From Streptomyces sp. NBC_01268 (GTDB lineage: Bacteria; Actinomycetota; Actinomycetes; Streptomycetales; Streptomycetaceae), in the NCBI RefSeq assembly GCF_036240795.1, contig NZ_CP108454.1, forward strand, positions 4,402,001 to 4,466,000: a stretch of 64,000 nucleotides of DNA. Direction: 5' to 3'. The notes under the pieces were generated by a model that was not told the DNA's origin, searched no databases, and was given only the letters and a program-made list of their open reading frames with translations. Position numbers and translations under genes: made by a program. Numbering within the stretch: the stretch's first letter is position 1; each line of letters starts with the position of its first letter. Positions 1-64,000 of the stretch are shown in pieces.

Positions 1-1
1 C

Positions 2-802
2 AAGCTGTACACCGACACGACGCTGACCTACGACCGCCGCACCAAGGACATCGTCCGCACCGCGGTCGCCTCGGCCAACCACGTCGTCTCGCGTGACGTC
101 CCGAAGGCCGCGGACATCACCCAGCTCATCGAGGACTGGAAGACGCTCGCCGCTCCGGTCGCCAACCGCCCGCAGGGCTACATCGCCGCCGACATCAACG
201 GCCGCGGCTCCACGGCGTACGAGAAGCCGCTCGGCGACCTGATCGCCGACGCGCAGCTGGAGGGCCTGGCCCCGGCGGACAAGGGCGGCGCCCAGGTCGC
301 GCTCATGAACCCGGGCGGCATCCGCTCGGACCTCGTCCACAAGGCGTCCGGCGCCGAGGGCGACGGCGTGGTGACCTACGGCGAGTCGTTCACCGTGCAG
401 CCGTTCACCAACATGATGAACGTGGTCGACCTCTCCGGCGCGAACCTGATCGCCGCGCTGAAGCAGCAGGTCAGCGGCTCGAACCTGAACTCGGTGAAGA
501 TCCTCCAGGTCTCGAAGGGCCTGACGTACACGCTCGACATGACCAAGACGGGCGCGGACCGCGTCGTCGACGGCACGATCAAGCTGAACGGTGCGGCGAT
601 CGACCCCGCGAAGACCTACCGCGTCGCGATGAACGAGTTCCTCGCCGGCGGCGGCGACGGCTTCCCGGCGCTCGCCACGGGCACCAACAAGCTGGTCGGC
701 GCGTCGGACCTGGACGTCTTCAACGCCTACCTGGCGGCGAACTCGTCGGCCTCCGCCCCGCTGGCGGTGCCGGCGGCGGACCGGATCACGGTCGTGAAGT
801 AG
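2..802 (+). CDS. 5'-nucleotidase family protein, C-terminal part (5' truncated by window edge)
   Basis: An open frame runs from base 2 to the stop at 800-802, so about 266 residues of the C-terminal region are visible and the start lies outside the window. The NPGGIRSDL motif near 307, the segment FTVQPFTNMMNV and the FLAGGGDGFP motif near the end are typical of the substrate-binding C-terminal domain of secreted 5'-nucleotidase / UDP-sugar hydrolase / 2',3'-cyclic phosphodiesterase proteins. The metal-binding N-terminal phosphoesterase domain is not visible. Members of the family release phosphate and nucleosides from extracellular nucleotides. Family assignment is solid; exact substrate is inference. 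Confidence 0.85.
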   Translation, partial: KLYTDTTLTYDRRTKDIVRTAVASANHVVSRDVPKAADITQLIEDWKTLAAPVANRPQGYIAADINGRGSTAYEKPLGDLIADAQLEGLAPADKGGAQVALMNPGGIRSDLVHKASGAEGDGVVTYGESFTVQPFTNMMNVVDLSGANLIAALKQQVSGSNLNSVKILQVSKGLTYTLDMTKTGADRVVDGTIKLNGAAIDPAKTYRVAMNEFLAGGGDGFPALATGTNKLVGASDLDVFNAYLAANSSASAPLAVPAADRITVVK

Positions 803-830
803 GCCTCACGGCATAGGCGTTGCTTACGGG

Positions 831-863
831 AGGGGCGGGTCCGCTGCGGCGGGCACCGCCCCT
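831..863 (+). terminator. stem-loop after the 5'-nucleotidase gene
   Basis: AGGGGCGG at 831-838 pairs perfectly with CCGCCCCT at 856-863 across a 17-nt loop, 28 nt after the stop codon. There is no long T run, as is common in high-GC actinomycetes, so termination is inferred from position and pairing. Confidence 0.5.
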
Positions 864-939
864 TGTCGTTACCCCTGAACATGTTCGAACTCCCTGTTAC
901 GCTCGTTCGATTCGGAACTTCTGGGGAGTGGTTCGGTCC

Positions 940-3900
940 ATGGGAACAGGGTGGGGAAAGCGGCGGAGAGGCGCACTCGCGCTCGCCGCGGCGACGACGG
1001 CGCTGGTCGCGCTGACGCCGGTGGGTGCGGGGGTCGCGTACGCGGCCGGGAGCGACGCGCCGGCCGAACTGGTGATCCCGGCGGAGGAGAAGGCCGATCC
1101 GTACGCGTCGATCGTGCGGCCGGGCACGACGGGCTTCCTGCAGGGTGACTCGGCCGGGGAGTTCCGCTGGTACTCCTACGCCGACGGCGGCTCCACGGCG
1201 TTCGCGGACGACGGCGCCCAGGTCCACGGCAACGGCACGGACACCTTCGCCCGGGTGTACGAGCAGGCGGGCAAGGTCGTCTTCCAGGACGCCGGCGGCG
1301 GTGCCGAGGAGACCCTCGTCATCGGGACCGGCCGGCACGTCCTCGGTCTGGCCGGCCGCACGGTCGTCGCCGAGTCGACGGCCCCGGACGGCACGCTGCA
1401 CGCGTTCTCCCTGGTGAACGGCGTCCCGGTCGACCGCCCGGTCACCGGTCTGCCGTCCGGCGCGGGGGAGTTCGTGGTGCAGGGCACCGCCCCGAGCGGC
1501 TTCCTGCTCTCCTACCAGGCCGACCAGGTGAGCGCCCTCGCCTGGGTCGACCTGTCCGGCGACGCCCCGCAGGTGCGCGACCTCGGCGACGGCCTGAGGT
1601 CGGCCTTCGTGCAGGGCGACGACCTGCTCACGGTCACCGCGGCCGGGAAGCTGCGCGTGCGGGACCTCGCGGGCGACTGGTCCGCACCCGCCCGCGAGAC
1701 GGACTGGACGGGCGACGAGTACCCGGTGTCCGTCCGGGGCGACCGGGTCCTGAGCACGCGGAGCAACGCCGACGGGCGCCTGACGCTGCTCTCCCGTCCC
1801 TTCGGGGGCGGCGCCCAGAGGCAGGTCCTCGACGGCCTGACCCTCATGCCGAGGAGCGGCGGCGGGCCCCTGCTCGCCGTCGTCGACGACGAGCTGGACC
1901 CCTCGCGTCCGGTCTACCGGGTCGCGGTGGGCGCCGACGGCGAGTTCGCGGCCACGAAGGTGGCCGTCGTCCCGGCCAGGCGCACCCTCACGCTCGGGGT
2001 CTCCGCCGCGCAGGGCGTCCTGAACGCCGTCGACGAGGTGCCCCAGGGCGGCGAGCACCGGCTGCGCTCCCTCGCGCTGACGACCGGCGGGCCGCTCGCC
2101 GCGGGCGGCCGCGTCGACCGGGGCACGGACCCCGAGGACGACCGGTACTTCGGAGTGCCCACGGGCGACGGGCGGACCGTCTTCCCCAGTGGCTTCAGCC
2201 TGTACGCCCTGGAGGCCGGGGCGAAGCTGCCGCCCGTCTACACGGGCGCCTGGGACCTGGGGGGCGGCCCCGTCGGAGCTTCCGGCCGCTACGCCTCCTA
2301 CACCGACGTGGCCGACGCGCGGCGGGTCTTCGACCTGGACGCCGGGGAGGACGCCACCCCGAAGGGCCTCGTCAAGGGAGCCCCGACCTTCCTGGACGGC
2401 GGCACCCTGTGGGCCGCGAACGGCACCCCCGGCGCGCTCTCCGCGATCGACGTCCGCACCGGGGCCACCGCCCGGAAGCTCACCGTCGCCGACTGCGTCC
2501 TCAAGGACGTCCAGGCGGTCGGCGCCGACGTCTACTGGAAGTGCGACGCGAAGTCCGGCGTCCTGAACACCGTGACGCAGGTGAACACCGCGCTGCCCGC
2601 GCACACGTCGGCGCGCCTCGGCGACGGCTACGTCACCCACGAGAAGGACGGGCTGCTCTCCCTGACGCCGCTGCGCGGCGGCGGCGCGACCCGTGAGATC
2701 GGCCGGCCCGCCGACGAGCAGCCCGAGCGCGGCTGGAGCGTCGACCGCTTCGGCGGCCACACCGTCTTCGCCGACGCCCAGCAGCGCCTGCACGTCGTGC
2801 CGAGCGGTGTCCCGGCCGCGGGCCTGTCCGTGCTCGACTCCGAGCTGCCCGGCGACGTCTTCGACGTCGAGACCGCCAAGTCATGGACCGCGAAGTGGTG
2901 GCTGTCCAAGCCGGCCGCCTCCTGGACGCTGAGCGTGAAGGACAAGGCCGGGAAGGTCGTCCGGACCCTGCGCGGCGGTGAGACCCGGGGTCTCGTCAAG
3001 GCCGTCTGGGACGGGAAGGACGACTCCGGGGCGGGGGCCGTCGACGGGCGTTACGCCTACGAGCTCGCCGTCGTGCCCGCCGACGGGGTCGGGAGCGAGC
3101 TGCGCCGCAGCGGTGAGACGCTCCTGACGCACGGCGGACTCGGGGCGTACGAGCCGGTGACGCCGACCCGGATCCTGGACACCCGCAGCGGCCTCGGCGC
3201 GCCGAAGCACCCCCTCGGTGGCGGCAACACGCTGACCCTCCAGGTCACCGGGCGCGGCGGGGTGCCTGCGACCGGCGTGTCGGCGGTCGTCCTGAACGTG
3301 ACGGCGACGAACGCCTTCGCGTCGACGTACGTGTCGGTCTACCCGTACGGCACGCAGCGCTCCAGCGCGTCGAACCTGAACGTGACGGCCGGGCGGCCGG
3401 CGTCCAACCTGGTGACCGTGCCCGTCAAGGACGGCAAGGTGACGCTGTACAACTTCACGGGAGCGGTCGACCTGATCGCGGACGTGGCCGGCTCCTACAC
3501 GATGAGCGGCCCGGGCGACCGGTTCGCTCCGGTGACCCCGGCGCGGGTCCTCGACACCCGGAGCGGGCTCGGCGCGCCCAAGGCCAAGGTGGGCCCGGAG
3601 CGGACGGTGAACCTCCAGGTCGCGGGCCGTGGCGGGGTGCCGGCGACCGGGGTGTCGGCGGTGGTCCTGAACGTGACCGCGACCGGGCCGACCGCGTCGG
3701 GCTTCGTGTCGGTGTACCCGTACGGGACGACGCGCACGGCCGCCTCGAACCTGAACTTCACGGCCGGTCAGACCGTCGCCAACGCCGTGATCGTCCCCGT
3801 GAAGGACGGCAGGATCACGCTCTACAACCGCGCGGGCTCCGTCGACCTGCTGGCCGACGTGTCCGGCTACTTCGCCGCCGGTGACCAGGGGGCGCTGTTC

Positions 3901-4248
3901 CACCCGCTGGCCCCGGCCCGGCTCGTCGACACCCGGCGGGCGCTGGGCGGGCGGACGCTCGGGCCGGCGCAGAGCCTGATGCTGCCGGTCGCGGGGATCG
4001 GCGGGGTGCCCGTGAGCGGGGCCTCGGCGGTGGTGCTGAACGTGACGGGGACGAACGCGACGAAGTCGACGTACCTGGCGGCCACGACGGTGCCGGGGAC
4101 CCCGAAGGTCTCCAGCATCAACCTGCTGCCGGGGCGGACCGTGCCGAACCTGGTGGTCGTGCCGGTCGTGGACGGGAAGCTGTACCTGTACAACCACGCC
4201 GGTTCGACGGACGTGATCGTGGACGTCTTCGGGTACTTCACCGGCTGA
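940..4248 (+). CDS. large secreted repeat protein (beta-propeller-like region, FlgD-type Ig domain, three C-terminal repeats)
   Basis: This encodes about 1102 residues. ATG 940 is chosen because it directly precedes a signal peptide (KRRRG, then a hydrophobic stretch ending AYAA near residue 35) and follows GGGGAG at 923-928; the frame is also open upstream. Residues about 40-640 are a long repetitive region resembling a beta-propeller. Residues about 650-725 (SWTLSVKDKAGKVV, WDGKDDSGAG) match a FlgD-like Ig domain. The C-terminus holds three tandem units of about 115-120 residues (near 736, 862 and 983), each with RxLDTR near its start, a GGVPxxGxSAVVLNVT core and a D(L/V)IxDVxGxF/Y end. Such units recur in secreted actinobacterial proteins. 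It is an exported protein of unknown function. Confidence 0.75.
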   Translation: MGTGWGKRRRGALALAAATTALVALTPVGAGVAYAAGSDAPAELVIPAEEKADPYASIVRPGTTGFLQGDSAGEFRWYSYADGGSTAFADDGAQVHGNGTDTFARVYEQAGKVVFQDAGGGAEETLVIGTGRHVLGLAGRTVVAESTAPDGTLHAFSLVNGVPVDRPVTGLPSGAGEFVVQGTAPSGFLLSYQADQVSALAWVDLSGDAPQVRDLGDGLRSAFVQGDDLLTVTAAGKLRVRDLAGDWSAPARETDWTGDEYPVSVRGDRVLSTRSNADGRLTLLSRPFGGGAQRQVLDGLTLMPRSGGGPLLAVVDDELDPSRPVYRVAVGADGEFAATKVAVVPARRTLTLGVSAAQGVLNAVDEVPQGGEHRLRSLALTTGGPLAAGGRVDRGTDPEDDRYFGVPTGDGRTVFPSGFSLYALEAGAKLPPVYTGAWDLGGGPVGASGRYASYTDVADARRVFDLDAGEDATPKGLVKGAPTFLDGGTLWAANGTPGALSAIDVRTGATARKLTVADCVLKDVQAVGADVYWKCDAKSGVLNTVTQVNTALPAHTSARLGDGYVTHEKDGLLSLTPLRGGGATREIGRPADEQPERGWSVDRFGGHTVFADAQQRLHVVPSGVPAAGLSVLDSELPGDVFDVETAKSWTAKWWLSKPAASWTLSVKDKAGKVVRTLRGGETRGLVKAVWDGKDDSGAGAVDGRYAYELAVVPADGVGSELRRSGETLLTHGGLGAYEPVTPTRILDTRSGLGAPKHPLGGGNTLTLQVTGRGGVPATGVSAVVLNVTATNAFASTYVSVYPYGTQRSSASNLNVTAGRPASNLVTVPVKDGKVTLYNFTGAVDLIADVAGSYTMSGPGDRFAPVTPARVLDTRSGLGAPKAKVGPERTVNLQVAGRGGVPATGVSAVVLNVTATGPTASGFVSVYPYGTTRTAASNLNFTAGQTVANAVIVPVKDGRITLYNRAGSVDLLADVSGYFAAGDQGALFHPLAPARLVDTRRALGGRTLGPAQSLMLPVAGIGGVPVSGASAVVLNVTGTNATKSTYLAATTVPGTPKVSSINLLPGRTVPNLVVVPVVDGKLYLYNHAGSTDVIVDVFGYFTG

Positions 4249-4277
4249 CCGCGGCCCGGGACACCGGGTACGAACGG

Positions 4278-4311
4278 ACTATGGCAGGGGCACGTCAACC
4301 CCTGCCATAGT
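4278..4311. repeat. perfect 13-bp inverted repeat between the secreted protein gene and the PI-PLC gene
   Basis: ACTATGGCAGGGG at 4278-4290 and its exact complement at 4299-4311 flank an 8-nt spacer. The repeat lies 29 bp after the upstream stop and ends 7 bp before ATG 4319, so it could terminate the upstream transcript or act as an operator for the phospholipase gene. Confidence 0.6.
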
Positions 4312-4318
4312 GCCGTCC

Positions 4319-5179
4319 ATGGACCGACGACGCTTTCTCGCGGGCGCCGCCGCAGCTTCCGGCGCCCTGCTCCTGGGTGCCCCCTCCGCCCGGGCGGCCA
4401 CCGCCCTCGGGACGCAGGACTGGATGGCTGCCCACGGCGACCCCACCCCGCTCCAGAGGCTCACGATCCCCGGCACCCACGACTCGGGGGCGCGCTACGG
4501 CGGGCCCTGGACCGAATGCCAGAACACCACCATCGCCCAGCAACTGGACAGCGGCATCCGGTTCCTGGACGTGCGGTGCCGGGTGACCGGTGGATCGTTC
4601 GCGATCCACCACGGGGCCTCCTACCAGAACCTCATGTTCGGAGACGTCCTCGGCGCCTGCTGGGACTTCCTCGCCGCGCACCCCACCGAGACCGTCCTGA
4701 TGCGGGTCAAGCAGGAGTACTCGTCCGAGTCCGACGCCACCTTCCGCGCGGTCTTCGACGACTACCTCGACCACCGCGGCTGGCGGCCCCTCTTCCGGAT
4801 CGGCAACGGCGTCCCCACCCTCGGCGAGGCCCGCGGCCGGGTCGTGCTCCTCGCCGACAACGGCGGACTGCCCGGCCTGCGGTGGGCCGACGGCACGTAC
4901 TTCGACGTGCAGGACGACTACCAGGCCGAACCGTTCGGCAAGTGGCCCAAGGTGCAGGCGCAGTTCCGCAAGGCGGCCACCCAGCCCGGCCGCTTCTACG
5001 TCAACTTCGTCTCCACCGCGGCCGGCCTCCCGCCCCGGTGGAACGCCGACCGGCTCAACCCGCAGGTGCACGCGCTCCTCGACGGCGAGGGCGCGGGCTG
5101 GAAGGGGCTCGGGATCGTCCCCCTCGACTACCCCCACACCCGTTCAGGACTCGTCGAGTCCCTCATCCGGCACAACTGA
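4319..5179 (+). CDS. Tat-secreted phosphatidylinositol-specific phospholipase C
   Basis: A 286-residue protein beginning MDRRRFLAG, a twin-arginine signal followed by a hydrophobic stretch and an SARAA cleavage region. The mature part shows the PI-PLC X-domain signatures IPGTHDSGA with the first catalytic His, LDVRCR, and FAIHHGA with the second catalytic His. Family enzymes cleave phosphatidylinositol to diacylglycerol and cyclic inositol phosphate outside the cell. An in-frame GTG at 4310 lies inside the hairpin arm, so ATG 4319 is preferred. Its last 36 bp overlap the convergent sensor kinase gene. Confidence 0.85.
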   Translation: MDRRRFLAGAAAASGALLLGAPSARAATALGTQDWMAAHGDPTPLQRLTIPGTHDSGARYGGPWTECQNTTIAQQLDSGIRFLDVRCRVTGGSFAIHHGASYQNLMFGDVLGACWDFLAAHPTETVLMRVKQEYSSESDATFRAVFDDYLDHRGWRPLFRIGNGVPTLGEARGRVVLLADNGGLPGLRWADGTYFDVQDDYQAEPFGKWPKVQAQFRKAATQPGRFYVNFVSTAAGLPPRWNADRLNPQVHALLDGEGAGWKGLGIVPLDYPHTRSGLVESLIRHN

Positions 5180-6610
5180 CCCTTCCGGCGCCGGGGACGA
5201 CGGCGGCGGCGTCGGGGCTCCCGGCAGCCGCACCGTCGCCACCGTGCCGCCGCCCTCCGCCGGGGTGAGCGCGACCGTGCCGCCGGCCTGCCCGACCGTC
5301 CGGGCCACGATCGACAGGCCGAGACCCGAACCCGGCAGGCTGCGCGCCGAGGGCGAGCGCCAGAAGCGGTCGAAGACGTGCGGCAGCTCGTCCGCCGGGA
5401 TGCCGGGGCCGTGGTCCCGGACCGTCAGCTCGCCCCGCATCAGGGTCACCTCGACCGTCCCGCGCGGCGGCGAGAACTTCACCGCGTTGTCCAGGACGTT
5501 CACCAGCGCCCGCTCCAGAGCCGCCTGCTCCGCCCGCACGTACCAGGGCGCCAGGTCCGTCACGAAGGTCAGCTCCGGGCCGCGCAGCCGCGCCCGGTCC
5601 AGCGCCGCGCGCAGGATCGTGTGCAGCGGCACCACCTCCAGCGGGCCGCGGGCCGCCGCGTCCGGCCGGGACAGCTCCTGGAGGTCGCCGATCAGCGCCG
5701 CCAGCTCCGTCATCTGGGCCTTCACCGAGGCCATCAGGGCCCGCCGGTCCTCCGGCGGCAGCGCCCGGCCGGTCTCCTCGCTGCGGGCCAGCAGCTCGAC
5801 GTTGGTCCGCAGCGAGGTCAGCGGCGTGCGCAGCTCGTGGCCCGCGTCCGCGATCAGCTGCGCCTGCCGGTCGCGGGAGGTCGCCAGCGCGGCCGTCATC
5901 GCGTTGAAGGACCGGGAGAGCCGGGCGATCTCGTCCTCGCCCTCGACCGGGATCCGGACCGTCAGGTCCTCGGTCGCCGCCACGTGCTCGACCGCCCCGG
6001 TCAGCCGGTGCACCGGCTCCAGCCCGGTCCGCGCCACCCACAGGCCGGCCGCCCCGGAGCCGACCACCCCGATGCCGGAGACGAGCAGCAGCACCCAGGC
6101 CAGCGTGGACATCGAGTTGTCGATCTCGTACGTGGGGCGGGCGACGGAGACCGCGACCGGCTGCGAGATCGGCTGCCGGACCAGGTTCATGGGGTACGTG
6201 TAGACCCGCATCTCCGTGCCGTCCTCGGCGTTCGTCGTGTGCAGCGCGGAGGAGACGTGGCCCTGGGCCACCGCCGTGTCCGAGGTCTGCGCCGGGATCA
6301 CCGAGCGGCCCGTGGAGCAGAGCACCTCGCCGTCCGTCGACACGATCTGCAGCGTCTGCCCGCCGCGCGGCGCCGGCAGCGGCCGGTTCTGCGTGGCCGC
6401 CCCGCAGGAGCTCAGCAGCTTCTGGGCGTCCTGCGGGGTGAGCTGCGCCGAGCGCAGCGAGTCGTCCAGTTCCGCCTCCAGCTGGGCCCGGGTCACGAAC
6501 CAGCAGGCCACCGAGACCGCCGCGACCGCCACCGCCACCGCGAGCGCGGTGAGGAGCGCGAGCCGGGAGCGCAGCGGCCGCGAGCGGAACCAGGTCACCG
6601 GGCTGGTCAC
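5144..6610 (-). CDS. membrane sensor histidine kinase (MprB/CssS-like)
   Basis: A 488-residue kinase. Residues about 12-30 form the first membrane helix, followed by an extracytoplasmic loop of about 120 residues and a second helix ([20 protein letters not shown]), then a HAMP segment. The H-box reads [14 protein letters not shown], the N-box NVLDNAVKF, and the ATP lid contains DHGPGI and GSGLGLSIV. The GTG start overlaps the TGA of the response regulator by 4 bp (GTGA), indicating translational coupling. With the HtrA-like gene two places upstream this resembles the mycobacterial mprA-mprB-pepD envelope-stress unit in a different order. The regulatory target is inference. Confidence 0.88.
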
Positions 6611-7344
6611 TCCGCGCCTCCGCCGCGCAGCACGTAGCCGACCCCGCGCACGGTGTGCACGAGGCGCGGCTCGCCGCCCGCCTCGGTCTTGCGGCGCAGG
6701 TACATCACGTACACGTCCAGCGAGTTGGAGCTCGGCTCGAAGTCGAAGCCCCACACGGCCTTCAGGATCTGCTCGCGGGTCAGCACCTGCCGCGGGTGCG
6801 CGAGGAACAGCTCCAGGAGCGTGAACTCGGTACGGGTCAGCTCCACCGGCCGCCCGCCCCGGCTCACCTCGCGCGTGGTCAGGTCCATCCGCAGGTCCTC
6901 GAAGGACAGCACGTCGCCCTCCGGCCGCGGCCCGGCCTGCGGCGCCGCGTACGAGCTGCGGCGCAGCAGGGCGCGGATCCGGGCGAACAGCTCGTCCAGC
7001 TCGAAGGGCTTCACCAGGTAGTCGTCCGCGCCCGCGTCGAGACCGGTGACCCGGTCGCCGACGGTGTCGCGGGCGGTGAGCATCAGGATCGGCACGGTGG
7101 AGCCGGACGCCCTGATGCGGCGGGCGGCGGTCAGGCCGTCCATGCGGGGCATCTGGACGTCGAGGACGACGAGGTCGGGGGCGTACGTCTCCATCCTGGC
7201 GAGCGCGTCGAGCCCGTCGACGGCGTCCTCGGTCGCGTACCCCTCGAAGGCGAGGCTGCGGCGCAGCGCCTCCCGCACGGCGGGCTCGTCGTCCACGATG
7301 AGGATGCGCTCGGCGCGTTCGGCTTCGTTCTGCTGGCCAGTCAT
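6607..7344 (-). CDS. OmpR-family response regulator (MprA-like)
   Basis: A 245-residue protein with a receiver domain ([14 protein letters not shown], phospho-acceptor Asp in [10 protein letters not shown], switch Thr in LMLTARD, Lys in LVKPF) and a C-terminal OmpR/PhoB winged helix ([35 protein letters not shown]). It follows the HtrA-like protease gene after 20 bp and overlaps the kinase gene by 4 bp, so protease, regulator and kinase probably form one operon. The pair likely senses envelope or protein-folding stress and controls the protease gene, by analogy with MprAB and CssRS. Confidence 0.9.
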
Positions 7345-7364
7345 GGGGCCAGCGTCCCATGTGT

Positions 7365-8474
7365 TCAGGCGGCACCGCCCGAGCGCAGGCTGTCCAGGTC
7401 GGCCTTGAGGGTGTCGACCGGGATGGCGAATCCGAGGCCGACGCTGCCGGCCGTGGAACCGCCCGAGGAACTGGGCGAATACATGGCCGAATTGATTCCG
7501 ATGATCTCGCCGTTCATATTGATCAGCGCGCCGCCGGAATTACCGGGATTGAGCGAGGCGTCGGTCTGGATCGCCTTGTACGTGGTCTTCGAGGAGCCGG
7601 TGTCGCCGTTGAACTGCTGCCCGCCGAACTCGAACGGCCACCCCTGGCGCGGGTCCCACTGCTGCCCCTGCCCCTGGCCCTGCCCCTGACCCTGGTCCTG
7701 GCCCTGGCCCTGGCCGTCCTCCTTGGCGACGGTCACGTCGCGGTCGAGGGCGGAGACGATGCCGCTGGTGACGGTGCCGGTCAGGCCCTCGGGGGAGCCG
7801 ATCGCCACGACCTCGTCGCCGACCCGCACCTTGGACGAGTCGCCGAGCGTCGCCGTCTTGAGGCCGGACGCGCCCTCCAGCTTGATCAGCGCCAGGTCCT
7901 TGTCCGGGTCCGTGCCGACGACCTTGGCGTCGTAGCTCTTGCCGTCGGAGGTCTGCACCTTGATCGACGAGGCGCCGGAGATGACGTGGTTGTTGGTGAC
8001 GATCTCGCCGTCGCCGGTGATGATCACGCCCGAGCCGGTGGACTTGCCGGACGTCGAGCTCGCGGAGATCTCCACGATCGACGGGGAGACCGCCTGGGCC
8101 ACCCCGGCGACCGTGCCCTTGCTGCTCGCCGACACGTTCGTGCCGCTCACGGAGCCGGTCGCGGAGGCGGCGCCGTCGGAGGTCCAGCGCTCGACGAGGG
8201 TCGCGGTGCCGCCGCCGACCGCCGCGGCGGCGATGGCCACGGCCGCCAGGAGGCCGACGCCGCGCTTGGCCCGGCGGTGCGGGCCGGGAGCGGGCGCCGG
8301 GGAGGCGAAGGCCGGCTGCTGCGGGGGCGGCGGCGGGCTGTAGCCGCCGGCCGGGGTGTGCCCGCCGGACGGCCAGACGGTGGTGCCCGGCTCGGTGCTG
8401 ATGGGCTCGGCCGGGTCGTACGGCGGCCGCGGCGGGTAGTACGGCTGCTCCTGGGGCTGCTGGTTGTCCGTCAT
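7365..8474 (-). CDS. HtrA/DegP-like S1C serine protease lacking a PDZ domain
   Basis: A 369-residue protein. A Pro/Gln/Tyr-rich cytoplasmic N-terminus (about 1-66) is followed by one membrane anchor ([18 protein letters not shown]) and a trypsin-like domain. The catalytic triad is visible: His in VTNNHVI, Asp in DKDLALIKL, Ser in NPGNSGGAL. The chain stops soon after the protease fold ([11 protein letters not shown]), so the PDZ domain usual in HtrA/PepD proteins is absent. A Gly-Gln repeat at roughly residues 250-272 interrupts the protease domain. It is first gene of the operon with the response regulator and kinase. The expected role is quality control of exported proteins. Confidence 0.88.
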
Positions 8475-8490
8475 GGCTACGACTCTCGGA

Positions 8491-8508
8491 GCCGTTCATG
8501 AGAACGGC
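8491..8508. promoter_or_regulatory. perfect 7-bp inverted repeat upstream of the htrA-like operon
   Basis: GCCGTTC at 8491-8497 and GAACGGC at 8502-8508 flank a 4-nt spacer, starting 17 bp upstream of the protease start codon. The position suits an operator or a 5'-leader hairpin of the stress operon. No function is demonstrated by the sequence. Confidence 0.4.
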
Positions 8509-8584
8509 CTGAGGGCGGGGTGAGAAGCCCGACAGAAGTGCGTATGCCCGATATAAAGACCCGGCGGGTCCTGCTCGCCGCGGC

Positions 8585-9607
8585 TCAGGAACAGCCGCAG
8601 GAGCGGCGCACGATCAGCGCCGACGGGAACTGCTTCACCCGCTCGCGGCGCGAGCCCGAGACCCGGACCGAGTCGTCGAGCACGAGGTCCACCGCGGCCC
8701 GGGCCATCGCCGGACGGTCCGAGTAGACCGTGGTCAGCGGCGGGTCGCTCAGCGCCGCTTCCTTGACGTCGTCGAAGCCCGCCACGGCGAGCTCGGTCGG
8801 CACGTCGATGCGCAGCTCGCGGGCGGCCCGCAGCACGCCGAAGGCCTGGTCGTCGGTCGAGCAGAAGATGGCCGGCGGCCGGTCGGGACCGGCGAGCAGC
8901 TTCAGTGCCACCTGGTAGGCGTCGTAGCGGTTGTACGGCGCCTGGAAGAGCCGGCCCTCGACGGAGAGCCCGGCCTCCTGCATGGCACGCCGCCAGCCCT
9001 CCTCGTGGTCGGCGACCGGGTCGCCGACGGCCGGGGTGTTCGGGACGCCGCCCATGCAGGCCACGTACGGGTGCCCGTGCTCCAGGAGGTGGCGGGTGGC
9101 GAGCTGCGCGCCGCCGATGTCGTCGGTGACGACGGCGACGTCGTCGATCGCCTCGGGCCGCTCGTGCAGCAGCACCACGCGCGCGTCCCAGGCCTCGATC
9201 TCGCTCGCGGCCTGCTCGCTCATGCCCTGGCTGACCAGGATCAGACCGGAGACCCGCATGCCGAGGAAGGCCCGCAGGTAGTGGATCTCGCGCTCGGTGC
9301 GGTAGTCGGAGTTGCCGACCAGGACCATCTTCCCGCGCTCGGCGGCGGCCTGCTCGACCGCGTGCGCCATCTCCGCGAAGAAGGGCTGGCGGGCGTCGGG
9401 GACGACCATGCCTATGAGATCCGTCCGCCGGGACGCCATCGCCTGGGCCACCCGGTCGGGGCGGTAGCCCAGCTCCTTGATGGCGGCGAGGACACGCTCG
9501 CGCGTGGCCGGGGCGACCGGCCGGGGTCCGTTGTTGATGACGTAACTCACGACCGCGGTCGAAGTTCCCGCCAGTCGCGCTACGTCATCCCGCGTCACCT
9601 TGGCCAC
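8585..9607 (-). CDS. LacI/PurR-family transcriptional regulator
   Basis: A 340-residue protein starting at GTG 9607. The N-terminal helix-turn-helix and hinge helix are visible ([19 protein letters not shown], then [12 protein letters not shown]), followed by a periplasmic-binding-protein-like effector domain ([35 protein letters not shown]). The C-terminus carries CGC. LacI-type proteins of streptomycetes usually respond to sugars; the ligand cannot be read from the sequence. It lies between the htrA-like operon and glnR, all on the minus strand, with 61 bp to glnR. Confidence 0.9.
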
Positions 9608-9668
9608 GCGCGGCAGTCTACGCGGGGTGACCTACCTACCGGCAGGTCGCGTTGTGGCATACGCCACG

Positions 9669-10442
9669 TTAACTGTCCTCCACCGGAGTGAGTTCCCGCG
9701 CCGCCTCCTTGACGCGGGCCGCGCTCCGGGTGTCCTGCCGGCCCCGGGGGTCCTCGGCGGGGCGCTCCGGCTTCTCGGGGGTGACGAAGCGGTAGCCGAC
9801 GTTGCGGACGGTCCCGATCAGCGACTCGTGCTCGGGTCCCAGCTTCGCCCGCAGACGCCGTACGTGGACGTCCACCGTTCGGGTGCCGCCGAAGTAGTCG
9901 TAGCCCCAGACCTCCTGGAGGAGCTGGGCGCGGGTGAAGACCCGGCCCGGGTGCTGGGCCAGGTACTTGAGGAGCTCGAACTCCTTGAAGGTCAGGTCCA
10001 GGACCCGGCCCTTCAGCTTGGCGCTGTACGTCGCCTCGTCGACCGACAGGTCGCCGTTGCGGATCTCCATCGGGGAGTCGTCCGCGACGATCTGCTGGCG
10101 GCCCGTCGCGAGCCGCAGCCGGGCCTCGACCTCGGCCGGACCCGCGGTGTCCAGGAGCACGTCGTCGATGCCCCAGTCGGCGGTGACGGCCGCGAGGCCG
10201 CCCTCGGTCACGACCAGGATCAGCGGACAGCCGGGACCCGTGGAGCGCAGCAGCTGGCACAGCGAGCGGATCTGCGGGAGGTCGCGCCGTCCGTCGACGA
10301 GGATCACGTCGGCGCCGGGGGTGTCCACCAGGGCCGGCCCCTCGGCGGGGGCCACGCGCACGTTGTGCAGCAGCAGGCCGAGGGCGGGGAGCACCTCGGT
10401 CGAGGGTTGGAGGGCATTGGTCAGGAGCAGCAGTGAGCTCAT
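9669..10442 (-). CDS. glnR: nitrogen-metabolism regulator GlnR
   Basis: A 257-residue atypical OmpR-family regulator beginning [12 protein letters not shown]. The receiver-like domain keeps the Asp in [10 protein letters not shown] but lacks the usual acidic pocket. The C-terminal winged helix is canonical ([43 protein letters not shown]). The sequence matches GlnR as I know it from S. coelicolor almost throughout. GlnR activates ammonium-assimilation genes such as glnA and amtB under nitrogen limitation. ATG 10442 is preceded by a G-rich stretch, and the frame upstream is not protein-like. The C-terminal tail after EKPERP is charged and variable. Confidence 0.93.
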
Positions 10443-10672
10443 CCCACCCCACCTGCCCGGGTCGTCGTCTTCCGGTCGTGCTGGCTTCGCTCGTCCATGA
10501 CGTCGGTTCCTCCTCGGTCCCTGCGAGGACGTCTGCGGCACTGCTTTCTGTTCTCACCTGCGGCTCTCGCGCCCTGAGAGCTTTCGGTAATCCATCCGTA
10601 ACAACGGTCGGAAAACACAAAAGGACCCGGGGGCTGCGTTGCCCGGATCCTCTGGCAAGCAGAATAGCCCAC

Positions 10673-11497
10673 ATGAGTTCCGAGGCAGAGGGCCGATTTC
10701 ACATGGTGGATGTTTCCTCGCTCACTTCCGTCCACGATCGTGACTCCCGCCGCGTGATGCTGCGTACCGATGACGGTGTCCGGATCGAGGCGTTTTACGA
10801 ACCGGCCACGGCAAGTGTCACCGATACGGCGGTCGTCGTCGCGCACGGGTTCACCGGGTCGGTCGACCGCCCCGCGCTCCGGCGCGCCGCCCTCGCCCTG
10901 CGGGGCCACGCGAACGTCGTCACGTTCTCCTTCCGCGGCCACGGCGGCTCCGGCGGCCGCTCGACCGTCGGCGACCGCGAGGTCCTCGACCTGGCGGCGG
11001 CCGTCCGCTGGGCCCGTGAGCTCGGGCACACCCGGGTGGCGACGGTCGGCTTCTCCATGGGCGGCTCGGTCGTCCTGCGGCACGCCGCCCTGGAGCGGGG
11101 CACCGGCGCGCACACCGACGCCGTCGCCGCCGTCAGTGCCCCGGCGCGCTGGTACTACCGGGGGACGCCCTCGATGCGCCGGGTGCACTGGGTGGTGACC
11201 CGGCCGGCCGGCCGGCTGGTCGGGCGCTACGGCCTCGGCACCCGCATCGACAACAGGGACTGGGACCCCGTCCCGCTCTCCCCGGTGGAGGCCGTGCCGC
11301 TGATCGCGCCGACACCGCTGCTGATCGTGCACGGCGACCGCGACGCCTACTTCCCGCTGGACCACCCCCGCAGCCTGGCCGCCGCGGCGCCCGAGGGCGC
11401 GGCCGAGCTGTGGCTGGAGCGGGGCATGGGCCACGCGGAGAACGCGGCCGGCGAGGAGCTGCTCGACCGGCTCGGCGGCTGGCTCGCCCGGCCATAG
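10673..11497 (+). CDS. alpha/beta-hydrolase
   Basis: A 274-residue protein with a complete alpha/beta-hydrolase triad: nucleophile Ser in GFSMGGS, Asp in VHGDRDAYF and His in GMGHAEN, plus HGFTG forming the oxyanion region. It is divergent from glnR. ATG 10673 is chosen because the frame upstream runs through the glnR promoter region. CAGAAT at 10660-10665 ends 7 nt before the ATG, so this may be a leaderless message with a weak -10. The substrate is unknown; the family includes esterases, lipases and peptidases. Confidence 0.82.
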   Translation: MSSEAEGRFHMVDVSSLTSVHDRDSRRVMLRTDDGVRIEAFYEPATASVTDTAVVVAHGFTGSVDRPALRRAALALRGHANVVTFSFRGHGGSGGRSTVGDREVLDLAAAVRWARELGHTRVATVGFSMGGSVVLRHAALERGTGAHTDAVAAVSAPARWYYRGTPSMRRVHWVVTRPAGRLVGRYGLGTRIDNRDWDPVPLSPVEAVPLIAPTPLLIVHGDRDAYFPLDHPRSLAAAAPEGAAELWLERGMGHAENAAGEELLDRLGGWLARP

Positions 11498-11542
11498 CCC
11501 ATCATGGGGGGCGGCGCGCACACGAACGAAGGGAGTGCCGCT

Positions 11543-11797
11543 ATGGCAGCGGGAACCATCCGCTACTGGGCCGCGGCGAAGGCGGCCGCCGGTGTGGCCG
11601 AGGAGCCGTACGCCGCGCGGACCCTGGCCGAGGCGCTCGACGCGGCCCGCGAGAGGCACCCCGGCGAGCTGGTCCGGGTCCTCCAGCGCTGCTCGTTCCT
11701 CATCGACGGCGACCCCGTCGGGACCCGCGCCCACGAGACGGTACGGCTGGCGGAGGGCGGCACGGTCGAGGTGCTCCCCCCGTTCGCAGGAGGGTGA
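11543..11797 (+). CDS. MoaD/ThiS-family sulfur-carrier protein
   Basis: An 84-residue beta-grasp protein ending FAGG, the C-terminal di-glycine that is adenylated and thiocarboxylated in MoaD/ThiS proteins. The core IRYWAAAKAAAGV, IDGDPVG and VEVLPP segments fit the MoaD fold. ATG 11543 is chosen for the GAAGGGA site at 11528-11534; an upstream ATG at 11504 gives a poor extension. The downstream membrane-protein gene starts 10 bp after the stop and its Shine-Dalgarno overlaps the Gly-Gly codons. Whether it serves molybdopterin, thiamine or another sulfur-transfer pathway cannot be decided here. Confidence 0.85.
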   Translation: MAAGTIRYWAAAKAAAGVAEEPYAARTLAEALDAARERHPGELVRVLQRCSFLIDGDPVGTRAHETVRLAEGGTVEVLPPFAGG

Positions 11798-11807
11798 ACC
11801 GCACACC

Positions 11808-13037
11808 ATGAGCAGTGACCAGCACTATCCGTACGAGCCGCAGCCTCAGCCGCAGGGCGGCCAGGACGGTCAGCCGTACGACCCGCACGTCACCCAGACG
11901 TGGGAGGGGCAGACCTGGGACACCCAGTACCAGCCGACGGTGCGGCCCCAGCAGCCCCGGCAGCCCGAGCAGCCCGAGCCTCTCGCGTACGAGACGCCCT
12001 ACCTGCCGCCGCAGGGGCAGGCACACGGCCAGGCGCAGGACCACGGGCAGGGCCAGGGACCGTACGCGTACGAGTACGCGTACACCACGGGCGGGCACCC
12101 GCTGCCGCCCGAGAGCCCGGTCGGGTACCCGCCCGCGTACGAGGCGCCCGTGCCCGCGTACGCGGCCGCCCCGGTACCGGACGTGGCCCCGGTCCCGGCC
12201 CCGGACGTGGCCCCGGACGTGGCTCCCGCCGGGCCCGAGGGCCCCGCGTACTCCACGCCCACCATGGGCGGCAACGCCCGGGTCACCGATGCCCAGCGGG
12301 CCCGCGCCGAGGGGCGTTCGCCGGTCATCGAGCCCGGGATGCAGCCCGCCGCGCTGACCGCCGTCCTCGGCGTCCTGCTCGCCGTCGGCGCCTCCGTCGG
12401 CTCGTACGCGCTGCTCGTCCCGCTGCTCCTGCTGCAGGCGGTCACGGCGGCCGGCTGGTTCCGGCTCAACGGCATGTGGCCGGCCCGGCAGGGCATCGCC
12501 CTCGCCTTCCTGGGCGGCGTCACCGCCGACGTCGCGCTGCTCGCCGCCGGCCGGGAGAACGCCCCCGCCGCGATCCTGGGCACGCTCGGCGTCTGGGTGC
12601 TGCTCACGCTCGTGCTCCAGCTGCGCAGCCACGCCGACCCGGACGAGCGGATGTACGGCCTGATGGCGACGGTCGCCTCGGCGGCCCTCGCGGTCCTGGC
12701 CGCCGGGCACCTCGGCGCCGAGCCGGACGCGGTGGTCGTCGGCGGGGTCGCGGTCGCCGCCGCGGTCCTCGCCCGTGCGGTGCCGCTGCCCGGACCGGTC
12801 TCCGTGGTCGTCGCGCTGCTCGCGGCGGCCGGCGCCGGCATCGCCGCGGGCGGGTTCACCGGCCTCGGCGCCTCCGGCGCGCTGCTCGGCCTGGCGGCCG
12901 GGGTGTGCGCGCTGATCGGACTGCGCGTGGCCAGCTACGACTACCCCTCGCGCTTCGTGCACATGACGGCCGGTGTCGCGCTGCCGCTGACCGCCGCCGC
13001 GCCCGCCGTCTACCTGCTGGGACGCGCCCTGGCGTAA
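11808..13037 (+). CDS. polytopic membrane protein with Pro/Gln-rich N-terminus
   Basis: A 409-residue protein. Residues 1 to about 170 are low complexity (Gln, Pro, Tyr), including three near-identical PDVAP units encoded by repeats around 12177-12227. The remainder holds about seven or eight hydrophobic helices, beginning with LTAVLGVLLAVGASVGSYALL. ATG 11808 has AGGAGGG about 15 bp upstream. The family is conserved in streptomycetes next to the MoaD-like gene in my recollection, but I cannot assign a function. Confidence 0.78.
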   Translation: MSSDQHYPYEPQPQPQGGQDGQPYDPHVTQTWEGQTWDTQYQPTVRPQQPRQPEQPEPLAYETPYLPPQGQAHGQAQDHGQGQGPYAYEYAYTTGGHPLPPESPVGYPPAYEAPVPAYAAAPVPDVAPVPAPDVAPDVAPAGPEGPAYSTPTMGGNARVTDAQRARAEGRSPVIEPGMQPAALTAVLGVLLAVGASVGSYALLVPLLLLQAVTAAGWFRLNGMWPARQGIALAFLGGVTADVALLAAGRENAPAAILGTLGVWVLLTLVLQLRSHADPDERMYGLMATVASAALAVLAAGHLGAEPDAVVVGGVAVAAAVLARAVPLPGPVSVVVALLAAAGAGIAAGGFTGLGASGALLGLAAGVCALIGLRVASYDYPSRFVHMTAGVALPLTAAAPAVYLLGRALA

Positions 13038-13070
13038 CCGCCGCCACAGCCCCGTGGGGGAACCACTCGG

Positions 13071-13102
13071 CCCCCCGACACGTCGATCTTCGTGTCGGGG
13101 GG
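13071..13102 (+). terminator. perfect 12-bp stem-loop between membrane protein and lmeA-like gene
   Basis: CCCCCCGACACG at 13071-13082 pairs exactly with 13091-13102 around an 8-nt loop, 33 bp after the membrane-protein stop. It probably ends the moaD-like transcript and separates it from the next gene. Confidence 0.65.
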
Positions 13103-13141
13103 TCGAAGTCGTCCCGGTACGCCTCAGGAGGAAGGAACACC

Positions 13142-13831
13142 ATGCGAGCACTGCGGATTGTGCTGATCCTGGCCGTCGTGCTCGGAGGCGTCCTGGTCGG
13201 CGTGGACCGCCTGGCCGTGGCCTACGCGGAGTCGGAGGCGGCCGACCGGGTGCGGCTCGGGGCCGTACGGGCGGAGTCCACCGACGTCGACATCAAGGGC
13301 TTCCCGTTCCTGACCCAGGCCGCCGACAAGCGCTTCGACGAGGTCGAGGTGCGGCTGACGGGCGTCCGGGCGACCGCCGGGGGCCACGCGGTGCGGATCG
13401 GCGAGCTGACCGCCGACCTGTACGACGTCACCCTGAACGAGAGCTACACGAGCGCCCGCGCGGCCTCCGCCAGCGGCACCGCGCTGATCTCCTACGCGGA
13501 CCTGGGCGCCGCCTCCGGCCGGGACGTCAAGGTCGCCTACGGCGGCGACGGCAAGCTGAAGGTCACCGGCGGGGTGCACGTCCTCGGCCGCACGCTCACC
13601 CGCAGCGTCCTGTCCACGGTGACCCTGCTGGACGGCGACACCCTCCGGGTGCGGGCCGACGCGGTGCCCGGAGAGGGCATCCCGGGCCTTGAGGACCTGG
13701 TGCGCGCCCGCACGGACTTCGACCGCCGGATCGAGGGTCTGCCGCAGGGCATGAAGCTGGCGAAGGTGGAGGCCCGGGCGGACGGCCTCGCGGTGTCGGT
13801 GACGGGCAAGGACGTCGTCCTGGCGGGCTGA
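13142..13831 (+). CDS. LmeA/DUF2993-family membrane-anchored lipid-binding protein
   Basis: A 229-residue protein with an N-terminal membrane anchor (VLILAVVLGGVLVGVDRLAV) and the DUF2993 pattern: DIKGFPFLTQ, a repetitive beta-rich core, and MKLAKVEARADGLAVSVTGKDV near the end. DUF2993 includes mycobacterial LmeA, a phospholipid-binding protein that affects lipomannan length. ATG 13142 follows AGGAGGAAGG. It sits alone after a strong hairpin, so it is probably transcribed on its own. Confidence 0.85.
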   Translation: MRALRIVLILAVVLGGVLVGVDRLAVAYAESEAADRVRLGAVRAESTDVDIKGFPFLTQAADKRFDEVEVRLTGVRATAGGHAVRIGELTADLYDVTLNESYTSARAASASGTALISYADLGAASGRDVKVAYGGDGKLKVTGGVHVLGRTLTRSVLSTVTLLDGDTLRVRADAVPGEGIPGLEDLVRARTDFDRRIEGLPQGMKLAKVEARADGLAVSVTGKDVVLAG

Positions 13832-13981
13832 GCCCGCCCCGCCCGCATTGCCCGCTACGCCCCGCATTCCCCCCGTATTCCGCCCGTGGGCGGCCCCTCC
13901 CGCGGGCCGGTGATCACATGCTGAGACACCGTTGTCCGATCCGCAGATGGTCAACCGGGGCACGTCACCCCACACGCGTCC

Positions 13982-13997
13982 GGGCGCCTCGGCGCCC
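13982..13997. terminator. short GC hairpin in the spacer upstream of the sulfur genes
   Basis: GGGCGCC at 13982-13988 and GGCGCCC at 13991-13997 form a compact hairpin. It lies about 150 bp after the DUF2993 stop and 50 bp before the leader promoter, so a terminator role is only a guess. The rest of 13832-14020 shows nothing I can name. Confidence 0.3.
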
Positions 13998-14023
13998 TCT
14001 CCCCATCCCACATCCCGGACGAT

Positions 14024-14044
14024 CGTGTCTCAAAATACGACACG
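14024..14044. promoter_or_regulatory. inverted repeat abutting the leader-peptide promoter
   Basis: CGTGTC at 14024-14029 and GACACG at 14039-14044 flank a 9-nt AT-rich spacer, ending 3 bp before the proposed -35 at 14048. The placement suits binding of a regulator, perhaps of sulfur metabolism. Confidence 0.4.
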
Positions 14045-14047
14045 CCG

Positions 14048-14077
14048 GTGACACGGCCGCCTGTCCGTCCCTACGAT
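14048..14077 (+). promoter_or_regulatory. sigma70-type promoter of the leader peptide-cysA transcript
   Basis: GTGACA (-35) at 14048-14053 and TACGAT (-10) at 14072-14077 are separated by 18 bp. The -10 ends 7 nt before the leader-peptide ATG at 14085, which implies a leaderless transcript beginning at the uORF start codon. Confidence 0.7.
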
Positions 14078-14084
14078 CGAGGGC

Positions 14085-14165
14085 ATGAAGCGACAGGCGG
14101 ATCTCACGAAGCGGCGGGCAGTAGACCTGTGCCGCGTCGCCGCCATGCTCTGTCGCTCGGTCTGA
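14085..14165 (+). CDS. 26-residue cysteine-containing leader peptide (uORF) upstream of cysA
   Basis: The short frame encodes MKRQADLTKRRAVDLC, continues for ten residues and ends with a second Cys at position 23 three residues before the stop. It is 147 bp upstream of the thiosulfate sulfurtransferase gene, on the same strand, and its promoter predicts translation from the transcript 5' end. Closely similar peptides with Cys near the C-terminus precede sulfur-assimilation genes in many streptomycetes, and Cys-rich leaderless uORFs act as cysteine-responsive attenuators in mycobacteria. The attenuation role here is inference; the reading frame and location are direct. Confidence 0.8.
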   Translation: MKRQADLTKRRAVDLCRVAAMLCRSV

Positions 14166-14312
14166 GCGGGACGCACTGCTCCCGTATTCCTGAGGCCCTA
14201 CGGCATGACGTCGGGGCCACCCTGCGCAGCAGCACCACCATCGCCCGCATGCGATGGCGCGTACCCGCACAAACTGCACGAACCGCCGCACACTGCCCCG
14301 GAGGAGAACAGC

Positions 14313-15158
14313 ATGGCTCGCAGCGACGTCCTGGTCGACGCCGACTGGGTCGAGGCCCGCCTCGACGACCCGCAGGTCGCTCTCGTCGAGGTCGACGAGG
14401 ACACCTCGGCCTACGAGAAGAACCACATCCGCAACGCCATCCGGATCGACTGGACCAAGGACCTGCAGGACCCGGTCCGCCGTGACTTCATCGACCAGGA
14501 GGGCTTCGAGAAGCTCCTCTCGGCCAAGGGCATCGGCAACGACACCACGGTCGTCCTCTACGGCGGCAACAACAACTGGTTCGCCTCGTACGCCTACTGG
14601 TACTTCAAGCTCTACGGCCACCAGGACGTGAAGCTCCTCGACGGCGGCCGCAAGAAGTGGGAGCTCGACTCCCGCGACCTGGTCGACGGCTCCGAGGTCC
14701 CGAACCGCCCGGCCACCGAGTACAAGGCCAAGGCCCAGGACTCCTCGATCCGCGCCTTCCGCGACGACGTCGTGGCCGCGATCGGCACCCAGAACCTCGT
14801 CGACGTGCGTTCGCCCGACGAGTTCTCCGGCAAGCTGCTCGCCCCGGCCCACCTCCCGCAGGAGCAGTCGCAGCGCCCGGGCCACGTCCCGTCCGCCCGC
14901 AACATCCCGTGGTCGAAGAACGCCAACGACGACGGCACCTTCAAGTCGGACGAGGACCTCAAGGCCCTCTACGAGGCCGAGCAGGTCGACCTGGCGAAGG
15001 ACACCGTCGCCTACTGCCGCATCGGCGAGCGCTCCGCGCTCACCTGGTTCGTCCTGCACGAGCTGCTCGAGGTCCCGAACGTCAAGAACTACGACGGCTC
15101 GTGGACCGAGTACGGCTCCCTCGTCGGCGTGCCGATCGAGCTCGGCGCCAACAAGTAA
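14313..15158 (+). CDS. cysA: thiosulfate sulfurtransferase (rhodanese, CysA/SseA type)
   Basis: A 281-residue protein of two tandem rhodanese domains. The catalytic loop CRIGERS lies near residue 233, and the N-terminal domain keeps the typical FEKLLSAKGI and VVLYGGNNNWFA segments. ATG 14313 follows GGAGGAGAA. Such enzymes move sulfane sulfur from thiosulfate to acceptors such as cyanide or thiols. The close match to actinobacterial CysA2/SseA and the adjacent sseC gene support a role in sulfur supply. The upstream leader peptide suggests control by cysteine. Confidence 0.92.
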   Translation: MARSDVLVDADWVEARLDDPQVALVEVDEDTSAYEKNHIRNAIRIDWTKDLQDPVRRDFIDQEGFEKLLSAKGIGNDTTVVLYGGNNNWFASYAYWYFKLYGHQDVKLLDGGRKKWELDSRDLVDGSEVPNRPATEYKAKAQDSSIRAFRDDVVAAIGTQNLVDVRSPDEFSGKLLAPAHLPQEQSQRPGHVPSARNIPWSKNANDDGTFKSDEDLKALYEAEQVDLAKDTVAYCRIGERSALTWFVLHELLEVPNVKNYDGSWTEYGSLVGVPIELGANK

Positions 15159-15203
15159 CCCTCCCCCGGTACCCCGGACCCCTCGACCGTAAGGATTCCC
15201 ACC

Positions 15204-15491
15204 ATGTGTGGAGCGCAGCCCGGCGGCCCCGACGCCTCGACGATCAAGCCCGGTGAGACCACCATCCAGGGCTTCGTGACCAAGGACGGCCAGCCCGTCA
15301 CCGGTTACGTCCGCCTCCTGGACTCGACCGGCGAGTTCACGGCCGAGGTCCCGACCTCCGCCACCGGCCAGTTCCGCTTCTACGCGGCCGAGGGCACCTG
15401 GACCGTCCGCGCCCTGGTCCCCGGCGGCACCGCCGACCGCCAGGTCGTGGCCCAGAAGGGCGGCCTCGCGGAGGTCGCGATCGCGGTCTGA
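15204..15491 (+). CDS. sseC: SseC-like DUF1416 protein
   Basis: A 95-residue protein beginning MCGAQPGG and containing VTGYVRLLDSTGEFTAEV and TGQFRFYAAEGTWTVRAL, the DUF1416/SseC signature. It follows cysA after 45 bp without a terminator, the same order as the mycobacterial cysA2-sseC2 pair, so it is likely cotranscribed and subject to the same leader. The fold resembles a small transthyretin-like beta sandwich. The biochemical function is not known to me. Confidence 0.88.
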   Translation: MCGAQPGGPDASTIKPGETTIQGFVTKDGQPVTGYVRLLDSTGEFTAEVPTSATGQFRFYAAEGTWTVRALVPGGTADRQVVAQKGGLAEVAIAV

Positions 15492-15511
15492 TCCGCACCA
15501 CGAACGGCCGG

Positions 15512-15567
15512 AGGGCCGTGCCTCCTGGGGGGTTGGACGCCATCACCAGGACCTGAGGCACGGCCCT
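15512..15567 (+). terminator. long stem-loop ending the cysA-sseC operon
   Basis: AGGGCCGTGCCTC at 15512-15524 is the exact complement of 15555-15567, and CCTGG/CCAGG pairs extend the stem inward from the 30-nt loop. It begins 20 bp after the sseC stop. Confidence 0.75.
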
Positions 15568-15597
15568 TCGGCTTGCCCTCGGTCGTATTCTGAAGGT

Positions 15598-15864
15598 GTG
15601 TACGCACGGCGTCGGCGCGTCTATTTCTGGATGATGGGTGCCTGCCTGGTCCTGTTCGTGGGCGCCTGGGCAGTCGTGCGCCTGTTCTCGGTCCCCGTGG
15701 CCATCGGCATGTGCGTGGTCGCGATGCTCATCCCCCCGGTCGCCGCGATGACGGCCAACCGGAGGGGACCCGAGGACCGCTGGTGGGACGATCCTTCGGG
15801 GGACAAGACGTCCGACGAGTGGTGGGACGAGCTGGACGGGAAGAAGAGGAAGGACCCGGACTAG
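15598..15864 (+). CDS. DUF3099 membrane protein
   Basis: An 88-residue protein with two adjacent membrane helices (VYFWMMGACLVLFVGAWAVV and IGMCVVAMLIPPVAAM) and a charged tail rich in Trp, Asp and Lys (DRWWDDPSGD). The arrangement fits DUF3099. The GTG at 15598 is supported by TATTCT at 15586-15591 ending 6 nt upstream, a leaderless arrangement. Function unknown. Confidence 0.82.
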   Translation: MYARRRRVYFWMMGACLVLFVGAWAVVRLFSVPVAIGMCVVAMLIPPVAAMTANRRGPEDRWWDDPSGDKTSDEWWDELDGKKRKDPD

Positions 15865-15883
15865 CCGGCCGGGCCGTGTTCCG

Positions 15884-16246
15884 TCAGTAGACGAGGGCCT
15901 GCGTCCCGTCCGCCATCGCCTCCTGGACGAAGACCTGGGCGCCCGCGATGCGGATGCCCTTCAGCACGTCCTCCTCCGTGATGTCCCGGCGGGTCGCGCA
16001 CTGGGTGCACAGGGTGATGCGGCCGGCCGCCAGGATCGAGTCGATCAGGTCCGGCAGCGGCGCGGCGTGCGGGAGTTCGAACTCGGCCGCGCGGCCCGGC
16101 AGCGCGAACCACGAGGACTCGCCGGTCAGCCAGAGCGAGACCTCCACCCCGCTGGCGACGGCGACGGCCGCCACGGTGAAGGCCTGGGAGCAGCGTTCGG
16201 GGGCGTCGGCCCCGGCGGTCACCTTGATCACGAGCTTCTTCGCCAT
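15884..16246 (-). CDS. DsrE/DsrF-like family protein
   Basis: A 120-residue protein with KKLVIKVTAGADAPERC at the start, a central SLWLTGESSW and CTQCATRRDI, a CxxC pair of the kind used in sulfur relay, and a C-terminal QEAMADGTQAL. The fold family includes DsrE, TusC/D and YchN proteins. ATG 16246 is chosen over upstream in-frame starts because TACAGT at 16259-16254 (minus strand) ends 7 nt before it. Its place beside cysA and sseC suggests sulfur transfer, but no partner is identified. Confidence 0.8.
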   Translation of the reverse strand: MAKKLVIKVTAGADAPERCSQAFTVAAVAVASGVEVSLWLTGESSWFALPGRAAEFELPHAAPLPDLIDSILAAGRITLCTQCATRRDITEEDVLKGIRIAGAQVFVQEAMADGTQALVY

Positions 16247-16403
16247 ACGCCGAACTGTAATGCGGGGTTCCACGGAGCGGGCCGAACCGGTGCGGGACGT
16301 GCGGTCTGCCCGACAGGCCCACCTCACCGAGAGGGCCGGGCCCCCGCCCACTAAGCTGGGGTCCGGCCCGTTCCGCCTTCACCGCTCATTCGAGGAGCAC
16401 CAA

Positions 16404-16502
16404 GTGATCGTTTTCTTCGAAGTCCTGCTGGCGCTCGTCTGCGTTGCGGTCCTCGCCTTCGCCGGGCTGACCGTGAAGAAGCTGTACCAGGGCCAGCGCT
16501 AA
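16404..16502 (+). CDS. 32-residue single-pass membrane peptide
   Basis: GTG 16404 opens a 32-codon frame encoding VIVFFEVLLALVCVAVLAFA followed by GLTVKKLYQGQR: one membrane helix and a short basic tail. GAGGAG at 16391-16396 gives a well-spaced ribosome-binding site, and the nitrobindin-like gene follows after 30 bp. Hydrophobicity, Shine-Dalgarno and spacing argue for a real small protein. Function unknown; orientation by positive-inside suggests the C-terminus is cytoplasmic. Confidence 0.68.
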   Translation: MIVFFEVLLALVCVAVLAFAGLTVKKLYQGQR

Positions 16503-16532
16503 CCACTCCTTCACAGATCGCCTGAGCTGCTC

Positions 16533-17105
16533 ATGATCGAGATTCCGTCCGACCTCAACCCGGGCCTCGTCCCCCTCGCGTTCCTCCTCGGTACGTGGGA
16601 GGGCGCGGGCGTCTCCGACTTCCCCGGCGCCGAGAAGTGCAACTTCGGCCAGTCCGTGACGTTCAGCCACGACGGCCGTGACTTCCTCGAGTACCACTCG
16701 CACTCCTGGGTCCTGGACGCGGACGGCAACAAGGTCCGCCCGCTGGAGAGCGAGAGCGGGTACTGGCGCATCGACAAGGACCGCAAGGTCGAGATCGTCA
16801 TGGTCCGTGACCAGGGCATCGTCGAGGTCTGGTACGGCGAGCTCGCCGACCAGAAGCCGCAGATCGACATCGCGACCGACGCCGTCGCACGGACCGCCGC
16901 CTCCGGCCCGTACAGCGGTGGCAAGCGTCTGTACGGCTACGTGAAGAGCGACCTCATGTGGGTGGGCGAGAAGGCCACCCCCGAGGTCCCGCTGCGGCCG
17001 TACATGTCGGCGCACCTGAAGAAGGTCGTCACCCCCGAGGAGGTCGCCGAGATGGCGCGCAACCTCCCCGACATGCCCGACGACGGCATCGCCTTCTTCA
17101 AGTAG
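16533..17105 (+). CDS. FABP-like nitrobindin family protein (DUF1794)
   Basis: A 190-residue predicted ten-stranded beta-barrel. The N-terminal LAFLLGTWEGAG motif, the GYWRI segment and the His in MSAHLKK near the C-terminus are typical of nitrobindin/THAP4-like proteins, where a C-terminal His binds haem. Nitrobindins isomerise peroxynitrite and bind NO. It probably shares a message with the preceding small membrane peptide. Whether this copy binds haem is inference from the family. Confidence 0.85.
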   Translation: MIEIPSDLNPGLVPLAFLLGTWEGAGVSDFPGAEKCNFGQSVTFSHDGRDFLEYHSHSWVLDADGNKVRPLESESGYWRIDKDRKVEIVMVRDQGIVEVWYGELADQKPQIDIATDAVARTAASGPYSGGKRLYGYVKSDLMWVGEKATPEVPLRPYMSAHLKKVVTPEEVAEMARNLPDMPDDGIAFFK

Positions 17106-17166
17106 GACGCAAGTCGACCCGACGGGGCCGTGCCGTGGTGTGCCGCGCCCTCCTACACTGGGGGGC

Positions 17167-17604
17167 GTGGTGAGCACCGACTGGAAGAGCGACCTGAGGC
17201 AGCGCGGCTACCGGCTGACGCCCCAGCGCCAGCTTGTCCTGGAGGCCGTGGACGTGCTGGAGCACGCGACCCCGGACGACATCCTCGTCGAGGTCCGCAA
17301 GACGGCCTCCGGCGTCAACATCTCCACCGTCTACCGGACCCTGGAGCTCCTGGAGGAGCTCGGTCTGGTCAGCCACGCCCATCTGGGGCACGGCGCGCCG
17401 ACCTACCACCTGGCCGACCGGCACCACCATCTGCACCTGGTCTGCCGGGACTGCACCGAGGTCATCGAGGCCGACGTCGAGGTGGCCGCCGACTTCACCG
17501 CGAAGCTGCGCGACACCTTCGGTTTCACCACCGACATGAAACACTTCGCGATCTTCGGGCGGTGCGAGGACTGCACCCGGAAGGCCGCCGACGCCGAGTC
17601 GTAG
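17167..17604 (+). CDS. nur: Fur-family nickel-responsive regulator Nur
   Basis: A 145-residue Fur-family protein: winged helix (LRQRGYRLTPQRQLVLEAV, INISTVYRTLELL-type region) and dimerisation domain with HLADRHHHLHLVCRDC, FTTDMKHFAIFGRCEDC. The sequence agrees closely with Nur of S. coelicolor as I recall it, including the His-rich metal region and two CxxC pairs. Nur represses nickel-uptake genes and the iron superoxide dismutase when nickel is present. TACACT at 17154-17159 ends 7 nt before GTG 17167, so the gene is probably leaderless. Confidence 0.88.
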   Translation: MVSTDWKSDLRQRGYRLTPQRQLVLEAVDVLEHATPDDILVEVRKTASGVNISTVYRTLELLEELGLVSHAHLGHGAPTYHLADRHHHLHLVCRDCTEVIEADVEVAADFTAKLRDTFGFTTDMKHFAIFGRCEDCTRKAADAES

Positions 17605-17613
17605 TCTTGGGGC

Positions 17614-18579
17614 ATGAAGAGCCCCCTGCTGTCCCTGCCCGGCGCCGTCCCCGCCGAGGGCCGTGACGAAGGAGTCGCCGCGCACTACGGCGACCTGTTC
17701 CGCGAGCAGCGGACCCTCGCCGACGGCACCGGTTTCGTCGACCTCTCCCACCACGGCGTCATCACCGTCACGGGTGACGACCGGCTGAGCTGGCTGCACC
17801 TGCTGCTCACCCAGCACGTCAGCGACCTGCCGCCCGGCCAGGCCACCGAGGCGCTGATCCTCTCCGCGAACGGGCACATCGAGCACGCCCTCTACCTCGT
17901 CGACGACGGCGAGACGGTCTGGGCGCACGTCGAGCCCGGCACCCGCGCCGAGCTCGTCGCCTACCTGGAGTCGATGAAGTTCTTCTACCGGGTCGAGGTC
18001 GCCGACCGCACCGAGGACTTCGCCGTCGTCCACCTTCCCGCCGGTTCCATCGCCCCGCTGCCCGAGGGCGCGGCCGTGCGCGAGACGGCGTACGGGCGGG
18101 ACGTGTTCCTGCCCCGTGCCGACCTGGAGGCCTTCGCCGGCTCCCACGGTCCGGCCGCCGGCATCCTCGCGTACGAGGCGCTGCGGGTCGAGGCCCACCG
18201 GCCGCGGCTCGGCTTCGAGACCGACCACCGCACCATTCCGCACGAGCTCGGCCTGATCGGCAGCGCCGTCCACCTCCAGAAGGGCTGCTACCGCGGCCAG
18301 GAGACCGTCGCCCGCGTGCAGAACCTGGGCAAGCCGCCGCGCCGCCTGGTCTTCCTGCACCTGGACGGCAGCGAGGTGCTCCTGCCGGGGCACGGCACCC
18401 CGGTCCGGCTCGCCGCGGACGGCGAGGAGGGCCGCCAGCTGGGCTTCGTCACCAGCTCGGCGCGCCATCACGAGCTGGGGCCGATCGCGCTGGCCCTGGT
18501 GAAGCGGAACGTGCCGGTGGACGCGGATCTCGTCGTGGGGACGACCGCCGCGGCGCAGGAGACGGTCGTCGAGCCGTAG
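17614..18579 (+). CDS. ygfZ: folate-binding YgfZ/GcvT-family protein
   Basis: A 321-residue protein with GcvT-like folate-binding fold and the YgfZ signature KGCYRGQE near residue 230, whose Cys is essential in E. coli YgfZ. YgfZ-type proteins support assembly or repair of certain iron-sulfur enzymes. The -10 TAGTCT at 17602-17607 overlaps the nur stop codon and ends 6 nt before ATG 17614, so the gene likely has its own leaderless promoter inside the end of nur. Confidence 0.88.
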   Translation: MKSPLLSLPGAVPAEGRDEGVAAHYGDLFREQRTLADGTGFVDLSHHGVITVTGDDRLSWLHLLLTQHVSDLPPGQATEALILSANGHIEHALYLVDDGETVWAHVEPGTRAELVAYLESMKFFYRVEVADRTEDFAVVHLPAGSIAPLPEGAAVRETAYGRDVFLPRADLEAFAGSHGPAAGILAYEALRVEAHRPRLGFETDHRTIPHELGLIGSAVHLQKGCYRGQETVARVQNLGKPPRRLVFLHLDGSEVLLPGHGTPVRLAADGEEGRQLGFVTSSARHHELGPIALALVKRNVPVDADLVVGTTAAAQETVVEP

Positions 18580-18600
18580 GCGCCGGAGCCGCGAGCCCCG

Positions 18601-19026
18601 TCAGACCTCGATCAGCACGGTGAACGGGCCCTGGTTCGTGAGCGACACGCGCATGTCCGCTCCGAACCTGCCCGTCTCCACCGTGGCGCCCAGTTCCCGC
18701 AGCCGGGCCACCACCTCGTCGACGAGGGGTTCGGCGACCGGGCCGGGCGCCGCCGCGTTCCAGGTGGGGCGGCGGCCCTTGCGGGCGTCCCCGTACAGGG
18801 TGAACTGCGAGATGACGAGCAGCGGCGCGTTCACGTCGGAGCAGGACTTCTCGTCCTCCAGTACCCGGACGGACCAGAGCTTTCTGGCCAATTGCGCCGC
18901 CTTCTCGGGGGTGTCGTCATGGGTCACCCCGACCAGGACGCACAGCCCCTCGCCGACGATCTCTCCGACGGTCTCCCCTGCGACGACGACGTTCGCGCCG
19001 TCCACCCTCTGCACCACTGCTCGCAT
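18601..19026 (-). CDS. dtd: D-aminoacyl-tRNA deacylase
   Basis: A 141-residue protein with the DTD motifs SQFTLYGDA and NQGPFTV that form the cross-dimer active site, and MRAVVQRV at the start. The enzyme removes D-amino acids from mis-charged tRNA. ATG 19026 is fixed by homology and by TAGGTT at 19039-19034 (minus strand) ending 7 nt upstream, a leaderless arrangement. It is convergent with ygfZ, 21 bp between stops. Confidence 0.93.
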
Positions 19027-19165
19027 GCGCACCAACCTACCGATCGTCCCGGCGGCCGAAGGATCGAGGGCCGAACGGGTGCAGACCGCCTGCGTCGGCC
19101 GGGTCCCGAGTGGCACCATGCGTGTCAGGCGGTGCGGTTCCGCACCGGTCGAGGGGACGAATCTC

Positions 19166-19771
19166 ATGAGTGCACCTGGCACCGGGCACACGCCGTCCGG
19201 TCCCGTTCCGCTGGTCCGAACCGACGGCGCCGTCGGGCGCCCGCCCGTGCAGCGGAGCGCCGAGCCCGACCTGCCGGAGCGGCCGGACGGCGATCTCGGC
19301 GCGCTGCGGCTGCCCGAGCTGCGGGCGCTGCGCCGCGACGCGCAGGGCGACGAGGCGGATCTGAGCTACGTACGGCGGATGCTGCAGGGCCGGATCGACA
19401 TCCTGCGGGCCGAGCTGGCGCGGCGCAGCGACCCCGAGGCGCCGGTCCTGGACCGGCTCTCGGAGATCCTGGCCGACGCGCCGTCGCGGCGCGGGGCGGC
19501 CGCCCGGTCGGCGCGGCACGTGACGCTGTCGACGCCGCGCAGCGAGGAGTACCGGCGGCTCGCGGCCGAGATGCTGTCCGAGGTCGAGCTCTCCGACCTG
19601 TCCGCCCGTACGGACGCCGAGCTGCACACCGCGATGGGGCGGCTCGCCGGGTACGAGCAGCAGGTGTCCCGGCGCCGGTACGACCTCCAGCGGACCGCCG
19701 ACGACTGCAGCGCGGAGATCGCCCGCCGCTACCGGGAGGGCGAGGCGCAGGTCGACGACCTGCTGGCCTGA
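19166..19771 (+). CDS. rsiG: RsiG, c-di-GMP-responsive anti-sigma factor of WhiG
   Basis: A 201-residue protein. Two copies of the E-x3-S-x2-R-x3-Q-x3-D motif are present: E63, S67, R70, Q74, D78 and E164, S168, R171, Q175, D179. This pair is the diagnostic c-di-GMP-binding signature of RsiG, which holds sporulation sigma factor WhiG inactive when c-di-GMP is high. The segments between motifs are predicted coiled-coil helices. The N-terminal 45 residues are Pro-rich and variable. ATG 19166 follows GAGGGG. The identification rests on the exact spacing of both motifs. Confidence 0.9.
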
Positions 19772-19861
19772 GCGGTCCGCGGGGCAGTCCGCACAGCGGC
19801 CCGCGGGCAGCGCGCACAGCGCTCCGCGGGGCAGTGCGTACCGCGCTCCGCTGCGCGGTCG
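19772..19861 (+). repeat. imperfect tandem repeats of about 24 bp after rsiG
   Basis: Units beginning GCGG(T/C)CCGCGGG or GCGCTCCGC start at 19772, 19796, 19819 and 19843, immediately after the rsiG stop. They share a GC-rich, partly self-complementary sequence with GGGCAG followed by CGCACA-like ends. Confidence 0.55.
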
Positions 19862-19926
19862 AGGCGTCGTCGCGGGCGCGGAAAACCCGGGTGCGGGGCG
19901 TCTTCGGCGGCGCATAGGTTGGCCGG

Positions 19927-21180
19927 ATGAGCCTTGAGGTGCGCGCGATCGACGAGTCCGAGTTCGCCCAGTGGCTGCGGACCCTCCGCGTGGGTTTCCT
20001 GCGGACACCCGTCGTCGCGGACGGCGAGGTCGTGGACCGGCTTCCGCACACCGACCTCTCCCGCACCTTCGGCGCCTTCGACCGGGGCCGGATGGTCGCC
20101 ACCTTCCAGTCCTTCGACCAGGAACTGAGCACGGTCGGCGGGGCGAACCTGGCGGCGGACGCCGTCAGCGGCGTCACCGTCTCCCCGACCCACCGCAGGC
20201 GCGGGCTGCTCAGCCGCATGATGAAGGACGACCTGGCGGCGGCGAAGGAGCGCGGCGACGCGTGCGCGACGCTGATCGCCGCCGAGTACCCGATCTACGG
20301 GCGGTTCGGCTTCGGCCCGGCCTCCTGGACGACCGAGTGGTCCGTCGACGTGACCCGGGCCGGGTTCGACCTCCACCGGCCCGGCTCCGACGGCGACGAC
20401 GGCGGGCGGATCGACCTGACCGACGGCGCCGAGATCCGCGCGGAGGGCCCCGCCCTGCACCGCCGGATGGCGACGGGGCGCGCCGGCATCACCGCGCGCA
20501 GGCCCCGGAACTGGGACGTCGGCACCGGCAACTCCTTCCACCACAGGCCGTGGACCGAGCCGTTCTACGCGATGTACCGCTCGGGGGCGGGCGAGGTCGA
20601 GGGGTACGTGGCGTACACCGCCGACGACAAGTGGACCGACGGCAACCAGCCGGTGCAGACGGCGACCGTGCGCGATCTGGTCGCGGTCACCCCGGCCGCC
20701 GAGCGGGCGCTGTGGCGGTACGTGTGCTCGATCGACTGGATCACCTCCGTGCGGTCCGGCAGCCGCGCCCCCGACGCCCTGCTGCCGCTGCTGCTGCCGG
20801 ATCCGCGCGCGGCGCGGGTGGTGACGCACACCGACATGCTGTGGCTGCGGATCCTGGACGTGCCGAAGGTGCTGGAGCCGCGCACGTACGCGGCCGAGGG
20901 CACCCTCGTCCTCGACGTGCGGGACGCGGCGGGCCTCGCGGGCGGGCGCTACCGGCTCGACACCTCGCCGGAGCCGGGCGGCTCCTCCTGCGTGCCGACC
21001 GACGCCGCGCCGGACCTGGTCCTGGACGTGGCGGAGCTCGCCCGGCTGGCGCTCGGCGACGAGTCGGTGCTGCGGCTCGCGGCGCTCGGCCGGGTCGAGG
21101 AGGCCGCGGCGGGGGCGGCGGTCCGGGCGGACCTGCTGCTGCGGGCCGCGCGGCGGGCGTGGACGATGGACATCTTCTGA
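19927..21180 (+). CDS. Eis-type GNAT N-acetyltransferase
   Basis: A 417-residue protein with the three-part Eis layout: an N-terminal GNAT domain with acetyl-CoA motif VTVSPTHRRRGLLSRM and Tyr in YPIYGRFGF, a second degenerate GNAT domain (FYAMYRS, VRDLVAVTP), and an SCP2-like C-terminal domain ending in a free Phe (WTMDIF). The C-terminal carboxylate is part of the active site in Eis proteins, which acetylate aminoglycosides and other amines. TAGGTT at 19915-19920 ends 6 nt before ATG 19927, a leaderless start. The natural substrate is unknown. Confidence 0.88.
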   Translation: MSLEVRAIDESEFAQWLRTLRVGFLRTPVVADGEVVDRLPHTDLSRTFGAFDRGRMVATFQSFDQELSTVGGANLAADAVSGVTVSPTHRRRGLLSRMMKDDLAAAKERGDACATLIAAEYPIYGRFGFGPASWTTEWSVDVTRAGFDLHRPGSDGDDGGRIDLTDGAEIRAEGPALHRRMATGRAGITARRPRNWDVGTGNSFHHRPWTEPFYAMYRSGAGEVEGYVAYTADDKWTDGNQPVQTATVRDLVAVTPAAERALWRYVCSIDWITSVRSGSRAPDALLPLLLPDPRAARVVTHTDMLWLRILDVPKVLEPRTYAAEGTLVLDVRDAAGLAGGRYRLDTSPEPGGSSCVPTDAAPDLVLDVAELARLALGDESVLRLAALGRVEEAAAGAAVRADLLLRAARRAWTMDIF

Positions 21181-21228
21181 TTCTGGTCTCTGTTCGTCGG
21201 TCGTGTGGGTGAGAGGTGGCGGGGCTGC

Positions 21229-21840
21229 GTGAGTGGGCTGCGTGAGCGGAAGAAGGAGCGGACGCGGCAGACGCTCTCGGACATCGCCGTCGCGCTCTTC
21301 CTGGAGAAGGGCTTCGACGCGGTGTCCGTCGCCGAGATCGCCGCGGCGGCCGAGGTCTCCAAGCCGACGCTCTTCCGCTACTTCCCGGCCAAGGAGGACC
21401 TGGTCCTGCACCGGTTCGCGGACCACGAGGACGAGCCGGCCCGGGTCGTCGCCGCCGCCCGCGAGGCGGGTACGGCGCCGCTCGACGCGCTGCGCGACCA
21501 CGTCCTGGCGGGCCTGGAGCGGCGCGATCCGGTGACGGGTCTCAACGACGACCCGCGGGTCCTGGCCTTCCTGCGCCTGCTGTACGGCACGCCGGCGCTG
21601 GTGGCCCGGATGCACGCGTACCAGGGGCGCTCGGAGGAGCTGCTGGCCGGCGCGCTGGGCGGGGACGACCCGCTGGCGGCGCGGCTGGCGGCGGCGCAGG
21701 TGGTGGCGGTGCTGCGGGTGCTCGCGGAGGAGAACGTACGGCGGATCACGGCGGGGGAGCGGGTAGAGGAGGTGCTGCCGGCGGCGGTGGCGGCGACGCG
21801 GCTGGCGTTCGGGAGGCTGGGGGCGGGGCTGCCGTACTGA
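21229..21840 (+). CDS. TetR-family transcriptional regulator
   Basis: A 203-residue protein with an N-terminal TetR helix-turn-helix (ERTRQTLSDIAVALFLEKGF, VSVAEIAAAAEVSKPTLFRYFPAKEDL) and an all-helical ligand domain. GTG 21229 is preferred because GAGAGG lies about 12 nt upstream; another GTG at 21205 is in frame. It follows the Eis-type gene by 48 bp in the same direction and might regulate it, but no operator is evident. Confidence 0.85.
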   Translation: MSGLRERKKERTRQTLSDIAVALFLEKGFDAVSVAEIAAAAEVSKPTLFRYFPAKEDLVLHRFADHEDEPARVVAAAREAGTAPLDALRDHVLAGLERRDPVTGLNDDPRVLAFLRLLYGTPALVARMHAYQGRSEELLAGALGGDDPLAARLAAAQVVAVLRVLAEENVRRITAGERVEEVLPAAVAATRLAFGRLGAGLPY

Positions 21841-21949
21841 GTCCCGCCGGGTTCACGGGGCGGCGGGCCTTCCGGCCGGCTGCTCCGGCTGACGAACATG
21901 ACCGATAAAAAAATGTAACCGAGTAACGTTTTCTGGGTACCCTGGACCC

Positions 21950-23986
21950 ATGAAGCCGCTCGACCGTGAACTCCTGAACGAACGCGGCCACCACGAGACC
22001 TGCCGCGCCGCCCTCGCCCGGATGACCGAGGACGTCGAGGAACAGGTCGTCACCGGTGAGGACACCGCCGCCTCCGGCGCCGACGCCGAAGCCCTCGGCT
22101 ACCACCTGCGCAGCCGCGCCAAGGTCTTCCGCGAGCAGCCGCCCGGCCCGCTCTTCTTCGGCCGCCTCGACCGCGAGGACGGCCAGGTGCACCACATCGG
22201 CCGGCGCCGCGTCGCCGAGCACCCGGCCGCCCCGCCGCTCGTCGTCGACTGGCGGGCGCCCGTCTCCCGCGCCTACTACCAGGCCGGGCCCCAGGACCCG
22301 CAGGGCGTCGTCCGGCGGCGCCGGTTCGGCTGGGCGCCGAACAGCAGGGGCGCCTCCGAGGACCTGACCGCCCTGGAGGACGAGCGGCTGACCGACGGCG
22401 AGTCCGGGACCGGCGCGATCCTCACCGGCGAGATCGAACGCCCCCGCGTCGGCCCCATGCGGGACATCGCCGCCACCCTCCAGCCCGAGCAGGACGACCT
22501 CGTACGCTCCGGCCCCGGCGAATCGGTCTGCGTGCAGGGCGCCCCCGGCACCGGCAAGACCGCCGTCGGCCTGCACCGCGCCGCCTACCTCCTCTACAGC
22601 CACCCGCAGCGCCTCAAGCGCTCCGGACTCCTCGTCCTCGGCCCCAACCGCACCTTCCTCTCCTACATCTCCGAGGTGCTGCCCGCGCTCGGCGAGACCG
22701 GGGTGCGCCAGTCCACCGTCGGGGAGGAGCTCGCGCGCCACGAGGTCCGCGCCGAGGACGGCGAGGCCGCGGCCCGGGTCAAGCACGACGCCCGCATGGC
22801 CGAGGTGCTGCGCGGGGCGCTGTACGCGCGGGTCGACCCGGCCGCCGCCGGAGAGCTCGCCGTGCCGGACGGCTCGTACCACTGGCGGCTGCCGGCCGCC
22901 GAGATCGCCGCGATCGTGACGGCGGTACGGGAGGAGACCCCGCCCTACGCCACGGGCCGCGAACGGGTCCGCGCCCGCATCGTCCGGGCCCTCCAGCTGC
23001 GGGCGGAACGCCGGGCCGGGGTGCTCGGGGCCGCCTGGACCCGCCGGATGGAGCGGGCCCGGCCGGTGACGGCGGTCCTCGACGCGTGCTGGCCGAAGGT
23101 GACGCCGGAGGAGGTCCTGGCGGCGTTCCTCACGGACCCGGCCGCGGATCCCGCCGATCGCGTCGGTCCCGCTGACCCTGCCGATCGCGTACCTCGTCCG
23201 CTGCTCACGGAGGAGGAGCGGGACGCGGTCCGCTGGGCGAAGCCCCCGCGCTCGTACCGCAGCGCCCGCTGGAGCGCCGCCGACCTCGTCCTCCTCGACG
23301 AGCTGGCCGGACTGATCGAGCGGACCGAGGGGTACGCGCACATCGTCGTCGACGAGGCGCAGGACCTCTCGCCCATGGAGTGCCGGGCCGTCGGGCGCCG
23401 TGCGGACTTCGGCTCCCTGACCGTCCTCGGCGACCTGGCCCAGGGCACCACGCCGTGGGCGGCGCGCGACTGGCGCGAGCAACTGGCCCACCTGGGCAAG
23501 CCCGACGCCGAGGTGGTGCCGCTCACCACCGGCTACCGCGTCCCGGCGGCCGTCGTCGAGCTCGCCAACCGGCTCCTGCCGGCCCTGGACACGGACGTCC
23601 CGCCGGGGCGCTCGCTGCGCGCGGGCGGCACGGTGGCGGTCCGCCGGGTGGCCGATCTCGGGGAGGGGGTGGCCGAGGCCGTCCGGCTGGCGCTGAGGGA
23701 GGAGGGTTCGGTGGGGGTCATCGCGCCGGACGAACTGGTGGGGGCCTTGCGGGAGTACGGGACCGGGGCGGGGGCCTGGTCCGGGGACCGGGTCTCCCTC
23801 GTCCCCGCCACCCTCGCCAAGGGCCTTGAGTACGACCACGTCGTCGTCGCCGAGCCCGCCGCGATCGTGGCGGCCGAACCGCGGGGGCTGCACCGGCTGT
23901 ACGTGGTCCTCACGCGGGCGGTGTCGCGGCTGGACCTGGTGCACCGGGAGCCGCTGCCGGAGCCTTTGGGCCGTGGCGGGCGGTGA
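21950..23986 (+). CDS. HelD/UvrD-like superfamily I helicase (RNA polymerase-associated type)
   Basis: A 678-residue protein. A helical N-terminal arm (about 1-80) precedes the conserved VVDWRAPVSRAYY segment, Walker A GAPGTGKTAV near residue 197, Walker B VDEAQDLSPME near 467, and a C-terminal helicase half (LTTGYRVPAAVVELAN, ATLAKGLEYDHVVV, LYVVLTRAVSRL). This layout fits HelD, which binds and recycles RNA polymerase; some actinobacterial members (HelR) give rifamycin resistance. The rifamycin-associated element usual for those is not seen upstream. TACCCT at 21938-21943 ends 6 nt before the ATG, after an unusually A/T-rich stretch at 21900-21932. Confidence 0.85.
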   Translation: MKPLDRELLNERGHHETCRAALARMTEDVEEQVVTGEDTAASGADAEALGYHLRSRAKVFREQPPGPLFFGRLDREDGQVHHIGRRRVAEHPAAPPLVVDWRAPVSRAYYQAGPQDPQGVVRRRRFGWAPNSRGASEDLTALEDERLTDGESGTGAILTGEIERPRVGPMRDIAATLQPEQDDLVRSGPGESVCVQGAPGTGKTAVGLHRAAYLLYSHPQRLKRSGLLVLGPNRTFLSYISEVLPALGETGVRQSTVGEELARHEVRAEDGEAAARVKHDARMAEVLRGALYARVDPAAAGELAVPDGSYHWRLPAAEIAAIVTAVREETPPYATGRERVRARIVRALQLRAERRAGVLGAAWTRRMERARPVTAVLDACWPKVTPEEVLAAFLTDPAADPADRVGPADPADRVPRPLLTEEERDAVRWAKPPRSYRSARWSAADLVLLDELAGLIERTEGYAHIVVDEAQDLSPMECRAVGRRADFGSLTVLGDLAQGTTPWAARDWREQLAHLGKPDAEVVPLTTGYRVPAAVVELANRLLPALDTDVPPGRSLRAGGTVAVRRVADLGEGVAEAVRLALREEGSVGVIAPDELVGALREYGTGAGAWSGDRVSLVPATLAKGLEYDHVVVAEPAAIVAAEPRGLHRLYVVLTRAVSRLDLVHREPLPEPLGRGGR

Positions 23987-24023
23987 GTTCGGCCGCCGGT
24001 GCGGGCGACGGGCCGGCCGGCGC

Positions 24024-25442
24024 TCACGCCGCCATGGTCAGCTCCTTCCGGGCGGACCCGGGCGTGCGGAGCAGGGCGAGGGCGAGACCGAAGGCGGCGA
24101 CGAGCAGTCCCGCGCCGACGGTGAAGGCGAGGTGGTAGCCGCCGGTGAGGGCTTCGGCGGTGGGGCGGCCCGCGGCGGTGAGGGACTCGGTGCGGGCGGC
24201 GGCGAGGGTGGAGAGGACGGCGATGCCGAGGGCCATGCCGATCTGCTGGGTGGTGTTGAAGAGGCCGGAGGCGAGGCCGGCGTCGGCCTCCTTGGCGCCG
24301 GACATGCCGAGCGCCGTCAGCGCGGGCATCGCGAGCCCGAACCCGGCGCCGAGGAGCATCACGGGCAGCAGGTCGACGGGGTACGAGGCGTGGACCGGGA
24401 GGCGGGCGAGGAGGACGAGCATGCCGATGAGCAGGACGATGCCGGTGAGCAGGATGTTCCGCTCGCCGAAGCGGGCGATGAGGCGGGCCGAGAGGCCGAG
24501 GGAGACGGTGCCGATGACGACGGCGGCGGGCAGCATGCCGAGGCCGGTCCCGGCGGCGCTGTAGCCGAGGACCTTCTGCATGTGGAGCGCGACCAGGACC
24601 TGGAAGGAGAAGAGGGCGGCGACCATCAGCATCTGGACGAGGTTGGCGCCGGCGACGCTGCGGGAGCGCAGGACGCGCAGCGGCATCAGGGGGTCGGCGG
24701 CGGTGGCCTGGCGCACGAGGAAGCCGGCGAGGAGGGCGAGGGCGAGGGCGCCGAGGCCGAGGGTGTGGGCGGAGCCGGCCCCGTATTCCTCGATCTTCAC
24801 GACCGCGTAGATGCCGGTCATGAGGCCGGAGGTGACGAGGAGGGCGCCGAGGAGGTCGGCGCGGCCGCGGGTGGCGGCGGGGCGGTCGGCGGGCAGGGCG
24901 GGGAGGGCGGTGAGGAGGGCGGCGAGGCCGATCGGGAGGTTGATGAAGAAGATCCAGTTCCAGGCGAGGGCGTCGGTGAGGACGCCGCCGAGGACCTGGC
25001 CGATGGAGGCGCCGGCCGCGCCGGTGAAGCTGAACACGGCGAAGGCCTTGGCGCGTTCGCGGGGTGCGGTGAAGAGGGTGACGAGGATGCCGAGGCTGAC
25101 GGCGGAGGCCATCGCGCTGCCGACGCCCTGGAGGAAGCGGGCGGCGATCAGGACGCCGGGGGAGGCGGCGAAGCCGGCGAGCACGGAGGCGGCGGTGAAG
25201 AGCGCGGTGCCGGCGAGGAACATGCGCTTGCGGCCGAGCAGGTCGCCGAGGCGTCCGGCGAGGAGGAGCAGGGCGCCGAAGGCGATGAGGTAGGCGTTGA
25301 CGATCCAGCTGAGGCCGGCGGGGGAGAAGCCGAGGTCGTCCTGGATGGCGGGCATGGCGACGGTGACGATGCTGCCGTCGAGGATCGTCATCAGCATGCT
25401 CGTGGCGAGGACGCCGAGGGCGGTCCAGCGTGAGGTGGGCAT
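24024..25442 (-). CDS. DHA2-type MFS drug exporter (14 helices)
   Basis: A 472-residue permease with about 14 hydrophobic helices. Motif A reads GRLGDLLGRKRM, motif C-like IGQVLGGVLTD follows helix five, and LDGSIVTVAMPAIQDDLGFS at the N-terminus is typical of EmrB/QacA proteins. Such pumps expel hydrophobic drugs using the proton gradient. It is divergent from a MarR-type gene with a palindromic site between them, a common autoregulated efflux arrangement. GGGAG lies before ATG 25442. Confidence 0.88.
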   Translation of the reverse strand: MPTSRWTALGVLATSMLMTILDGSIVTVAMPAIQDDLGFSPAGLSWIVNAYLIAFGALLLLAGRLGDLLGRKRMFLAGTALFTAASVLAGFAASPGVLIAARFLQGVGSAMASAVSLGILVTLFTAPRERAKAFAVFSFTGAAGASIGQVLGGVLTDALAWNWIFFINLPIGLAALLTALPALPADRPAATRGRADLLGALLVTSGLMTGIYAVVKIEEYGAGSAHTLGLGALALALLAGFLVRQATAADPLMPLRVLRSRSVAGANLVQMLMVAALFSFQVLVALHMQKVLGYSAAGTGLGMLPAAVVIGTVSLGLSARLIARFGERNILLTGIVLLIGMLVLLARLPVHASYPVDLLPVMLLGAGFGLAMPALTALGMSGAKEADAGLASGLFNTTQQIGMALGIAVLSTLAAARTESLTAAGRPTAEALTGGYHLAFTVGAGLLVAAFGLALALLRTPGSARKELTMAA

Positions 25443-25501
25443 GACGGTGTCTCCCTTTCGGGTGGGGCGGGGCGGGGAGTGTCGACAGAAAGAACGCTAA
25501 C

Positions 25502-25525
25502 AGATAGTTCCGTTGCAGACTATCT
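25502..25525. promoter_or_regulatory. probable MarR operator between efflux pump and regulator genes
   Basis: AGATAGT at 25502-25508 and ACTATCT at 25519-25525 are exact complements around a 10-bp spacer. The site is 20 bp upstream of the marR-type -10 (TACCCT, 25546-25551) and 60 bp from the pump start, suited to repress both. Confidence 0.6.
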
Positions 25526-25557
25526 ATCTCGGTCGGGCTCCTGGGTACCCTGGGCGC

Positions 25558-26043
25558 ATGACCTCCATGGCGCCCGCCCGCACCGAGCCGGACCTCTCCT
25601 ACCTCCTGGACCACACCAGTCATGTCCTGCGCACGCGGATGGCCGCGCGGCTCGGCGAGATCGGGCTGACCGCGCGCATGCACTGCGTGCTGGTCCACGC
25701 GCTGGAGGAGGAGCGCACGCAGGCGCAGCTCGCCGAGATCGGCGACATGGACAAGACGACGATGGTGGTCACCGTCGACGCCCTGGAGAAGGCCGGCCTC
25801 GCCGAACGCCATCCGTCCAGCACGGACCGGCGCGCCCGCGTCATCGCGGTCACCGAGAAGGGTGCGCGGGTCGCCCGCGAGAGCCAGCGCATCGTCGACT
25901 CGGTCCACGAGGACGCCCTGGCCTCCCTCCCCGCCCAGGCCCGCGAAGCCCTCCTTCACGCCCTCGGCCTCCTGGCCGCCGGCCACCTGGAGACCCCGAC
26001 CGAGGGCCCGCACGCCGCGCGGCGTGCGCGGCAGGCGACGTGA
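25558..26043 (+). CDS. MarR-family transcriptional regulator
   Basis: A 161-residue protein with the MarR winged helix: AQLAEIGDMDKTTMVVTVDALEKAGL and the wing ERHPSSTDRRARVIAVTEKG. TACCCT at 25546-25551 ends 6 nt before ATG 25558, so the message is probably leaderless; an in-frame ATG at 25513 lies inside the operator. By position it should repress the divergent MFS pump and itself, released by a pump substrate. Confidence 0.88.
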   Translation: MTSMAPARTEPDLSYLLDHTSHVLRTRMAARLGEIGLTARMHCVLVHALEEERTQAQLAEIGDMDKTTMVVTVDALEKAGLAERHPSSTDRRARVIAVTEKGARVARESQRIVDSVHEDALASLPAQAREALLHALGLLAAGHLETPTEGPHAARRARQAT

Positions 26044-26080
26044 CGGGGGTGGTGGCCGCCGTCCCGGGGTGCTGTGACGG

Positions 26081-26110
26081 AACTATTGCAAGCGCCTGCT
26101 TGCAATAGTT
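26081..26110. promoter_or_regulatory. perfect 30-bp palindrome (13-bp arms) upstream of the XRE gene
   Basis: AACTATTGCAAGC at 26081-26093 and its exact complement at 26098-26110 flank 4 bp. It ends 25 bp before the XRE start codon and covers the expected promoter, so it is a strong operator candidate for a dimeric regulator, possibly the XRE protein or the MarR protein just upstream. Confidence 0.65.
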
Positions 26111-26135
26111 AGCGCGGGCTGGCAGGGTCGGGGGC

Positions 26136-26540
26136 ATGGCATCGCTCAACGTCGGCAATCTTGGTGAGTACCTCCGTGAACAGCGGCGCACCGCGCAGCT
26201 GTCGCTGCGGCAGCTCGCCGAGGCCGCGGGCGTGTCGAATCCGTATCTGAGTCAGATCGAGCGAGGGCTGCGCAAGCCCAGCGCCGAGGTGCTGCAGCAG
26301 GTCGCCAAGGCGCTGCGGATCTCCGCCGAGACGCTGTACGTGCGGGCCGGGATCCTCGACGAGAAGGAGCGGGACGAGCTGGAGACGCGCGCCGTCATCC
26401 TGGCCGATCCCTCGATCAACGAGCGGCAGAAGCAGGTGCTGCTGCAGATCTACGACTCCTTCCGCAAGGAGAACGCCGCCGAGGCCGCGCAGGCAGCCGA
26501 GCAGCAGGCGCAGCAGCCGCCGCAGCCCACCGAGACGTAA
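26136..26540 (+). CDS. XRE-family helix-turn-helix regulator
   Basis: A 134-residue protein with a Cro/CI-type domain at residues about 9-63 (LREQRRTAQLSLRQLAEAAG, VSNPYLSQIERGLRKPSAEV), a middle helical segment and a Gln/Pro-rich tail. It is followed after 21 bp by the HbhA-like gene and then a DUF2516 gene, the same order as Rv0474-hbhA-Rv0476 in mycobacteria as I recall. Regulation of the hbhA-like gene is inferred from this order. Confidence 0.87.
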   Translation: MASLNVGNLGEYLREQRRTAQLSLRQLAEAAGVSNPYLSQIERGLRKPSAEVLQQVAKALRISAETLYVRAGILDEKERDELETRAVILADPSINERQKQVLLQIYDSFRKENAAEAAQAAEQQAQQPPQPTET

Positions 26541-26561
26541 ACCTCCGGGAGGACCACGACC

Positions 26562-27080
26562 ATGGCCATCATCGACGAACTCCGTACCCCCCTCTACTTC
26601 GCCGCCGGCACCGCCGACCTCGCCGTCCAGCAGGCCAAGAAGGTGCCCGGCCTGATCGAGCAGATCGCCGCCGAGGCCCCCTCGCGGATCGAGGCCGTCA
26701 AGAAGACGGACCCGAAGGCGGTGCAGGAGAAGGCGCAGGCGAAGTTCACCGAGTTCGTGGGCGGCTTCGACACCGACCTGAAGAAGCTGGGCGAGCAGGC
26801 CCAGGACCTGGCCCTGCGCGGGGTCGGCGTCGCCGCCGAGTACGCGGTCAAGGCGCGCGAGAAGTACGAGGAGCTCGCCGCGCACGGCGAGGAGGCCGTG
26901 AAGGCCTGGCGCGGCGAGGCCGCCGAGGAGATCGTCGAGATCGCCGTGGTCGTCGAGCCCGATTCCGAGCCGGCGAAGGCGGAGGCCGTCGAGGAGCCCG
27001 CCGTGCCCAAGCCCGCGCGCAAGACCAGTGCCCGCAAGGCGCCCGCCAAGAAGGCCGTGGCCGCCGAAGGGGCCGAGTAG
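26562..27080 (+). CDS. HbhA-like (heparin-binding haemagglutinin) coiled-coil protein
   Basis: A 172-residue protein. The first 130 residues are amphipathic helix with a short hydrophobic start (TPLYFAAGTADLAVQQAK). The C-terminus is a Lys/Ala/Pro tail (KPARKTSARKAPAKKA), the heparin-binding type repeat of mycobacterial HbhA. GGGAGGA precedes ATG 26562. In a soil organism the role is more likely envelope or polysaccharide association than host adhesion. Assignment rests on layout, tail composition and conserved neighbours. Confidence 0.72.
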   Translation: MAIIDELRTPLYFAAGTADLAVQQAKKVPGLIEQIAAEAPSRIEAVKKTDPKAVQEKAQAKFTEFVGGFDTDLKKLGEQAQDLALRGVGVAAEYAVKAREKYEELAAHGEEAVKAWRGEAAEEIVEIAVVVEPDSEPAKAEAVEEPAVPKPARKTSARKAPAKKAVAAEGAE

Positions 27081-27174
27081 CAGCAGGGCCGGGCACTAAT
27101 CCCCGTGTCCCGCGCGTTGTAGCGGGTACGTTGGCCGCGAGGCGCTCTTTCCACTCACCTAGGCGGTGCACAGC

Positions 27175-27519
27175 ATGTTGCGCGACGGATTCGACTCGAT
27201 TCTGTGGCTGGTGGTCGGGCTGGTCTTCATCGGCTTCGCCGTCGCCGCCCTCGTGTTCGCCGCCATGGCGCGCGAGGACGCCTACCGCGCGGCGGAGAAG
27301 CAGACCAAGAAGTTCTGGCTGATCCTGCTGGGCATCAACCTCGTCGTGAACCTGCTGCTGCAGATGCTGTTCCTCCAGATCGCCGGGCTCATCGCCGCCA
27401 TCGTCTTCATGGTCGACGTGCGCCCCGCGCTCCGCGCGGTCTCCGGCGGCGGCGGTGGCCGGCGCGGCGGCGGCTCCAGCAGCGACGGGCCGTACGGGCC
27501 GTACAACGGCGGGCGCTGA
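27175..27519 (+). CDS. DUF2516 small membrane protein
   Basis: A 114-residue protein with two or three membrane helices (ILWLVVGLVFIGFAVAALVF, FWLILLGINLVVNLLLQMLF, IAGLIAAIVFMVDV) and a Gly/Ser/Arg-rich tail. ATG 27175 has AGGCGG at 27161-27166; a GTG at 27166 is an alternative. It matches DUF2516 and follows the hbhA-like gene as in mycobacteria. Function unknown. Confidence 0.8.
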   Translation: MLRDGFDSILWLVVGLVFIGFAVAALVFAAMAREDAYRAAEKQTKKFWLILLGINLVVNLLLQMLFLQIAGLIAAIVFMVDVRPALRAVSGGGGGRRGGGSSSDGPYGPYNGGR

Positions 27520-27525
27520 CCCCTA

Positions 27526-27583
27526 GGGCGACGACCCCGGGGGCGATGGCCCCGGGACGACGACCCAGGGGGCGACGGCCCCG
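27526..27583. repeat. four imperfect 14-15-bp tandem repeats
   Basis: Units of the form GGGCGACGACCCCG / GGGCGATGGCCCCG follow one another between two convergent genes. Each unit is partly self-complementary (GGGC...CCCC). Confidence 0.5.
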
Positions 27584-27592
27584 CAGAGACAG

Positions 27593-27620
27593 CAGGCCCC
27601 GGGCTCAGCCCCGGGGCCTG
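27593..27620. terminator. bidirectional stem-loop between DUF2516 and phosphatase genes
   Basis: CAGGCCCCGGG at 27593-27603 pairs exactly with 27610-27620 around a 6-nt loop. It overlaps the last codons of the convergent phosphatase gene. Confidence 0.65.
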
Positions 27621-28840
27621 TCCCGTTCCAGGGCCAGGACGGCCACGTCGTCCGTGAGCTCGCCGCCGTTCAGGGTGCGCACCTCCGTGACCGCCGCGGC
27701 CAGCAGTTCCTCGCCCCGCAGGCCCGCCGCGAGCTGCCGGTTGATCATCTCGACCATCCCGTCCTGGCCGAGCCGCGGCGAACCGGGCCCCGCCGAGCGG
27801 CCCTCGATCAGCCCGTCGGTGTACATGAGCAGGCTCCACGAGGCGCCCAGCTCCACCTGCCGGCGGGGCCAGCGGGCGCGCGGCAGCAGGCCGAGGGCCG
27901 GGCCGCCGTCCTCGTACGGCAGCAGCCGCGCCATGCTCCCGTGCCGGGCGATCAGCGGCGCGGGGTGGCCGGCCAGGCACAGGCCGGCCCGGCGCCCGTC
28001 GGGCGCGATGTCGACGGTGCACAGGGTCGCGAAGATCTCCTCGCTCTCCCGCTCGTGCTCCAGGACCTGCTGCATCGTGGAGAGCAGCTCGTCCCCGCAC
28101 AGCCCGGCGAAGGTCAGCGCCCGCCAGGCGATCCGCAGCTCCACGCCCAGCGCCGCCTCGTCGGGGCCGTGCCCGCAGACGTCGCCGATCATCGCGTGGA
28201 CGGTCCCGTCGGGCGTCCGCACGGTGTCGTAGAAGTCGCCGCCGAGCAGCGCCCGGGACCTGCCGGGCCGGTAGCGCGCGGCGAAGCGCAGGTCGGAGCC
28301 CTCCAGAAGCGGCGTCGGCAGCAGGCCGCGCTCCAGGCGGGCGTTCTCCTGGGCGCGCAGCCGCGACTCGGCCAGCTTCACCTGCACGACGTCGGCGCGC
28401 TTGCGCTCGACGGCGTAGCGGATGGCGCGGCTCAGCAGCCGGCCGTCCAGCTCCTCGCGGAAGAGGTGGTCCTGGGCCCCGACCCGTACCGCCTCGGCCG
28501 CGAGCTCGGCGTCCGCGGACGTGGTGAGGGCGAGGACGGCGTGCCGCGGGGCGAGCCGCAGGATGTGCCGGAGCGGCGCGAGCGGGTCGTCGTCGGCCGT
28601 GCGCGGTACGGGCAGCGCGAGGTCGACGAGCACGCAGTGCACGTCGTCGGTGAGGAGCCGCTCGGCCTCGGTGAGGTTGCGGGCGGTCCGGATCCGCAGC
28701 CGGGTGCCGGTCGCGTCGAGCATTTCGGGTACGGCGAGGGCGCCCGCCGGGTCGTCCTCGACGACCAGCAGCGTGAGATCGGTGGCGGTGCCTGGTGCCG
28801 GGAGAGAATCGATTCTCTGCCGCGGTACGGGTACGGGCAT
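27605..28840 (-). CDS. receiver-linked SpoIIE/PP2C phosphatase (RsbU-like response regulator)
   Basis: A 411-residue protein. The N-terminal receiver domain (about 20-140) shows LLVVEDDPAG, a phospho-acceptor Asp in VHCVLVDLALP and ALTTSAD. After a linker helix comes a SpoIIE-type phosphatase domain with metal-binding GGDFYDT, MIGDVCGHGPDEA, LMYTDGL and LTDDVAVLAL. Such proteins dephosphorylate anti-sigma-factor antagonists in partner-switching cascades. ATG 28840 is preceded by GGAAGG-rich sequence; the upstream frame is not protein-like. No cognate kinase gene is adjacent. Confidence 0.85.
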   Translation of the reverse strand: MPVPVPRQRIDSLPAPGTATDLTLLVVEDDPAGALAVPEMLDATGTRLRIRTARNLTEAERLLTDDVHCVLVDLALPVPRTADDDPLAPLRHILRLAPRHAVLALTTSADAELAAEAVRVGAQDHLFREELDGRLLSRAIRYAVERKRADVVQVKLAESRLRAQENARLERGLLPTPLLEGSDLRFAARYRPGRSRALLGGDFYDTVRTPDGTVHAMIGDVCGHGPDEAALGVELRIAWRALTFAGLCGDELLSTMQQVLEHERESEEIFATLCTVDIAPDGRRAGLCLAGHPAPLIARHGSMARLLPYEDGGPALGLLPRARWPRRQVELGASWSLLMYTDGLIEGRSAGPGSPRLGQDGMVEMINRQLAAGLRGEELLAAAVTEVRTLNGGELTDDVAVLALERDRPRG

Positions 28841-29074
28841 CGGTCTGGTTTTCCTTCCCTCCCCCCGAGGGCCGGGGACCGACCATAGCGGTACCGCCGG
28901 GCGCCGCGGAATGGCGATCACACGGTGGACCGGAGATCGGCGCTGGCATATGCCGCGGATGGGGAGGTAGCCGCCTGCGGGCCGATGAGAAACGTCACTC
29001 CGGGGGTGGGGGAGGGCCCGGGGGCGGGCCGTGGCGCCCGTCACCCCCCCCGGTGTGCGCCCCCGGCGGCACGG

Positions 29075-30121
29075 CTACGGGCGGACCACGCCCAGGATCT
29101 CCATCGAGCCGGCCCCCGCGATCGTCACGTTCCGCCCGGGGCGCGGCGCGTGGACGATCGCCCCGTTCCCGACGTACATGCCGATGTGGCTCGCGTCCTT
29201 GAAGTAGACGATCAGGTCGCCGGGCCGCATGTCCTTGATGTCGACGCGCGGCAGCAGTCGCCACTGCTCCTGCGAGGTGCGCGGGATCGGGCGGCCCGCG
29301 CTGCCCCAGGCGCTCTGGGTGAGCCCCGAGCAGTCGTACGAGCGCGGGCCCTCGGCCCCCCACACGTACGGCTTGCCGATCTGGGCCGTCGCGAACTCCA
29401 CCGCCCGCTTGCCCTCCGGCGTCGTCGCGTCGCTCAGGCCCTTGAGGACGCCGGTGCCGACCCAGGCGGTCTGTGCCCGGTACTGCTCCTGCTGCTCCAG
29501 GCGCAGCAGCCGCTCCCGCTCCTCGGCGGCGAGGTCGGACTCCAGCTTCTTGGCGGCGGCGATCTTGTCGTTGATCTCCTTCTTCGCCTTGGCCTGCTTG
29601 ATCCGGTTGGCTTCCAGCTTGGTCCAGTTGACGCTGGCGTCCTTGGCGTACGTGGTGAGTTCGCCCTGCGTCCGGGTCATCTCGCCGAGCAGGTCCCGGG
29701 TGGCCTTCTGGCCCTCCTTGAGGCGGCCCGCGGTGTCGAGGAAGAGCTGGGGGTCGTCGGTCAGCACGAACTGCGCGCCGTCCGGGAGCCCGCCGTTGCG
29801 GTACTGGGCGCGGGCCGCGGCGCCCGCCCTCGCCTTGAGGTCGTCGATCTTCTCGTTGCCGGCCACGATCATGCGGGCCAGCTTCACGATCTCGTCGGAC
29901 TGCTCGTCCGCCTTCTCCTCGGCCAGGTTGTAGGCGTCGGTGGCGGAGGCGGCCTGGCGGTAGAGGCCGTCGATCTCCTTGCGGACCTCTTCGAGGGTCT
30001 TCTTCGGCTGCGCCGGCGGGGCCGGGGCGGCGGCGGCCTGCAGGGTGAGGGCGGGTGAGGCCAGCACCGTCAGGGCGCAGACCACGGTGATCGTGGTGAT
30101 GGCGTGGCGGCGTCGGTTCAC
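29075..30121 (-). CDS. secreted NlpC/P60 peptidoglycan endopeptidase with coiled-coil domain
   Basis: A 348-residue protein from GTG 30121: signal peptide ending near LQAAAAPA, a long coiled-coil region (about 40-210) and a C-terminal NlpC/P60 domain with catalytic Cys in YDCSGLTQSAW, His in ASHIGMYVG and the polar residue region IVHAPRPG. RipA/CwlO-type enzymes cleave peptide cross-bridges during growth and division. GAGGGGGAG precedes the start. TAAGTT at 30192-30187 (minus strand) could be the -10, giving a leader of about 60 nt. Confidence 0.88.
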   Translation of the reverse strand: MNRRRHAITTITVVCALTVLASPALTLQAAAAPAPPAQPKKTLEEVRKEIDGLYRQAASATDAYNLAEEKADEQSDEIVKLARMIVAGNEKIDDLKARAGAAARAQYRNGGLPDGAQFVLTDDPQLFLDTAGRLKEGQKATRDLLGEMTRTQGELTTYAKDASVNWTKLEANRIKQAKAKKEINDKIAAAKKLESDLAAEERERLLRLEQQEQYRAQTAWVGTGVLKGLSDATTPEGKRAVEFATAQIGKPYVWGAEGPRSYDCSGLTQSAWGSAGRPIPRTSQEQWRLLPRVDIKDMRPGDLIVYFKDASHIGMYVGNGAIVHAPRPGRNVTIAGAGSMEILGVVRP

Positions 30122-30284
30122 AGGCTCCCCCTCAAGTGACCCATTTCAAGATGTCCTGGTTCGGCTCAATCTGATTTACCGTCAGTAACTTAGTCGTGAC
30201 CTTGGTGATGGTGCCACGCGAAACACGAAAGCGACAGGGGAAAGCGGGGCCTGTCGGGTCACTTCCCCCCACGAGGGACGATCG

Positions 30285-30315
30285 TTTCCCCCGGTGCGTT
30301 CCCCCACGGGGGAAA
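30285..30315 (-). terminator. stem-loop downstream of the methyltransferase gene
   Basis: TTTCCCCC at 30285-30292 pairs with GGGGGAAA at 30308-30315; an alternative tighter hairpin uses 30299-30305. It lies 40 bp beyond the methyltransferase stop. Confidence 0.5.
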
Positions 30316-30348
30316 TTCGGCGGGAGTTCGGCGGGAGTTCGGCGGGAG
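30316..30348. repeat. three exact 11-bp direct repeats
   Basis: TTCGGCGGGAG occurs at 30316, 30327 and 30338 without interruption, between the stem-loop and the methyltransferase stop codon. Confidence 0.6.
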
Positions 30349-30354
30349 CGTCGC

Positions 30355-31149
30355 TCAGCCGCGCGGCGCCAGCGCCTCCCACCGCACCGTCACCTCGCCC
30401 TGCCGCCACCGGCGCGGACCGTCCGTCAGCGGCCAGTCCGCCGCCAGGTCGCGGACCGAGCGGATCCAGCGCTGCCGGGCCCCGAGCGAGGCGTACGGGG
30501 CGGCCGCCGCCCACGCCCGGTCGAAGTCCCGCAGGAAGGCGTGCACCGGCTCGCCCGGCACGTTCCGGTGGATCAGCGCCTTCGGCAGCCGCTCCGCCAG
30601 GTCGGAGGGCCGGTCCAGCGAACCGAGCCGGGTGGCGAAGGTCACCGTCCGCGGCCCGCCCCGGCCGAGCGCCACCCACACGTGCCGCCGCCCGATCTCG
30701 TCGCAGGTCCCCTCCACCAGCAGCCCCTCCGGCCCGAGCCGCGCGCACAGGCGCTCCCAGACCGCCGCGACCTCGGCCTCGTCGTACTGGCGCAGCACGT
30801 TCGCGGCCCGGATCAGGGCCACCTCGCCGGCCACCGGCACCTCGAAGCCGCCGTGCCGGAAGGCGAGCCCCTCCCGCTCGTACGGCTTCGCGGCGGCGAC
30901 CCGGGCCGGCTCGATCTCGACCCCGACGACGGTGGCCCGGGGGTCGGCGGTGCGCAGCCGGTCCAACAGCTCGACGGGCGTCCACGGCGCGGCGCCGTAG
31001 CCGAGGTCGACGGCGACGGGGGGCGTGACGGAGCGGCGCAGGGCCGGTCCGTGCACGGCGGCGATCCAGCGGTCCTGGCGGCGCAGACGGTTGGGGTTGG
31101 TGGTCCCGCGGGTGATCGTGCCGACGGGGCGGGTGGTGCGGGGGGCCAT
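30355..31149 (-). CDS. class I SAM-dependent methyltransferase
   Basis: A 264-residue protein with a SAM-binding motif I (VAVDLGYGAAPWT), acidic residue in VVGVEIEPARV and a motif IV-like IRAANVLRQY. TACGCT at 31161-31156 (minus strand) ends 6 nt before ATG 31149, consistent with a leaderless message. It is divergent from mshA, a pairing I recall from other streptomycetes. The substrate is unknown. Confidence 0.8.
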   Translation of the reverse strand: MAPRTTRPVGTITRGTTNPNRLRRQDRWIAAVHGPALRRSVTPPVAVDLGYGAAPWTPVELLDRLRTADPRATVVGVEIEPARVAAAKPYEREGLAFRHGGFEVPVAGEVALIRAANVLRQYDEAEVAAVWERLCARLGPEGLLVEGTCDEIGRRHVWVALGRGGPRTVTFATRLGSLDRPSDLAERLPKALIHRNVPGEPVHAFLRDFDRAWAAAAPYASLGARQRWIRSVRDLAADWPLTDGPRRWRQGEVTVRWEALAPRG

Positions 31150-31377
31150 GGAACGAGCGTACGGGGTGGTGGGGCCCCTCCCCGCCGGGTGCGGACGGCC
31201 CGCGGAGACACCGCCCCCGGCGGGTGCCTCCGCGGACGCACCCGTAATGAATTGGCAAAGCGGGTGGCGTGGCGGAAATGAAACCCGGCATTCCGGTGTT
31301 GGCGCGGCTGGACGGTGTCCCACACCTGCCTCCGAACCATGCCCGATGCCATGCCCGACAGCGGAAGGACCGCCGAC

Positions 31378-32736
31378 GTGAGCCAGTACGTGTCCCGGTT
31401 CGCCGGCACCCTGGTGGCGCCGCCCCGGCTCCGGCTTCCCGGCCGGCACCGCACCCCGCGCCGCGTGGCCATGCTCAGTGTCCACACCTCCCCCCTGCAC
31501 CAGCCGGGCACCGGCGACGCGGGTGGCATGAACGTCTACATCGTGGAGCTCGCCAAACGGCTGGCCGCGATCAACATCGAGGTCGAGATCTTCACCCGCG
31601 CCACCACCGGCGGCCTCGCCCCGGTCGTCGAGCTCGCCCCCGGCGTGCTCGTCCGGCACGTGGACGCGGGACCGTACGAGGGGCTGGCCAAGGAAGAGCT
31701 GCCGGCCCAGCTGTGCGCCTTCACGCACGGCGTGATGCAGGCCTGGGCGGGCCACCGGCCCGGCCACTACGACCTGGTCCACTCCCACTACTGGCTCTCC
31801 GGCCACGTCGGCTGGCTCGCCGCCGAACGCTGGGGCGTCCCGCTCGTCCACGCCATGCACACCATGGCCAAGGTCAAGAACGCGGCGCTCGCGGAGGGCG
31901 ACACCCCCGAGCCCGCCGCCCGCGTGATCGGCGAGACCCAGATCGTCGAGGCGGCCGACCGGCTGATCGCCAACACGGCCGAGGAGGCGGACGAGCTCGC
32001 CCGCTTCTACGAGGCCGACCCGGCCAAGATCGCCGTCGTCCACCCGGGCGTGAACCTGGACCGCTTCCGCCCCGCCGACGGGCGCGCCGCCGCCCGCGCG
32101 CGGCTGGGGCTGCCCGCCGACGCCTTCATCCCCGTCTTCGCCGGCCGCATCCAGCCGCTGAAGGCCCCCGACATCCTGCTGCGCGCCGCGGCCCTGCTCC
32201 TGGAGCGGGACCCGTCGCTGCGCTCGCGCATGGTGGTGCCGGTCGTCGGCGGCCCGAGCGGCAGCGGTCTCGCCAAGCCGGAGGGGCTGCAGAAGCTGGC
32301 CGCCAAGCTGGGCATCAGCGACGTCGTCCGCTTCCACCCGCCGGTCGGCCAGGAGCGGCTCGCGGACTGGTTCCGGGCGGCCAGCGTGCTGGTGATGCCC
32401 TCGTACAGCGAGTCCTTCGGCCTGGTCGCCATCGAGGCGCAGGCGGCCGGCACCCCGGTCGTCGCGGCCGCGGTCGGCGGTCTGCCCGTGGCCGTACGGG
32501 ACGACGTCACCGGCTTCCTCGTGCAGGGGCACGACCCGGCCGACTACGCCCGCGCGCTCGGGCGGTTCGCCGACGACCCGGCGCTGACCGCGACGATGGG
32601 CGCGGCGGCGGCCCGGCACGCCGGATCGTTCGGCTGGGACACGGCGGCCTCCGGGACGGCCGACGTGTACACGGCCGCCATGCACGACCACCGGCTCCGG
32701 GAGCAGCGGCGTCGCGTACGCTCGCACCATGGCTGA
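31378..32736 (+). CDS. mshA: D-inositol-3-phosphate glycosyltransferase MshA (mycothiol synthesis)
   Basis: A 452-residue GT-B glycosyltransferase of family GT4. Diagnostic segments are [46 protein letters not shown] and [21 protein letters not shown]. MshA joins GlcNAc from UDP-GlcNAc to 1L-myo-inositol 3-phosphate, the first committed step to mycothiol. GTG 31378 (MSQYVSRF) is preferred: GGAAGGA lies about 10 nt upstream, and known MshA proteins begin this way. The in-frame GTG at 31315 would add 21 residues. The ybjN-type gene overlaps its 3' end by 8 bp. Confidence 0.92.
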
Positions 32737-33247
32737 GGCTGCGGACGTCCGGCGGATCGCCGAGATCGCCGAGATCATGGTGGACACGTTCAAGGACGCG
32801 GAACTGGAGTGGGAGTCCCCCGGGGCGGGCTCCTACGTGGTCAAGCTGCCCGGCACCCGCAAGCTGTTCACGACGCTGTCGCTGCGGATCGGCCGCCACT
32901 CCCTCTCGCTCAACGCGTTCGTCGTCCGGCACCCGGACGAGAACGAGGCGGGCGTCCACCGCTGGCTCCTGGAGCGCAACCTCAAGCTGTACGGGGTGGG
33001 GTACGCGATCGACGCCCTCGGCGACATCTACCTGGCCGGCAAACTGCCGCTGGCCGCCGTCACGCCGCAGGAGCTGGACCGATTGCTCGGCTCCGTCCTG
33101 GAGGCGGCGGACGGCGACTTCAACACGCTGCTGGAGCTGGGCTTCGCGACGGCGATCCGGCGGGAGTACGAGTGGCGGGTGTCGCGCGGCGAGTCGACGC
33201 GGAACCTCGACGCGTTCAGGAACCTGACACGGAAGCCGGCGAACTGA
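32729..33247 (+). CDS. YbjN-domain protein
   Basis: A 172-residue protein with the YbjN/type III secretion chaperone-like fold ([44 protein letters not shown]). It starts inside the end of mshA. TACGCT at 32717-32722 ends 6 nt before ATG 32729, so it may also have its own leaderless transcript. Its last 32 bp overlap the convergent MFS gene. The order mshA-ybjN-gpmA is conserved in streptomycetes as I recall. Function unknown. Confidence 0.82.
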
Positions 33248-34553
33248 CCTTCTCCGGTGCGGGGTTCGCGGCCTCCGGAGCGGGTCCGGTGATGACCACC
33301 TTCTCCAGCTCGGGGGTCGCCTCGGCGTCGGACTCGGCGTCGGCCAGGGCCGACCGAAGCCGGGTCTGGTAGCCCACCGCGGCGACGGCGCCGATCACCG
33401 CGGAGGCGATCCACAGCACGTCGGGACCGGGCCCGTCGACGATCGCGCCGGCCGCGATCGGTGCGACGAAACCGGCGACGGCCCAGGACATGCCCATCAC
33501 ACCCTGGTAGCGGCCACGGGCGTGCTCCGGGGCGAGCCGGGCGGTGGCGGCGGCGTTGGTGGGAACGTGGACCATCTCGCCGATCGTCCAGACGACGACC
33601 GTGGCGGCGAAGGCGAAGGACGAGCCGGCGAGCGCGGTGGCGCCGGTGCCGAGCGCGAAGAGCAGCGAGGAGACCGTCAGCAGCATCGCGGGGGAGCGCT
33701 TGTCCGTCACCTTGTTGACGAGGAGCTGGAAGGCGACGATGACGACGCCGTTGACGGCGATCACGACACCGTACGCGGACGTCCCGAGGCCCTCCCCGGC
33801 CATGGTCAGCGGCAGGCCGATCCAGGGGGCGGTGAAGACCAGGCAGACGAGCAGGTTGAGCAGCACCAGGGTGCGGAACGGCGCGTCGCGCAGGACGGTG
33901 AGGATGCCGACCTTCTGCTCGCCGACGGTCTCCCCGGTCGCCGCGTCGACCGCGGCCTCGGGCCGGGTCTCGGGCAGCCGCAGGAAGACGATCAGGGCGC
34001 ACAGCGCGGTGGCGGCGGCGTCGACCACGAACAGGGTGCGGTAGCCGAGGACGATCGCGGCACCGCCGCCGATGGCGGCGATGGCGAAGCCGAGGTTGAG
34101 GGCCCAGTAGTTGAGGGCGTAGGCGCGGCGGACCTCGTGGGCGGGCACCATGTCGGCGATGGTCGCGTTGATGGAGGGCCGCACGCCCTGCATGGCGATG
34201 CCCATCAGGAGGACGACGGTGGCGATGCCCCAGGCGCTGGTGACGAAGGCGAGCAGCAGGGCGCAGGAGGCGGCCGCCAGGTGCATGCTCACCATCGTGG
34301 GGCGGCGGCCCCAGCGGTCGGTGAGGAACCCGCCGAGCGGGGAGCCGGCGACGCCGCCGAGGCCGTGGAGAGCGACGACGAGTCCGGCGAACCAGGCGGA
34401 GTGGCCGAGCTCCTGGGTGAGGTAGAGGGAGAGGAAAGTCAGGACGAAGGCCCCGGTCCTGTTGACCAAGGTCGACAGCCAGAGCCACCAGAAGCCCCCC
34501 GGAAGTCCTGACACCGTGGCCCTGGCTGATCGTCTGAGCGAATCGATGGACAT
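33216..34553 (-). CDS. MFS transporter (12 helices)
   Basis: A 445-residue permease with about 12 helices, motif A GGFLTDRWGRRPTM after helix two, and an acidic C-terminal tail. It belongs to the DHA1-like multidrug group. The stop codon lies 32 bp inside the convergent ybjN-type gene. ATG 34553 begins MSIDSLRRS and follows a G-rich site. It is divergent from gpmA; a 31-bp dyad lies just upstream. The substrate cannot be predicted. Confidence 0.85.
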   Translation of the reverse strand: MSIDSLRRSARATVSGLPGGFWWLWLSTLVNRTGAFVLTFLSLYLTQELGHSAWFAGLVVALHGLGGVAGSPLGGFLTDRWGRRPTMVSMHLAAASCALLLAFVTSAWGIATVVLLMGIAMQGVRPSINATIADMVPAHEVRRAYALNYWALNLGFAIAAIGGGAAIVLGYRTLFVVDAAATALCALIVFLRLPETRPEAAVDAATGETVGEQKVGILTVLRDAPFRTLVLLNLLVCLVFTAPWIGLPLTMAGEGLGTSAYGVVIAVNGVVIVAFQLLVNKVTDKRSPAMLLTVSSLLFALGTGATALAGSSFAFAATVVVWTIGEMVHVPTNAAATARLAPEHARGRYQGVMGMSWAVAGFVAPIAAGAIVDGPGPDVLWIASAVIGAVAAVGYQTRLRSALADAESDAEATPELEKVVITGPAPEAANPAPEKVSSPASVSGS

Positions 34554-34576
34554 GTGAGGCCGCCCCCTGGTGCTGT

Positions 34577-34607
34577 GTAAGTCCCGCTTTCCGGTAGCGA
34601 AACTTAC
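34577..34607. promoter_or_regulatory. 31-bp interrupted dyad between MFS and gpmA genes
   Basis: GTAAGT-N3-GCT at 34577-34588 is mirrored by AGC-N3-ACTTAC at 34596-34607, with mismatches at the same three positions in each arm. It begins 24 bp upstream of the MFS start; TAAGTT on the minus strand (34606-34601) may be part of the MFS promoter. A second repeat, ATTGAC/GTCAAT, lies at 34634-34652. Confidence 0.5.
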
Positions 34608-34679
34608 GCATCTCATACGCCGGACGCCAGTGAATTGACGGTGCGCGTCAATCGTCGGGCGTCGTCTAGGCTCGGAGAC

Positions 34680-35438
34680 ATGGCCGACGCACCGTACAAG
34701 CTGATCCTCCTCCGCCACGGCGAGAGCGAGTGGAACGAGAAGAACCTGTTCACCGGCTGGGTGGACGTGAACCTCACCGCGAAGGGCGAGAAGGAGGCGG
34801 CGCGCGGCGGAGAACTGCTGAAGGACGCCGGCCTGCTGCCCGACGTGCTCCACACCTCCCTCCAGAAGCGCGCCATCCGCACGGCGCAGCTCGCCCTCGA
34901 AGCGGCCGACCGGCACTGGATCCCGGTCCACCGCTCGTGGCGCCTGAACGAGCGCCACTACGGCGCCCTGCAGGGCAAGGACAAGGCCCAGACGCTCGCC
35001 GAGTTCGGCGAGGAGCAGTTCATGCTGTGGCGCCGCTCGTACGACACCCCGCCGCCGGCGCTCGCGGACGACAACGAGTACTCCCAGGCCCACGACGCGC
35101 GCTACGCGACGATCCCGCCGGAGCTGCGCCCGCAGACCGAGTGCCTGAAGGACGTCGTGGAGCGCATGCTCCCGTACTGGTACGACGGCGTCGTCCCGGA
35201 CCTGCTGGCCGGCCGCACGGTCCTGATCGCCGCTCACGGCAACAGCCTGCGCGCCCTGGTCAAGCACCTCGACGGCATCTCGGACGCGGACATCGCGGGC
35301 CTGAACATCCCGACGGGCATCCCGCTGGCCTACGAGCTGGACGAGAACTTCAAGCCCCTGAAGCCGGGTGGCACGTACCTGGACCCCGACGCCGCCGCCG
35401 CGGCGATCGAGGCCGTGAAGAACCAGGGCAAGAAGTAA
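34680..35438 (+). CDS. gpmA: 2,3-bisphosphoglycerate-dependent phosphoglycerate mutase
   Basis: A 252-residue glycolytic enzyme with the phosphohistidine motif [10 protein letters not shown] near residue 10, [13 protein letters not shown], and the second active-site His in [10 protein letters not shown]. It interconverts 3- and 2-phosphoglycerate in the cytoplasm. TAGGCT at 34667-34672 ends 7 nt before ATG 34680, and no well-spaced ribosome-binding site exists, so the message is probably leaderless. The length fits the family. Confidence 0.95.
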
Positions 35439-35461
35439 CCCCGGAGCGCCGCAGCCGACGT

Positions 35462-35512
35462 GCCGAAGCCCCCTGTTCCGCCGGTTCTCCCGGTGGGCCT
35501 GGGGGCTTCGGC
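35462..35512 (+). terminator. stem-loop after gpmA
   Basis: GCCGAAGCCCCC at 35462-35473 pairs exactly with 35501-35512, 23 bp after the gpmA stop, with further pairing (CCGG/CCGG) inside the loop. Confidence 0.7.
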
Positions 35513-35520
35513 GTTCCCGG

Positions 35521-35564
35521 ACCGTCCCCGGGCCGTCCCCGGGCCGTCCCCGGACCGTCCCCGG
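35521..35564. repeat. four 11-bp tandem repeats
   Basis: (A/G)CCGTCCCCGG is repeated four times at 35521, 35532, 35543 and 35554 directly after the gpmA terminator. The rest of the gap to 35692 shows no recognisable element. Confidence 0.65.
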
Positions 35565-35692
35565 CCTGTGCCGGGTGTGTTCCGGATCGGTGACATCGGG
35601 TGGCTGGATATCGCGCATGGGAAGGGGCGTTGCTACGTTCCGTACCGGCGTGCGGCCAGGGGTGGCCGCCGACGGATGAGGGGGAGTCCGGA

Positions 35693-36376
35693 ATGAAGCA
35701 GTCGGGTTTCAGACAGGCTGTCGTCGCGGTCACGGCGGTGGCGCTGGCGGCCGTCGTCACGGGATGTCAGAAGGGCGGCCCGACGGGCGAGCCGGCCGGT
35801 GGGGCCGCCGCGAAGCCGGGCGCCGTCGCGACGGCGCCCGAGGAGACGACGGACACGCCGACCGCGCAGCCCGCGGTGAGGACCTCGAACGCCCCGAAGA
35901 CCCCCACGTCCCCCCAGGCGTCCAAGGCGTCCAGGGCGTCCAGGACCTCCAAGCCGTCGACGCCCGCGGCGAAGAAGAAGCCCGGCGCCGCGCCCGCCGC
36001 TCCCGGCTGTGTCACCGCCCCGCCGGACCCGGACGCGTACGACCCCGACGAGTTCGCCCTGTACCGCGTCGAGGAGCTGCCCGGCAGTACCGGCAAGGTC
36101 AACCTCGTGCTGCAGAACGGCGCTTGGGGCTGCGGGGAGCCCGACACCGACGGCGCCCCCTTCGTCGTCAGCGGCGAGGAGAGCCGCTGGGCCATGGACC
36201 AGGCCGCGTACGTGACCGCGACCACCCCGATCGTCGAGAGCACCGAGAACCGGCGGATCGGCGTGCAGGAGCTGATCGACTGGGTGAAGGCGCACCCCGA
36301 CTCGGGGCTGGTGTTCCGCTATGAGACGGGCGACGACGGGGCGATCCACCGTCTTGACCAGGTCTTCACGCCGTAG
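35693..36376 (+). CDS. lipoprotein of unknown function
   Basis: A 227-residue protein with a lipoprotein signal (VVAVTAVALAAVVTGC, lipobox VTGC with Cys near 24), a Pro/Thr/Ser/Lys-rich linker containing repeated SKASRAS-type units, and a C-terminal globular part (residues about 105-227) with two Cys. ATG 35693 follows GGGGGAG. The Lys-rich spacer suggests the globular part sits away from the membrane. I do not recognise the domain. Confidence 0.75.
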   Translation: MKQSGFRQAVVAVTAVALAAVVTGCQKGGPTGEPAGGAAAKPGAVATAPEETTDTPTAQPAVRTSNAPKTPTSPQASKASRASRTSKPSTPAAKKKPGAAPAAPGCVTAPPDPDAYDPDEFALYRVEELPGSTGKVNLVLQNGAWGCGEPDTDGAPFVVSGEESRWAMDQAAYVTATTPIVESTENRRIGVQELIDWVKAHPDSGLVFRYETGDDGAIHRLDQVFTP

Positions 36377-36516
36377 CGCGGGCGCTCGGCCGGCCGGGTG
36401 AGGGGGAAACCTTCCGCCTTCGGGGCTCCGCACGCGGGGCGGGCGGGGGGAGTAGAGGTGCGGGTGACGGGTCGTCCCGACGACCTCATGAACCCCCCTC
36501 ACGAAAGAGAACCCCT

Positions 36517-36873
36517 GTGCGTCTCCGGCACTCCCTCGCCGCCGCTTGCGGCGCCCTCGCCCTGACCGCCGTCCTCGCCACGCCCGCCCACGCCGCCACG
36601 GGCGACTTCGGCTACCAGGTCGTCGGACAGAACGGCGGGCCCATCCTCGTCACGCTGCACGACCCGGCGAGCGGGGAGTGCATCACCCTCCCCGAGGTCG
36701 CGGACCCGAACTCCTCCGAGCCGGCCTTCGCCCCGCACAACGACACCGACGCCTACGCGCTCGTCTTCACCGGTCCCGAGTGCACCGGCGACGAGTGGCG
36801 CCTCCGCCCGCACGGCCGTCCCGCCTCGGAGCGTCTGAAGCTGCGCTCGGTCGTCTTCCTCCCCACCGACTGA
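36517..36873 (+). CDS. small secreted protein of unknown function
   Basis: A 118-residue protein from GTG 36517 with a signal peptide (LAAACGALALTAVLATPAHA) and a 90-residue mature domain holding two Cys (GECITL and PECTGDEW), probably forming a disulfide. GAAAGAGA at 36503-36510 serves as ribosome-binding site. No family recognised. Confidence 0.7.
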   Translation: MRLRHSLAAACGALALTAVLATPAHAATGDFGYQVVGQNGGPILVTLHDPASGECITLPEVADPNSSEPAFAPHNDTDAYALVFTGPECTGDEWRLRPHGRPASERLKLRSVVFLPTD

Positions 36874-36881
36874 CCGCGCCC

Positions 36882-36903
36882 GGGCCCCCGGCCGCGGGGG
36901 CCC
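36882..36903 (+). terminator. stem-loop after the small secreted protein gene
   Basis: GGGCCCCCG at 36882-36890 pairs exactly with 36895-36903 around a 4-nt loop, starting 8 bp after the stop. Confidence 0.65.
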
Positions 36904-36959
36904 TCGGCGGGCCTTGAACGGGTGCCGTCGGCGCGCCCGGTTCGGCTACCGTCCAGGCC

Positions 36960-37442
36960 ATGAGCACGTCACTCCGCCTTGAGCCGATCACCCCCGCCAA
37001 CGTCGACGCCGCCCTTGAGCTGCGCGTACACCCCCATCAGACCAAGAACGTCGCCCCGGTCGACCGCTCGCTCGCCGAGGCGTACGCGTACGGCGAGACG
37101 GCCTGGCCGCGACTGGTGTTCGACGGGGAGGAGCTCGTCGGGTTCCTGATGGCCTTCGTCGACATCCAGTGGAACCCGGAGAAGGACCCGGCCGACCGGC
37201 GCAGCGGGCTGTGGCGGCTGAACATCGGGGCCGAGCGCCAGGGCAAGGGGTACGGGCGGTTCGCCGTCGACGCCGTGCGCGAGGAGCTCGTGCGTCGTGG
37301 GGCGCGCCAGATGTACGTGTGCTGGCAGCCGGGCGAGCACGGGCCCGGCGAGTTCTACCGGCGGCTCGGGTTCAAGGAGACCGGGGAGCACTCCGGGGAG
37401 CAGATCGTCGGCGTGCTGGAGATAGGCCCCGGGCAGGAGTGA
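36960..37442 (+). CDS. GNAT acetyltransferase (diamine/polyamine acetyltransferase-like)
   Basis: A 160-residue protein with a GNAT fold: LRLEPITPANVDAALEL at the start, acetyl-CoA motif IGAERQGKGYGRFAVDAV, and FYRRLGFKETGE near the end. The pattern is closest to SpeG/BltD-like amine acetyltransferases. TACCGT at 36947-36952 ends 7 nt before ATG 36960, a leaderless arrangement. The substrate is inference only. Confidence 0.85.
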   Translation: MSTSLRLEPITPANVDAALELRVHPHQTKNVAPVDRSLAEAYAYGETAWPRLVFDGEELVGFLMAFVDIQWNPEKDPADRRSGLWRLNIGAERQGKGYGRFAVDAVREELVRRGARQMYVCWQPGEHGPGEFYRRLGFKETGEHSGEQIVGVLEIGPGQE

Positions 37443-37571
37443 CGCCGGCGCCGCCCGGTGAGCCACCAGCGCGCGTGAACCACCGGCCCCGCGGGGCGCG
37501 CCGGCCTGCGGGGTCCCGCGCCGGCCCCGCACGGCGTGGGACCCCGCCGGGGCGGGGCCCACACCACGTGG

Positions 37572-37724
37572 TCAGCCGGAGCAGCCCCCGCACTGGCACG
37601 GTCCGCCGGACTGGCAGCCGCAGCCGCAGCCCGAGCCGCAGCCGCAGGCGCCGAGGACGGGCAGGAACTCCGCGTCGCGCGGGGTCTCGTGCTGGGGGTC
37701 GGTGGTCGGAGCGGATTCGGCCAT
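37572..37724 (-). CDS. 50-residue Cys/Gly-rich peptide
   Basis: The frame encodes an acidic N-terminal half (MAESAPTTDPQHETPRD, then AEFLPVLGA) and a C-terminal half of 25 residues with eight Cys in CGCG and CQCGGC patterns with Gly and Ser between. AGGGAGGG lies before ATG 37724. The leader/core contrast could mean a metal-binding metallothionein-like peptide or a ribosomally made, modified peptide, but no modifying enzyme is nearby. It is just downstream of phoU on the same strand (103 bp). A longer frame from 37778 lacks a ribosome-binding site. Confidence 0.7.
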   Translation of the reverse strand: MAESAPTTDPQHETPRDAEFLPVLGACGCGSGCGCGCQSGGPCQCGGCSG

Positions 37725-37827
37725 GGGGTCCCTCCCTGGAAGGCGTACCTCGCCTCCTCCCATTGGATGCCCAGCCACCAGGGCGCATCAACGGCGCACT
37801 GTTGTGCGACCCCCCGCTCCGCAGGGC

Positions 37828-38508
37828 TTACGCGCCCTCGACGGGCGCCTCCGCCTGCTGGAGCTCGTCCGCGTGCTCACCCGTCACCAGGTACACCACG
37901 CGCTTCGCCACGGACACCGCGTGGTCCGCGAACCGCTCGTAGTAGCGGCCCAGCAGCGTCACGTCGACGGCCGTCTCGATGCCGTGGCTCCAGCGGTCGT
38001 CCATCAGGTGCTGGAAGAGCGTCCGGTGCAGCAGGTCCATCTCGTCGTCGTCCTGCTCCAGCTGGAGCGCCAGGTCGACGTCCTTGGTGATGATGACCTC
38101 CGCCGCCTTCGCCATCAGGCGCTGCGCCAGCTGTCCCATCTGCAGGATCGTCGCGTGCAGGTCGTTCGGCACCGCGCGGGCCGGGAAGCGCAGCCGGGCC
38201 AGCTTCGCCACGTGCTGGGCCAGGTCGCCCGAGCGCTCCAGGTCGGCGCTCATGCGCAGCGAGGTGACCACGATCCGCAGGTCCGTCGCCACCGGCTGCT
38301 GCCGGGCGAGCAGCGCAATCGCACGCGCCTCCAGGTCGTGCTGGAGGTCGTCGACCCGCTGGTCGGCGGCGATCACGCTCTCCGCCAGCTTCAGGTCCGC
38401 GTCCAGCATCGCCGTCGTGGCGCGCCCGATCGCCGACCCGACCAGCCGGGCCATCTCGACCAGGCCCTCGCCGATCGAGTCAAGTTCCTCGTGGTACGCG
38501 TCACGCAT
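37828..38508 (-). CDS. phoU: phosphate transport/signalling regulator PhoU
   Basis: A 226-residue protein of two three-helix PhoU repeats; metal-binding residues are seen in MSADLERSGDLAQHV and LGRYYERFADHAVSVA. PhoU restrains the PhoR-PhoP system and modulates the Pst transporter. It is divergent from phoR-phoP, separated by a region with two PHO boxes, so it is probably itself controlled by PhoP. Confidence 0.93.
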   Translation of the reverse strand: MRDAYHEELDSIGEGLVEMARLVGSAIGRATTAMLDADLKLAESVIAADQRVDDLQHDLEARAIALLARQQPVATDLRIVVTSLRMSADLERSGDLAQHVAKLARLRFPARAVPNDLHATILQMGQLAQRLMAKAAEVIITKDVDLALQLEQDDDEMDLLHRTLFQHLMDDRWSHGIETAVDVTLLGRYYERFADHAVSVAKRVVYLVTGEHADELQQAEAPVEGA

Positions 38509-38601
38509 GGGATGTCCCTCTCTACCTCTACGACGGGAATCGGGTGGGCTCGGACTCCCACGCTTCCACGTTCGGCCCTGTACGCGTCCGGATCCACCCC
38601 C

Positions 38602-38708
38602 TCACATGAATCAGCCCTTGCTCTCAGGTGAACTCTGGGCGACGTACGGCGCAGTGTCCCCCGGATCAAATGAACCAGCACCGTCCCCATGGTGAACTCT
38701 GGGCGACG
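38602..38708. promoter_or_regulatory. two PHO boxes in a 64-bp tandem duplication (phoU/phoRP intergenic region)
   Basis: On the minus strand each block reads GTTCACC, then a weak 11-nt unit, then (G/A)TTCATNTGA, matching the 11-nt direct-repeat architecture of Streptomyces PhoP boxes. Block 1 spans about 38602-38644 and block 2 about 38666-38708. An exact 18-bp copy (GGTGAACTCTGGGCGACG on the plus strand) sits at 38627 and 38691. Confidence 0.72.
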
Positions 38709-38771
38709 ACTGTTCGAGCAGCCACTCGGACGGCTGGGAGAGTGTCGGCGGACCCGCATAACCTTGATGCC

Positions 38772-40103
38772 ATGGACGTGAACGCGGCGGTCGCCGCATT
38801 GGCCGCTATCGCCGGAGTGTGCACCGGCGTGATCGCCATGCTGGCGTTCCGCTGGAGCGAGCGCGACCAGGCGAGACCCACCCGTACCTCTCTGCACACC
38901 GACGCCGTGCTGCCGCCCGGCGTCGACACCGTGCTGTCCGTGCTGCGCTCCTCCGCGGTCGTTCTCGACGAGAGCGACTCGGTGGTCAAGGCCAGCTCGG
39001 CGGCGTACGCCCTCGGCCTGGTCCGGGGCGGGAAGCTGGCCGTCGAGCCCATGCTCAACATGGCCCGCGACACCCGCAGGGACGGCGAGATACGCCAGGT
39101 CGAGCTCGACCTGCCGCGGCGCGGTACGGGACGCGGCGAGGCCCTCGCGGTCTCCGCCCGGGTCGCCCCGCTGGGGTCCCGCCTGGTCCTGCTGCTCGTC
39201 GAGGACCTGACCGAGGCGCGCCGCATCGAAGCGGTGCGGCGCGACTTCGTCGCCAACGTGAGCCATGAGCTCAAGACGCCCACGGGTGCGCTCTCGCTGC
39301 TCTCCGAGGCCGTCATGGACGCCTCGGACGACCCCGAGGCGGTCACCCGCTTCGCCGGCCGGATGCAGATCGAGGCCACCCGCCTCACCAACCTCGTACA
39401 GGAGCTCATCGACCTCTCCCGGGTGCAGAACGACGACCCGCTGGAGGACTCCGAGCCGGTGCGGGTGGACGAGCTGGTCGCGGAGGCGATCGACCGCTCC
39501 CGCCACACCGCTTCCACCAAGCAGATCACCATGGCCTCCGGCGGCACCGCCGACCTGCACGTCTGGGGCAGCCGCGGCCAGCTCGCCGCCGCCCTGGGCA
39601 ACCTCGTCGAGAACGCCGTCAACTACTCGCCGGCCCGTACGCGGGTCGGCATCGCCGCCCGCCGCGTCGCGGCACCCGGCGGCGACCTGATCGAGATAGC
39701 CGTGACCGACCAGGGCATCGGCATCTCGGAGAAGGACCGCGAGCGGATCTTCGAGCGCTTCTACCGCGTCGACCCGGCCCGCTCCCGTGCCACGGGAGGT
39801 ACGGGGCTCGGGCTGGCCATCGTCAAGCACGTGGCCGCCTCGCACGGCGGGGAGGTCACGGTCTGGAGCACCGAAGGCCAGGGTTCCACCTTCACCCTGC
39901 GGCTGCCCGAGGCGGGCGCCGCGCGGCGGAACCGCGGGGCCGGTGCCGAGACCGGACTCGACGCCGACTTCGATCTCGACCCCGACCTCGACCCCGACCT
40001 CGACTCCGACTTCGACCCGGACTTCGACTCGGAGTTCGGCGCGGAGTTCGGCGCCGCGCCCGGCACCGCCGCCTCCGCCTCTCCCACACCCCCGATCTCA
40101 TGA
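38772..40103 (+). CDS. phoR: phosphate sensor kinase PhoR (SenX3-like) with acidic C-terminal tail
   Basis: A 443-residue kinase. One N-terminal membrane helix (VAALAAIAGVCTGVIAMLAF) is followed by a PAS-like region, H-box FVANVSHELKTPTGAL, N-box NLVENAVNYS, and TDQGIGISEKD with GGTGLGLAIVKHVA. After the catalytic domain comes an unusual tail of Asp-Phe/Asp-Leu-Asp-Pro repeats (about residues 397-425) encoded by repetitive DNA at 39960-40050. TAACCT at 38759-38764 ends 7 nt before ATG 38772, a leaderless arrangement. phoP follows after 31 bp. Confidence 0.92.
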   Translation: MDVNAAVAALAAIAGVCTGVIAMLAFRWSERDQARPTRTSLHTDAVLPPGVDTVLSVLRSSAVVLDESDSVVKASSAAYALGLVRGGKLAVEPMLNMARDTRRDGEIRQVELDLPRRGTGRGEALAVSARVAPLGSRLVLLLVEDLTEARRIEAVRRDFVANVSHELKTPTGALSLLSEAVMDASDDPEAVTRFAGRMQIEATRLTNLVQELIDLSRVQNDDPLEDSEPVRVDELVAEAIDRSRHTASTKQITMASGGTADLHVWGSRGQLAAALGNLVENAVNYSPARTRVGIAARRVAAPGGDLIEIAVTDQGIGISEKDRERIFERFYRVDPARSRATGGTGLGLAIVKHVAASHGGEVTVWSTEGQGSTFTLRLPEAGAARRNRGAGAETGLDADFDLDPDLDPDLDSDFDPDFDSEFGAEFGAAPGTAASASPTPPIS

Positions 40104-40134
40104 CCGAACCGCTCCCCGCCCCGGAGGTCCTTCC

Positions 40135-40815
40135 GTGACCCGAGTGCTTGTCGTCGAGGATGAGGAATCCTTCAGCGACGCCCTGTCCTACATGCTTCGC
40201 AAGGAGGGTTTCGAGGTCGCCGTGGCGGCGACCGGGCCCGACGGCCTCGACGAGTTCGAGCGCAACGGGGCGGACCTCGTCCTCCTCGACCTGATGCTGC
40301 CGGGGCTGCCCGGTACCGAGGTCTGCCGCCAGCTGCGCGGCCGCTCCAACGTCCCGGTCATCATGGTGACCGCCAAGGACAGCGAGATCGACAAGGTCGT
40401 CGGCCTGGAAATAGGAGCCGACGACTACGTGACCAAGCCCTTCTCCTCGCGGGAGCTGGTCGCCCGCATCCGCGCGGTCCTGCGCCGCCGCGGCGAGCCG
40501 GAGGAGGTCACCCCGGCCGCCCTGGAGGCCGGTCCGGTCCGCATGGACGTCGACCGTCACGTGGTCACCGTCGGCGGCGGCAAGGTCGACCTGCCCCTGA
40601 AGGAGTTCGACCTCCTGGAGATGCTGCTGCGCAACGCGGGCCGCGTGCTGACCCGCATGCAGCTCATCGACCGGGTCTGGGGCGCCGACTACGTGGGCGA
40701 CACCAAGACCCTCGACGTCCACGTGAAGCGCCTCCGCGCCAAGATCGAGCCCGACCCCGGCGCGCCGCGCTACCTGGTGACGGTGCGCGGCCTGGGCTAC
40801 AAGTTCGAGCCGTAG
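40135..40815 (+). CDS. phoP: phosphate response regulator PhoP
   Basis: A 226-residue OmpR-family regulator: receiver with LVVEDEESFSDAL, Asp in LVLLDLMLPG, VTAKDSE and VTKPFSS, and winged helix with LKEFDLLEMLLRNAGR, TLDVHVKRLRAKIE and RGLGYKFEP. GTG 40135 has GGAGG at 40122-40126. PhoP activates pst, phosphatase and teichuronic-acid genes on phosphate starvation and affects antibiotic production in streptomycetes. Cotranscribed with phoR. Confidence 0.95.
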   Translation: MTRVLVVEDEESFSDALSYMLRKEGFEVAVAATGPDGLDEFERNGADLVLLDLMLPGLPGTEVCRQLRGRSNVPVIMVTAKDSEIDKVVGLEIGADDYVTKPFSSRELVARIRAVLRRRGEPEEVTPAALEAGPVRMDVDRHVVTVGGGKVDLPLKEFDLLEMLLRNAGRVLTRMQLIDRVWGADYVGDTKTLDVHVKRLRAKIEPDPGAPRYLVTVRGLGYKFEP

Positions 40816-40844
40816 AGGGACCCGCGGTCCCGTACCGCACACGA

Positions 40845-40881
40845 AAGGGGCGCCCCCTCCTCACCGGAGGGGGCGCCCCTT
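40845..40881. terminator. perfect 16-bp stem-loop after phoP
   Basis: AAGGGGCGCCCCCTCC at 40845-40860 pairs exactly with 40866-40881 around a 5-nt loop and is followed by TCTCGT. It lies between the convergent phoP and lipoprotein genes and can serve both. Confidence 0.85.
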
Positions 40882-40898
40882 CTCGTACAGCCGGACGG

Positions 40899-41513
40899 TC
40901 AGTGACCGGCCGCGTGCGTCGCCTCGCCCGTCGGGGTGGCGGTGCCCGTCGGGGTCGAGGTGGCCGTGGCCGTCGGCGGGGTGGCCGGCGGGGCCGGGAC
41001 CTCGGACGGGCCGAAGTCCTTGAAGTAGCTGGAGGCCGGGACGACGAAGGCGCTCAGGCCGACGTCACCGGTCTTGCTCAGCTTGAAGACGACCCTCTGG
41101 GCGTCGCCGTTCCTGGCTTCGCGCAGGCCGCCCTCGATGACGGCGGAGGCGTTGCCCTTGCCGCCGATGACGACGGAGCCGTTGGCGGGGACGACGATCG
41201 GGCCGTCGCCCTCGGCCGCCTTGAGCTTCACGGTGCCGAGCGCGCCCGGCAGGGTGATCGAGTCGATGGTCTGGCGGGTGAGGCCGTTGTTGAAGACCGT
41301 CGCGGAGACGACGGCCGGGCCGATCGCACCCGGGTCGGGCTGGGTGATCACGAGCGCGTTCTGGACCTTGACGTCGTCCACCGTGACGGCGGCGTTGTCC
41401 GGCTTGATTTCGAGCGTCTGTGCGTTGTTGCCCGCACCACAGGCGGACAGCGAAGCGATCGAGATCACGATGGCGGTGGCGGCGAGGGCGCCGCGTCGAA
41501 GGCTGCGGCTCAC
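40899..41513 (-). CDS. lipoprotein, possibly DUF461/PCu(A)C-like
   Basis: A 204-residue protein from GTG 41513 with a lipoprotein signal (ATAIVISIASLSAC, lipobox LSAC), a beta-rich domain (VKVQNALVITQPDPGAIGPA, VSATVFNNGLTRQTI, VVPANGSVVIGG) and a Pro/Thr/Ala tail with repeated TPTGTATPTG. The domain looks like the DUF461/copper chaperone PCu(A)C family in outline, but the Met/His copper motif is not seen. AGGAGAT precedes the start. Function uncertain. Confidence 0.75.
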   Translation of the reverse strand: MSRSLRRGALAATAIVISIASLSACGAGNNAQTLEIKPDNAAVTVDDVKVQNALVITQPDPGAIGPAVVSATVFNNGLTRQTIDSITLPGALGTVKLKAAEGDGPIVVPANGSVVIGGKGNASAVIEGGLREARNGDAQRVVFKLSKTGDVGLSAFVVPASSYFKDFGPSEVPAPPATPPTATATSTPTGTATPTGEATHAAGH

Positions 41514-42099
41514 GGCGGCGGCATCTCCTAGGACGAACGGACAGGCTAAGGACGAGCTAAAGGTGTGTCAGCGGGGCTTAGGTTACCGAGCCGCGCTCTC
41601 CGTCCCGCACCCGACCCGCCCCCTATGCGGCGGCGGGGTCTCCGAGCCGGGCGTGTCACCCCGCGGACACGCCCGTTCCGGATCGTCATGAACACGCCGA
41701 CATGGCCGGATCACGCCCCATTGGCCTGTCGTTCACATAACCGCGGTGATCAATTCGGCCGCCGCCCCCGCATTCCGTGCGCCCGCTCCCGGAATCCCGC
41801 TCCGCGTAAAACGGGACCGGTCCCGGTGATCAATTCGGGATTCGATCGGTTGAGTACGCTGGATGCATCCGTACGGGTGGTCGATCCTCGAACGGAGTGC
41901 GTGAAGAGGGCCACACCGAACCGGGCAAACCGGGGCATCGACCCTCTGTCGAGGCACCCCGGACGGGTGTAGCGTGCGCGTTTCTCTCCGTCCGCGCAGC
42001 CGCTCCGACCTGCGAATACCGCCTTCCGGAAGCCCGTCGCAGCACGTTCGCCGCGCTGTTGTCAAGCCCCGAGATATGCCCTGACCTGCGAAAACGCCA
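41514..42099. other. long intergenic region upstream of carD with direct repeats and a palindrome
   Basis: No gene is supported in this stretch. It contains an exact 15-bp direct repeat CGGTGATCAATTCGG at 41744-41758 and 41824-41838, a 14-bp palindrome CGGGACCGGTCCCG at 41812-41825 abutting the second copy, and an imperfect repeat GACCTGCGAA(T/A)A...CGCC near 42009 and 42083. The composition is less GC-rich than the flanks. It may hold additional distal promoters for carD. Confidence 0.5.
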
Positions 42100-42128
42100 T
42101 TCAGAAGAAGCCGTATCCGTGTTACCCT
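42100..42128 (+). promoter_or_regulatory. proposed carD promoter
   Basis: TTCAGA (-35) at 42100-42105 and TACCCT (-10) at 42123-42128 are spaced by 17 bp. The predicted start near 42135 gives a short leader containing AAGGGG at 42141-42146, 10 nt before ATG 42157. Confidence 0.5.
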
Positions 42129-42156
42129 GGATAGCCACGGAAGGGGTACCTGTCAC

Positions 42157-42639
42157 ATGACGTTCAAGGTTGGCGACACCGTGGTCTATCCCCATCACGG
42201 GGCCGCGCTGATCGAGGCCATCGAAACTCGCCAGATCAAAGGCGTGGACAAGACCTACTTGGTGCTCAAGGTCGCGCAGGGCGACCTGACGGTTCGCGTG
42301 CCGGCGGACAATGCGGAGTTCGTCGGAGTTCGCGACGTGGTCGGTCAGGACGGGCTGGACCGGGTCTTCGAGGTGCTGCGCGCGCCGTACGCCGAGGAGC
42401 CGACGAACTGGTCTCGTCGTTACAAGGCAAATCTGGAGAAGCTCGCCTCCGGCGACGTCATCAAGGTCGCCGAAGTGGTGCGCGACCTGTGGCGCCGCGA
42501 GCGGGAGCGTGGCCTCTCCGCAGGTGAGAAGCGGATGCTCGCCAAGGCTCGCCAGATCCTGGTGAGCGAGCTCGCTCTCGCTGAGAACACCAACGAGGAC
42601 AAGGCCGAGGCACTCCTCGACGAGGTGCTCGCGTCCTGA
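42157..42639 (+). CDS. carD: CarD-family RNA polymerase-binding regulator
   Basis: A 160-residue protein: N-terminal Tudor-like RNA polymerase interaction domain ([38 protein letters not shown]) and C-terminal helical DNA-binding domain ([28 protein letters not shown] region, with the conserved Trp). CarD stabilises the open complex at rRNA and housekeeping promoters and is essential in mycobacteria. The order carD-ispD-ispF-cysS is conserved in actinobacteria. Confidence 0.95.
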
Positions 42640-42952
42640 CGCCTGCGCACTGACGCTTGGCGTCCAGCCATGCTCATCACCCATGCCGCGGTGCCTGTCG
42701 GCGCGCTGTGATCCCATCGATGAACCCATCGATGCCACAGCGCCGTCGCCGGGCACCGCGGCATGTTCGTCTCTCTTTTCCCGACCCCCTGCACCTACCG
42801 CACCCAGCCGTGCACCTGCATCTGTCCGTGCCGCTTTCGCAAGGCGACGCCCCGACCGTCGTCACGGAAAGGGCCCGGTCGAGGCGTCGCAACAAGCTAG
42901 TTGACGCCATACCCACGTCGCCCGCGGAAACAAACCTGCCGGAGTGCAACCG
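42640..42952. other. spacer between carD and ispD
   Basis: No gene, promoter hexamer pair or strong terminator stands out. The only structure is CCCATCGATG repeated at 42713-42722 and 42725-42734, each containing the palindrome CATCGATG. A ribosome-binding GGAG lies just before ispD. Confidence 0.4.
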
Positions 42953-43702
42953 ATGTCAGACGAAGCGCGTCCTTCCCGTACCGCCGTGGTGATTCCGGCG
43001 GCCGGCCGGGGCGTACGCCTCGGCCCGGGCGCCCCCAAGGCGCTCCGCGCGCTGAACGGCACCCCCATGCTCATCCACGCCGTCCGGGCCATGGCCGCCT
43101 CCCGCGCCGTCTCGCTCGTCGTGGTGGTCGCCCCCTCCGACGGGGCCGCCGAGGTGAAGAACCTCCTCGACGCGCACGCCCTGCCCGAGCGGACCGACTA
43201 CGTCGTCGTCCCCGGTGGCGACACCCGCCAGGAGTCGGTGCGCCTCGGCCTGGACGCCGTCCCCGAGGAGGTCACCACCGTCCTCGTGCACGACGCCGCC
43301 CGCCCCCTGGTCCCGGTCGACACCGTCGACGCGGTGATCGAGGCCGTACGGGACGGGGCCGTGGCCGTGGTCCCCGCGCTGCCCGTCGCCGACACCGTCA
43401 AGGAGGTCGAGCCGGCCGAGCGCCCCGGCGGCCCCGAGCAGGTCGTCGCCACCCCGGTCCGCGCCCGCCTGCGCGCCGTCCAGACCCCGCAGGGCTTCGA
43501 CCGGGCCACGCTCGTCGACGCCCACGCCACCGTCGCCCTCAGCGGCGAGGGCGCCACCGACGACGCCGGCATGGTCGAGAAGCTGGGCGCGCCCGTCGTC
43601 GTCGTGCCCGGCCACGAAGAGGCCTTCAAGGTGACCCGCCCGCTCGACCTCGTCCTCGCCGAGGCCGTACTCGCCCGCAGGAGGGCCAACGATGGTTTCT
43701 GA
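42953..43702 (+). CDS. ispD: 2-C-methyl-D-erythritol 4-phosphate cytidylyltransferase
   Basis: A 249-residue enzyme with the nucleotide-binding start [40 protein letters not shown], and QTPQGFDR. It forms CDP-methylerythritol in the MEP route to isoprenoids. ATG 42953 follows GGAG, and an ATG at 42944 is less well spaced. The ispF start overlaps its last 11 bp. Confidence 0.93.
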
Positions 43703-44312
43703 TCCCACCCCCTCTGTTCCCCCTGTCTCCCCTGTTCCCCCTCTCCCCTCTCCCACCGCTCCCTCCGCTCCCTCCGCTCCTTCCTCCCGCCCGTCCCCCC
43801 CGCTGCCCCGCACGGGCATCGGCACCGACGTGCACGCCTTCGAGAAGGGCCGCGAGCTGTGGTGCGCGGGTCTGCTCTGGGACGAGGCCGCGAGCGACGG
43901 CTACGGACTCGCCGGGCACTCCGACGGTGACGTCGCCGCCCACGCCGCCTGCGACGCGCTCTTCTCCGCCGCCGGCGTCGGCGACCTCGGCGCCCACTTC
44001 GGCACCTCCCGCCCCGAGTGGTCCGGCGCCTCCGGCGTCACCCTGCTCGCGGAGGCCGCCCGGATCGTCCGCGCCGCGGGGTTCGAGATCGGCAACATCG
44101 CCGTCCAGGTCGTCGGTGTCCGCCCCAAGGTCGGCAAGCGCCGCGACGAGGCCCAGAAGGCGCTGAGCGCGGCGGCCGGCGCGCCCGTCTCCGTCTCGGG
44201 CACCACCACCGACGGGCTCGGCCTCACCGGGCGGGCCGAGGGCCTGGCCGCCCTCGCGACCGCCCTCGTCTATCCCGTATCGCCCGCGGCGGTCCCGGAA
44301 TCGGCCGCGTAG
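43692..44312 (+). CDS. ispF: 2-C-methyl-D-erythritol 2,4-cyclodiphosphate synthase with Pro-rich N-terminal extension
   Basis: A 206-residue protein. The catalytic domain begins near residue 40 with [11 protein letters not shown] (metal-binding Asp-x-His), continues with [11 protein letters not shown] (third metal ligand), and ends [17 protein letters not shown], all standard for IspF. The first 38 residues are a Pro/Ser/Val extension not needed for the fold, encoded by an almost pure pyrimidine tract (43703-43800). ATG 43692 overlaps ispD by 11 bp, which supports coupled translation; no better internal start is seen before the domain. Confidence 0.92.
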
Positions 44313-44325
44313 GCGGAAAAAAGGC

Positions 44326-44354
44326 GCCCCGCGACCGGGAATCGGGCGCGGGGC
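44326..44354 (+). terminator. stem-loop between ispF and cysS
   Basis: GCCCCGCG at 44326-44333 pairs exactly with CGCGGGGC at 44347-44354, with CCGG/CGG pairing inside the loop. It is 13 bp after the ispF stop and 16 bp before the cysS -10. Confidence 0.55.
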
Positions 44355-44382
44355 ACTACCGCCTGCCCACTACCCTGGGGTG

Positions 44383-45783
44383 GTGACCATTCGCCTGTAC
44401 GACACCAGCGCCCGGCAGATCCGTGACTTCACCCCGCTCACGCCGGGCTGTGTCTCGATCTACCTCTGTGGCGCGACGGTGCAGGCCGCCCCGCACATCG
44501 GGCACATCCGCTCGGGTCTGAACTTCGACATCATGCGCCGCTGGTTCGCGTACCGCGGCTACGACGTCACGTTCATCCGCAACGTCACCGACATCGACGA
44601 CAAGATCATCAACAAGGGCGCCGACCAGGGCCGCCCCTGGTGGTCCATCGGCTACGAGAACGAGCGCGCGTTCAACGCCGGCTACGAGGCGCTCGGCTGC
44701 CTCCCGCCGACCTACGAGCCCCGCGCGACCGGCCACGTGCCCGAGATGATCGAGATGATGCGGGGCCTCATCGAGCGCGGCCACGCCTACGAGGCCGACG
44801 GCAGCGTCTACTTCGACGTGCGTTCCTTCCCCGGCTACCTGTCGCTGTCCAACCAGGACATCGACGACCTGCGCCAGCCCTCCGAGGAGGGCATCACCGG
44901 CAAGCGCGACCCGCGCGACTTCGCCATGTGGAAGGCGACCAAGCCGGGCGAGCCCGACTGGGAGACCCCGTGGGGCCGCGGGCGTCCCGGCTGGCACCTG
45001 GAGTGCTCGGCGATGGCCCACAAGTACCTCGGCTCCGCCTTCGACATCCACGGCGGCGGCCTCGACCTGATCTTCCCGCACCACGAGAACGAGATCGCCC
45101 AGGCCAAGGCCTTCGGCGACGAGTTCGCGCGGTACTGGGTGCACAACGCCTGGGTCACCATGAGCGGCGAGAAGATGTCGAAGTCGCTCGGCAACTCGGT
45201 GCTCGTCTCCGAGATGGTGAAGAACTGGCGCCCGATCGTCCTGCGCTACTACCTGGGCACCCCGCACTACCGCTCGATGATCGAGTACAGCGAGGAGTCC
45301 CTGCGCGAGGCCGAGGCGGCGTTCGCCCGCATCGAGGGCTTCGTCCAGCGCGCCACCGAGAAGGCCGGGGCGCCCGTCGCCCCCGCCGCCGAGGTGCCGC
45401 CGGCCTTCGCCGAGGCGATGGACGACGACCTGGGCGTGCCGCACGCGCTGGCGATCATCCACACCACCGTCCGGCAGGGCAACAGCGCGCTGGCCGCCGA
45501 CGACAAGGACGAGGCCGTCGCCCGCCTCGCCGAGGTGCGCGCCATGCTCGGCGTCCTCGGCCTCGACCCGCTCGACCCGCACTGGGCCGAGGAGTCCGGT
45601 GGCGGCGAGGAGCTCCACGGAGTCGTCGACACCCTCGTACGGCTCGTGCTCCAGCAGCGCGAGTCGGCGCGGGAGCGCAAGGACTGGGCGACCGCGGACG
45701 CCATCCGCGACCAGCTGGGCCGGTCCGGCCTCGCCATCGAGGACGGAGCCGACGGCCCCCGCTGGACGCTCGGGAACCGCTAG
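44383..45783 (+). CDS. cysS: cysteinyl-tRNA synthetase
   Basis: A 466-residue class I synthetase: HIGH motif as PHIGHIRSG, zinc-site Cys in IYLCGATVQ and LECSAMA with HHENEIAQ, KMSKS as GEKMSKSLGN. Length and the C-terminal DALR-like region fit CysS rather than the shorter mycothiol ligase MshC. Two GTG codons are adjacent; 44383 is chosen since TACCCT at 44371-44376 then ends 6 nt before the start (leaderless) and the protein begins MTIRLYD as in other streptomycetes. Confidence 0.94.
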   Translation: MTIRLYDTSARQIRDFTPLTPGCVSIYLCGATVQAAPHIGHIRSGLNFDIMRRWFAYRGYDVTFIRNVTDIDDKIINKGADQGRPWWSIGYENERAFNAGYEALGCLPPTYEPRATGHVPEMIEMMRGLIERGHAYEADGSVYFDVRSFPGYLSLSNQDIDDLRQPSEEGITGKRDPRDFAMWKATKPGEPDWETPWGRGRPGWHLECSAMAHKYLGSAFDIHGGGLDLIFPHHENEIAQAKAFGDEFARYWVHNAWVTMSGEKMSKSLGNSVLVSEMVKNWRPIVLRYYLGTPHYRSMIEYSEESLREAEAAFARIEGFVQRATEKAGAPVAPAAEVPPAFAEAMDDDLGVPHALAIIHTTVRQGNSALAADDKDEAVARLAEVRAMLGVLGLDPLDPHWAEESGGGEELHGVVDTLVRLVLQQRESARERKDWATADAIRDQLGRSGLAIEDGADGPRWTLGNR

Positions 45784-45915
45784 TACGCCGATGATGTGCC
45801 GTCCGGGTCCCCGGGCGGCACACTTCAGTTAGCAGACACGTCTTACACAGAGACTCACGCACGAGTTACGCGCAGACTTACGCACGTACGCAGCAGGCAG
45901 AGGAAACAGGTAGTC

Positions 45916-46875
45916 ATGGCCGGGAACAGCCAGCGCAGGAACCGCCGCACGTCCAACAAGAAGGGCGCGACGATCGGCAGCGGTGGCCAGCGGCGCAAGG
46001 GCCTGGAGGGCAAGGGCCCGACGCCCAAGGCCGAGGACCGCAAGGGCCACAAGGCCTTCCGCGTCTCCAACGCGATGGCCCGCCAGGCCGCCAAGCGCCG
46101 CCCGGCCCCCCGCCGCGGCGGCCCCAAGGGCACCAGCGAGATGGTCGTCGGCCGCAACCCGGTCTTCGAGGCGCTGCGCGACGGCGTGCCCGCCACCACC
46201 CTCTACGTGCAGCAGTTCATCGACAACGACGAGCGGGTGCGCGAGGCGCTCCAGCTCGCCGGCGCGCGCGGCAACATCAACCTGATGGAAGCCCCGCGCC
46301 CCGAGCTCGACCGCATGACCAACGGGCTGAACCACCAGGGTCTGGTCCTCCAGGTCCCGCCGTACGAGTACGCGCACCCCGAGGACCTCACCGCGGCCGC
46401 CTACGACGACGGCGAGGACCCGCTGATCGTCGCCCTCGACGGCGTCACCGACCCGCGCAACCTCGGTGCGATCGTCCGTTCCGTCTCCGCCTTCGGTGGT
46501 CACGGCGTGGTCATCCCCGAGCGCCGCGCCGCCGGCATGACGGCCGGTGCCTGGAAGACCTCCGCCGGTACCGCCGCGCGGACCCCGGTCGCCCGGGTCA
46601 CCAACCTGACCCGCGCCCTGCAGGAGTACAAGAAGGCCGGCATCGCGATCGTCGGCCTCGCCGCCGAGGGCACGCACGAGGTGCAGGACCTGGACGCGCT
46701 GGCCGGCCCGGTCGTCATCGTCGTCGGCTCCGAGGGCAAGGGCCTCGGCCGCCTCGTCGGCGAGAACTGCGACTACCTCGTCCGCATCCCGATGCCGGGC
46801 GGCGCCGAGTCGCTGAACGCCGGTGTCGCCGCGGGCGTCGTGCTGTACGAGGCGGCGCGTCGCCGGACGCGCTGA
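45916..46875 (+). CDS. rlmB: 23S rRNA 2'-O-ribose methyltransferase RlmB (SpoU/TrmH family)
   Basis: A 319-residue SPOUT enzyme. A basic 70-residue N-terminal extension ([12 protein letters not shown]...) precedes the substrate-binding domain ([14 protein letters not shown]) and the knotted SAM domain with [29 protein letters not shown] and [15 protein letters not shown]. RlmB methylates the 23S rRNA P-loop guanosine. It follows cysS after 132 bp; that gap has several TTACGC and CACGCAC repeats (45834-45894). A GGCAGAGGAAACAGG stretch precedes ATG 45916. Confidence 0.9.
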
Positions 46876-47021
46876 ACCGCTTCTACCGGATCTGCTTTCC
46901 GGACGTGCGTCCCCCGTACGGGCTGACCCGAACGGGGGACGCGCCCCGGCCGTGATCTTGACGGGCCTCGGACATTTGCGAGCCGTCAAGGCAGTGTCCT
47001 AAACGCACATCACTCGGTTAG

Positions 47022-48563
47022 ATGAGTGTGGACACCAGAACGCCCCGGCCGGGGTTCGACGATCAGCCCGCGCTGAGCATGGTCAAGGTGGATTCCGATC
47101 CCGCCCAGGTGATCGTGAACCACGCCAGCTTCCGTGTGCGGCTCGCGCCGGCCCAACAGCCGAAGTTCGCCGCGAGCCCGCGCATCGCCGCTTTCGCCGG
47201 AGCGGGAGTCGCCGGTGCCGGGGTGGGCGCCGCGCGCCGCCGGCCCGTCGTGTGGACCGGCAAGTCCGCGCCCGGCGCCACCGGTCTCCTGCAGGCGGTG
47301 CGCGAGTCGTCCGCGGCCTCGGTCTCCACGCTGGAGCCGTCGACGCAGACCATCCCGCGCATCGACGACACGATGCCCACCCCCGTGGTCCCCGCCGGAC
47401 CCGCCGCCCCGCTGCTGCCGCCGATGCGCCGCGCCGAGGGGGCGTACGACGAGGTCTACGCGATCGAGCCCGACGCCTACGACCAGGGCGCGGGACCCGA
47501 CGCCCGGGCCACGCACCGGCACGGCGCCGACGCGGTGCGGCACGCCTACTACCCGGGCCGCCGGATGAACCTCGGGGTGGTGCTGCTGCCGCTGCGGGTC
47601 TTCCTCGGCTTCATCTCCATCTACGCCGGCATGGGCAAGCTGTGCGACCCCGTCTACTTCGACGGCGGCGAGCGCGGCTCGATGGTCAAGTGGCTCAACT
47701 CGCTGCACCCGTGGGCCCTCGCCGAGCCGCTGCGCGACTTCGCTCTCCAGCACCCGGTGGGCGCCGGGCTCACCGTCGCCTTCCTCCAGGTCGTCGTCGG
47801 CGTCCTGACCGTCCTCGGCCTCTGGCAGCGGGTCGCCGCCGTGGTCGGCGCGCTGCTGTCGGCGGCGCTGATCCTGACGGTCAGCTGGAAGACGGTCCCC
47901 GTCTACGACGCGCCCGACATCATCTTCCTGGCCGCCTGGTCGCCGCTGATCATCGCGGGCGCCCCGGTCTACTCGATCGACGGGCGACTGGCCGGCGAGG
48001 CCTGGCGCACCCTCGGGCCGCGCTCCGAGCTGTGGGACCTGCGCCGCCGGGTGCTGCGCCGCGGCACGGTCGTCGCCGCCGTCGTCGTCGGCCTCACCCT
48101 GCTGGTCGGCTCGATGCTGGGCGGGGCCGTGCGGTCCACGCAGATGGTCACGGTGCCCGGTCCGGACGACGACCCGATCAACCACCTGCCCGGCGAGCCG
48201 CTCCCGAAGGAGCCCGGCGCCACCGGCCCGTCCCGCAAGCAGTCGAAGAGCCCCGAGCCCTCGGCGACGACCGGGGCGAGCGGCGAGGACGAGCGGGACG
48301 AGAAGACGGCCGAGCCGTCCCGGACCGAGGAGCCCCGCCGCGGCGAGCGCACCAGCCCGACGGCCTCGCAGGGCGGCGGCACCCGCACCCCGAGCCAGTC
48401 CCGCACGGCGGCCCCGCCGACCTCGACGGGCTCCGGCTCGGGCTCCGGCGGCTCGGGCGGCACCAGCGGCACGCCGAGCAGCGGCAGCAGCAGCGGCGGC
48501 TCCACGGACGGCGGCTCGTCCACGTCGGGGCCGCAGAACCCGATCGGCGGGCTGCTGGGGTGA
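47022..48563 (+). CDS. DoxX-like membrane protein with long disordered tails
   Basis: A 513-residue protein. Residues 1-180 are low-complexity and Pro/Ala-rich. The middle has four or five membrane helices of the DoxX/TQO type (LPLRVFLGFISIYAGMGKL, GLTVAFLQVVVGVLTVLGL, VVGALLSAALILTVSW, DIIFLAAWSPLIIAG), then a single helix (VVAAVVVGLTLLVGSML), and about 140 residues of Ser/Gly/Thr/Pro-rich tail. DoxX relatives act in redox and sulfur stress in other bacteria. No clear ribosome-binding site precedes ATG 47022. The specific role is unknown. Confidence 0.8.
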   Translation: MSVDTRTPRPGFDDQPALSMVKVDSDPAQVIVNHASFRVRLAPAQQPKFAASPRIAAFAGAGVAGAGVGAARRRPVVWTGKSAPGATGLLQAVRESSAASVSTLEPSTQTIPRIDDTMPTPVVPAGPAAPLLPPMRRAEGAYDEVYAIEPDAYDQGAGPDARATHRHGADAVRHAYYPGRRMNLGVVLLPLRVFLGFISIYAGMGKLCDPVYFDGGERGSMVKWLNSLHPWALAEPLRDFALQHPVGAGLTVAFLQVVVGVLTVLGLWQRVAAVVGALLSAALILTVSWKTVPVYDAPDIIFLAAWSPLIIAGAPVYSIDGRLAGEAWRTLGPRSELWDLRRRVLRRGTVVAAVVVGLTLLVGSMLGGAVRSTQMVTVPGPDDDPINHLPGEPLPKEPGATGPSRKQSKSPEPSATTGASGEDERDEKTAEPSRTEEPRRGERTSPTASQGGGTRTPSQSRTAAPPTSTGSGSGSGGSGGTSGTPSSGSSSGGSTDGGSSTSGPQNPIGGLLG

Positions 48564-48591
48564 GGTAGCGGCCCCTCCGGTACGAGAGGCA

Positions 48592-48632
48592 CGAAGGGCC
48601 CCGGGTGTCGTGCGGACACCCGGGGCCCTTCG
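48592..48632. terminator. perfect 18-bp stem-loop between convergent genes
   Basis: CGAAGGGCCCCGGGTGTC at 48592-48609 pairs exactly with 48615-48632 around a 5-nt loop. It lies between the doxX-like gene and the nucleotidyltransferase gene and can act in both directions. Confidence 0.85.
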
Positions 48633-48683
48633 GCATGCGGAGCGTGTACGCCCTGGGGCTCGTACGCCGCGCGGTCCTCCCGG

Positions 48684-49397
48684 CTAGGCCTGGGCGGCCA
48701 GCTCCTTGGCGGCCTCCGTGAGGTCCTTGGCGGTGTCGATCGCGCGCCAGTAGGCCCCCTGGGGCAGCGGGAAGCCCGCCAGGCGCCGTTCGCGGGCCAG
48801 GCGGGGGAAGGTGGTGCGCTCGTGGTCGCCGAGGTCCGGCAGCAGGTCGGTGAAGGCGGCGGAGAAGACGTACACGCCCGCGTTGATGAGGTACGGGGAC
48901 GGCGGCGACTCGATGAAGTCGGTGATGTGGCCGAACGCGTCGGTCTCGACGGCGCCCCAGGGGATGCGGGGGCGGGCCAGGGCGAGGGTCGCGGTGGCGT
49001 CGCGCTCCTGGTGGAAGTCGGCCATCTCGCGCAGCGAGAAGCGGGTCCAGATGTCGCCGTTGGTGGCGTACCAGGGCTTGTCGGGGTCCGGCAGGTGGGC
49101 GGCGGCGTACTTCAGGCCGCCACCACGGCCCAGCGGCTCCGACTCGACGACCGTCGTCACCTTGAGCGGCAGGACGGCGCTGCTCAGCCACTCCTGGAGC
49201 ACCTCGGCGAGGTGGCCGCAGGAGACGACGACGTCCGTCACTCCCTCGGCGGCGAGCCAGGAAAGCTGATGGCCGATGATCGGGGTCCCGGTGCCCGGGA
49301 TCTCGACCATCGGCTTGGGGCGGTCGTCGGTGTACGGGCGCAGCCGCGAGCCCTGGCCGCCCGCCAGGACCACGGCCTGCGTCGGGGAGGTATGCAT
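48684..49397 (-). CDS. NDP-sugar nucleotidyltransferase
   Basis: A 237-residue protein with AVVLAGGQGSRLRPYTDDRPKP at the N-terminus, GHQLSWLAAEGV, TNGDIWT and INAGVYVFSAA: the sugar-1-phosphate nucleotidyltransferase fold. The nearest named groups are mannose-1-phosphate guanylyltransferase and glucose-1-phosphate thymidylyltransferase; the base specificity is not readable. It lacks the C-terminal hexapeptide domain. TATCGT at 49410-49405 (minus strand) ends 7 nt before ATG 49397, leaderless. Confidence 0.85.
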   Translation of the reverse strand: MHTSPTQAVVLAGGQGSRLRPYTDDRPKPMVEIPGTGTPIIGHQLSWLAAEGVTDVVVSCGHLAEVLQEWLSSAVLPLKVTTVVESEPLGRGGGLKYAAAHLPDPDKPWYATNGDIWTRFSLREMADFHQERDATATLALARPRIPWGAVETDAFGHITDFIESPPSPYLINAGVYVFSAAFTDLLPDLGDHERTTFPRLARERRLAGFPLPQGAYWRAIDTAKDLTEAAKELAAQA

Positions 49398-49436
49398 ACC
49401 GGGAACGATATGCGTACCGGCGATGCCGGGCTCCCC

Positions 49437-49847
49437 TCAGCTCGCGTGCATCACGCCGGTCGCGAAGGAGGTGTCGCAGACCGGGCGGGAGAACGACTGG
49501 GCGCGGGTCGGGCCGTAGTGGCGGACGGCGGCGGCGCCGAGGGAGCGGGCGATGGACATGCAGTGCTTGGCGAGCGACGGGCGGTCCTCCACCTCGCGCT
49601 GGAGGTGGGTGAGGGCCGTACCGGGGTCCTTCTCCTGAAGCTCTGCGAGCAGCTGGTCGCGCAGAATATCCTGCGGGGCACGGGCCTTGGCCCGGGGCGA
49701 GACGTCCGTGGACGACGCCAGCAGCTGGGTCCCGGAGCCGTGACCGGCCCACGGAACGGCGGACACCGCGAGTGTCCCGGAGAGCACCAGGACGACGGGC
49801 AGGACGAGGGCGAGAGAGCGGCCGATTCGGCGGGCAGTGTGCGTCAC
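49437..49847 (-). CDS. secreted protein with paired Cys motifs
   Basis: A 136-residue protein from GTG 49847 with a signal peptide (SLALVLPVVLVLSGTLAVSA) and a helical mature part ending in AKHCMSIARSLGAAAVRHYG and VCDTSFATGVMHA. The HC...H and C...GxxH spacing resembles a family of exported proteins with CH and C-x-G-x-x-H motifs, but I cannot name it. TACGCT at 49860-49855 (minus strand) ends 7 nt before the start, leaderless. It precedes the nucleotidyltransferase gene by 39 bp. Confidence 0.7.
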   Translation of the reverse strand: MTHTARRIGRSLALVLPVVLVLSGTLAVSAVPWAGHGSGTQLLASSTDVSPRAKARAPQDILRDQLLAELQEKDPGTALTHLQREVEDRPSLAKHCMSIARSLGAAAVRHYGPTRAQSFSRPVCDTSFATGVMHAS

Positions 49848-50020
49848 GCAGGCGAGCGTAGCGGCCGGTAGTGATATGGCGACATTTAGTCACTCTCGCG
49901 GGGGATGGTTCGAGGCGTCTTTTCGAATCCGGTGTTGACGTCGGGGGGTGGGCGGGGGCCTGGATGCCCAGTTCTGCCGGGGTTTTCACCGAGTCGGGGA
50001 TTCATGCGTCCTGTACGCGA

Positions 50021-50054
50021 ACGGCCCCGCCCCCGCAAGCGGGGACGAGGCCGT
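50021..50054 (-). terminator. stem-loop downstream of msiK
   Basis: ACGGCC at 50021-50026 pairs with GGCCGT at 50049-50054, and CCCCGC/GCGGGG (50031-50036, 50039-50044) form the inner stem. Between it and msiK lie about eight imperfect (T/G)CGCGTCAG-type 9-mers at 50070-50125. The stretch 49861-50020 shows nothing I can name. Confidence 0.55.
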
Positions 50055-50125
50055 GAGGGCCGCGGGTCGCGGCAGGCGCGTCGGGCGCGTCGGTCGCTTC
50101 AGTCGCGCCGGTCGCGTCAGTCGCG

Positions 50126-51223
50126 TCAGTCGGAGAGGCGCTCGCCGGTCGAGGTCGAGAAGACGTGCAGCTCGGCGGAGCGGGGCACGACCTGGAGGGT
50201 GGAGCCCTTCGCCGGGACGTCGCGGCCGCCGACGCGGACCACCAGGTCCTTGTCCTCGCCGCCGACGCGGGTGGAGCCGTAGACGAAGCCGTCGGAGCCG
50301 AGCTCCTCGACCACGTTCACCGTCACGGCCAGGCCGTCCTTGCTGGTCGCGCTCTGCACGTCGAAGTGCTCGGGGCGGACGCCGACGGTGACCGTGGTGT
50401 CGCCCTTGGCGGAGGCGGCGGCGATGGCGTCACGGGAGACCGGGACGACGCTGTTGCCGAACTTCACGCCGCCGTCGGTGATCGGGACCTCGATCAGGTT
50501 CATGGCGGGGGAGCCGATGAAGCCGGCGACGAAGAGGTTGGCGGGCTTGTCGTACATGTTGCGCGGGCTGTCGACCTGCTGGAGCAGACCGTCCTTGAGG
50601 ACGGCGACGCGGTCGCCCATGGTGAGCGCCTCGGTCTGGTCGTGCGTCACGTACACGGTGGTGATGCCGAGGCGGCGCTGCAGGCTGGCGATCTGCGTAC
50701 GGGTCGAGACGCGCAGCTTGGCGTCGAGGTTCGACAGCGGCTCGTCCATGAGGAAGACCTGCGGCTCACGCACGATGGCGCGGCCCATGGCCACACGCTG
50801 GCGCTGACCGCCGGAGAGCGCCTTCGGCTTGCGGTCGAGGTACTCGGTGAGGTCGAGGATCTTCGCGGCCTCTTCGACCTTCGTGCGGATCTCGCTCTTG
50901 TTGACGCCGGCGATCTTCAGGGCGAAGCCCATGTTGTCGGCGACCGTCATGTGCGGGTAGAGCGCGTAGTTCTGGAACACCATGGCGATGTCCCGGTCCT
51001 TCGGGGGCAGGTGCGTGACGTCGCGGTCGCCGATGCGGATGGCGCCGGTGGTGACGTCCTCCAGGCCGGCCAGCATGCGCAGCGAGGTCGACTTGCCACA
51101 GCCGGAGGGGCCGACGAGAACGAGGAACTCGCCGTCGGCGATCTCGATCTCCAGCTCGTTGACGGAGGGCTTTTCGGCGCCGGGGTAAACCAGGGTCGCC
51201 TTGTCGTAGGTGACGGAAGCCAT
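50126..51223 (-). CDS. msiK: multiple-sugar ABC importer ATPase MsiK
   Basis: A 365-residue ABC ATPase of the MalK/UgpC type: Walker A GPSGCGKST, Q-loop VFQNYALYPHM, signature LSGGQRQRVAMGRA, Walker B VFLMDEPLSNLD, switch His in VTHDQTEAL, and a C-terminal MRP/OB regulatory domain (VGVRPEHFDV). In streptomycetes one such ATPase, MsiK, energises several sugar importers including those for cellobiose and maltose; its stand-alone position here, without permease genes, fits. ATG 51223 follows GAAGGGA. Confidence 0.92.
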   Translation of the reverse strand: MASVTYDKATLVYPGAEKPSVNELEIEIADGEFLVLVGPSGCGKSTSLRMLAGLEDVTTGAIRIGDRDVTHLPPKDRDIAMVFQNYALYPHMTVADNMGFALKIAGVNKSEIRTKVEEAAKILDLTEYLDRKPKALSGGQRQRVAMGRAIVREPQVFLMDEPLSNLDAKLRVSTRTQIASLQRRLGITTVYVTHDQTEALTMGDRVAVLKDGLLQQVDSPRNMYDKPANLFVAGFIGSPAMNLIEVPITDGGVKFGNSVVPVSRDAIAAASAKGDTTVTVGVRPEHFDVQSATSKDGLAVTVNVVEELGSDGFVYGSTRVGGEDKDLVVRVGGRDVPAKGSTLQVVPRSAELHVFSTSTGERLSD

Positions 51224-51404
51224 GGTGATGTGTCCCTTCACCGGCAGGAACGTGCCGGACGATCCGAGTAAAGGAAGGATTGAGGTCTAGTCCACCTGGG
51301 TGAACCGCAAGTGACGCTACCTGCCGCCACCGGATCTGTCAGCCCTCCGAGGGCGTGAGATTCCCGCCCCCGCGCGGTCGGCGGTTCGTTACACTGCTCA
51401 GGTT

Positions 51405-51478
51405 GCCTCCTTAGCTCAGCTGGCCAGAGCACCGCTCTTGTAAAGCGGGGGTCGTCGGTTCGAACCCGACAGGGGGCT
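51405..51478 (+). tRNA. tRNA-Thr (anticodon TGT)
   Basis: A complete cloverleaf of 74 nt: acceptor GCCTCCT pairs with AGGGGGC (51471-51477, one G-U) plus discriminator T; anticodon stem CCGCT/AGCGG with loop CTTGTAA (anticodon 51439-51441); T-arm GTCGG TTCGAAC CCGAC. CCA is not encoded. It is the integration target of the island that begins within its 3' half. Confidence 0.95.
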
Positions 51479-51502
51479 CGTCGGCAGAGGGCCGGCCCGG
51501 GG
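51432..51502 (+). repeat. left attachment-site copy (71-bp direct repeat, overlaps tRNA-Thr)
   Basis: It starts at the 5' strand of the anticodon stem (CCGCTCTTG) and runs through the tRNA 3' end into the terminator. It is identical to 55962-56032. Similarity continues imperfectly to about 51533, where the copies share TTTCGCGTGGTC. Confidence 0.9.
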
Positions 51503-51524
51503 TTGTCTCCCGGGCCGGCCTTTT
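51490..51524 (+). terminator. terminator of tRNA-Thr
   Basis: GGCCGGCCCGGG at 51490-51501 pairs exactly with 51509-51520 around a 7-nt loop and is followed by TTTT. The right repeat copy carries a near-identical hairpin at about 56021-56050. Confidence 0.85.
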
Positions 51525-51538
51525 CGCGTGGTCCACGC

Positions 51539-51559
51539 CGTGCCACCACCGTGCCAGAA
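51539..51559 (+). repeat. left integrase-arm-like motif
   Basis: Two GTGCCA hexamers at 51540 and 51551 are one helical turn (11 bp) apart in the frame CCGTGCCAC-N3-CGTGCCAGA. The same motif recurs at 55844-55864 near the other end. Confidence 0.6.
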
Positions 51560-52040
51560 GCCACCCGACCGCCACCTTCGCGGCTCCCCCCAACTCCGCC
51601 GACCGCGATCCCCGCCCGACCTCGCCCGCGAGGTGCTCCTCCGGTTGTCCGTCACGGCTGAAGGAACGGCGCGCGGGTCGGGCGTTGATGCGGCGCAGGC
51701 AGGCGATGAGCTTCCGGGCACGGGCGGCGGCGTTGAAGCCCAGGCTTTGAGAGGGGGCGCGGTAAGACTTTCTCTACTTCATCAAGGCACCGGCTGCGCT
51801 CCGCTCCGCCGGGCGGGCTTCCCGGCTCCGCTCGGGGCGCCGCTCCTGCCTTCGGCCCGCTCCGCCCCCGCTGCGCCGACGCCCGCCCCTGCAAAACGGG
51901 ATAGGCCCAAGGGCATGAGTCGAGCCCCAACCACGTCCGATACCCAAGGTCACCGACATGCCTCCGGCGGGGGCCTCAGGCTCCGGGATAGCGGAGGCAC
52001 CGTGCGCGGGTGCCGGCCGGTGGGGTGGGGCGGCGGGGAA
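51560..52040. other. non-coding island DNA, left part
   Basis: No reading frame here has protein-like composition on either strand. The stretch 51795-51895 is dense in short complementary GCTCCGC/GCGGGC-type words. It may be the relic of a lost gene such as an integrase, but nothing recognisable remains. Confidence 0.4.
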
Positions 52041-52189
52041 CTCCCATCCCGTCTGCCGTCGACCCAGGCAGAGCCGAGCAGACACGGCACCGGGCGTCCA
52101 GGTCGTTCGTACAGTGGCGCGCTCCACCTGGACGCCCGGCACCGCGCCCGCTCCGCATACGTGTGGGCCGACGGCAGACGGGATGGGAG
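52041..52189. repeat. nested perfect inverted repeats (21-bp outer and 14-bp inner arms)
   Basis: The outer arms 52041-52061 and 52169-52189 are exact 21-bp complements beginning CTCCCATCCCGTCTG. The inner arms 52090-52103 (CCGGGCGTCCAGGT) and 52126-52139 are exact 14-bp complements around a 22-nt loop. The structure ends 37 bp before the DUF6414-like stop codon. Confidence 0.8.
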
Positions 52190-52226
52190 CTGGGGCGGTT
52201 CGTGGGGAGCGTCCCCGTACGGAGGC

Positions 52227-53240
52227 TTAGCGCAGCACGGGCGCGAATCCGCCTGGCCTGGGAATAGATCGATACACCGCGAACGGGATCAAGGAAAATC
52301 CGGGGTGCTGGGGAAGGTCAATAAAACCAATCCTGCCGAGGCTGCGCATCTGTGAGTTCATAACCTCCGCGAAAAGACCACGACTCATTACCCCTCCATC
52401 ACTCATGAAGTTTTGATCGGGAAGCTCCTTCTCCTCCGTCCCGTAGCTTCCAATGCTTCCCATGATTGTCAATTCCTGGGGCTCTGCACCGTAGCGGGCA
52501 AGAAGAATGTCGGCCTCGCTGTCGAGGTACTGCCGCCCCTCTTGAAGGCGCGCACTGATCAATACATCCTTCGCCGGATTCAGGTTGATGTGCAGTCCGG
52601 GAGTGAAGACTCCCCTGGAAATCTGAACGAAGGATCGTAGCGTGGTTCTATTGACTCCGTCGATAGATGGGAATTCGGGAATCAAATCCTCAAGCTCGGC
52701 CGGGGCTGCTGTGGGTGCATCCTTTGGTGCGCGAGGTTGGTTGCCCGGCCTGCTCTTTGCCTGCCCCTGCTTCCCTCTTGCTCCGGCCGAGACGGATGGT
52801 GTGTCGCCGGGAGAAAACCCCAAGCCTGCCAGCCCGGCATTCACGGAGGCGAAAGCGGAGAAGGCGGCGGCGACGTAGCGTGCATCAAAAAATGACCCTA
52901 CAGCCGTAACCCTGACTAGCGAACCAGGTGGCAGGGATTTCTTAATCTCGCCAGAATTCCACTTCTCGATGTCGGAAACTTCCAGTGAAATATCGCTTAG
53001 GATACCTTCCGACTCCAAGGCGTCTTCAAGCATAGGGAACAGCGCGTCCCCCAGAGACTTGTTCGTGTACTCCTCACCGGAGGAGCCCTGGAAGTGTTGA
53101 GCGGCCACGCGGGGGCCGACGGTAGTCCTCTTCTCCGTGCGCTCAGTCAGTCGAGATTCTTCTGCGACTCCGCCGTCGAGTTGGGCGAGCATTGCGCGCA
53201 CTTTGTCGGTGTCGACATAGAGGAATTCTCGCAGAATCAC
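52227..53240 (-). CDS. DUF6414-like protein encoded by the island
   Basis: A 337-residue protein. GTG 53240 is chosen because GGAGG lies 5 nt upstream and it gives MILREFLYVDTDKVRAMLAQ, which matches the start of DUF6414 proteins as I recall them; a TTG at 53252 would add four residues. The middle (about 140-190) is a Gly/Pro/Lys-rich linker, with alpha/beta segments on both sides. Codon use is unlike the neighbours, with AGA, CTA, GTA, TTT and ATT codons and a visibly lower GC content. Such proteins are often found on mobile DNA, and their function is unknown. The HTH gene is divergent. Confidence 0.68.
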   Translation of the reverse strand: MILREFLYVDTDKVRAMLAQLDGGVAEESRLTERTEKRTTVGPRVAAQHFQGSSGEEYTNKSLGDALFPMLEDALESEGILSDISLEVSDIEKWNSGEIKKSLPPGSLVRVTAVGSFFDARYVAAAFSAFASVNAGLAGLGFSPGDTPSVSAGARGKQGQAKSRPGNQPRAPKDAPTAAPAELEDLIPEFPSIDGVNRTTLRSFVQISRGVFTPGLHINLNPAKDVLISARLQEGRQYLDSEADILLARYGAEPQELTIMGSIGSYGTEEKELPDQNFMSDGGVMSRGLFAEVMNSQMRSLGRIGFIDLPQHPGFSLIPFAVYRSIPRPGGFAPVLR

Positions 53241-53699
53241 AGGGGCCTCCAACTCGGTGAGTGGGGCCGGGGTATGCGCCGAACCGCGCCCGTGTATGCC
53301 GTTTCAGAGGGTCGTGACAGTGCCGGGATGCTGCGGATCTGCGGGAAACGCGCCGCGGTTGCGCGAGGCACCGATCCACCAGCCCGGCTTTGATGCCGTG
53401 GTCCGTTCACTGCGCGACCCCGGAGGAGGCATCTCCCACGGGGTGTCGCGCCCGGCCGGAGTCGGTTGTCGACGCCGGCCCAAGCCAGCGTGCTCGCCCG
53501 GCGCCTCAGCCTCATCCAGAGTCAACGCCTGTCCGCGACGTCCCCGTACACACCTGCCGGCCAGCGTGCGGACGAGGCACCATCTCGTTCGCATCGGTGC
53601 AGCAGGGAGCGAGGTCGATCACAGACGTGTTGCCAGCCATCCTCTTAGATCTGGGGATTGCGGTTGGCTGAATCTGCTACGGACCTACCCGAAGGCAAC
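53241..53699. other. divergent spacer between DUF6414-like and HTH genes
   Basis: I find no protein-like frame. GGAGG at 53246-53250 (minus strand) belongs to the DUF6414-like gene. The right end becomes A/T-richer towards the HTH promoter. No clear operator dyad is seen. Confidence 0.4.
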
Positions 53700-53712
53700 T
53701 AAAATCCTCCCC

Positions 53713-54255
53713 ATGTCTCGCGACAGACGATCGACACCGGAACGATATACCTGGTTGCCACACAAGGCCGTACGCGCATGCCAGCGCCTCTCAAAGAGAC
53801 ACTCCGAACTGTTCCAAGGGGCGCATCATTTTGCGATCGACGTCGCCGCTTTCCTCGCCATCATGGCATTTCCGGCGCGAGGCACGCGGAGAAGCCGCCA
53901 AGACATTCTCGATGGATTGACTCTCGTAACGGAGATGAAAGTCCTTACAGAGGCCGCGGAGGAACGGCTGTTACGCGAGGCGCGACGTCGTGGAATTACC
54001 TTCCAGGAAATCGCCGAGGCTATGGCAATGCGAAGCAGGCAGGCTGCTGAGCAGCGATTCATTCGATTGGTCGGGGGGAGTGGGCCGGCGGAACAAGCCC
54101 AGATGAATCGTCGCCGACGAGAACGATTTGGGTATGAGATTGACGCTCAGGGCAGACATGAAGATCACATGTGGAACTTGGGGGCGGAATTTCGGTCCCT
54201 AGCCCTTGAGTCTCTCCTGCCGGATGAGATCGCGACAGAGGAGGAGCGTCCCTGA
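53713..54255 (+). CDS. HTH protein encoded by the island, with a TTA codon
   Basis: A 180-residue protein starting MSRDRRSTPERY. A helical region contains EERLLREARRRGITFQEIAEAMAM followed by RSRQAAEQRFIRL, a helix-turn-helix of a type seen in short streptomycete proteins (IAEALGLRSRQAAEQRY-like). TAAAAT at 53700-53705 ends 7 nt before ATG 53713, a leaderless arrangement with an unusually A-rich -10. Codon 87 is TTA (53971-53973), which would make translation depend on the bldA tRNA. Base composition is lower in GC than flanking genes. A role in regulating the divergent gene is inference. Confidence 0.68.
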   Translation: MSRDRRSTPERYTWLPHKAVRACQRLSKRHSELFQGAHHFAIDVAAFLAIMAFPARGTRRSRQDILDGLTLVTEMKVLTEAAEERLLREARRRGITFQEIAEAMAMRSRQAAEQRFIRLVGGSGPAEQAQMNRRRRERFGYEIDAQGRHEDHMWNLGAEFRSLALESLLPDEIATEEERP

Positions 54256-54847
54256 GCTGCCCAGCTCCCATGCCGACCTGATGAAACACGAAAAGCGCTC
54301 CGGCTATCGCCGTCATCTGTTCGGGCGATGCGAATTTAGAGCATGCCACAAGGAACGCTGCTTGGGCCGCAATCCGCACACTCCCGGCCCGCCCGAGACG
54401 TTTTGCCCATTCTTGAACATTCCTGCACACCAGCACATTTCCCCGCTTCGGCGACGATTTAAGTTCCCGTGCAGAAAGAATGCCACTCAACAGAGTGGTC
54501 GACCTCGGTCGAAAAATGGTTATCCTGTGCCATACCAACCCATCGCCGCGAAGACATGCAGGTGGCGGCCGCAGTGATCTCAGCGAGAACCGCCCTAACC
54601 GTCAACGAATGATTGACTGCGTCGATGCAGCTGGACCGTGCCGCGGAGGCCAGGGGGCCTGGTGATATCGGAGTCTCCCAAGCAGCTTCCTCAGGACCTG
54701 TGGGCTGTGCCATGTCTGGCTGTGCACCCCTGCCGTGCTTGTATCTGCCTTCAGTCGCAGGTTCGTAGGTCGCGGCCCATTCGCGGACGGGAAAGAGTGC
54801 CGAAGGTGTCAGTGCGCTTCCGACCTGCTGAAACGGGCGCCGTGCAC

Positions 54848-54864
54848 AGGGCCTCCGGAGCCGT
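54848..54864 (+). other. possible tRNA-Arg(CCG) anticodon-arm remnant
   Basis: AGGGC, loop CTCCGGA (anticodon CCG) and GCCGT make a five-base-pair stem with one mismatch, close to the anticodon arm of streptomycete tRNA-Arg(CCG) as I remember it. No acceptor, D- or T-arm is present. Confidence 0.3.
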
Positions 54865-54871
54865 GTGCGGA

Positions 54872-54901
54872 GAAGCCCCCGGGCGTTGACCCGGGGGCTT
54901 C
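54872..54901. terminator. perfect 12-bp stem-loop inside the island
   Basis: GAAGCCCCCGGG at 54872-54883 pairs exactly with 54890-54901 around a 6-nt loop. No intact gene ends next to it, so it may be left from a lost tRNA or coding gene. Confidence 0.6.
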
Positions 54902-55106
54902 GTGTCGTTTGGGGCGTGGCTGCTATCCGAAGGCCGCCGCCGGAAGGTGTGGACCCTCTTCCTCTGTGGGGGGTCGGAGGGATCGGGCATCGGCAAGCGA
55001 TGACCAGGTCAGAGGTCATCAGCTGGATAGTGCCCCAGGGCGGCTCAAGAACCAGGGGAAGAAGTAGCCTGCCGAAGCTGTCCGTGCCGGCGTCTATAGT
55101 CCGGGC

Positions 55107-55787
55107 ATGTTTCCGCAGCCAGTTGAGGGGGCCGTGGGCCCCTACGACGCGGGGTATTTCCCTCGCGTGGAGATGCGCATGCATCCGGCCGACGAGGCCA
55201 TCACCGAGGCCGTCGCCAAGCTGGGCGGTGCCCCCCTGTGGCTGGAGGAGCCCTGCTGGCCTCTGAACCCCCGCACAGGTGAGCCGCTCGACTTCATCGG
55301 GCAGATTCCGGTCCCCGTCGAGCCCGGCGACGAGCTCCGCATGGCGTATCTGTTTCTGTCGTACGAGGACTACGAGACCGGTGGCATGGATCCTGAGGAC
55401 GGAGAGTCCGTGCTGCTCATCCAGCCCGGCGGGCGGATACCCGGATTCGCCACCATCGGGCCGGTCGGGACCAGGGGACGTTCACTCTTCGAGTTCGACG
55501 CCGAAGACGAGCAGGTGCCGGTGGAGTTCCGGATCGAGATGCGGTCGGTCTCCGAGGAGCAGGAGCGGTACCTGGAGAGGAACGGGTGCTTCGATGTGGA
55601 CAACTACATCGGAGGGCGAGCGAACTACCGGATGTGGGCCGGCGTCGAGGCGCCGTGGCGGTTCTTCTTCGCCTTGGCCTGTACCGGCGACACAGGGCCG
55701 TACTTCCTCAACTTCGGTCACGGCGCCGGGTATGCCTACCTCAGTCCTGACGGTCTGGAAGGGCGCTTTGGCTGGGACGCGGCCTAG
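55107..55787 (+). CDS. YwqG/DUF1963-like protein
   Basis: A 226-residue acidic protein. KLGGAPLWLEEPCWPLNPRTG and DFIGQIPVPVE near residues 35-72 and the following YLFLSYEDYETGG match the DUF1963/YwqG pattern (GGxPxWxQ, then I/L-x-Q-I). TATAGT at 55095-55100 ends 6 nt before ATG 55107, a leaderless arrangement. Its GC content is closer to the core genome than that of the other island genes. YwqG proteins have no established function; they often occur near toxins and in mobile regions. Confidence 0.72.
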   Translation: MFPQPVEGAVGPYDAGYFPRVEMRMHPADEAITEAVAKLGGAPLWLEEPCWPLNPRTGEPLDFIGQIPVPVEPGDELRMAYLFLSYEDYETGGMDPEDGESVLLIQPGGRIPGFATIGPVGTRGRSLFEFDAEDEQVPVEFRIEMRSVSEEQERYLERNGCFDVDNYIGGRANYRMWAGVEAPWRFFFALACTGDTGPYFLNFGHGAGYAYLSPDGLEGRFGWDAA

Positions 55788-55843
55788 TGCCGGCGGTGGC
55801 GCATCAGGGCGGGGCGCACTGACGCTCGACGGCAGTCCGCGAC

Positions 55844-55864
55844 CGTGCCACATTCGTGCCAGAT
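55844..55864 (+). repeat. right integrase-arm-like motif
   Basis: CCGTGCCAC-N3-CGTGCCAGA, identical to the left motif outside the three spacer bases, with GTGCCA at 55845 and 55856 (11-bp spacing) and the same orientation. Confidence 0.6.
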
Positions 55865-55961
55865 CGAGCGGGGAGCCACGGGGAACGAGGGGCGTTGACG
55901 GGTCCTGGGCCGTTGATAAGCTCCTCGATCATCAGCGCGTGTCAGGTGCATTGCCACCCTC

Positions 55962-56032
55962 CCGCTCTTGTAAAGCGGGGGTCGTCGGTTCGAACCCGAC
56001 AGGGGGCTCGTCGGCAGAGGGCCGGCCCGGGG
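55962..56032 (+). repeat. right attachment-site copy (71-bp direct repeat with tRNA-Thr 3' half)
   Basis: Identical to 51432-51502. It contains the anticodon, variable, T and 3' acceptor segments of tRNA-Thr but no 5' half, so it is not a functional tRNA. The downstream similarity extends with one substitution and one insertion to about 56064. Confidence 0.9.
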
Positions 56033-56084
56033 GTGTCTCCCCGGGCCGGCTCTTTCGCGTGGTCACATCTTGGGGAGGGGCGTC

Positions 56085-56351
56085 ATGGCTGTGGGGATCG
56101 TGTTGCTGGTGTTGGGGGTCGGTGCCGTGGGCTGGGGGGCCATGTTCCTCTTCAACCTGCGTGGTGCGGCGGACAAGGCGACGGCTCGTCGCAACGCCGT
56201 GCGTGCGGTGACCGCGGCGCGGGTCATGGACCTGAGCCTCACGGAGCCGTCCCGGTTCGGTGCCTGGTTCTTCCGGCTCCTGGGCGGCATCGCGCTGCCC
56301 GGGGGGCTGTTCCTCGGTTTCATCGGGCTGGCGTTGACGCTCTCGGAGTGA
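56085..56351 (+). CDS. small two-helix membrane protein
   Basis: An 88-residue protein with an N-terminal helix (VGIVLLVLGVGAVGWGAMFL), a basic loop (RGAADKATARRNAVRA) and a second helix (LGGIALPGGLFLGFIGLAL). ATG 56085 follows GGGGAGGGG; an in-frame GTG or ATG at 56070 is less well placed. It lies just outside the right attachment repeat, so before the insertion it was next to tRNA-Thr. Function unknown. Confidence 0.72.
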   Translation: MAVGIVLLVLGVGAVGWGAMFLFNLRGAADKATARRNAVRAVTAARVMDLSLTEPSRFGAWFFRLLGGIALPGGLFLGFIGLALTLSE

Positions 56352-56366
56352 GCGGGGTCCGGGGGA

Positions 56367-56396
56367 GGCCGGTCGGGGAGGGCCCCGGCCGGCCTT
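56367..56396. terminator. 13-bp stem-loop between the small membrane protein and the NRPS gene
   Basis: AGGCCGGTCGGGG at 56367-56379 pairs with 56384-56396 with a single G-U and a 4-nt loop. It separates two convergent genes. Confidence 0.65.
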
Positions 56397-56403
56397 CGGC
56401 GTG

Positions 56404-59400
56404 TCAGGGCTGGGTGTCCAGGTCCGATTCGATGCGGGTGACCAGGTCCGTGAGGGTGGCCGCGAAGAGGTCCATGACGGTGAGGGGGACGCCGAAGCGG
56501 GACTTCAGGCGGGCTGCGGTCTTCATGGCCAGGAGGGAGTCGCCGCCCAGGTCGAAGAAGTTCTCGTCCAGGTCCGGGGCGTCGATGCCCAGGAGGGTGG
56601 CCACCACTTCCGATACCTCCGCAGCGACCTGGGAGGCGTGGTCGTGGAGCTGGGGGGTGTGCGCGGGGGGCGTGGGGAGGGCGGGTTTGTCGATCTTGCC
56701 GCTGGGGGTGCGGGGGAGGGCCGGAAGGGGGGCCCAGCGGGTGGGGATCAGGTGGGCGGGGAGGTGGGTGGCCAGGGACGCGCGGAGCGCCGTGGTGTTC
56801 GCGTGGGACGGGGTGACGTAGGCCGTCAGGAGGTCGTCGCGGACGACCACCACCGCCTCGTCGACCTCGGGGTGCGCCACGATCGCCGCCTCCACCTCGT
56901 GCGGTTCGATCCGGTAGCCGCGGACCTTCAGCTGGTCGTCCGAGCGGCCCGCGTACTCCAGGATGCCGTCGGCGCGGAAGCGCGCCACGTCGCCGGTGCG
57001 GTACATGCGGGCGCCCGGCTCGGACGCGTACGGGTCGGGGAGGAAGCGTTCCGCCGTCTGCCGGGGGGCGGCGCGGTAGCCGCGGGTCACCTGGGTGCCG
57101 CCGATCCACAGGTCGCCGAACACGCCGACCGGGACCGGGCGCAGGGTCGCGTCCAGGACGCGGGCGGTCGTGTTCGCCACGGGGACGCCGACGGGGATCA
57201 CCTCGTCGGGGACGTCGCCGGCCCGGATCGCGTGCCAGGTGCAGCCGACGGTCGTCTCCGTCGGGCCGTACTCGTTGATGACGCGTGTCGACGGGGCGTG
57301 GGTCTTCCACGGGGTGAGCATGTGGCCGTGGAGTTGTTCGCCGCCGATGACCAGGTGGTCCGCCGCCGTGGCGAACTCCCGCGGGGTCAGGGCCTGGTCG
57401 AGGAGCGCCAGGTGGGACGGGGTCAGTTTCAGGAGGCCGAAGCCGCCCCGGGCCGCGGACGCCACCAGGTTCTCCGCGCTGCGTTCCTTCGCCCCGCACG
57501 TCACCGGTTCGCCCGCCGCCCACACCGGGAACACCGAGGTCACCGGCAGGTCGAACGCCATCGACGAGTACAGCGGTGCGCCCGCGCCGCGTGTCGAGCG
57601 GTAGGCGTCCCGCGCCCACGTCACGTAGTTGACGATGTTGCGGTGCTCCACCTGCACGCCCTTCGGCAGGCCCGTCGAGCCCGAGGTGAAGATGACGTAG
57701 GCGAGGGTCGTGGGGGGCAGGTTCAACTGGAGGTTGGTCGCGGGGAGTTCGTGCATGCCGTCCGGGGTCGGTGACAGCGTGGGGGTGTCCGGGAGCGGGT
57801 GCTCCGACACCGCCAGGTGGGCCCCCGCCGCCTTCAGGAGTGCCGCGTGGCGGGGGGCCGGGTCCGCGGGGTCCAGGGGGAGGTAGGCCGCGCCCGCCTT
57901 GAGGATCGCCAGGAGGGTGGTCAGCAGGGGCGGGCCGCTGCGGAGGGCCACGCCGACCACGTCCTCCGGGCGGACGCCCCGGGCGATCAGGTGCCGGGCC
58001 AGGCGGTTCGCGTCGGCGTTGAGCTCGGCGAAGGTGAGGGTGCGGCCGTCCGCGTCGACCACCGCCGGCGCGTTCGGACGGGTGCGGGCCACCCGCTCGA
58101 TCAGCTCGTGCAGCAGCGTGGCCTCGGGGGGTGCGGTCGGGCCCGTCGCGTAGGACGCCAGGGCCGTCCGCTCCGGGGCGGGGAGCAGGTCCAGGGCGGC
58201 CAGCGGGGTGTGCGGGGCAGTCGTCGCCGCCGTGAGGAGGGTGCGGAAGCGGGCGGTGAGGCGGTCCGCCGTCGCCCGGTCGTACAGCGCCGTCGCGTAC
58301 TCCAGCTCGCCCGTCACCGTCCCGTCCGGCCGGCGGACCAGGTCCAGGGTCAGGTCGAACTTCGCGGTGCGGCGCGGTACGGGGAGGGGTTCGGCCGTCG
58401 TGCCCGCGACCCGGAACGGCGTGCGGGGGGCCGGGGTGTAGGTGAAGGAGGTGTCGAAGAGGGGGTTCTCCGTGAGGGAGCGGTCCGGGGACAGCCGGTC
58501 CACCACCCGGTCGAACGGCACGTCCTGGTGGTCCACCGCGTCGAGGACGGCCGCCCTCGTCCGGGACAGGAACTCGGTGAAGGGCGGGTTGCCCGTCGTG
58601 CGCGTGCGGATGGGGAGCTGGTTGGCGAAGTAGCCGATCGTGTCGGCCAGGGCGGGGGTCGGGCGGGCCGCCGCCGGCGTGCCCACGACGACGTCGGCGC
58701 CGGGGGCGTGGCGGGACAACAGGGCCTGGAACGCCGCCAGGTAGACCGTGAAGGGGGTCGTGCCCCGGTCCGAGCCCAGTTCCTCCACGCGGGTCACCAG
58801 GTCGGCGGGCAGGGTGAACGCGATCGCGTCGCCGTCGGCGGTCCGGGTCTTCGGGCGGGGGCGGTCCGTGGGGAGGCGGGAGCGGTCCAGACCGGTCAGG
58901 GTCCGCTGCCAGTGGTCCAGCTGGGCCTCGCCCTCGGGGGAGGCCAGCCACGTCTGCTGCCACGACGCGAACGCGCGGTAGGGGGTGGGGAGTCCGGCCG
59001 CGAGGCGGGGAGCCGACAGCTCTGCGGCCAGGATGTCCAGGGACAGGCCGTCGCAGGCCATGTGGTGGATCGACACCACCAGGGCGTGGTCGTCCTCGGC
59101 CAGGCGGACGAGCTGCGCGCGGAAGGGGAGCTCCTCCGCCAGGTCGAACGGGCGCTTCGGCTCCGCCGCCAGCAGTGCCGCGAGCGCCTCGGGGGAGTCG
59201 GCCGCGGAGAGGGTGAACGGGGCGTCCGGGACCGGGTCCAGGACCGGGGCGGGTGCGCCGTCGACCACGGGGAAGCGGGTCCGCAGGGGCTCGTGGCGGT
59301 CGAGGACGGCGCGCAGGCGGTCCCGCAGCGCCTCCACGTCGAGCGGGCCGCGCAGCCGGACCGCCCACGGTTCCACGTACGCGTCCTGCTCGGGCGCCAG

Positions 59401-61200
59401 CCGGTGCAGGAACCACAGGGCGCGTTGGCCGAAGGTCGTCGACGGCGGAGTCGCGGGGGCATCGGGCGCGGGGGGCACGGGCAGCGGGGTGGTCGTCCGG
59501 CGGCGGGGGAGGGCTGCCACCGCGGCGACCGTACGGGCGCGCAGCACGTCCGCCGTGGACGGAGCCGCCCCCGTCGCCTGCCGCAGCTCCGACACCAGCC
59601 GGGCCGCGGTGAGCGAGTCCACGCCCAGGGCGACCAGGTCGTCGGACGTGCCCAGGCCGTGCAGGCCGAGGGCCTCTTCGCAGACGCGGACCAGCAGGGC
59701 CTCGTCCTGTGTCGCCGGGGCCACGTACGGGGCCCGGTGGGTGGGGGAGGGGGCCGGGAGCGCGCCGCGGTCGACCTTGCCGTTGCTGTTGAGCGGGAAC
59801 GTGTCCAGGAGGACGTAGTCGGACGGCAGCATGTAGTCGGGGAGCGTGGTGCGCAGGTGCGCGGTCAGGTCCTCTGCCGGGGCCGGGTCGCCGGTCAGGT
59901 ACGCGACCAGCTGCTTGCCGCCCGCCGGCGTCGTCCGGGGGTGGACGACCGCCGCCCGTACCCGGGGGTGGGCCGCGAGCCGCGCCTCGATCTCGCCCAG
60001 CTCCACCCGGTGTCCGTTGATCTTCACCTGGTGGTCGGCCCGGCCGAGGATCTCCACCCGGCCGTCCGGCAGGACCCGGCCGAGGTCCCCGGTCCGGTAG
60101 CGGCGCGCGCCGCCCGGGGCCGGGACGAACGTGGCGGCCGTGAGCCCGGCCCGGCCGACGTACCCGTCCGCGAGGCCGCTGCCCTCGATGTACACCTCGC
60201 CGACCAGGCCCGGTGCGGCGGGCGCCGCGGTGGCGTCGAGGACCGTGACGCGTTCGCCCGCGAGCGGCGCCCAGTCCGTCAGCCGGCCGTCCGGGCCGAG
60301 CCGGGAGACGGCCGACCAGATGGCCGTCTCCGTCGGGCCGTACAGGTCCCACACGGGGACGCCGGTACGGGCCAGGCGCTCGGCCAGGTCCGGCGGCAGG
60401 CCCTCGCCGCCGCACCAGACGCGGAAGCCGGCGGGCGGCGCCCAGCCGGAGTCGAGGAGCAGGCGCCAGGTCGCCGGGGTCGCCTGCATGAGCGTGGCGC
60501 CGTCGGCGAGGAGTGCGGCGAGGCGGCCGGGGTCGCTCGCGTCGGCGCGGCCGGCGACCACGACCGTGCCGCCGGCGAGCAGCGGCAGGAACAGTTCGAC
60601 GACCGAGATGTCGAACGCCGCCGTCGTCACCGCCACCAGCACGTCGTCCGCGTCGAGTCCGGGCCGGTCGGCCAGCGCCGCGAGGGTCGCCGTCACCGCC
60701 GCGTGGCGGACGGCGACGCCCTTGGGGCGGCCCGTGGAGCCGGACGTGTACATCAGGTAGGCCAGGCCGGAGGCCGAAGCACGGGAGGGGGCCGGGGCCG
60801 GGTGGGTGGTCGTCAGGTCGGAGAGGCGTGCGGTGCCGGTTCCGGACGGGGCCGTCGCCGCCTCGCCGGTCGCGTCGGTCACCACCAGGGCGGCGCCGGA
60901 GTCGGCGAGGACGTAGGCGATGCGGTCCGCCGGGTGGCCCGGGTCGAGGGGGAGGTAGGCGGCGCCTGCGCGCCACACGGCGAGCAGGGCGACGATCAGG
61001 TCCGCCCCGCGCTCGACGCAGACGCCGACCACGTCGCCGGGGCCGACCCCGCGCGCCGCCAGGCCCGCGGCGACGCGGGCGACCCGATCGTCCAGCGCGG
61101 CGTACGTCAGCGCCTGCGTGCGGTCGCGTACGGCGAGGGCGTCCGGGCGCCGGGCGGCGGCCTGGGCGACCCGGTCGGGTACGGGGCGGGCGTCGCTCAT
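56404..61200 (-). CDS. bimodular nonribosomal peptide synthetase, A-T-C-A-T, no thioesterase
   Basis: A 1598-residue protein. A1: core motifs LMYTSGSTGRPKG near residue 148, FDISVVELFLP, LYGPTETAIW, RTGDLGRV. T1: GVDSLTAARL, phosphopantetheine Ser near 527. C: HHMACDG active site near 713. A2: FTSGSTGLPKG near 1173, FDLPVTSVFP, NEYGPTETTVG. T2: FFDLGGDSLLAMK near 1553, then the end. No epimerisation, methylation or release domain. By hand the A2 pocket reads D-L-T-K-V-G-E-V-G, closest to Asn codes. The A1 pocket reads D-I-V-A-W-G-L-I-W, with no confident match. GAGGAG precedes ATG 61200. The KAS III-like gene ends 14 bp upstream. Confidence 0.92.
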   Translation of the reverse strand: MSDARPVPDRVAQAAARRPDALAVRDRTQALTYAALDDRVARVAAGLAARGVGPGDVVGVCVERGADLIVALLAVWRAGAAYLPLDPGHPADRIAYVLADSGAALVVTDATGEAATAPSGTGTARLSDLTTTHPAPAPSRASASGLAYLMYTSGSTGRPKGVAVRHAAVTATLAALADRPGLDADDVLVAVTTAAFDISVVELFLPLLAGGTVVVAGRADASDPGRLAALLADGATLMQATPATWRLLLDSGWAPPAGFRVWCGGEGLPPDLAERLARTGVPVWDLYGPTETAIWSAVSRLGPDGRLTDWAPLAGERVTVLDATAAPAAPGLVGEVYIEGSGLADGYVGRAGLTAATFVPAPGGARRYRTGDLGRVLPDGRVEILGRADHQVKINGHRVELGEIEARLAAHPRVRAAVVHPRTTPAGGKQLVAYLTGDPAPAEDLTAHLRTTLPDYMLPSDYVLLDTFPLNSNGKVDRGALPAPSPTHRAPYVAPATQDEALLVRVCEEALGLHGLGTSDDLVALGVDSLTAARLVSELRQATGAAPSTADVLRARTVAAVAALPRRRTTTPLPVPPAPDAPATPPSTTFGQRALWFLHRLAPEQDAYVEPWAVRLRGPLDVEALRDRLRAVLDRHEPLRTRFPVVDGAPAPVLDPVPDAPFTLSAADSPEALAALLAAEPKRPFDLAEELPFRAQLVRLAEDDHALVVSIHHMACDGLSLDILAAELSAPRLAAGLPTPYRAFASWQQTWLASPEGEAQLDHWQRTLTGLDRSRLPTDRPRPKTRTADGDAIAFTLPADLVTRVEELGSDRGTTPFTVYLAAFQALLSRHAPGADVVVGTPAAARPTPALADTIGYFANQLPIRTRTTGNPPFTEFLSRTRAAVLDAVDHQDVPFDRVVDRLSPDRSLTENPLFDTSFTYTPAPRTPFRVAGTTAEPLPVPRRTAKFDLTLDLVRRPDGTVTGELEYATALYDRATADRLTARFRTLLTAATTAPHTPLAALDLLPAPERTALASYATGPTAPPEATLLHELIERVARTRPNAPAVVDADGRTLTFAELNADANRLARHLIARGVRPEDVVGVALRSGPPLLTTLLAILKAGAAYLPLDPADPAPRHAALLKAAGAHLAVSEHPLPDTPTLSPTPDGMHELPATNLQLNLPPTTLAYVIFTSGSTGLPKGVQVEHRNIVNYVTWARDAYRSTRGAGAPLYSSMAFDLPVTSVFPVWAAGEPVTCGAKERSAENLVASAARGGFGLLKLTPSHLALLDQALTPREFATAADHLVIGGEQLHGHMLTPWKTHAPSTRVINEYGPTETTVGCTWHAIRAGDVPDEVIPVGVPVANTTARVLDATLRPVPVGVFGDLWIGGTQVTRGYRAAPRQTAERFLPDPYASEPGARMYRTGDVARFRADGILEYAGRSDDQLKVRGYRIEPHEVEAAIVAHPEVDEAVVVVRDDLLTAYVTPSHANTTALRASLATHLPAHLIPTRWAPLPALPRTPSGKIDKPALPTPPAHTPQLHDHASQVAAEVSEVVATLLGIDAPDLDENFFDLGGDSLLAMKTAARLKSRFGVPLTVMDLFAATLTDLVTRIESDLDTQP

Positions 61201-61214
61201 GCCGTCTCCTCGCT

Positions 61215-62234
61215 TCACTGCGCGGGTGTCGTCGCGGCGGGCGTCCACGCGGGCGGTTCGACCACTTCGAGTACGGCGCAGCCGTAGCTGAAGCCGACGC
61301 CGCTGCCGCACAGGGCGACGAGGTCGCCGGGGCGCACCGCTCCGGTCTCCAGGAGGTGGGTCAGTCCGCCGAACTGGTTCGTCGTGCCCATGTGGCCGAC
61401 GGTGCGGCCCCAGTCCCAGGTGGTCCGCTCCGTGCCGATGCCGAGGCCCTTGCGGAACTCCTGGTCGACCATGTTGGCGCCGATGTTGGGGAACACCCAC
61501 CGCGTCACGTCGTCGGGCGTGGCGCCCGCGTCGGCGAGGGCCTGGTCGATGGTGTCCCGCTCGGTCTCCGCCATCGAGCGGAGCATCGGGAGCAGGCGCT
61601 TGCGGTGCGCCATCAGGAAGGCGCGCCGGTCGGGGAAGTCCTTGGGGTCGGGCGGGGGCGTCGCCGTGAACCGGCCGTCGCCCTGTACCGCCGTCGACAG
61701 GAGGCGCAGCGGGCCGGGGCCGTGGTGCAGGACGAGCGCCGAGGCGCCGTCGGCGTCCACGCTGCCGGGGTCGAGGCGGTAGCGGTTCACGCCGGGGCCG
61801 CCGTGCCGGTCGGCGGTGGTGAGGAGGGCCGCCGTGCCGGGGCCGGCCGCGGTCAGGTAGGCGGCGGAGAGCTGCAGGGCGGCGAGGGCGCCGTTGCAGG
61901 ACTGGCGTACGTCGACGGTGAAGGCGCCGCGCGCCAGGGTCCTGCCCTGCACGTAGGAGGCGGGGACCACGTCGTCGGGGCCCTGCGGGGTGCTGCCCGC
62001 GTGGGCGTGCAGGACGATGGCCGCCTCGTCGACCGCGGCCCGGCCGAGGGCGGCGGTGCCGGCCCGGGCGGCCAGGTCGACGGGCTCGGTGTCCTCGGCG
62101 GAGGAGACCGACACGTAGCCGTGCGCCTCGGCGAGTTCGGGGTCGTACCGTCCGTCGGCGATCGCCGTCGTGACGTCCTCGGTGCTCCCTGTCGCGAGCG
62201 CACAGGACAGCACATGGATACCGGTCCACCGCAT
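61215..62234 (-). CDS. KAS III-family (FabH-like) enzyme with rearranged His/Asn
   Basis: A 339-residue thiolase-fold protein. The nucleophile lies in DVRQSCNGALAAL (Cys113). Where FabH has the catalytic His (PHQAN), this protein has Asn250 (FPNIGAN), and where FabH has the catalytic Asn (GNTSAA), it has His281 (VGHMGTTNQ). The C-terminal LCGSGVGFSYGCAVLE glycine-rich end is normal. Such KAS III relatives in metabolite clusters can be acyl transferases instead of condensing enzymes. It is the first gene of an operon with the NRPS and may load, transfer or release an acyl group. ATG 62234 has only a weak ribosome-binding site. Confidence 0.82.
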   Translation of the reverse strand: MRWTGIHVLSCALATGSTEDVTTAIADGRYDPELAEAHGYVSVSSAEDTEPVDLAARAGTAALGRAAVDEAAIVLHAHAGSTPQGPDDVVPASYVQGRTLARGAFTVDVRQSCNGALAALQLSAAYLTAAGPGTAALLTTADRHGGPGVNRYRLDPGSVDADGASALVLHHGPGPLRLLSTAVQGDGRFTATPPPDPKDFPDRRAFLMAHRKRLLPMLRSMAETERDTIDQALADAGATPDDVTRWVFPNIGANMVDQEFRKGLGIGTERTTWDWGRTVGHMGTTNQFGGLTHLLETGAVRPGDLVALCGSGVGFSYGCAVLEVVEPPAWTPAATTPAQ

Positions 62235-62422
62235 GCTCAACCCCCAGTCTTGGCACCACGGTTGTGGACAGCGGCGCCGACTATAACCCGGCCTCCGGTG
62301 GTCGGGGGAAGAGTGTCGATCTTCGCGGACGCCGGGAGGGGTGTGGTCAACTAGGGCTCTGATATGGCCATTTGGATGCAATGGGGCTCGATCAACGGCT
62401 GAAATAGAGCGGAGTTGACCTG

Positions 62423-62452
62423 TTGCCTGCCGTGAGCCGCCCTCGTTACGAT
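62423..62452 (+). promoter_or_regulatory. proposed promoter of the exporter-thioesterase operon
   Basis: TTGCCT (-35) at 62423-62428 and TACGAT (-10) at 62447-62452 with an 18-bp spacer, 80 bp upstream of the MFS ATG. In the same divergent spacer TATAGT on the minus strand near 62283 may serve the KAS III-NRPS operon. Confidence 0.5.
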
Positions 62453-62532
62453 CTTCAGCGCTGTGCTCATGACATCTTGCAGGGGAAGGGCGCGCGTGTG
62501 CGCTGGAACGAACCGTCCAAGGGGAGCATGTG

Positions 62533-63861
62533 ATGGATGACCAGTCGAAGGACCGGTCCGGAGCACGGCAGACCCTGAGGCAGTCGTTCGCGCCACTCTC
62601 GCTGCGCCCGTTCCGGATCCTGTGGACCGGCAACGCGATCTCCGCCATCGGCAGCAGCATGACCCGCATCGCGCTGGTCTTCTCGGTCCTGTCGATCGGC
62701 GGATCCGCCACCGACATCGGCATGGTGATGGCCGGCCAGGTGGGTGCGCAGGTCGTCTTCACCCTCGCCGGCGGCGTGTGGGCCGACCGCCTCCAGCGCC
62801 AGTTCGTGATGCTGACCGCCGACCTGATCCGCGCCGGGGCGCAGGCGGTGCTCGCGGTGCTCCTGCTGAGCGGGAACGCGCAGGTCTGGCACCTGGTCGT
62901 CGGCGGTGTCGTCTTCGGCTCCGCCCAGGCCTTCTTCGGGCCGGCGTCCAGCGGACTGATCGCCGAGATCGTGCCGCCGGAGCAGCTCCAGCGCGCCAAC
63001 GCGCTCATGACCTCCTGCTTCAGCTTCTTCAGCGTGGTCAGCCCCGCCCTCGCCGGTGTCGCCATCGCGCTCGTCGGACCGGGACTCGTCCTCGCGATCG
63101 ACGCGGTCACCTTCGTCGTGAACGCGATCTCGCTGGCGATGCTGAAGCTGGCCCCGCGCAAGGTGCAGGTGTCGGGCTCGTTCTGGGCGGACCTGGGGGA
63201 GGGCTGGAAGGAGCTCATCTCCCGCCGCTGGCTCTTCCTCAACATGATCGCGCACGGCTTCCAGAACCTGGCCATCGTCGCGTACTTCGTCCTCGGACCG
63301 ACCATCGCGGACAAGTCGCTGGGCGGCGCCTCCTCGTGGGGTCTGATCGCCGCGGCGTACGCCGCGGGCTCGATCTCCGGCGGAGTGGTGGCGCTGCGCC
63401 TCGACCCGAAGCGCCCGCTGATCGCCGGCAACCTGGCGTTCGCGCTGACCGCGCTGCCGCTGCTCGCGCTCGCCGTGCCGATGCCGGTGTGGGCCGTGAT
63501 GGCGGCGGCGTTCGTCGGCGGCACCGGCGGCATGTTCCTCGACGCCGTCTGGCGGGCCTCGCTCCAGCAGCTGATCCCCGACGAGGTTCTGTCCCGGGTC
63601 GACTCGTACGACTGGATGATCTCCACGGTGGCGGCGCCGGTCGGCCTCGCGCTCGTGGGTCCGCTCGCCGCCACCACCAGCAACACGTCGACCCTGCTGA
63701 TCGCCGCCGTGGCGATCGTCCTCCCGCTCTCCGCCACCGTGCTGATCCCCGGTGTCCGCGCGGTGCGCCGGCTGCCCGACGGCCGGACCGTCGGCCCGCA
63801 GCCGCGGGGCGCGGTGCCCGAGCCGCGGCCCGAGCCCGAGCCCGTGGCGGACCGACCGTAA
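62533..63861 (+). CDS. MFS exporter of the NRPS cluster
   Basis: A 442-residue permease with about 12 helices and a Pro/Arg/Glu-rich tail. LSLRPFRILWTGNAISAIGSS at the start, GGVWADRLQRQFVM (motif A) and FFGPASSGLIAEIVPPEQLQ place it with EntS/TetV-like exporters. ATG 62533 has GGGGAG at 62521-62526; a GTG at 62530 is too close to it. Divergent from the KAS III-NRPS operon and followed after 13 bp by a thioesterase gene, it probably exports the product. Confidence 0.88.
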   Translation: MDDQSKDRSGARQTLRQSFAPLSLRPFRILWTGNAISAIGSSMTRIALVFSVLSIGGSATDIGMVMAGQVGAQVVFTLAGGVWADRLQRQFVMLTADLIRAGAQAVLAVLLLSGNAQVWHLVVGGVVFGSAQAFFGPASSGLIAEIVPPEQLQRANALMTSCFSFFSVVSPALAGVAIALVGPGLVLAIDAVTFVVNAISLAMLKLAPRKVQVSGSFWADLGEGWKELISRRWLFLNMIAHGFQNLAIVAYFVLGPTIADKSLGGASSWGLIAAAYAAGSISGGVVALRLDPKRPLIAGNLAFALTALPLLALAVPMPVWAVMAAAFVGGTGGMFLDAVWRASLQQLIPDEVLSRVDSYDWMISTVAAPVGLALVGPLAATTSNTSTLLIAAVAIVLPLSATVLIPGVRAVRRLPDGRTVGPQPRGAVPEPRPEPEPVADRP

Positions 63862-63874
63862 GGAACGAGGAACC

Positions 63875-64000
63875 ATGGCCGACGCGCCGAGCAGATGGAT
63901 TCGCCGCTACCGGACCGCGCCCGACGCCCCGGTGCAGCTGGTGTGCCTCCCGCACGCCGGCGGGGCCGCGAGCTACTACCGGCCGCTGGCCCTGCCGCTG
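63875..64000 (+). CDS. type II thioesterase, N-terminal part (cut by window end)
   Basis: Forty-two codons are visible: MADAPSRWIRRYRTAP, then VQLVCLPHAGGAASYYRPLA. The CLPHAGG-x2-SYY segment is the N-terminal signature of stand-alone type II thioesterases, which remove wrong or stalled groups from NRPS/PKS carrier domains. GGAACGAGG precedes ATG 63875. Catalytic Ser, Asp and His would lie beyond the window. Confidence 0.85.
   Translation, partial: MADAPSRWIRRYRTAPDAPVQLVCLPHAGGAASYYRPLALPL

Follow-up and report, generated by a model that had tools for sequence, protein, structure and literature searches.

How did a 4.5-kb segment without an integrase come to lie between two intact attachment repeats in the chromosome of Streptomyces sp. 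NBC_01268? The segment (the island) carries three genes beside a tRNA-Thr gene and belongs to a window of 64,000 nucleotides, the whole stretch of DNA that was analyzed. AICEs are actinomycete integrative and conjugative elements. Our results point to a pSAM2-type AICE that targets tRNA-Thr(TGT) as the source: the island would be its CIME-like (cis-mobilisable) deletion derivative, with a probability of about 0.85.

Boundaries of the island

An exact 71-bp copy of the tRNA-Thr 3' half plus terminator had been proposed as the boundary from the sequence alone, and both copies were confirmed (Table 1). The identity stopped at 71 bp and did not continue upstream; with mismatches allowed, the repeat extended to 93 nt at 94%, with a spacing of 4530. 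A chance origin was excluded because of the repeat length. The attR copy is a partial tRNA, with an RF00005 score of 18.8 bits against the Rfam gathering score of 29. Two further tRNA-region matches in the host genome were tRNA-like (79-81%) and ended short of the terminator. Inside both att copies lie arms with GTGCCA repeats. A 99-bp query containing the right arm had matches in 182 of 384 genomes of the genus.

Table 1. Coordinates of the island features, numbered from the first letter of the window
Feature	Position	Strand	Remarks
tRNA-Thr (TGT), integration target	51405..51479	+	ARAGORN; RF00005 64.5 bits
attL core (tRNA 3' half + 23 bp)	51432..51502	+	71 bp identical to attR
Left arm, two GTGCCA copies	51538..51558	+	position shared with integrase-bearing tRNA-Thr AICEs
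Stretch between left arm and block A	51566..51761	.	expected site of int and AICE backbone
Block A, putative sti-type single-strand origin (sso)	51762..51900	+	sharply bounded conservation
Block B, conserved long hairpin	51955..52212	+	strong covariation
DUF6414 gene	52227..53252	-	PF19952, E 1e-28, 101.2 bits against Pfam gathering score 25
180-aa helical protein, weak HTH-like matches	53713..54255	+	
DUF1963/YwqG-like protein	55107..55787	+	match below Pfam cut-off
Right arm, two GTGCCA copies + conserved tail	55836..55886	+	
attR core	55962..56032	+	71 bp identical to attL

Gene content and composition

The three genes between the att copies were as anticipated, with a weak assignment for the small HTH-like protein and a sub-threshold one for the YwqG-like protein. 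The GC content was 63.9% in the island as against 72.1% in the whole window, and fell to 57-58% in the DUF6414 and HTH genes. The GC3 values were 63.5% for the DUF6414 gene and 84.6% for the YwqG-like gene, whose codon use is more host-like. The DUF6414 start is probably near 53240, because the homologue consensus begins MILREF. DUF6414 was found in 8 of 392 genomes of the genus (own genome included; two of the 8 marginal), indicating that the cargo is variable. In other Streptomyces elements, it is cargo adjoining block B or C. A 69% homologue of the HTH-like protein is encoded in locus L247, 2.6 kb before the right arm. A defence or stability role, which the sequence-only reading had suggested, is a mere possibility for the cargo: PADLOC analysis gave one weak match only, Cas6f, to the HTH protein (E 0.03).

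Absence of mobility genes

That the island contains no integrase was upheld by a profile search of the genome, in which neither PF00589 nor PF00239 matched the island. PF00589 matched the genome at four positions (0.94, 3.23, 3.84 and 5.61 Mb; the 5.61-Mb match lies below the cut-off), and PF00239 at two, both outside the island. Queries for Xis, TraB/FtsK (two) and Rep (three) likewise found nothing in the island.

The stretch between the left arm and block A was searched for an int remnant. A colinear 64% DNA alignment of 131 bp to L228 hinted at one. This candidate was rejected: a profile built from 23 related Int C-termini gave the stretch a score no higher than controls, at the noise level among 500 random pieces of the fetched loci. 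With the same profile, pieces that did carry int reached scores of up to 130 bits. The blastx matches of the stretch, suggestive at first, were proline/alanine-rich noise, equal to those of shuffles.

Full-length relatives at tRNA-Thr

Larger relatives with the same attachment core and an integrase, which the sequence-only reading had looked to, were present in genomes G342, G209, G292 and G015. The left end of the island, including both GTGCCA arms, was 80-83% identical to their AICEs over 133-147 bp. The right end was 90% identical to G342 and 82% to G015. Four elements with such left-end matches (L215, L227, L228 and the second element of G015) are located at tRNA-Thr and carry full-length int and Xis. 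In integrase-bearing tRNA-Thr AICEs, the left arm overlaps the int stop codon. The att copies of the relatives are 43-48 bp, shorter than the 71-bp identity of the island.

L215 encodes Phage_integrase, RepSA and FtsK/TraB. In L215, L227 and L228, the noncoding A/B block lies downstream of the backbone and ahead of the cargo, and other AICE loci agree. The order of the island, attL, noncoding block (A/B), cargo and attR, is the annotated AICE order minus Int, Xis, RepSA and TraB. In G292, a full AICE and an integrase-less element stand in tandem.

Empty sites, also looked for in relatives, were found for the element family (G004 compared with G015; G030 and G012 compared with G292), but not with the right flank of the window. 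Long matches to this flank were in G098 and G068 only, with a shorter one in G103, and the tRNA was seen at none of these three places. In 29 loci, the right-flank gene was not present in the first 1.5 kb or so beyond the tRNA.

A conserved noncoding block

The sequence-only reading had noted much non-coding DNA in the island. It is present, and the description can be sharpened: it contains a discrete conserved block of about 450 nt (51762-52212), made up of blocks A and B. Block A matched pIJ101 positions 7273-7383 (72% over 123 bp; E 2e-11). The match lies 1.2 kb downstream of the rep stop, in the region for which sti/sso has been reported. The sti of pIJ101 is described as a single-strand origin (PMC4170104, PMC11985553, PMC9761944). 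Block A was oriented opposite to rep in all 24 loci having both, and likewise in pIJ101. It shares with sti sequence similarity, although limited to the 72% given above, the place downstream of rep and the inverted orientation. Block A is likely a sti-type sso of AICEs.

Block B has outer arms at 52041-52066 and 52164-52189 and inner arms within 52073-52103 and 52126-52156. It had no convincing match in pIJ101 and no Rfam family at the gathering score. Only tRNA and msiK matches passed that score. A mir-3622 match to the minus strand of the hairpin (E 7e-4) was rejected with 35.8 bits against a gathering score of 78. The defined noncoding block would combine a likely AICE single-strand origin with a base-paired hairpin partner.

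Recurrence of stripped elements

Sixty loci were fetched for a survey of related elements, and two under 5 kb (L258 and L270) were excluded from integrase scoring. A pattern count contains at least one chance match within a coding gene (L150). No tRNA/att-bounded interval was obtained from 33 of the 60 sources. Of 33 intervals, ten lacked a right arm in the 900 bp next to attR and were left outside the 23 att-bounded elements having one. Fourteen of these 23 were without a complete integrase (minis). L216, first scored as a fragment owing to antisense matches, was counted as full; L269, first scored as full, was counted as incomplete, because the integrase N-terminus is missing from its frame, which continues into block B in its place. 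Queries for Rep, TraB and Xis drew no match in any of the 14 minis, and 11 of them kept block A, B or C. Minis were found in many genomes and at several tRNAs.

The left ends of the deletions varied among the minis compared, so the deletion events look independent. The deletion extends into block A or B in L221, L241 and L217. Spread of minis with the same junction was considered for L220 and L223 and rejected, since comparison with full elements placed their int breaks at different points. An all-against-all comparison gave 84% over 954 bp for L219 and the second element of L228, and 84% over 503 bp for the second element of L220 and L223 (shared left ends). No pair among the minis compared had a proven common deletion junction.

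Classification and proposed origin

A CIME is described as having lost integration and transfer genes and kept attL and attR (PMC5704250). The island retains attL and attR with arm repeats on both sides, and integration and transfer genes are absent. A functional AICE has int, rep and traB between its att sites, and an integrative and mobilizable element (IME) has its own recombinase; the island has none of these. It shares att ends, arms, the A/B block and the cargo position with pSAM2-type AICEs (RepSA, TraB, tyrosine integrase), but differs from them in lacking int, xis, rep and tra.

XSAM1 is described as a CIME adjoining pSAM2 in Streptomyces ambofaciens (PMC4891641). Both XSAM1 and the island have attL/attR without integration or transfer genes, and the tandem of a full element and a stripped one recurs in G292. 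However, XSAM1 is given as 42 kb, and the island has no neighbouring full element at its site. Defective AICEs (DAICEs) and AICE remnants are reported to have lost int and rep (PMC9513070, PMC3218068), as the island has. DAICEs, as described there, were found through their TraB, whereas the island has no TraB and is therefore invisible to a TraB-based survey. Streptomyces chromosomes carry stripped AICE derivatives, which surveys keyed on TraB or on three hallmark genes would miss.

We propose that an AICE entered when Int recombined its attP with the 3' end of the tRNA. The backbone from int to the regulator would then have been lost, leaving the ends, the putative sso (A), the hairpin (B) and the cargo. 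The present-day island would be inherited along with the chromosome. It might leave only with Thr-type Int/Xis arriving in trans, or an incoming AICE might insert alongside and take it along in cis, as the G292 tandem suggests. The island could also have been assembled stepwise instead of receiving all parts from one AICE.

Alternative explanations

The sequence-only reading had left open whether the island was decayed or mobilised in trans. Decay by internal deletion is the likely course. Mobilisation in trans is possible in principle, but none of the three clear tyrosine integrases of the host genome matched the Thr type. On this second reading, the island would be an active, trans-mobilised AICE satellite that keeps no more than the parts required in cis (att sites, arms and sso/hairpin) and depends on helper AICEs for Int/Xis, Rep and TraB. 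Its intact ends and arms, its identical att copies, the blocks kept by most minis and the wide occurrence of minis, including the G292 tandem, are consistent with this. The host genome also has another AICE at tRNA-Pro with Int, RepSA and TraB, which could provide RepSA and TraB, and excision of the Frankia AICE Faln1739 is reported despite a truncated int (PMC3218068). The missing Thr-type integrase, the varying deletion ends and the lack of a proven shared junction pair speak against it, and the cuts into block A or B argue against strict selection for the block. We consider an active satellite decidedly unlikely. The broader idea that integrase-less mini-AICEs are widespread small trans-mobilised satellites, sustained by a portable cis module (a sti-type sso together with the covarying hairpin B or C) and riding on helper Int, RepSA and TraB, appears rather doubtful. 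Mobility of minis in trans, if real, would make them satellites of dsDNA conjugation.

The CIME-like deletion derivative was also weighed against two independent events. Here, an AICE would have come and then left or decayed, and the YwqG-like gene, like other parts, would be an ordinary chromosomal gene that became trapped between the att copies. The more host-like codon use of the YwqG-like gene and its 83-97% relatives in other Streptomyces would fit such a history. It is nevertheless very improbable, as the YwqG-like gene sits inside the right arm and attR, and the combination of A/B with DUF6414 is found elsewhere as an AICE arrangement.

The island at tRNA-Thr and its neighbourhood

The sequence-only reading had described a 71-bp exact tRNA-Thr repeat with three genes between its copies, and this description held. 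Neither a tyrosine nor a serine recombinase was present between the repeats, as it had also stated. The island is real and well bounded. Its GC content was 63.9%, against 72.1% for the window. Third-position GC was low in the DUF6414 gene (63.5%) and the HTH gene (59.7%), and was 84.6% in the YwqG-like gene. Close relatives of the island proteins come from Streptomyces.

Features of the island and its integration site (window coordinates)
Feature	Position	Role
tRNA-Thr(TGT)	51405-51479	integration target
71-bp exact repeat, left copy	51432-51502	attL core
Block A	51762-51900	conserved noncoding
Block B	51955-52212	conserved noncoding, hairpin
Right arm	55836-55886	GTGCCA repeats
71-bp exact repeat, right copy	55962-56032	attR core

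The host genome (8.5 Mb) is a single contig. To the left of tRNA-Thr lies an ABC-transporter ATPase gene, taken to be msiK and preceded by an msiK RNA motif. Directly right of attR (56085-62259) lie a small membrane-protein gene, with long matches in only 2 of 198 other genomes, and then very long frames of NRPS-like appearance.

Integrase-bearing relatives at the same tRNA

The right end of the island, used as a 99-bp query, matched 182 of 384 genus genomes; most of the matches listed covered just the first 50-60 bases of the query. Top matches came from genomes G370 (92%) and G342 (90%). Larger relatives with an integrase, which the sequence-only reading had proposed to look for, were found at tRNA-Thr(TGT) in G342, G209, G292 and G015. 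Their left ends were 80-83% identical to the window over 133-147 bp, both GTGCCA arms included, and their attR copies (48 bp) were 98-100% identical; inner and second copies in G015 and G292 measured 43 bp. Over 381 residues the four integrases were 89-100% alike, and an Xis was present in every one of these elements.

Pfam analysis of the G342 element (locus L215) identified Phage_integrase, RepSA and FtsK/TraB. Its order is Int-Xis-Rep-...-TraB-GntR-block A/B-cargo-right arm-attR, and it is a pSAM2-type actinomycete integrative and conjugative element (AICE). The island keeps this order minus the part from Int to the regulator, which agrees with decay, one of the two options offered by the sequence-only reading. 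Most likely, it is an AICE remnant resembling a cis-mobilisable element (CIME), within a wider class of stripped AICEs.

Recurrent stripped elements

We surveyed 60 sources (58 fetched loci, G015 and the window). At least one tRNA/att-bounded interval was present in 27 of them, giving 33 intervals, 23 with a right arm near attR. A full-length integrase was found in nine of these 23 (L214, L215, L216, L227, L228 first, L250, L254, L264 and G015 second), all nine with block A, B or C. The other 14 (L217, L219, L220, L221, L223, L228 second, L229, L241, L249, L251, L263, L268, L269 and the window) are called minis, a count favoured by the choice of some loci for tandem arms; 11 of them kept A, B or C. 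For L216 and L269 the scoring was revised manually. A set of 40 regions chosen in ranking order yielded nine right-arm elements, six without a complete integrase.

Rep, TraB and Xis queries matched none of the 14 minis. In the minis checked for PF00589, a check that left out the genome of L269, the matches listed were C-terminal parts or none; the exception was L251, whose 263-aa frame holds most of the catalytic domain. In those minis that were set against full elements, the integrase gene broke at differing points. Deletion right ends gathered near block A in several minis, at times inside it. In L241, L221 and L217, backbone deletions stop near or within block A or B, as if this side of the backbone were prone to deletion as a hotspot.

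Short ORFs in L228 (16486-16896, oriented), L219, L217, L220 and L251 encode just the catalytic end of a tyrosine recombinase. In minis inserted at different tRNAs, their core of about 62-64 residues lies beside attL and was 70-91% conserved. L269 has an N-truncated integrase that ends in this core as well, so these ORFs look like relics of one integrase type.

Occupancy of the site and possible mobilisation

Partial second tRNA copies lay downstream of tRNA-Thr in several relatives among 61 genomes compared. Of 30 tRNA loci tried, 29 were readable (28 relatives and our own); msiK was upstream in 22, and an integrase lay within 1.5 kb downstream in six. The site is a hotspot. The post-tRNA sequence of G004 corresponded to G015 DNA past the final attR (85% over 81 bp), rather than to the DNA after the tRNA of G015. 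In G030 and G012 it matched G292 DNA 1.2 kb past the final attR. Unoccupied sites therefore exist for the element family, but none was found with the right flank of this window, so the empty-site expectation was borne out only for the family.

Mobilisation in trans had been the other option. The host carries a second AICE at tRNA-Pro(CGG) (L274, G000:C1:3828000-3847000) with Int, RepSA and TraB; its RepSA and TraB were 87% and 83% identical to those of L215, and its block B was 92% identical to the island's. Neither an Xis match nor a second (right) att copy was found within the L274 stretch. The host's three clear tyrosine integrases, with a sub-threshold fourth PF00589 place left out, did not match four Thr-type references at E 1e-7. 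The resident AICE could thus lend transfer and replication functions, whereas excision probably could not be supplied unless a Thr-type AICE arrives. Accretion in tandem with a full AICE, the arrangement seen in G292, would let a CIME-like remnant be transferred in cis, and such transfer is what defines a CIME (PMC5704250).

A conserved noncoding block

The most interesting by-product of the analysis was the block A/B result. In an alignment of 50 copies, conservation began near 51760 and stopped near 52210, with little beyond. The stretch 51762-52212 is a sharply bounded noncoding block (A with hairpin B, or A with hairpin C), with the AICE backbone on one side and the cargo on the other.

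Block B is a long hairpin in which 94.3% of cells pair (34 sequences), and it covaries strongly. Cells changed on both sides numbered 61; shuffles gave 23.4, with none of 500 reaching 61, and slid structures gave 0 to 8. The count of further pair types was a result against: it did not exceed that of shuffles, 498 of 500 of which equalled or passed it, because exchanges were few and recurrent. No Rfam family reached its gathering score on block B. Block C, a different hairpin, replaces B in some elements.

The block A pattern TCTCTACNTCATCAAGGCACC (at most one mismatch) occurred in 56 of 295 genus genomes, at least one being a chance match within a coding gene (L150); the reversed control gave none among the matches listed. 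Outside chromosomes, the pattern was found in 19 plasmid records, and phage records gave no match. Block A aligned with pIJ101 7273-7383 at 72% over 123 bp (E 2e-11). On the opposite strand of pIJ101, 1.2 kb from this match, the rep frame comes to its end at 8581; it carries HUH and tyrosine motifs. Block A thus resembles a locus downstream of rep, where sti is reported; PMC4170104, PMC11985553 and PMC9761944 describe sti as a single-stranded origin placed there. Block A was opposite in orientation to rep in all 24 loci with distinct A sequences. We infer that block A is a sti-type single-strand origin (sso). For ICEBs1, an sso has been shown to help the element persist once it has excised and transferred (PMC4595007).

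Cargo genes

A sequence search found DUF6414 in eight of 392 genus genomes (own included, two marginal); a profile search across the order found it in 17 of 293 genomes, 16 above cut-off. Twelve distinct loci were examined, the window included. In seven (window, G173, S. fulvorobeus, S. flaveus, S. alfalfae, S. antimicrobicus and Streptomyces sp. D2-8), the gene lay about 15-85 nt from block B or C, which in D2-8 (L281) was only a 20-bp piece of C. Int, Rep and TraB were in view at five of the seven (G173, S. fulvorobeus, D2-8, S. alfalfae and S. antimicrobicus). Block C was about 560 nt away in G157 and G360. Streptomyces sp. NBC_00083 has DUF6414 next to tRNA-Arg and an integrase fragment, with A, B and C all absent, and the gene abuts no block in S. 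turgidiscabies or Murinocardiopsis. The gene was convergent with hairpin B or C, abutting its 3' end, in L277, L278, L280-L282, L285 and the window (52212-52227), and at these loci it is a position-locked cargo.

The term DUF6414 did not occur in the papers searched. The protein gave weak OB-fold matches. Our working guess for its function is an accessory protein that binds nucleic acids and may be defensive. In L247, an HTH-protein homologue was found 2.6 kb before the right arm.
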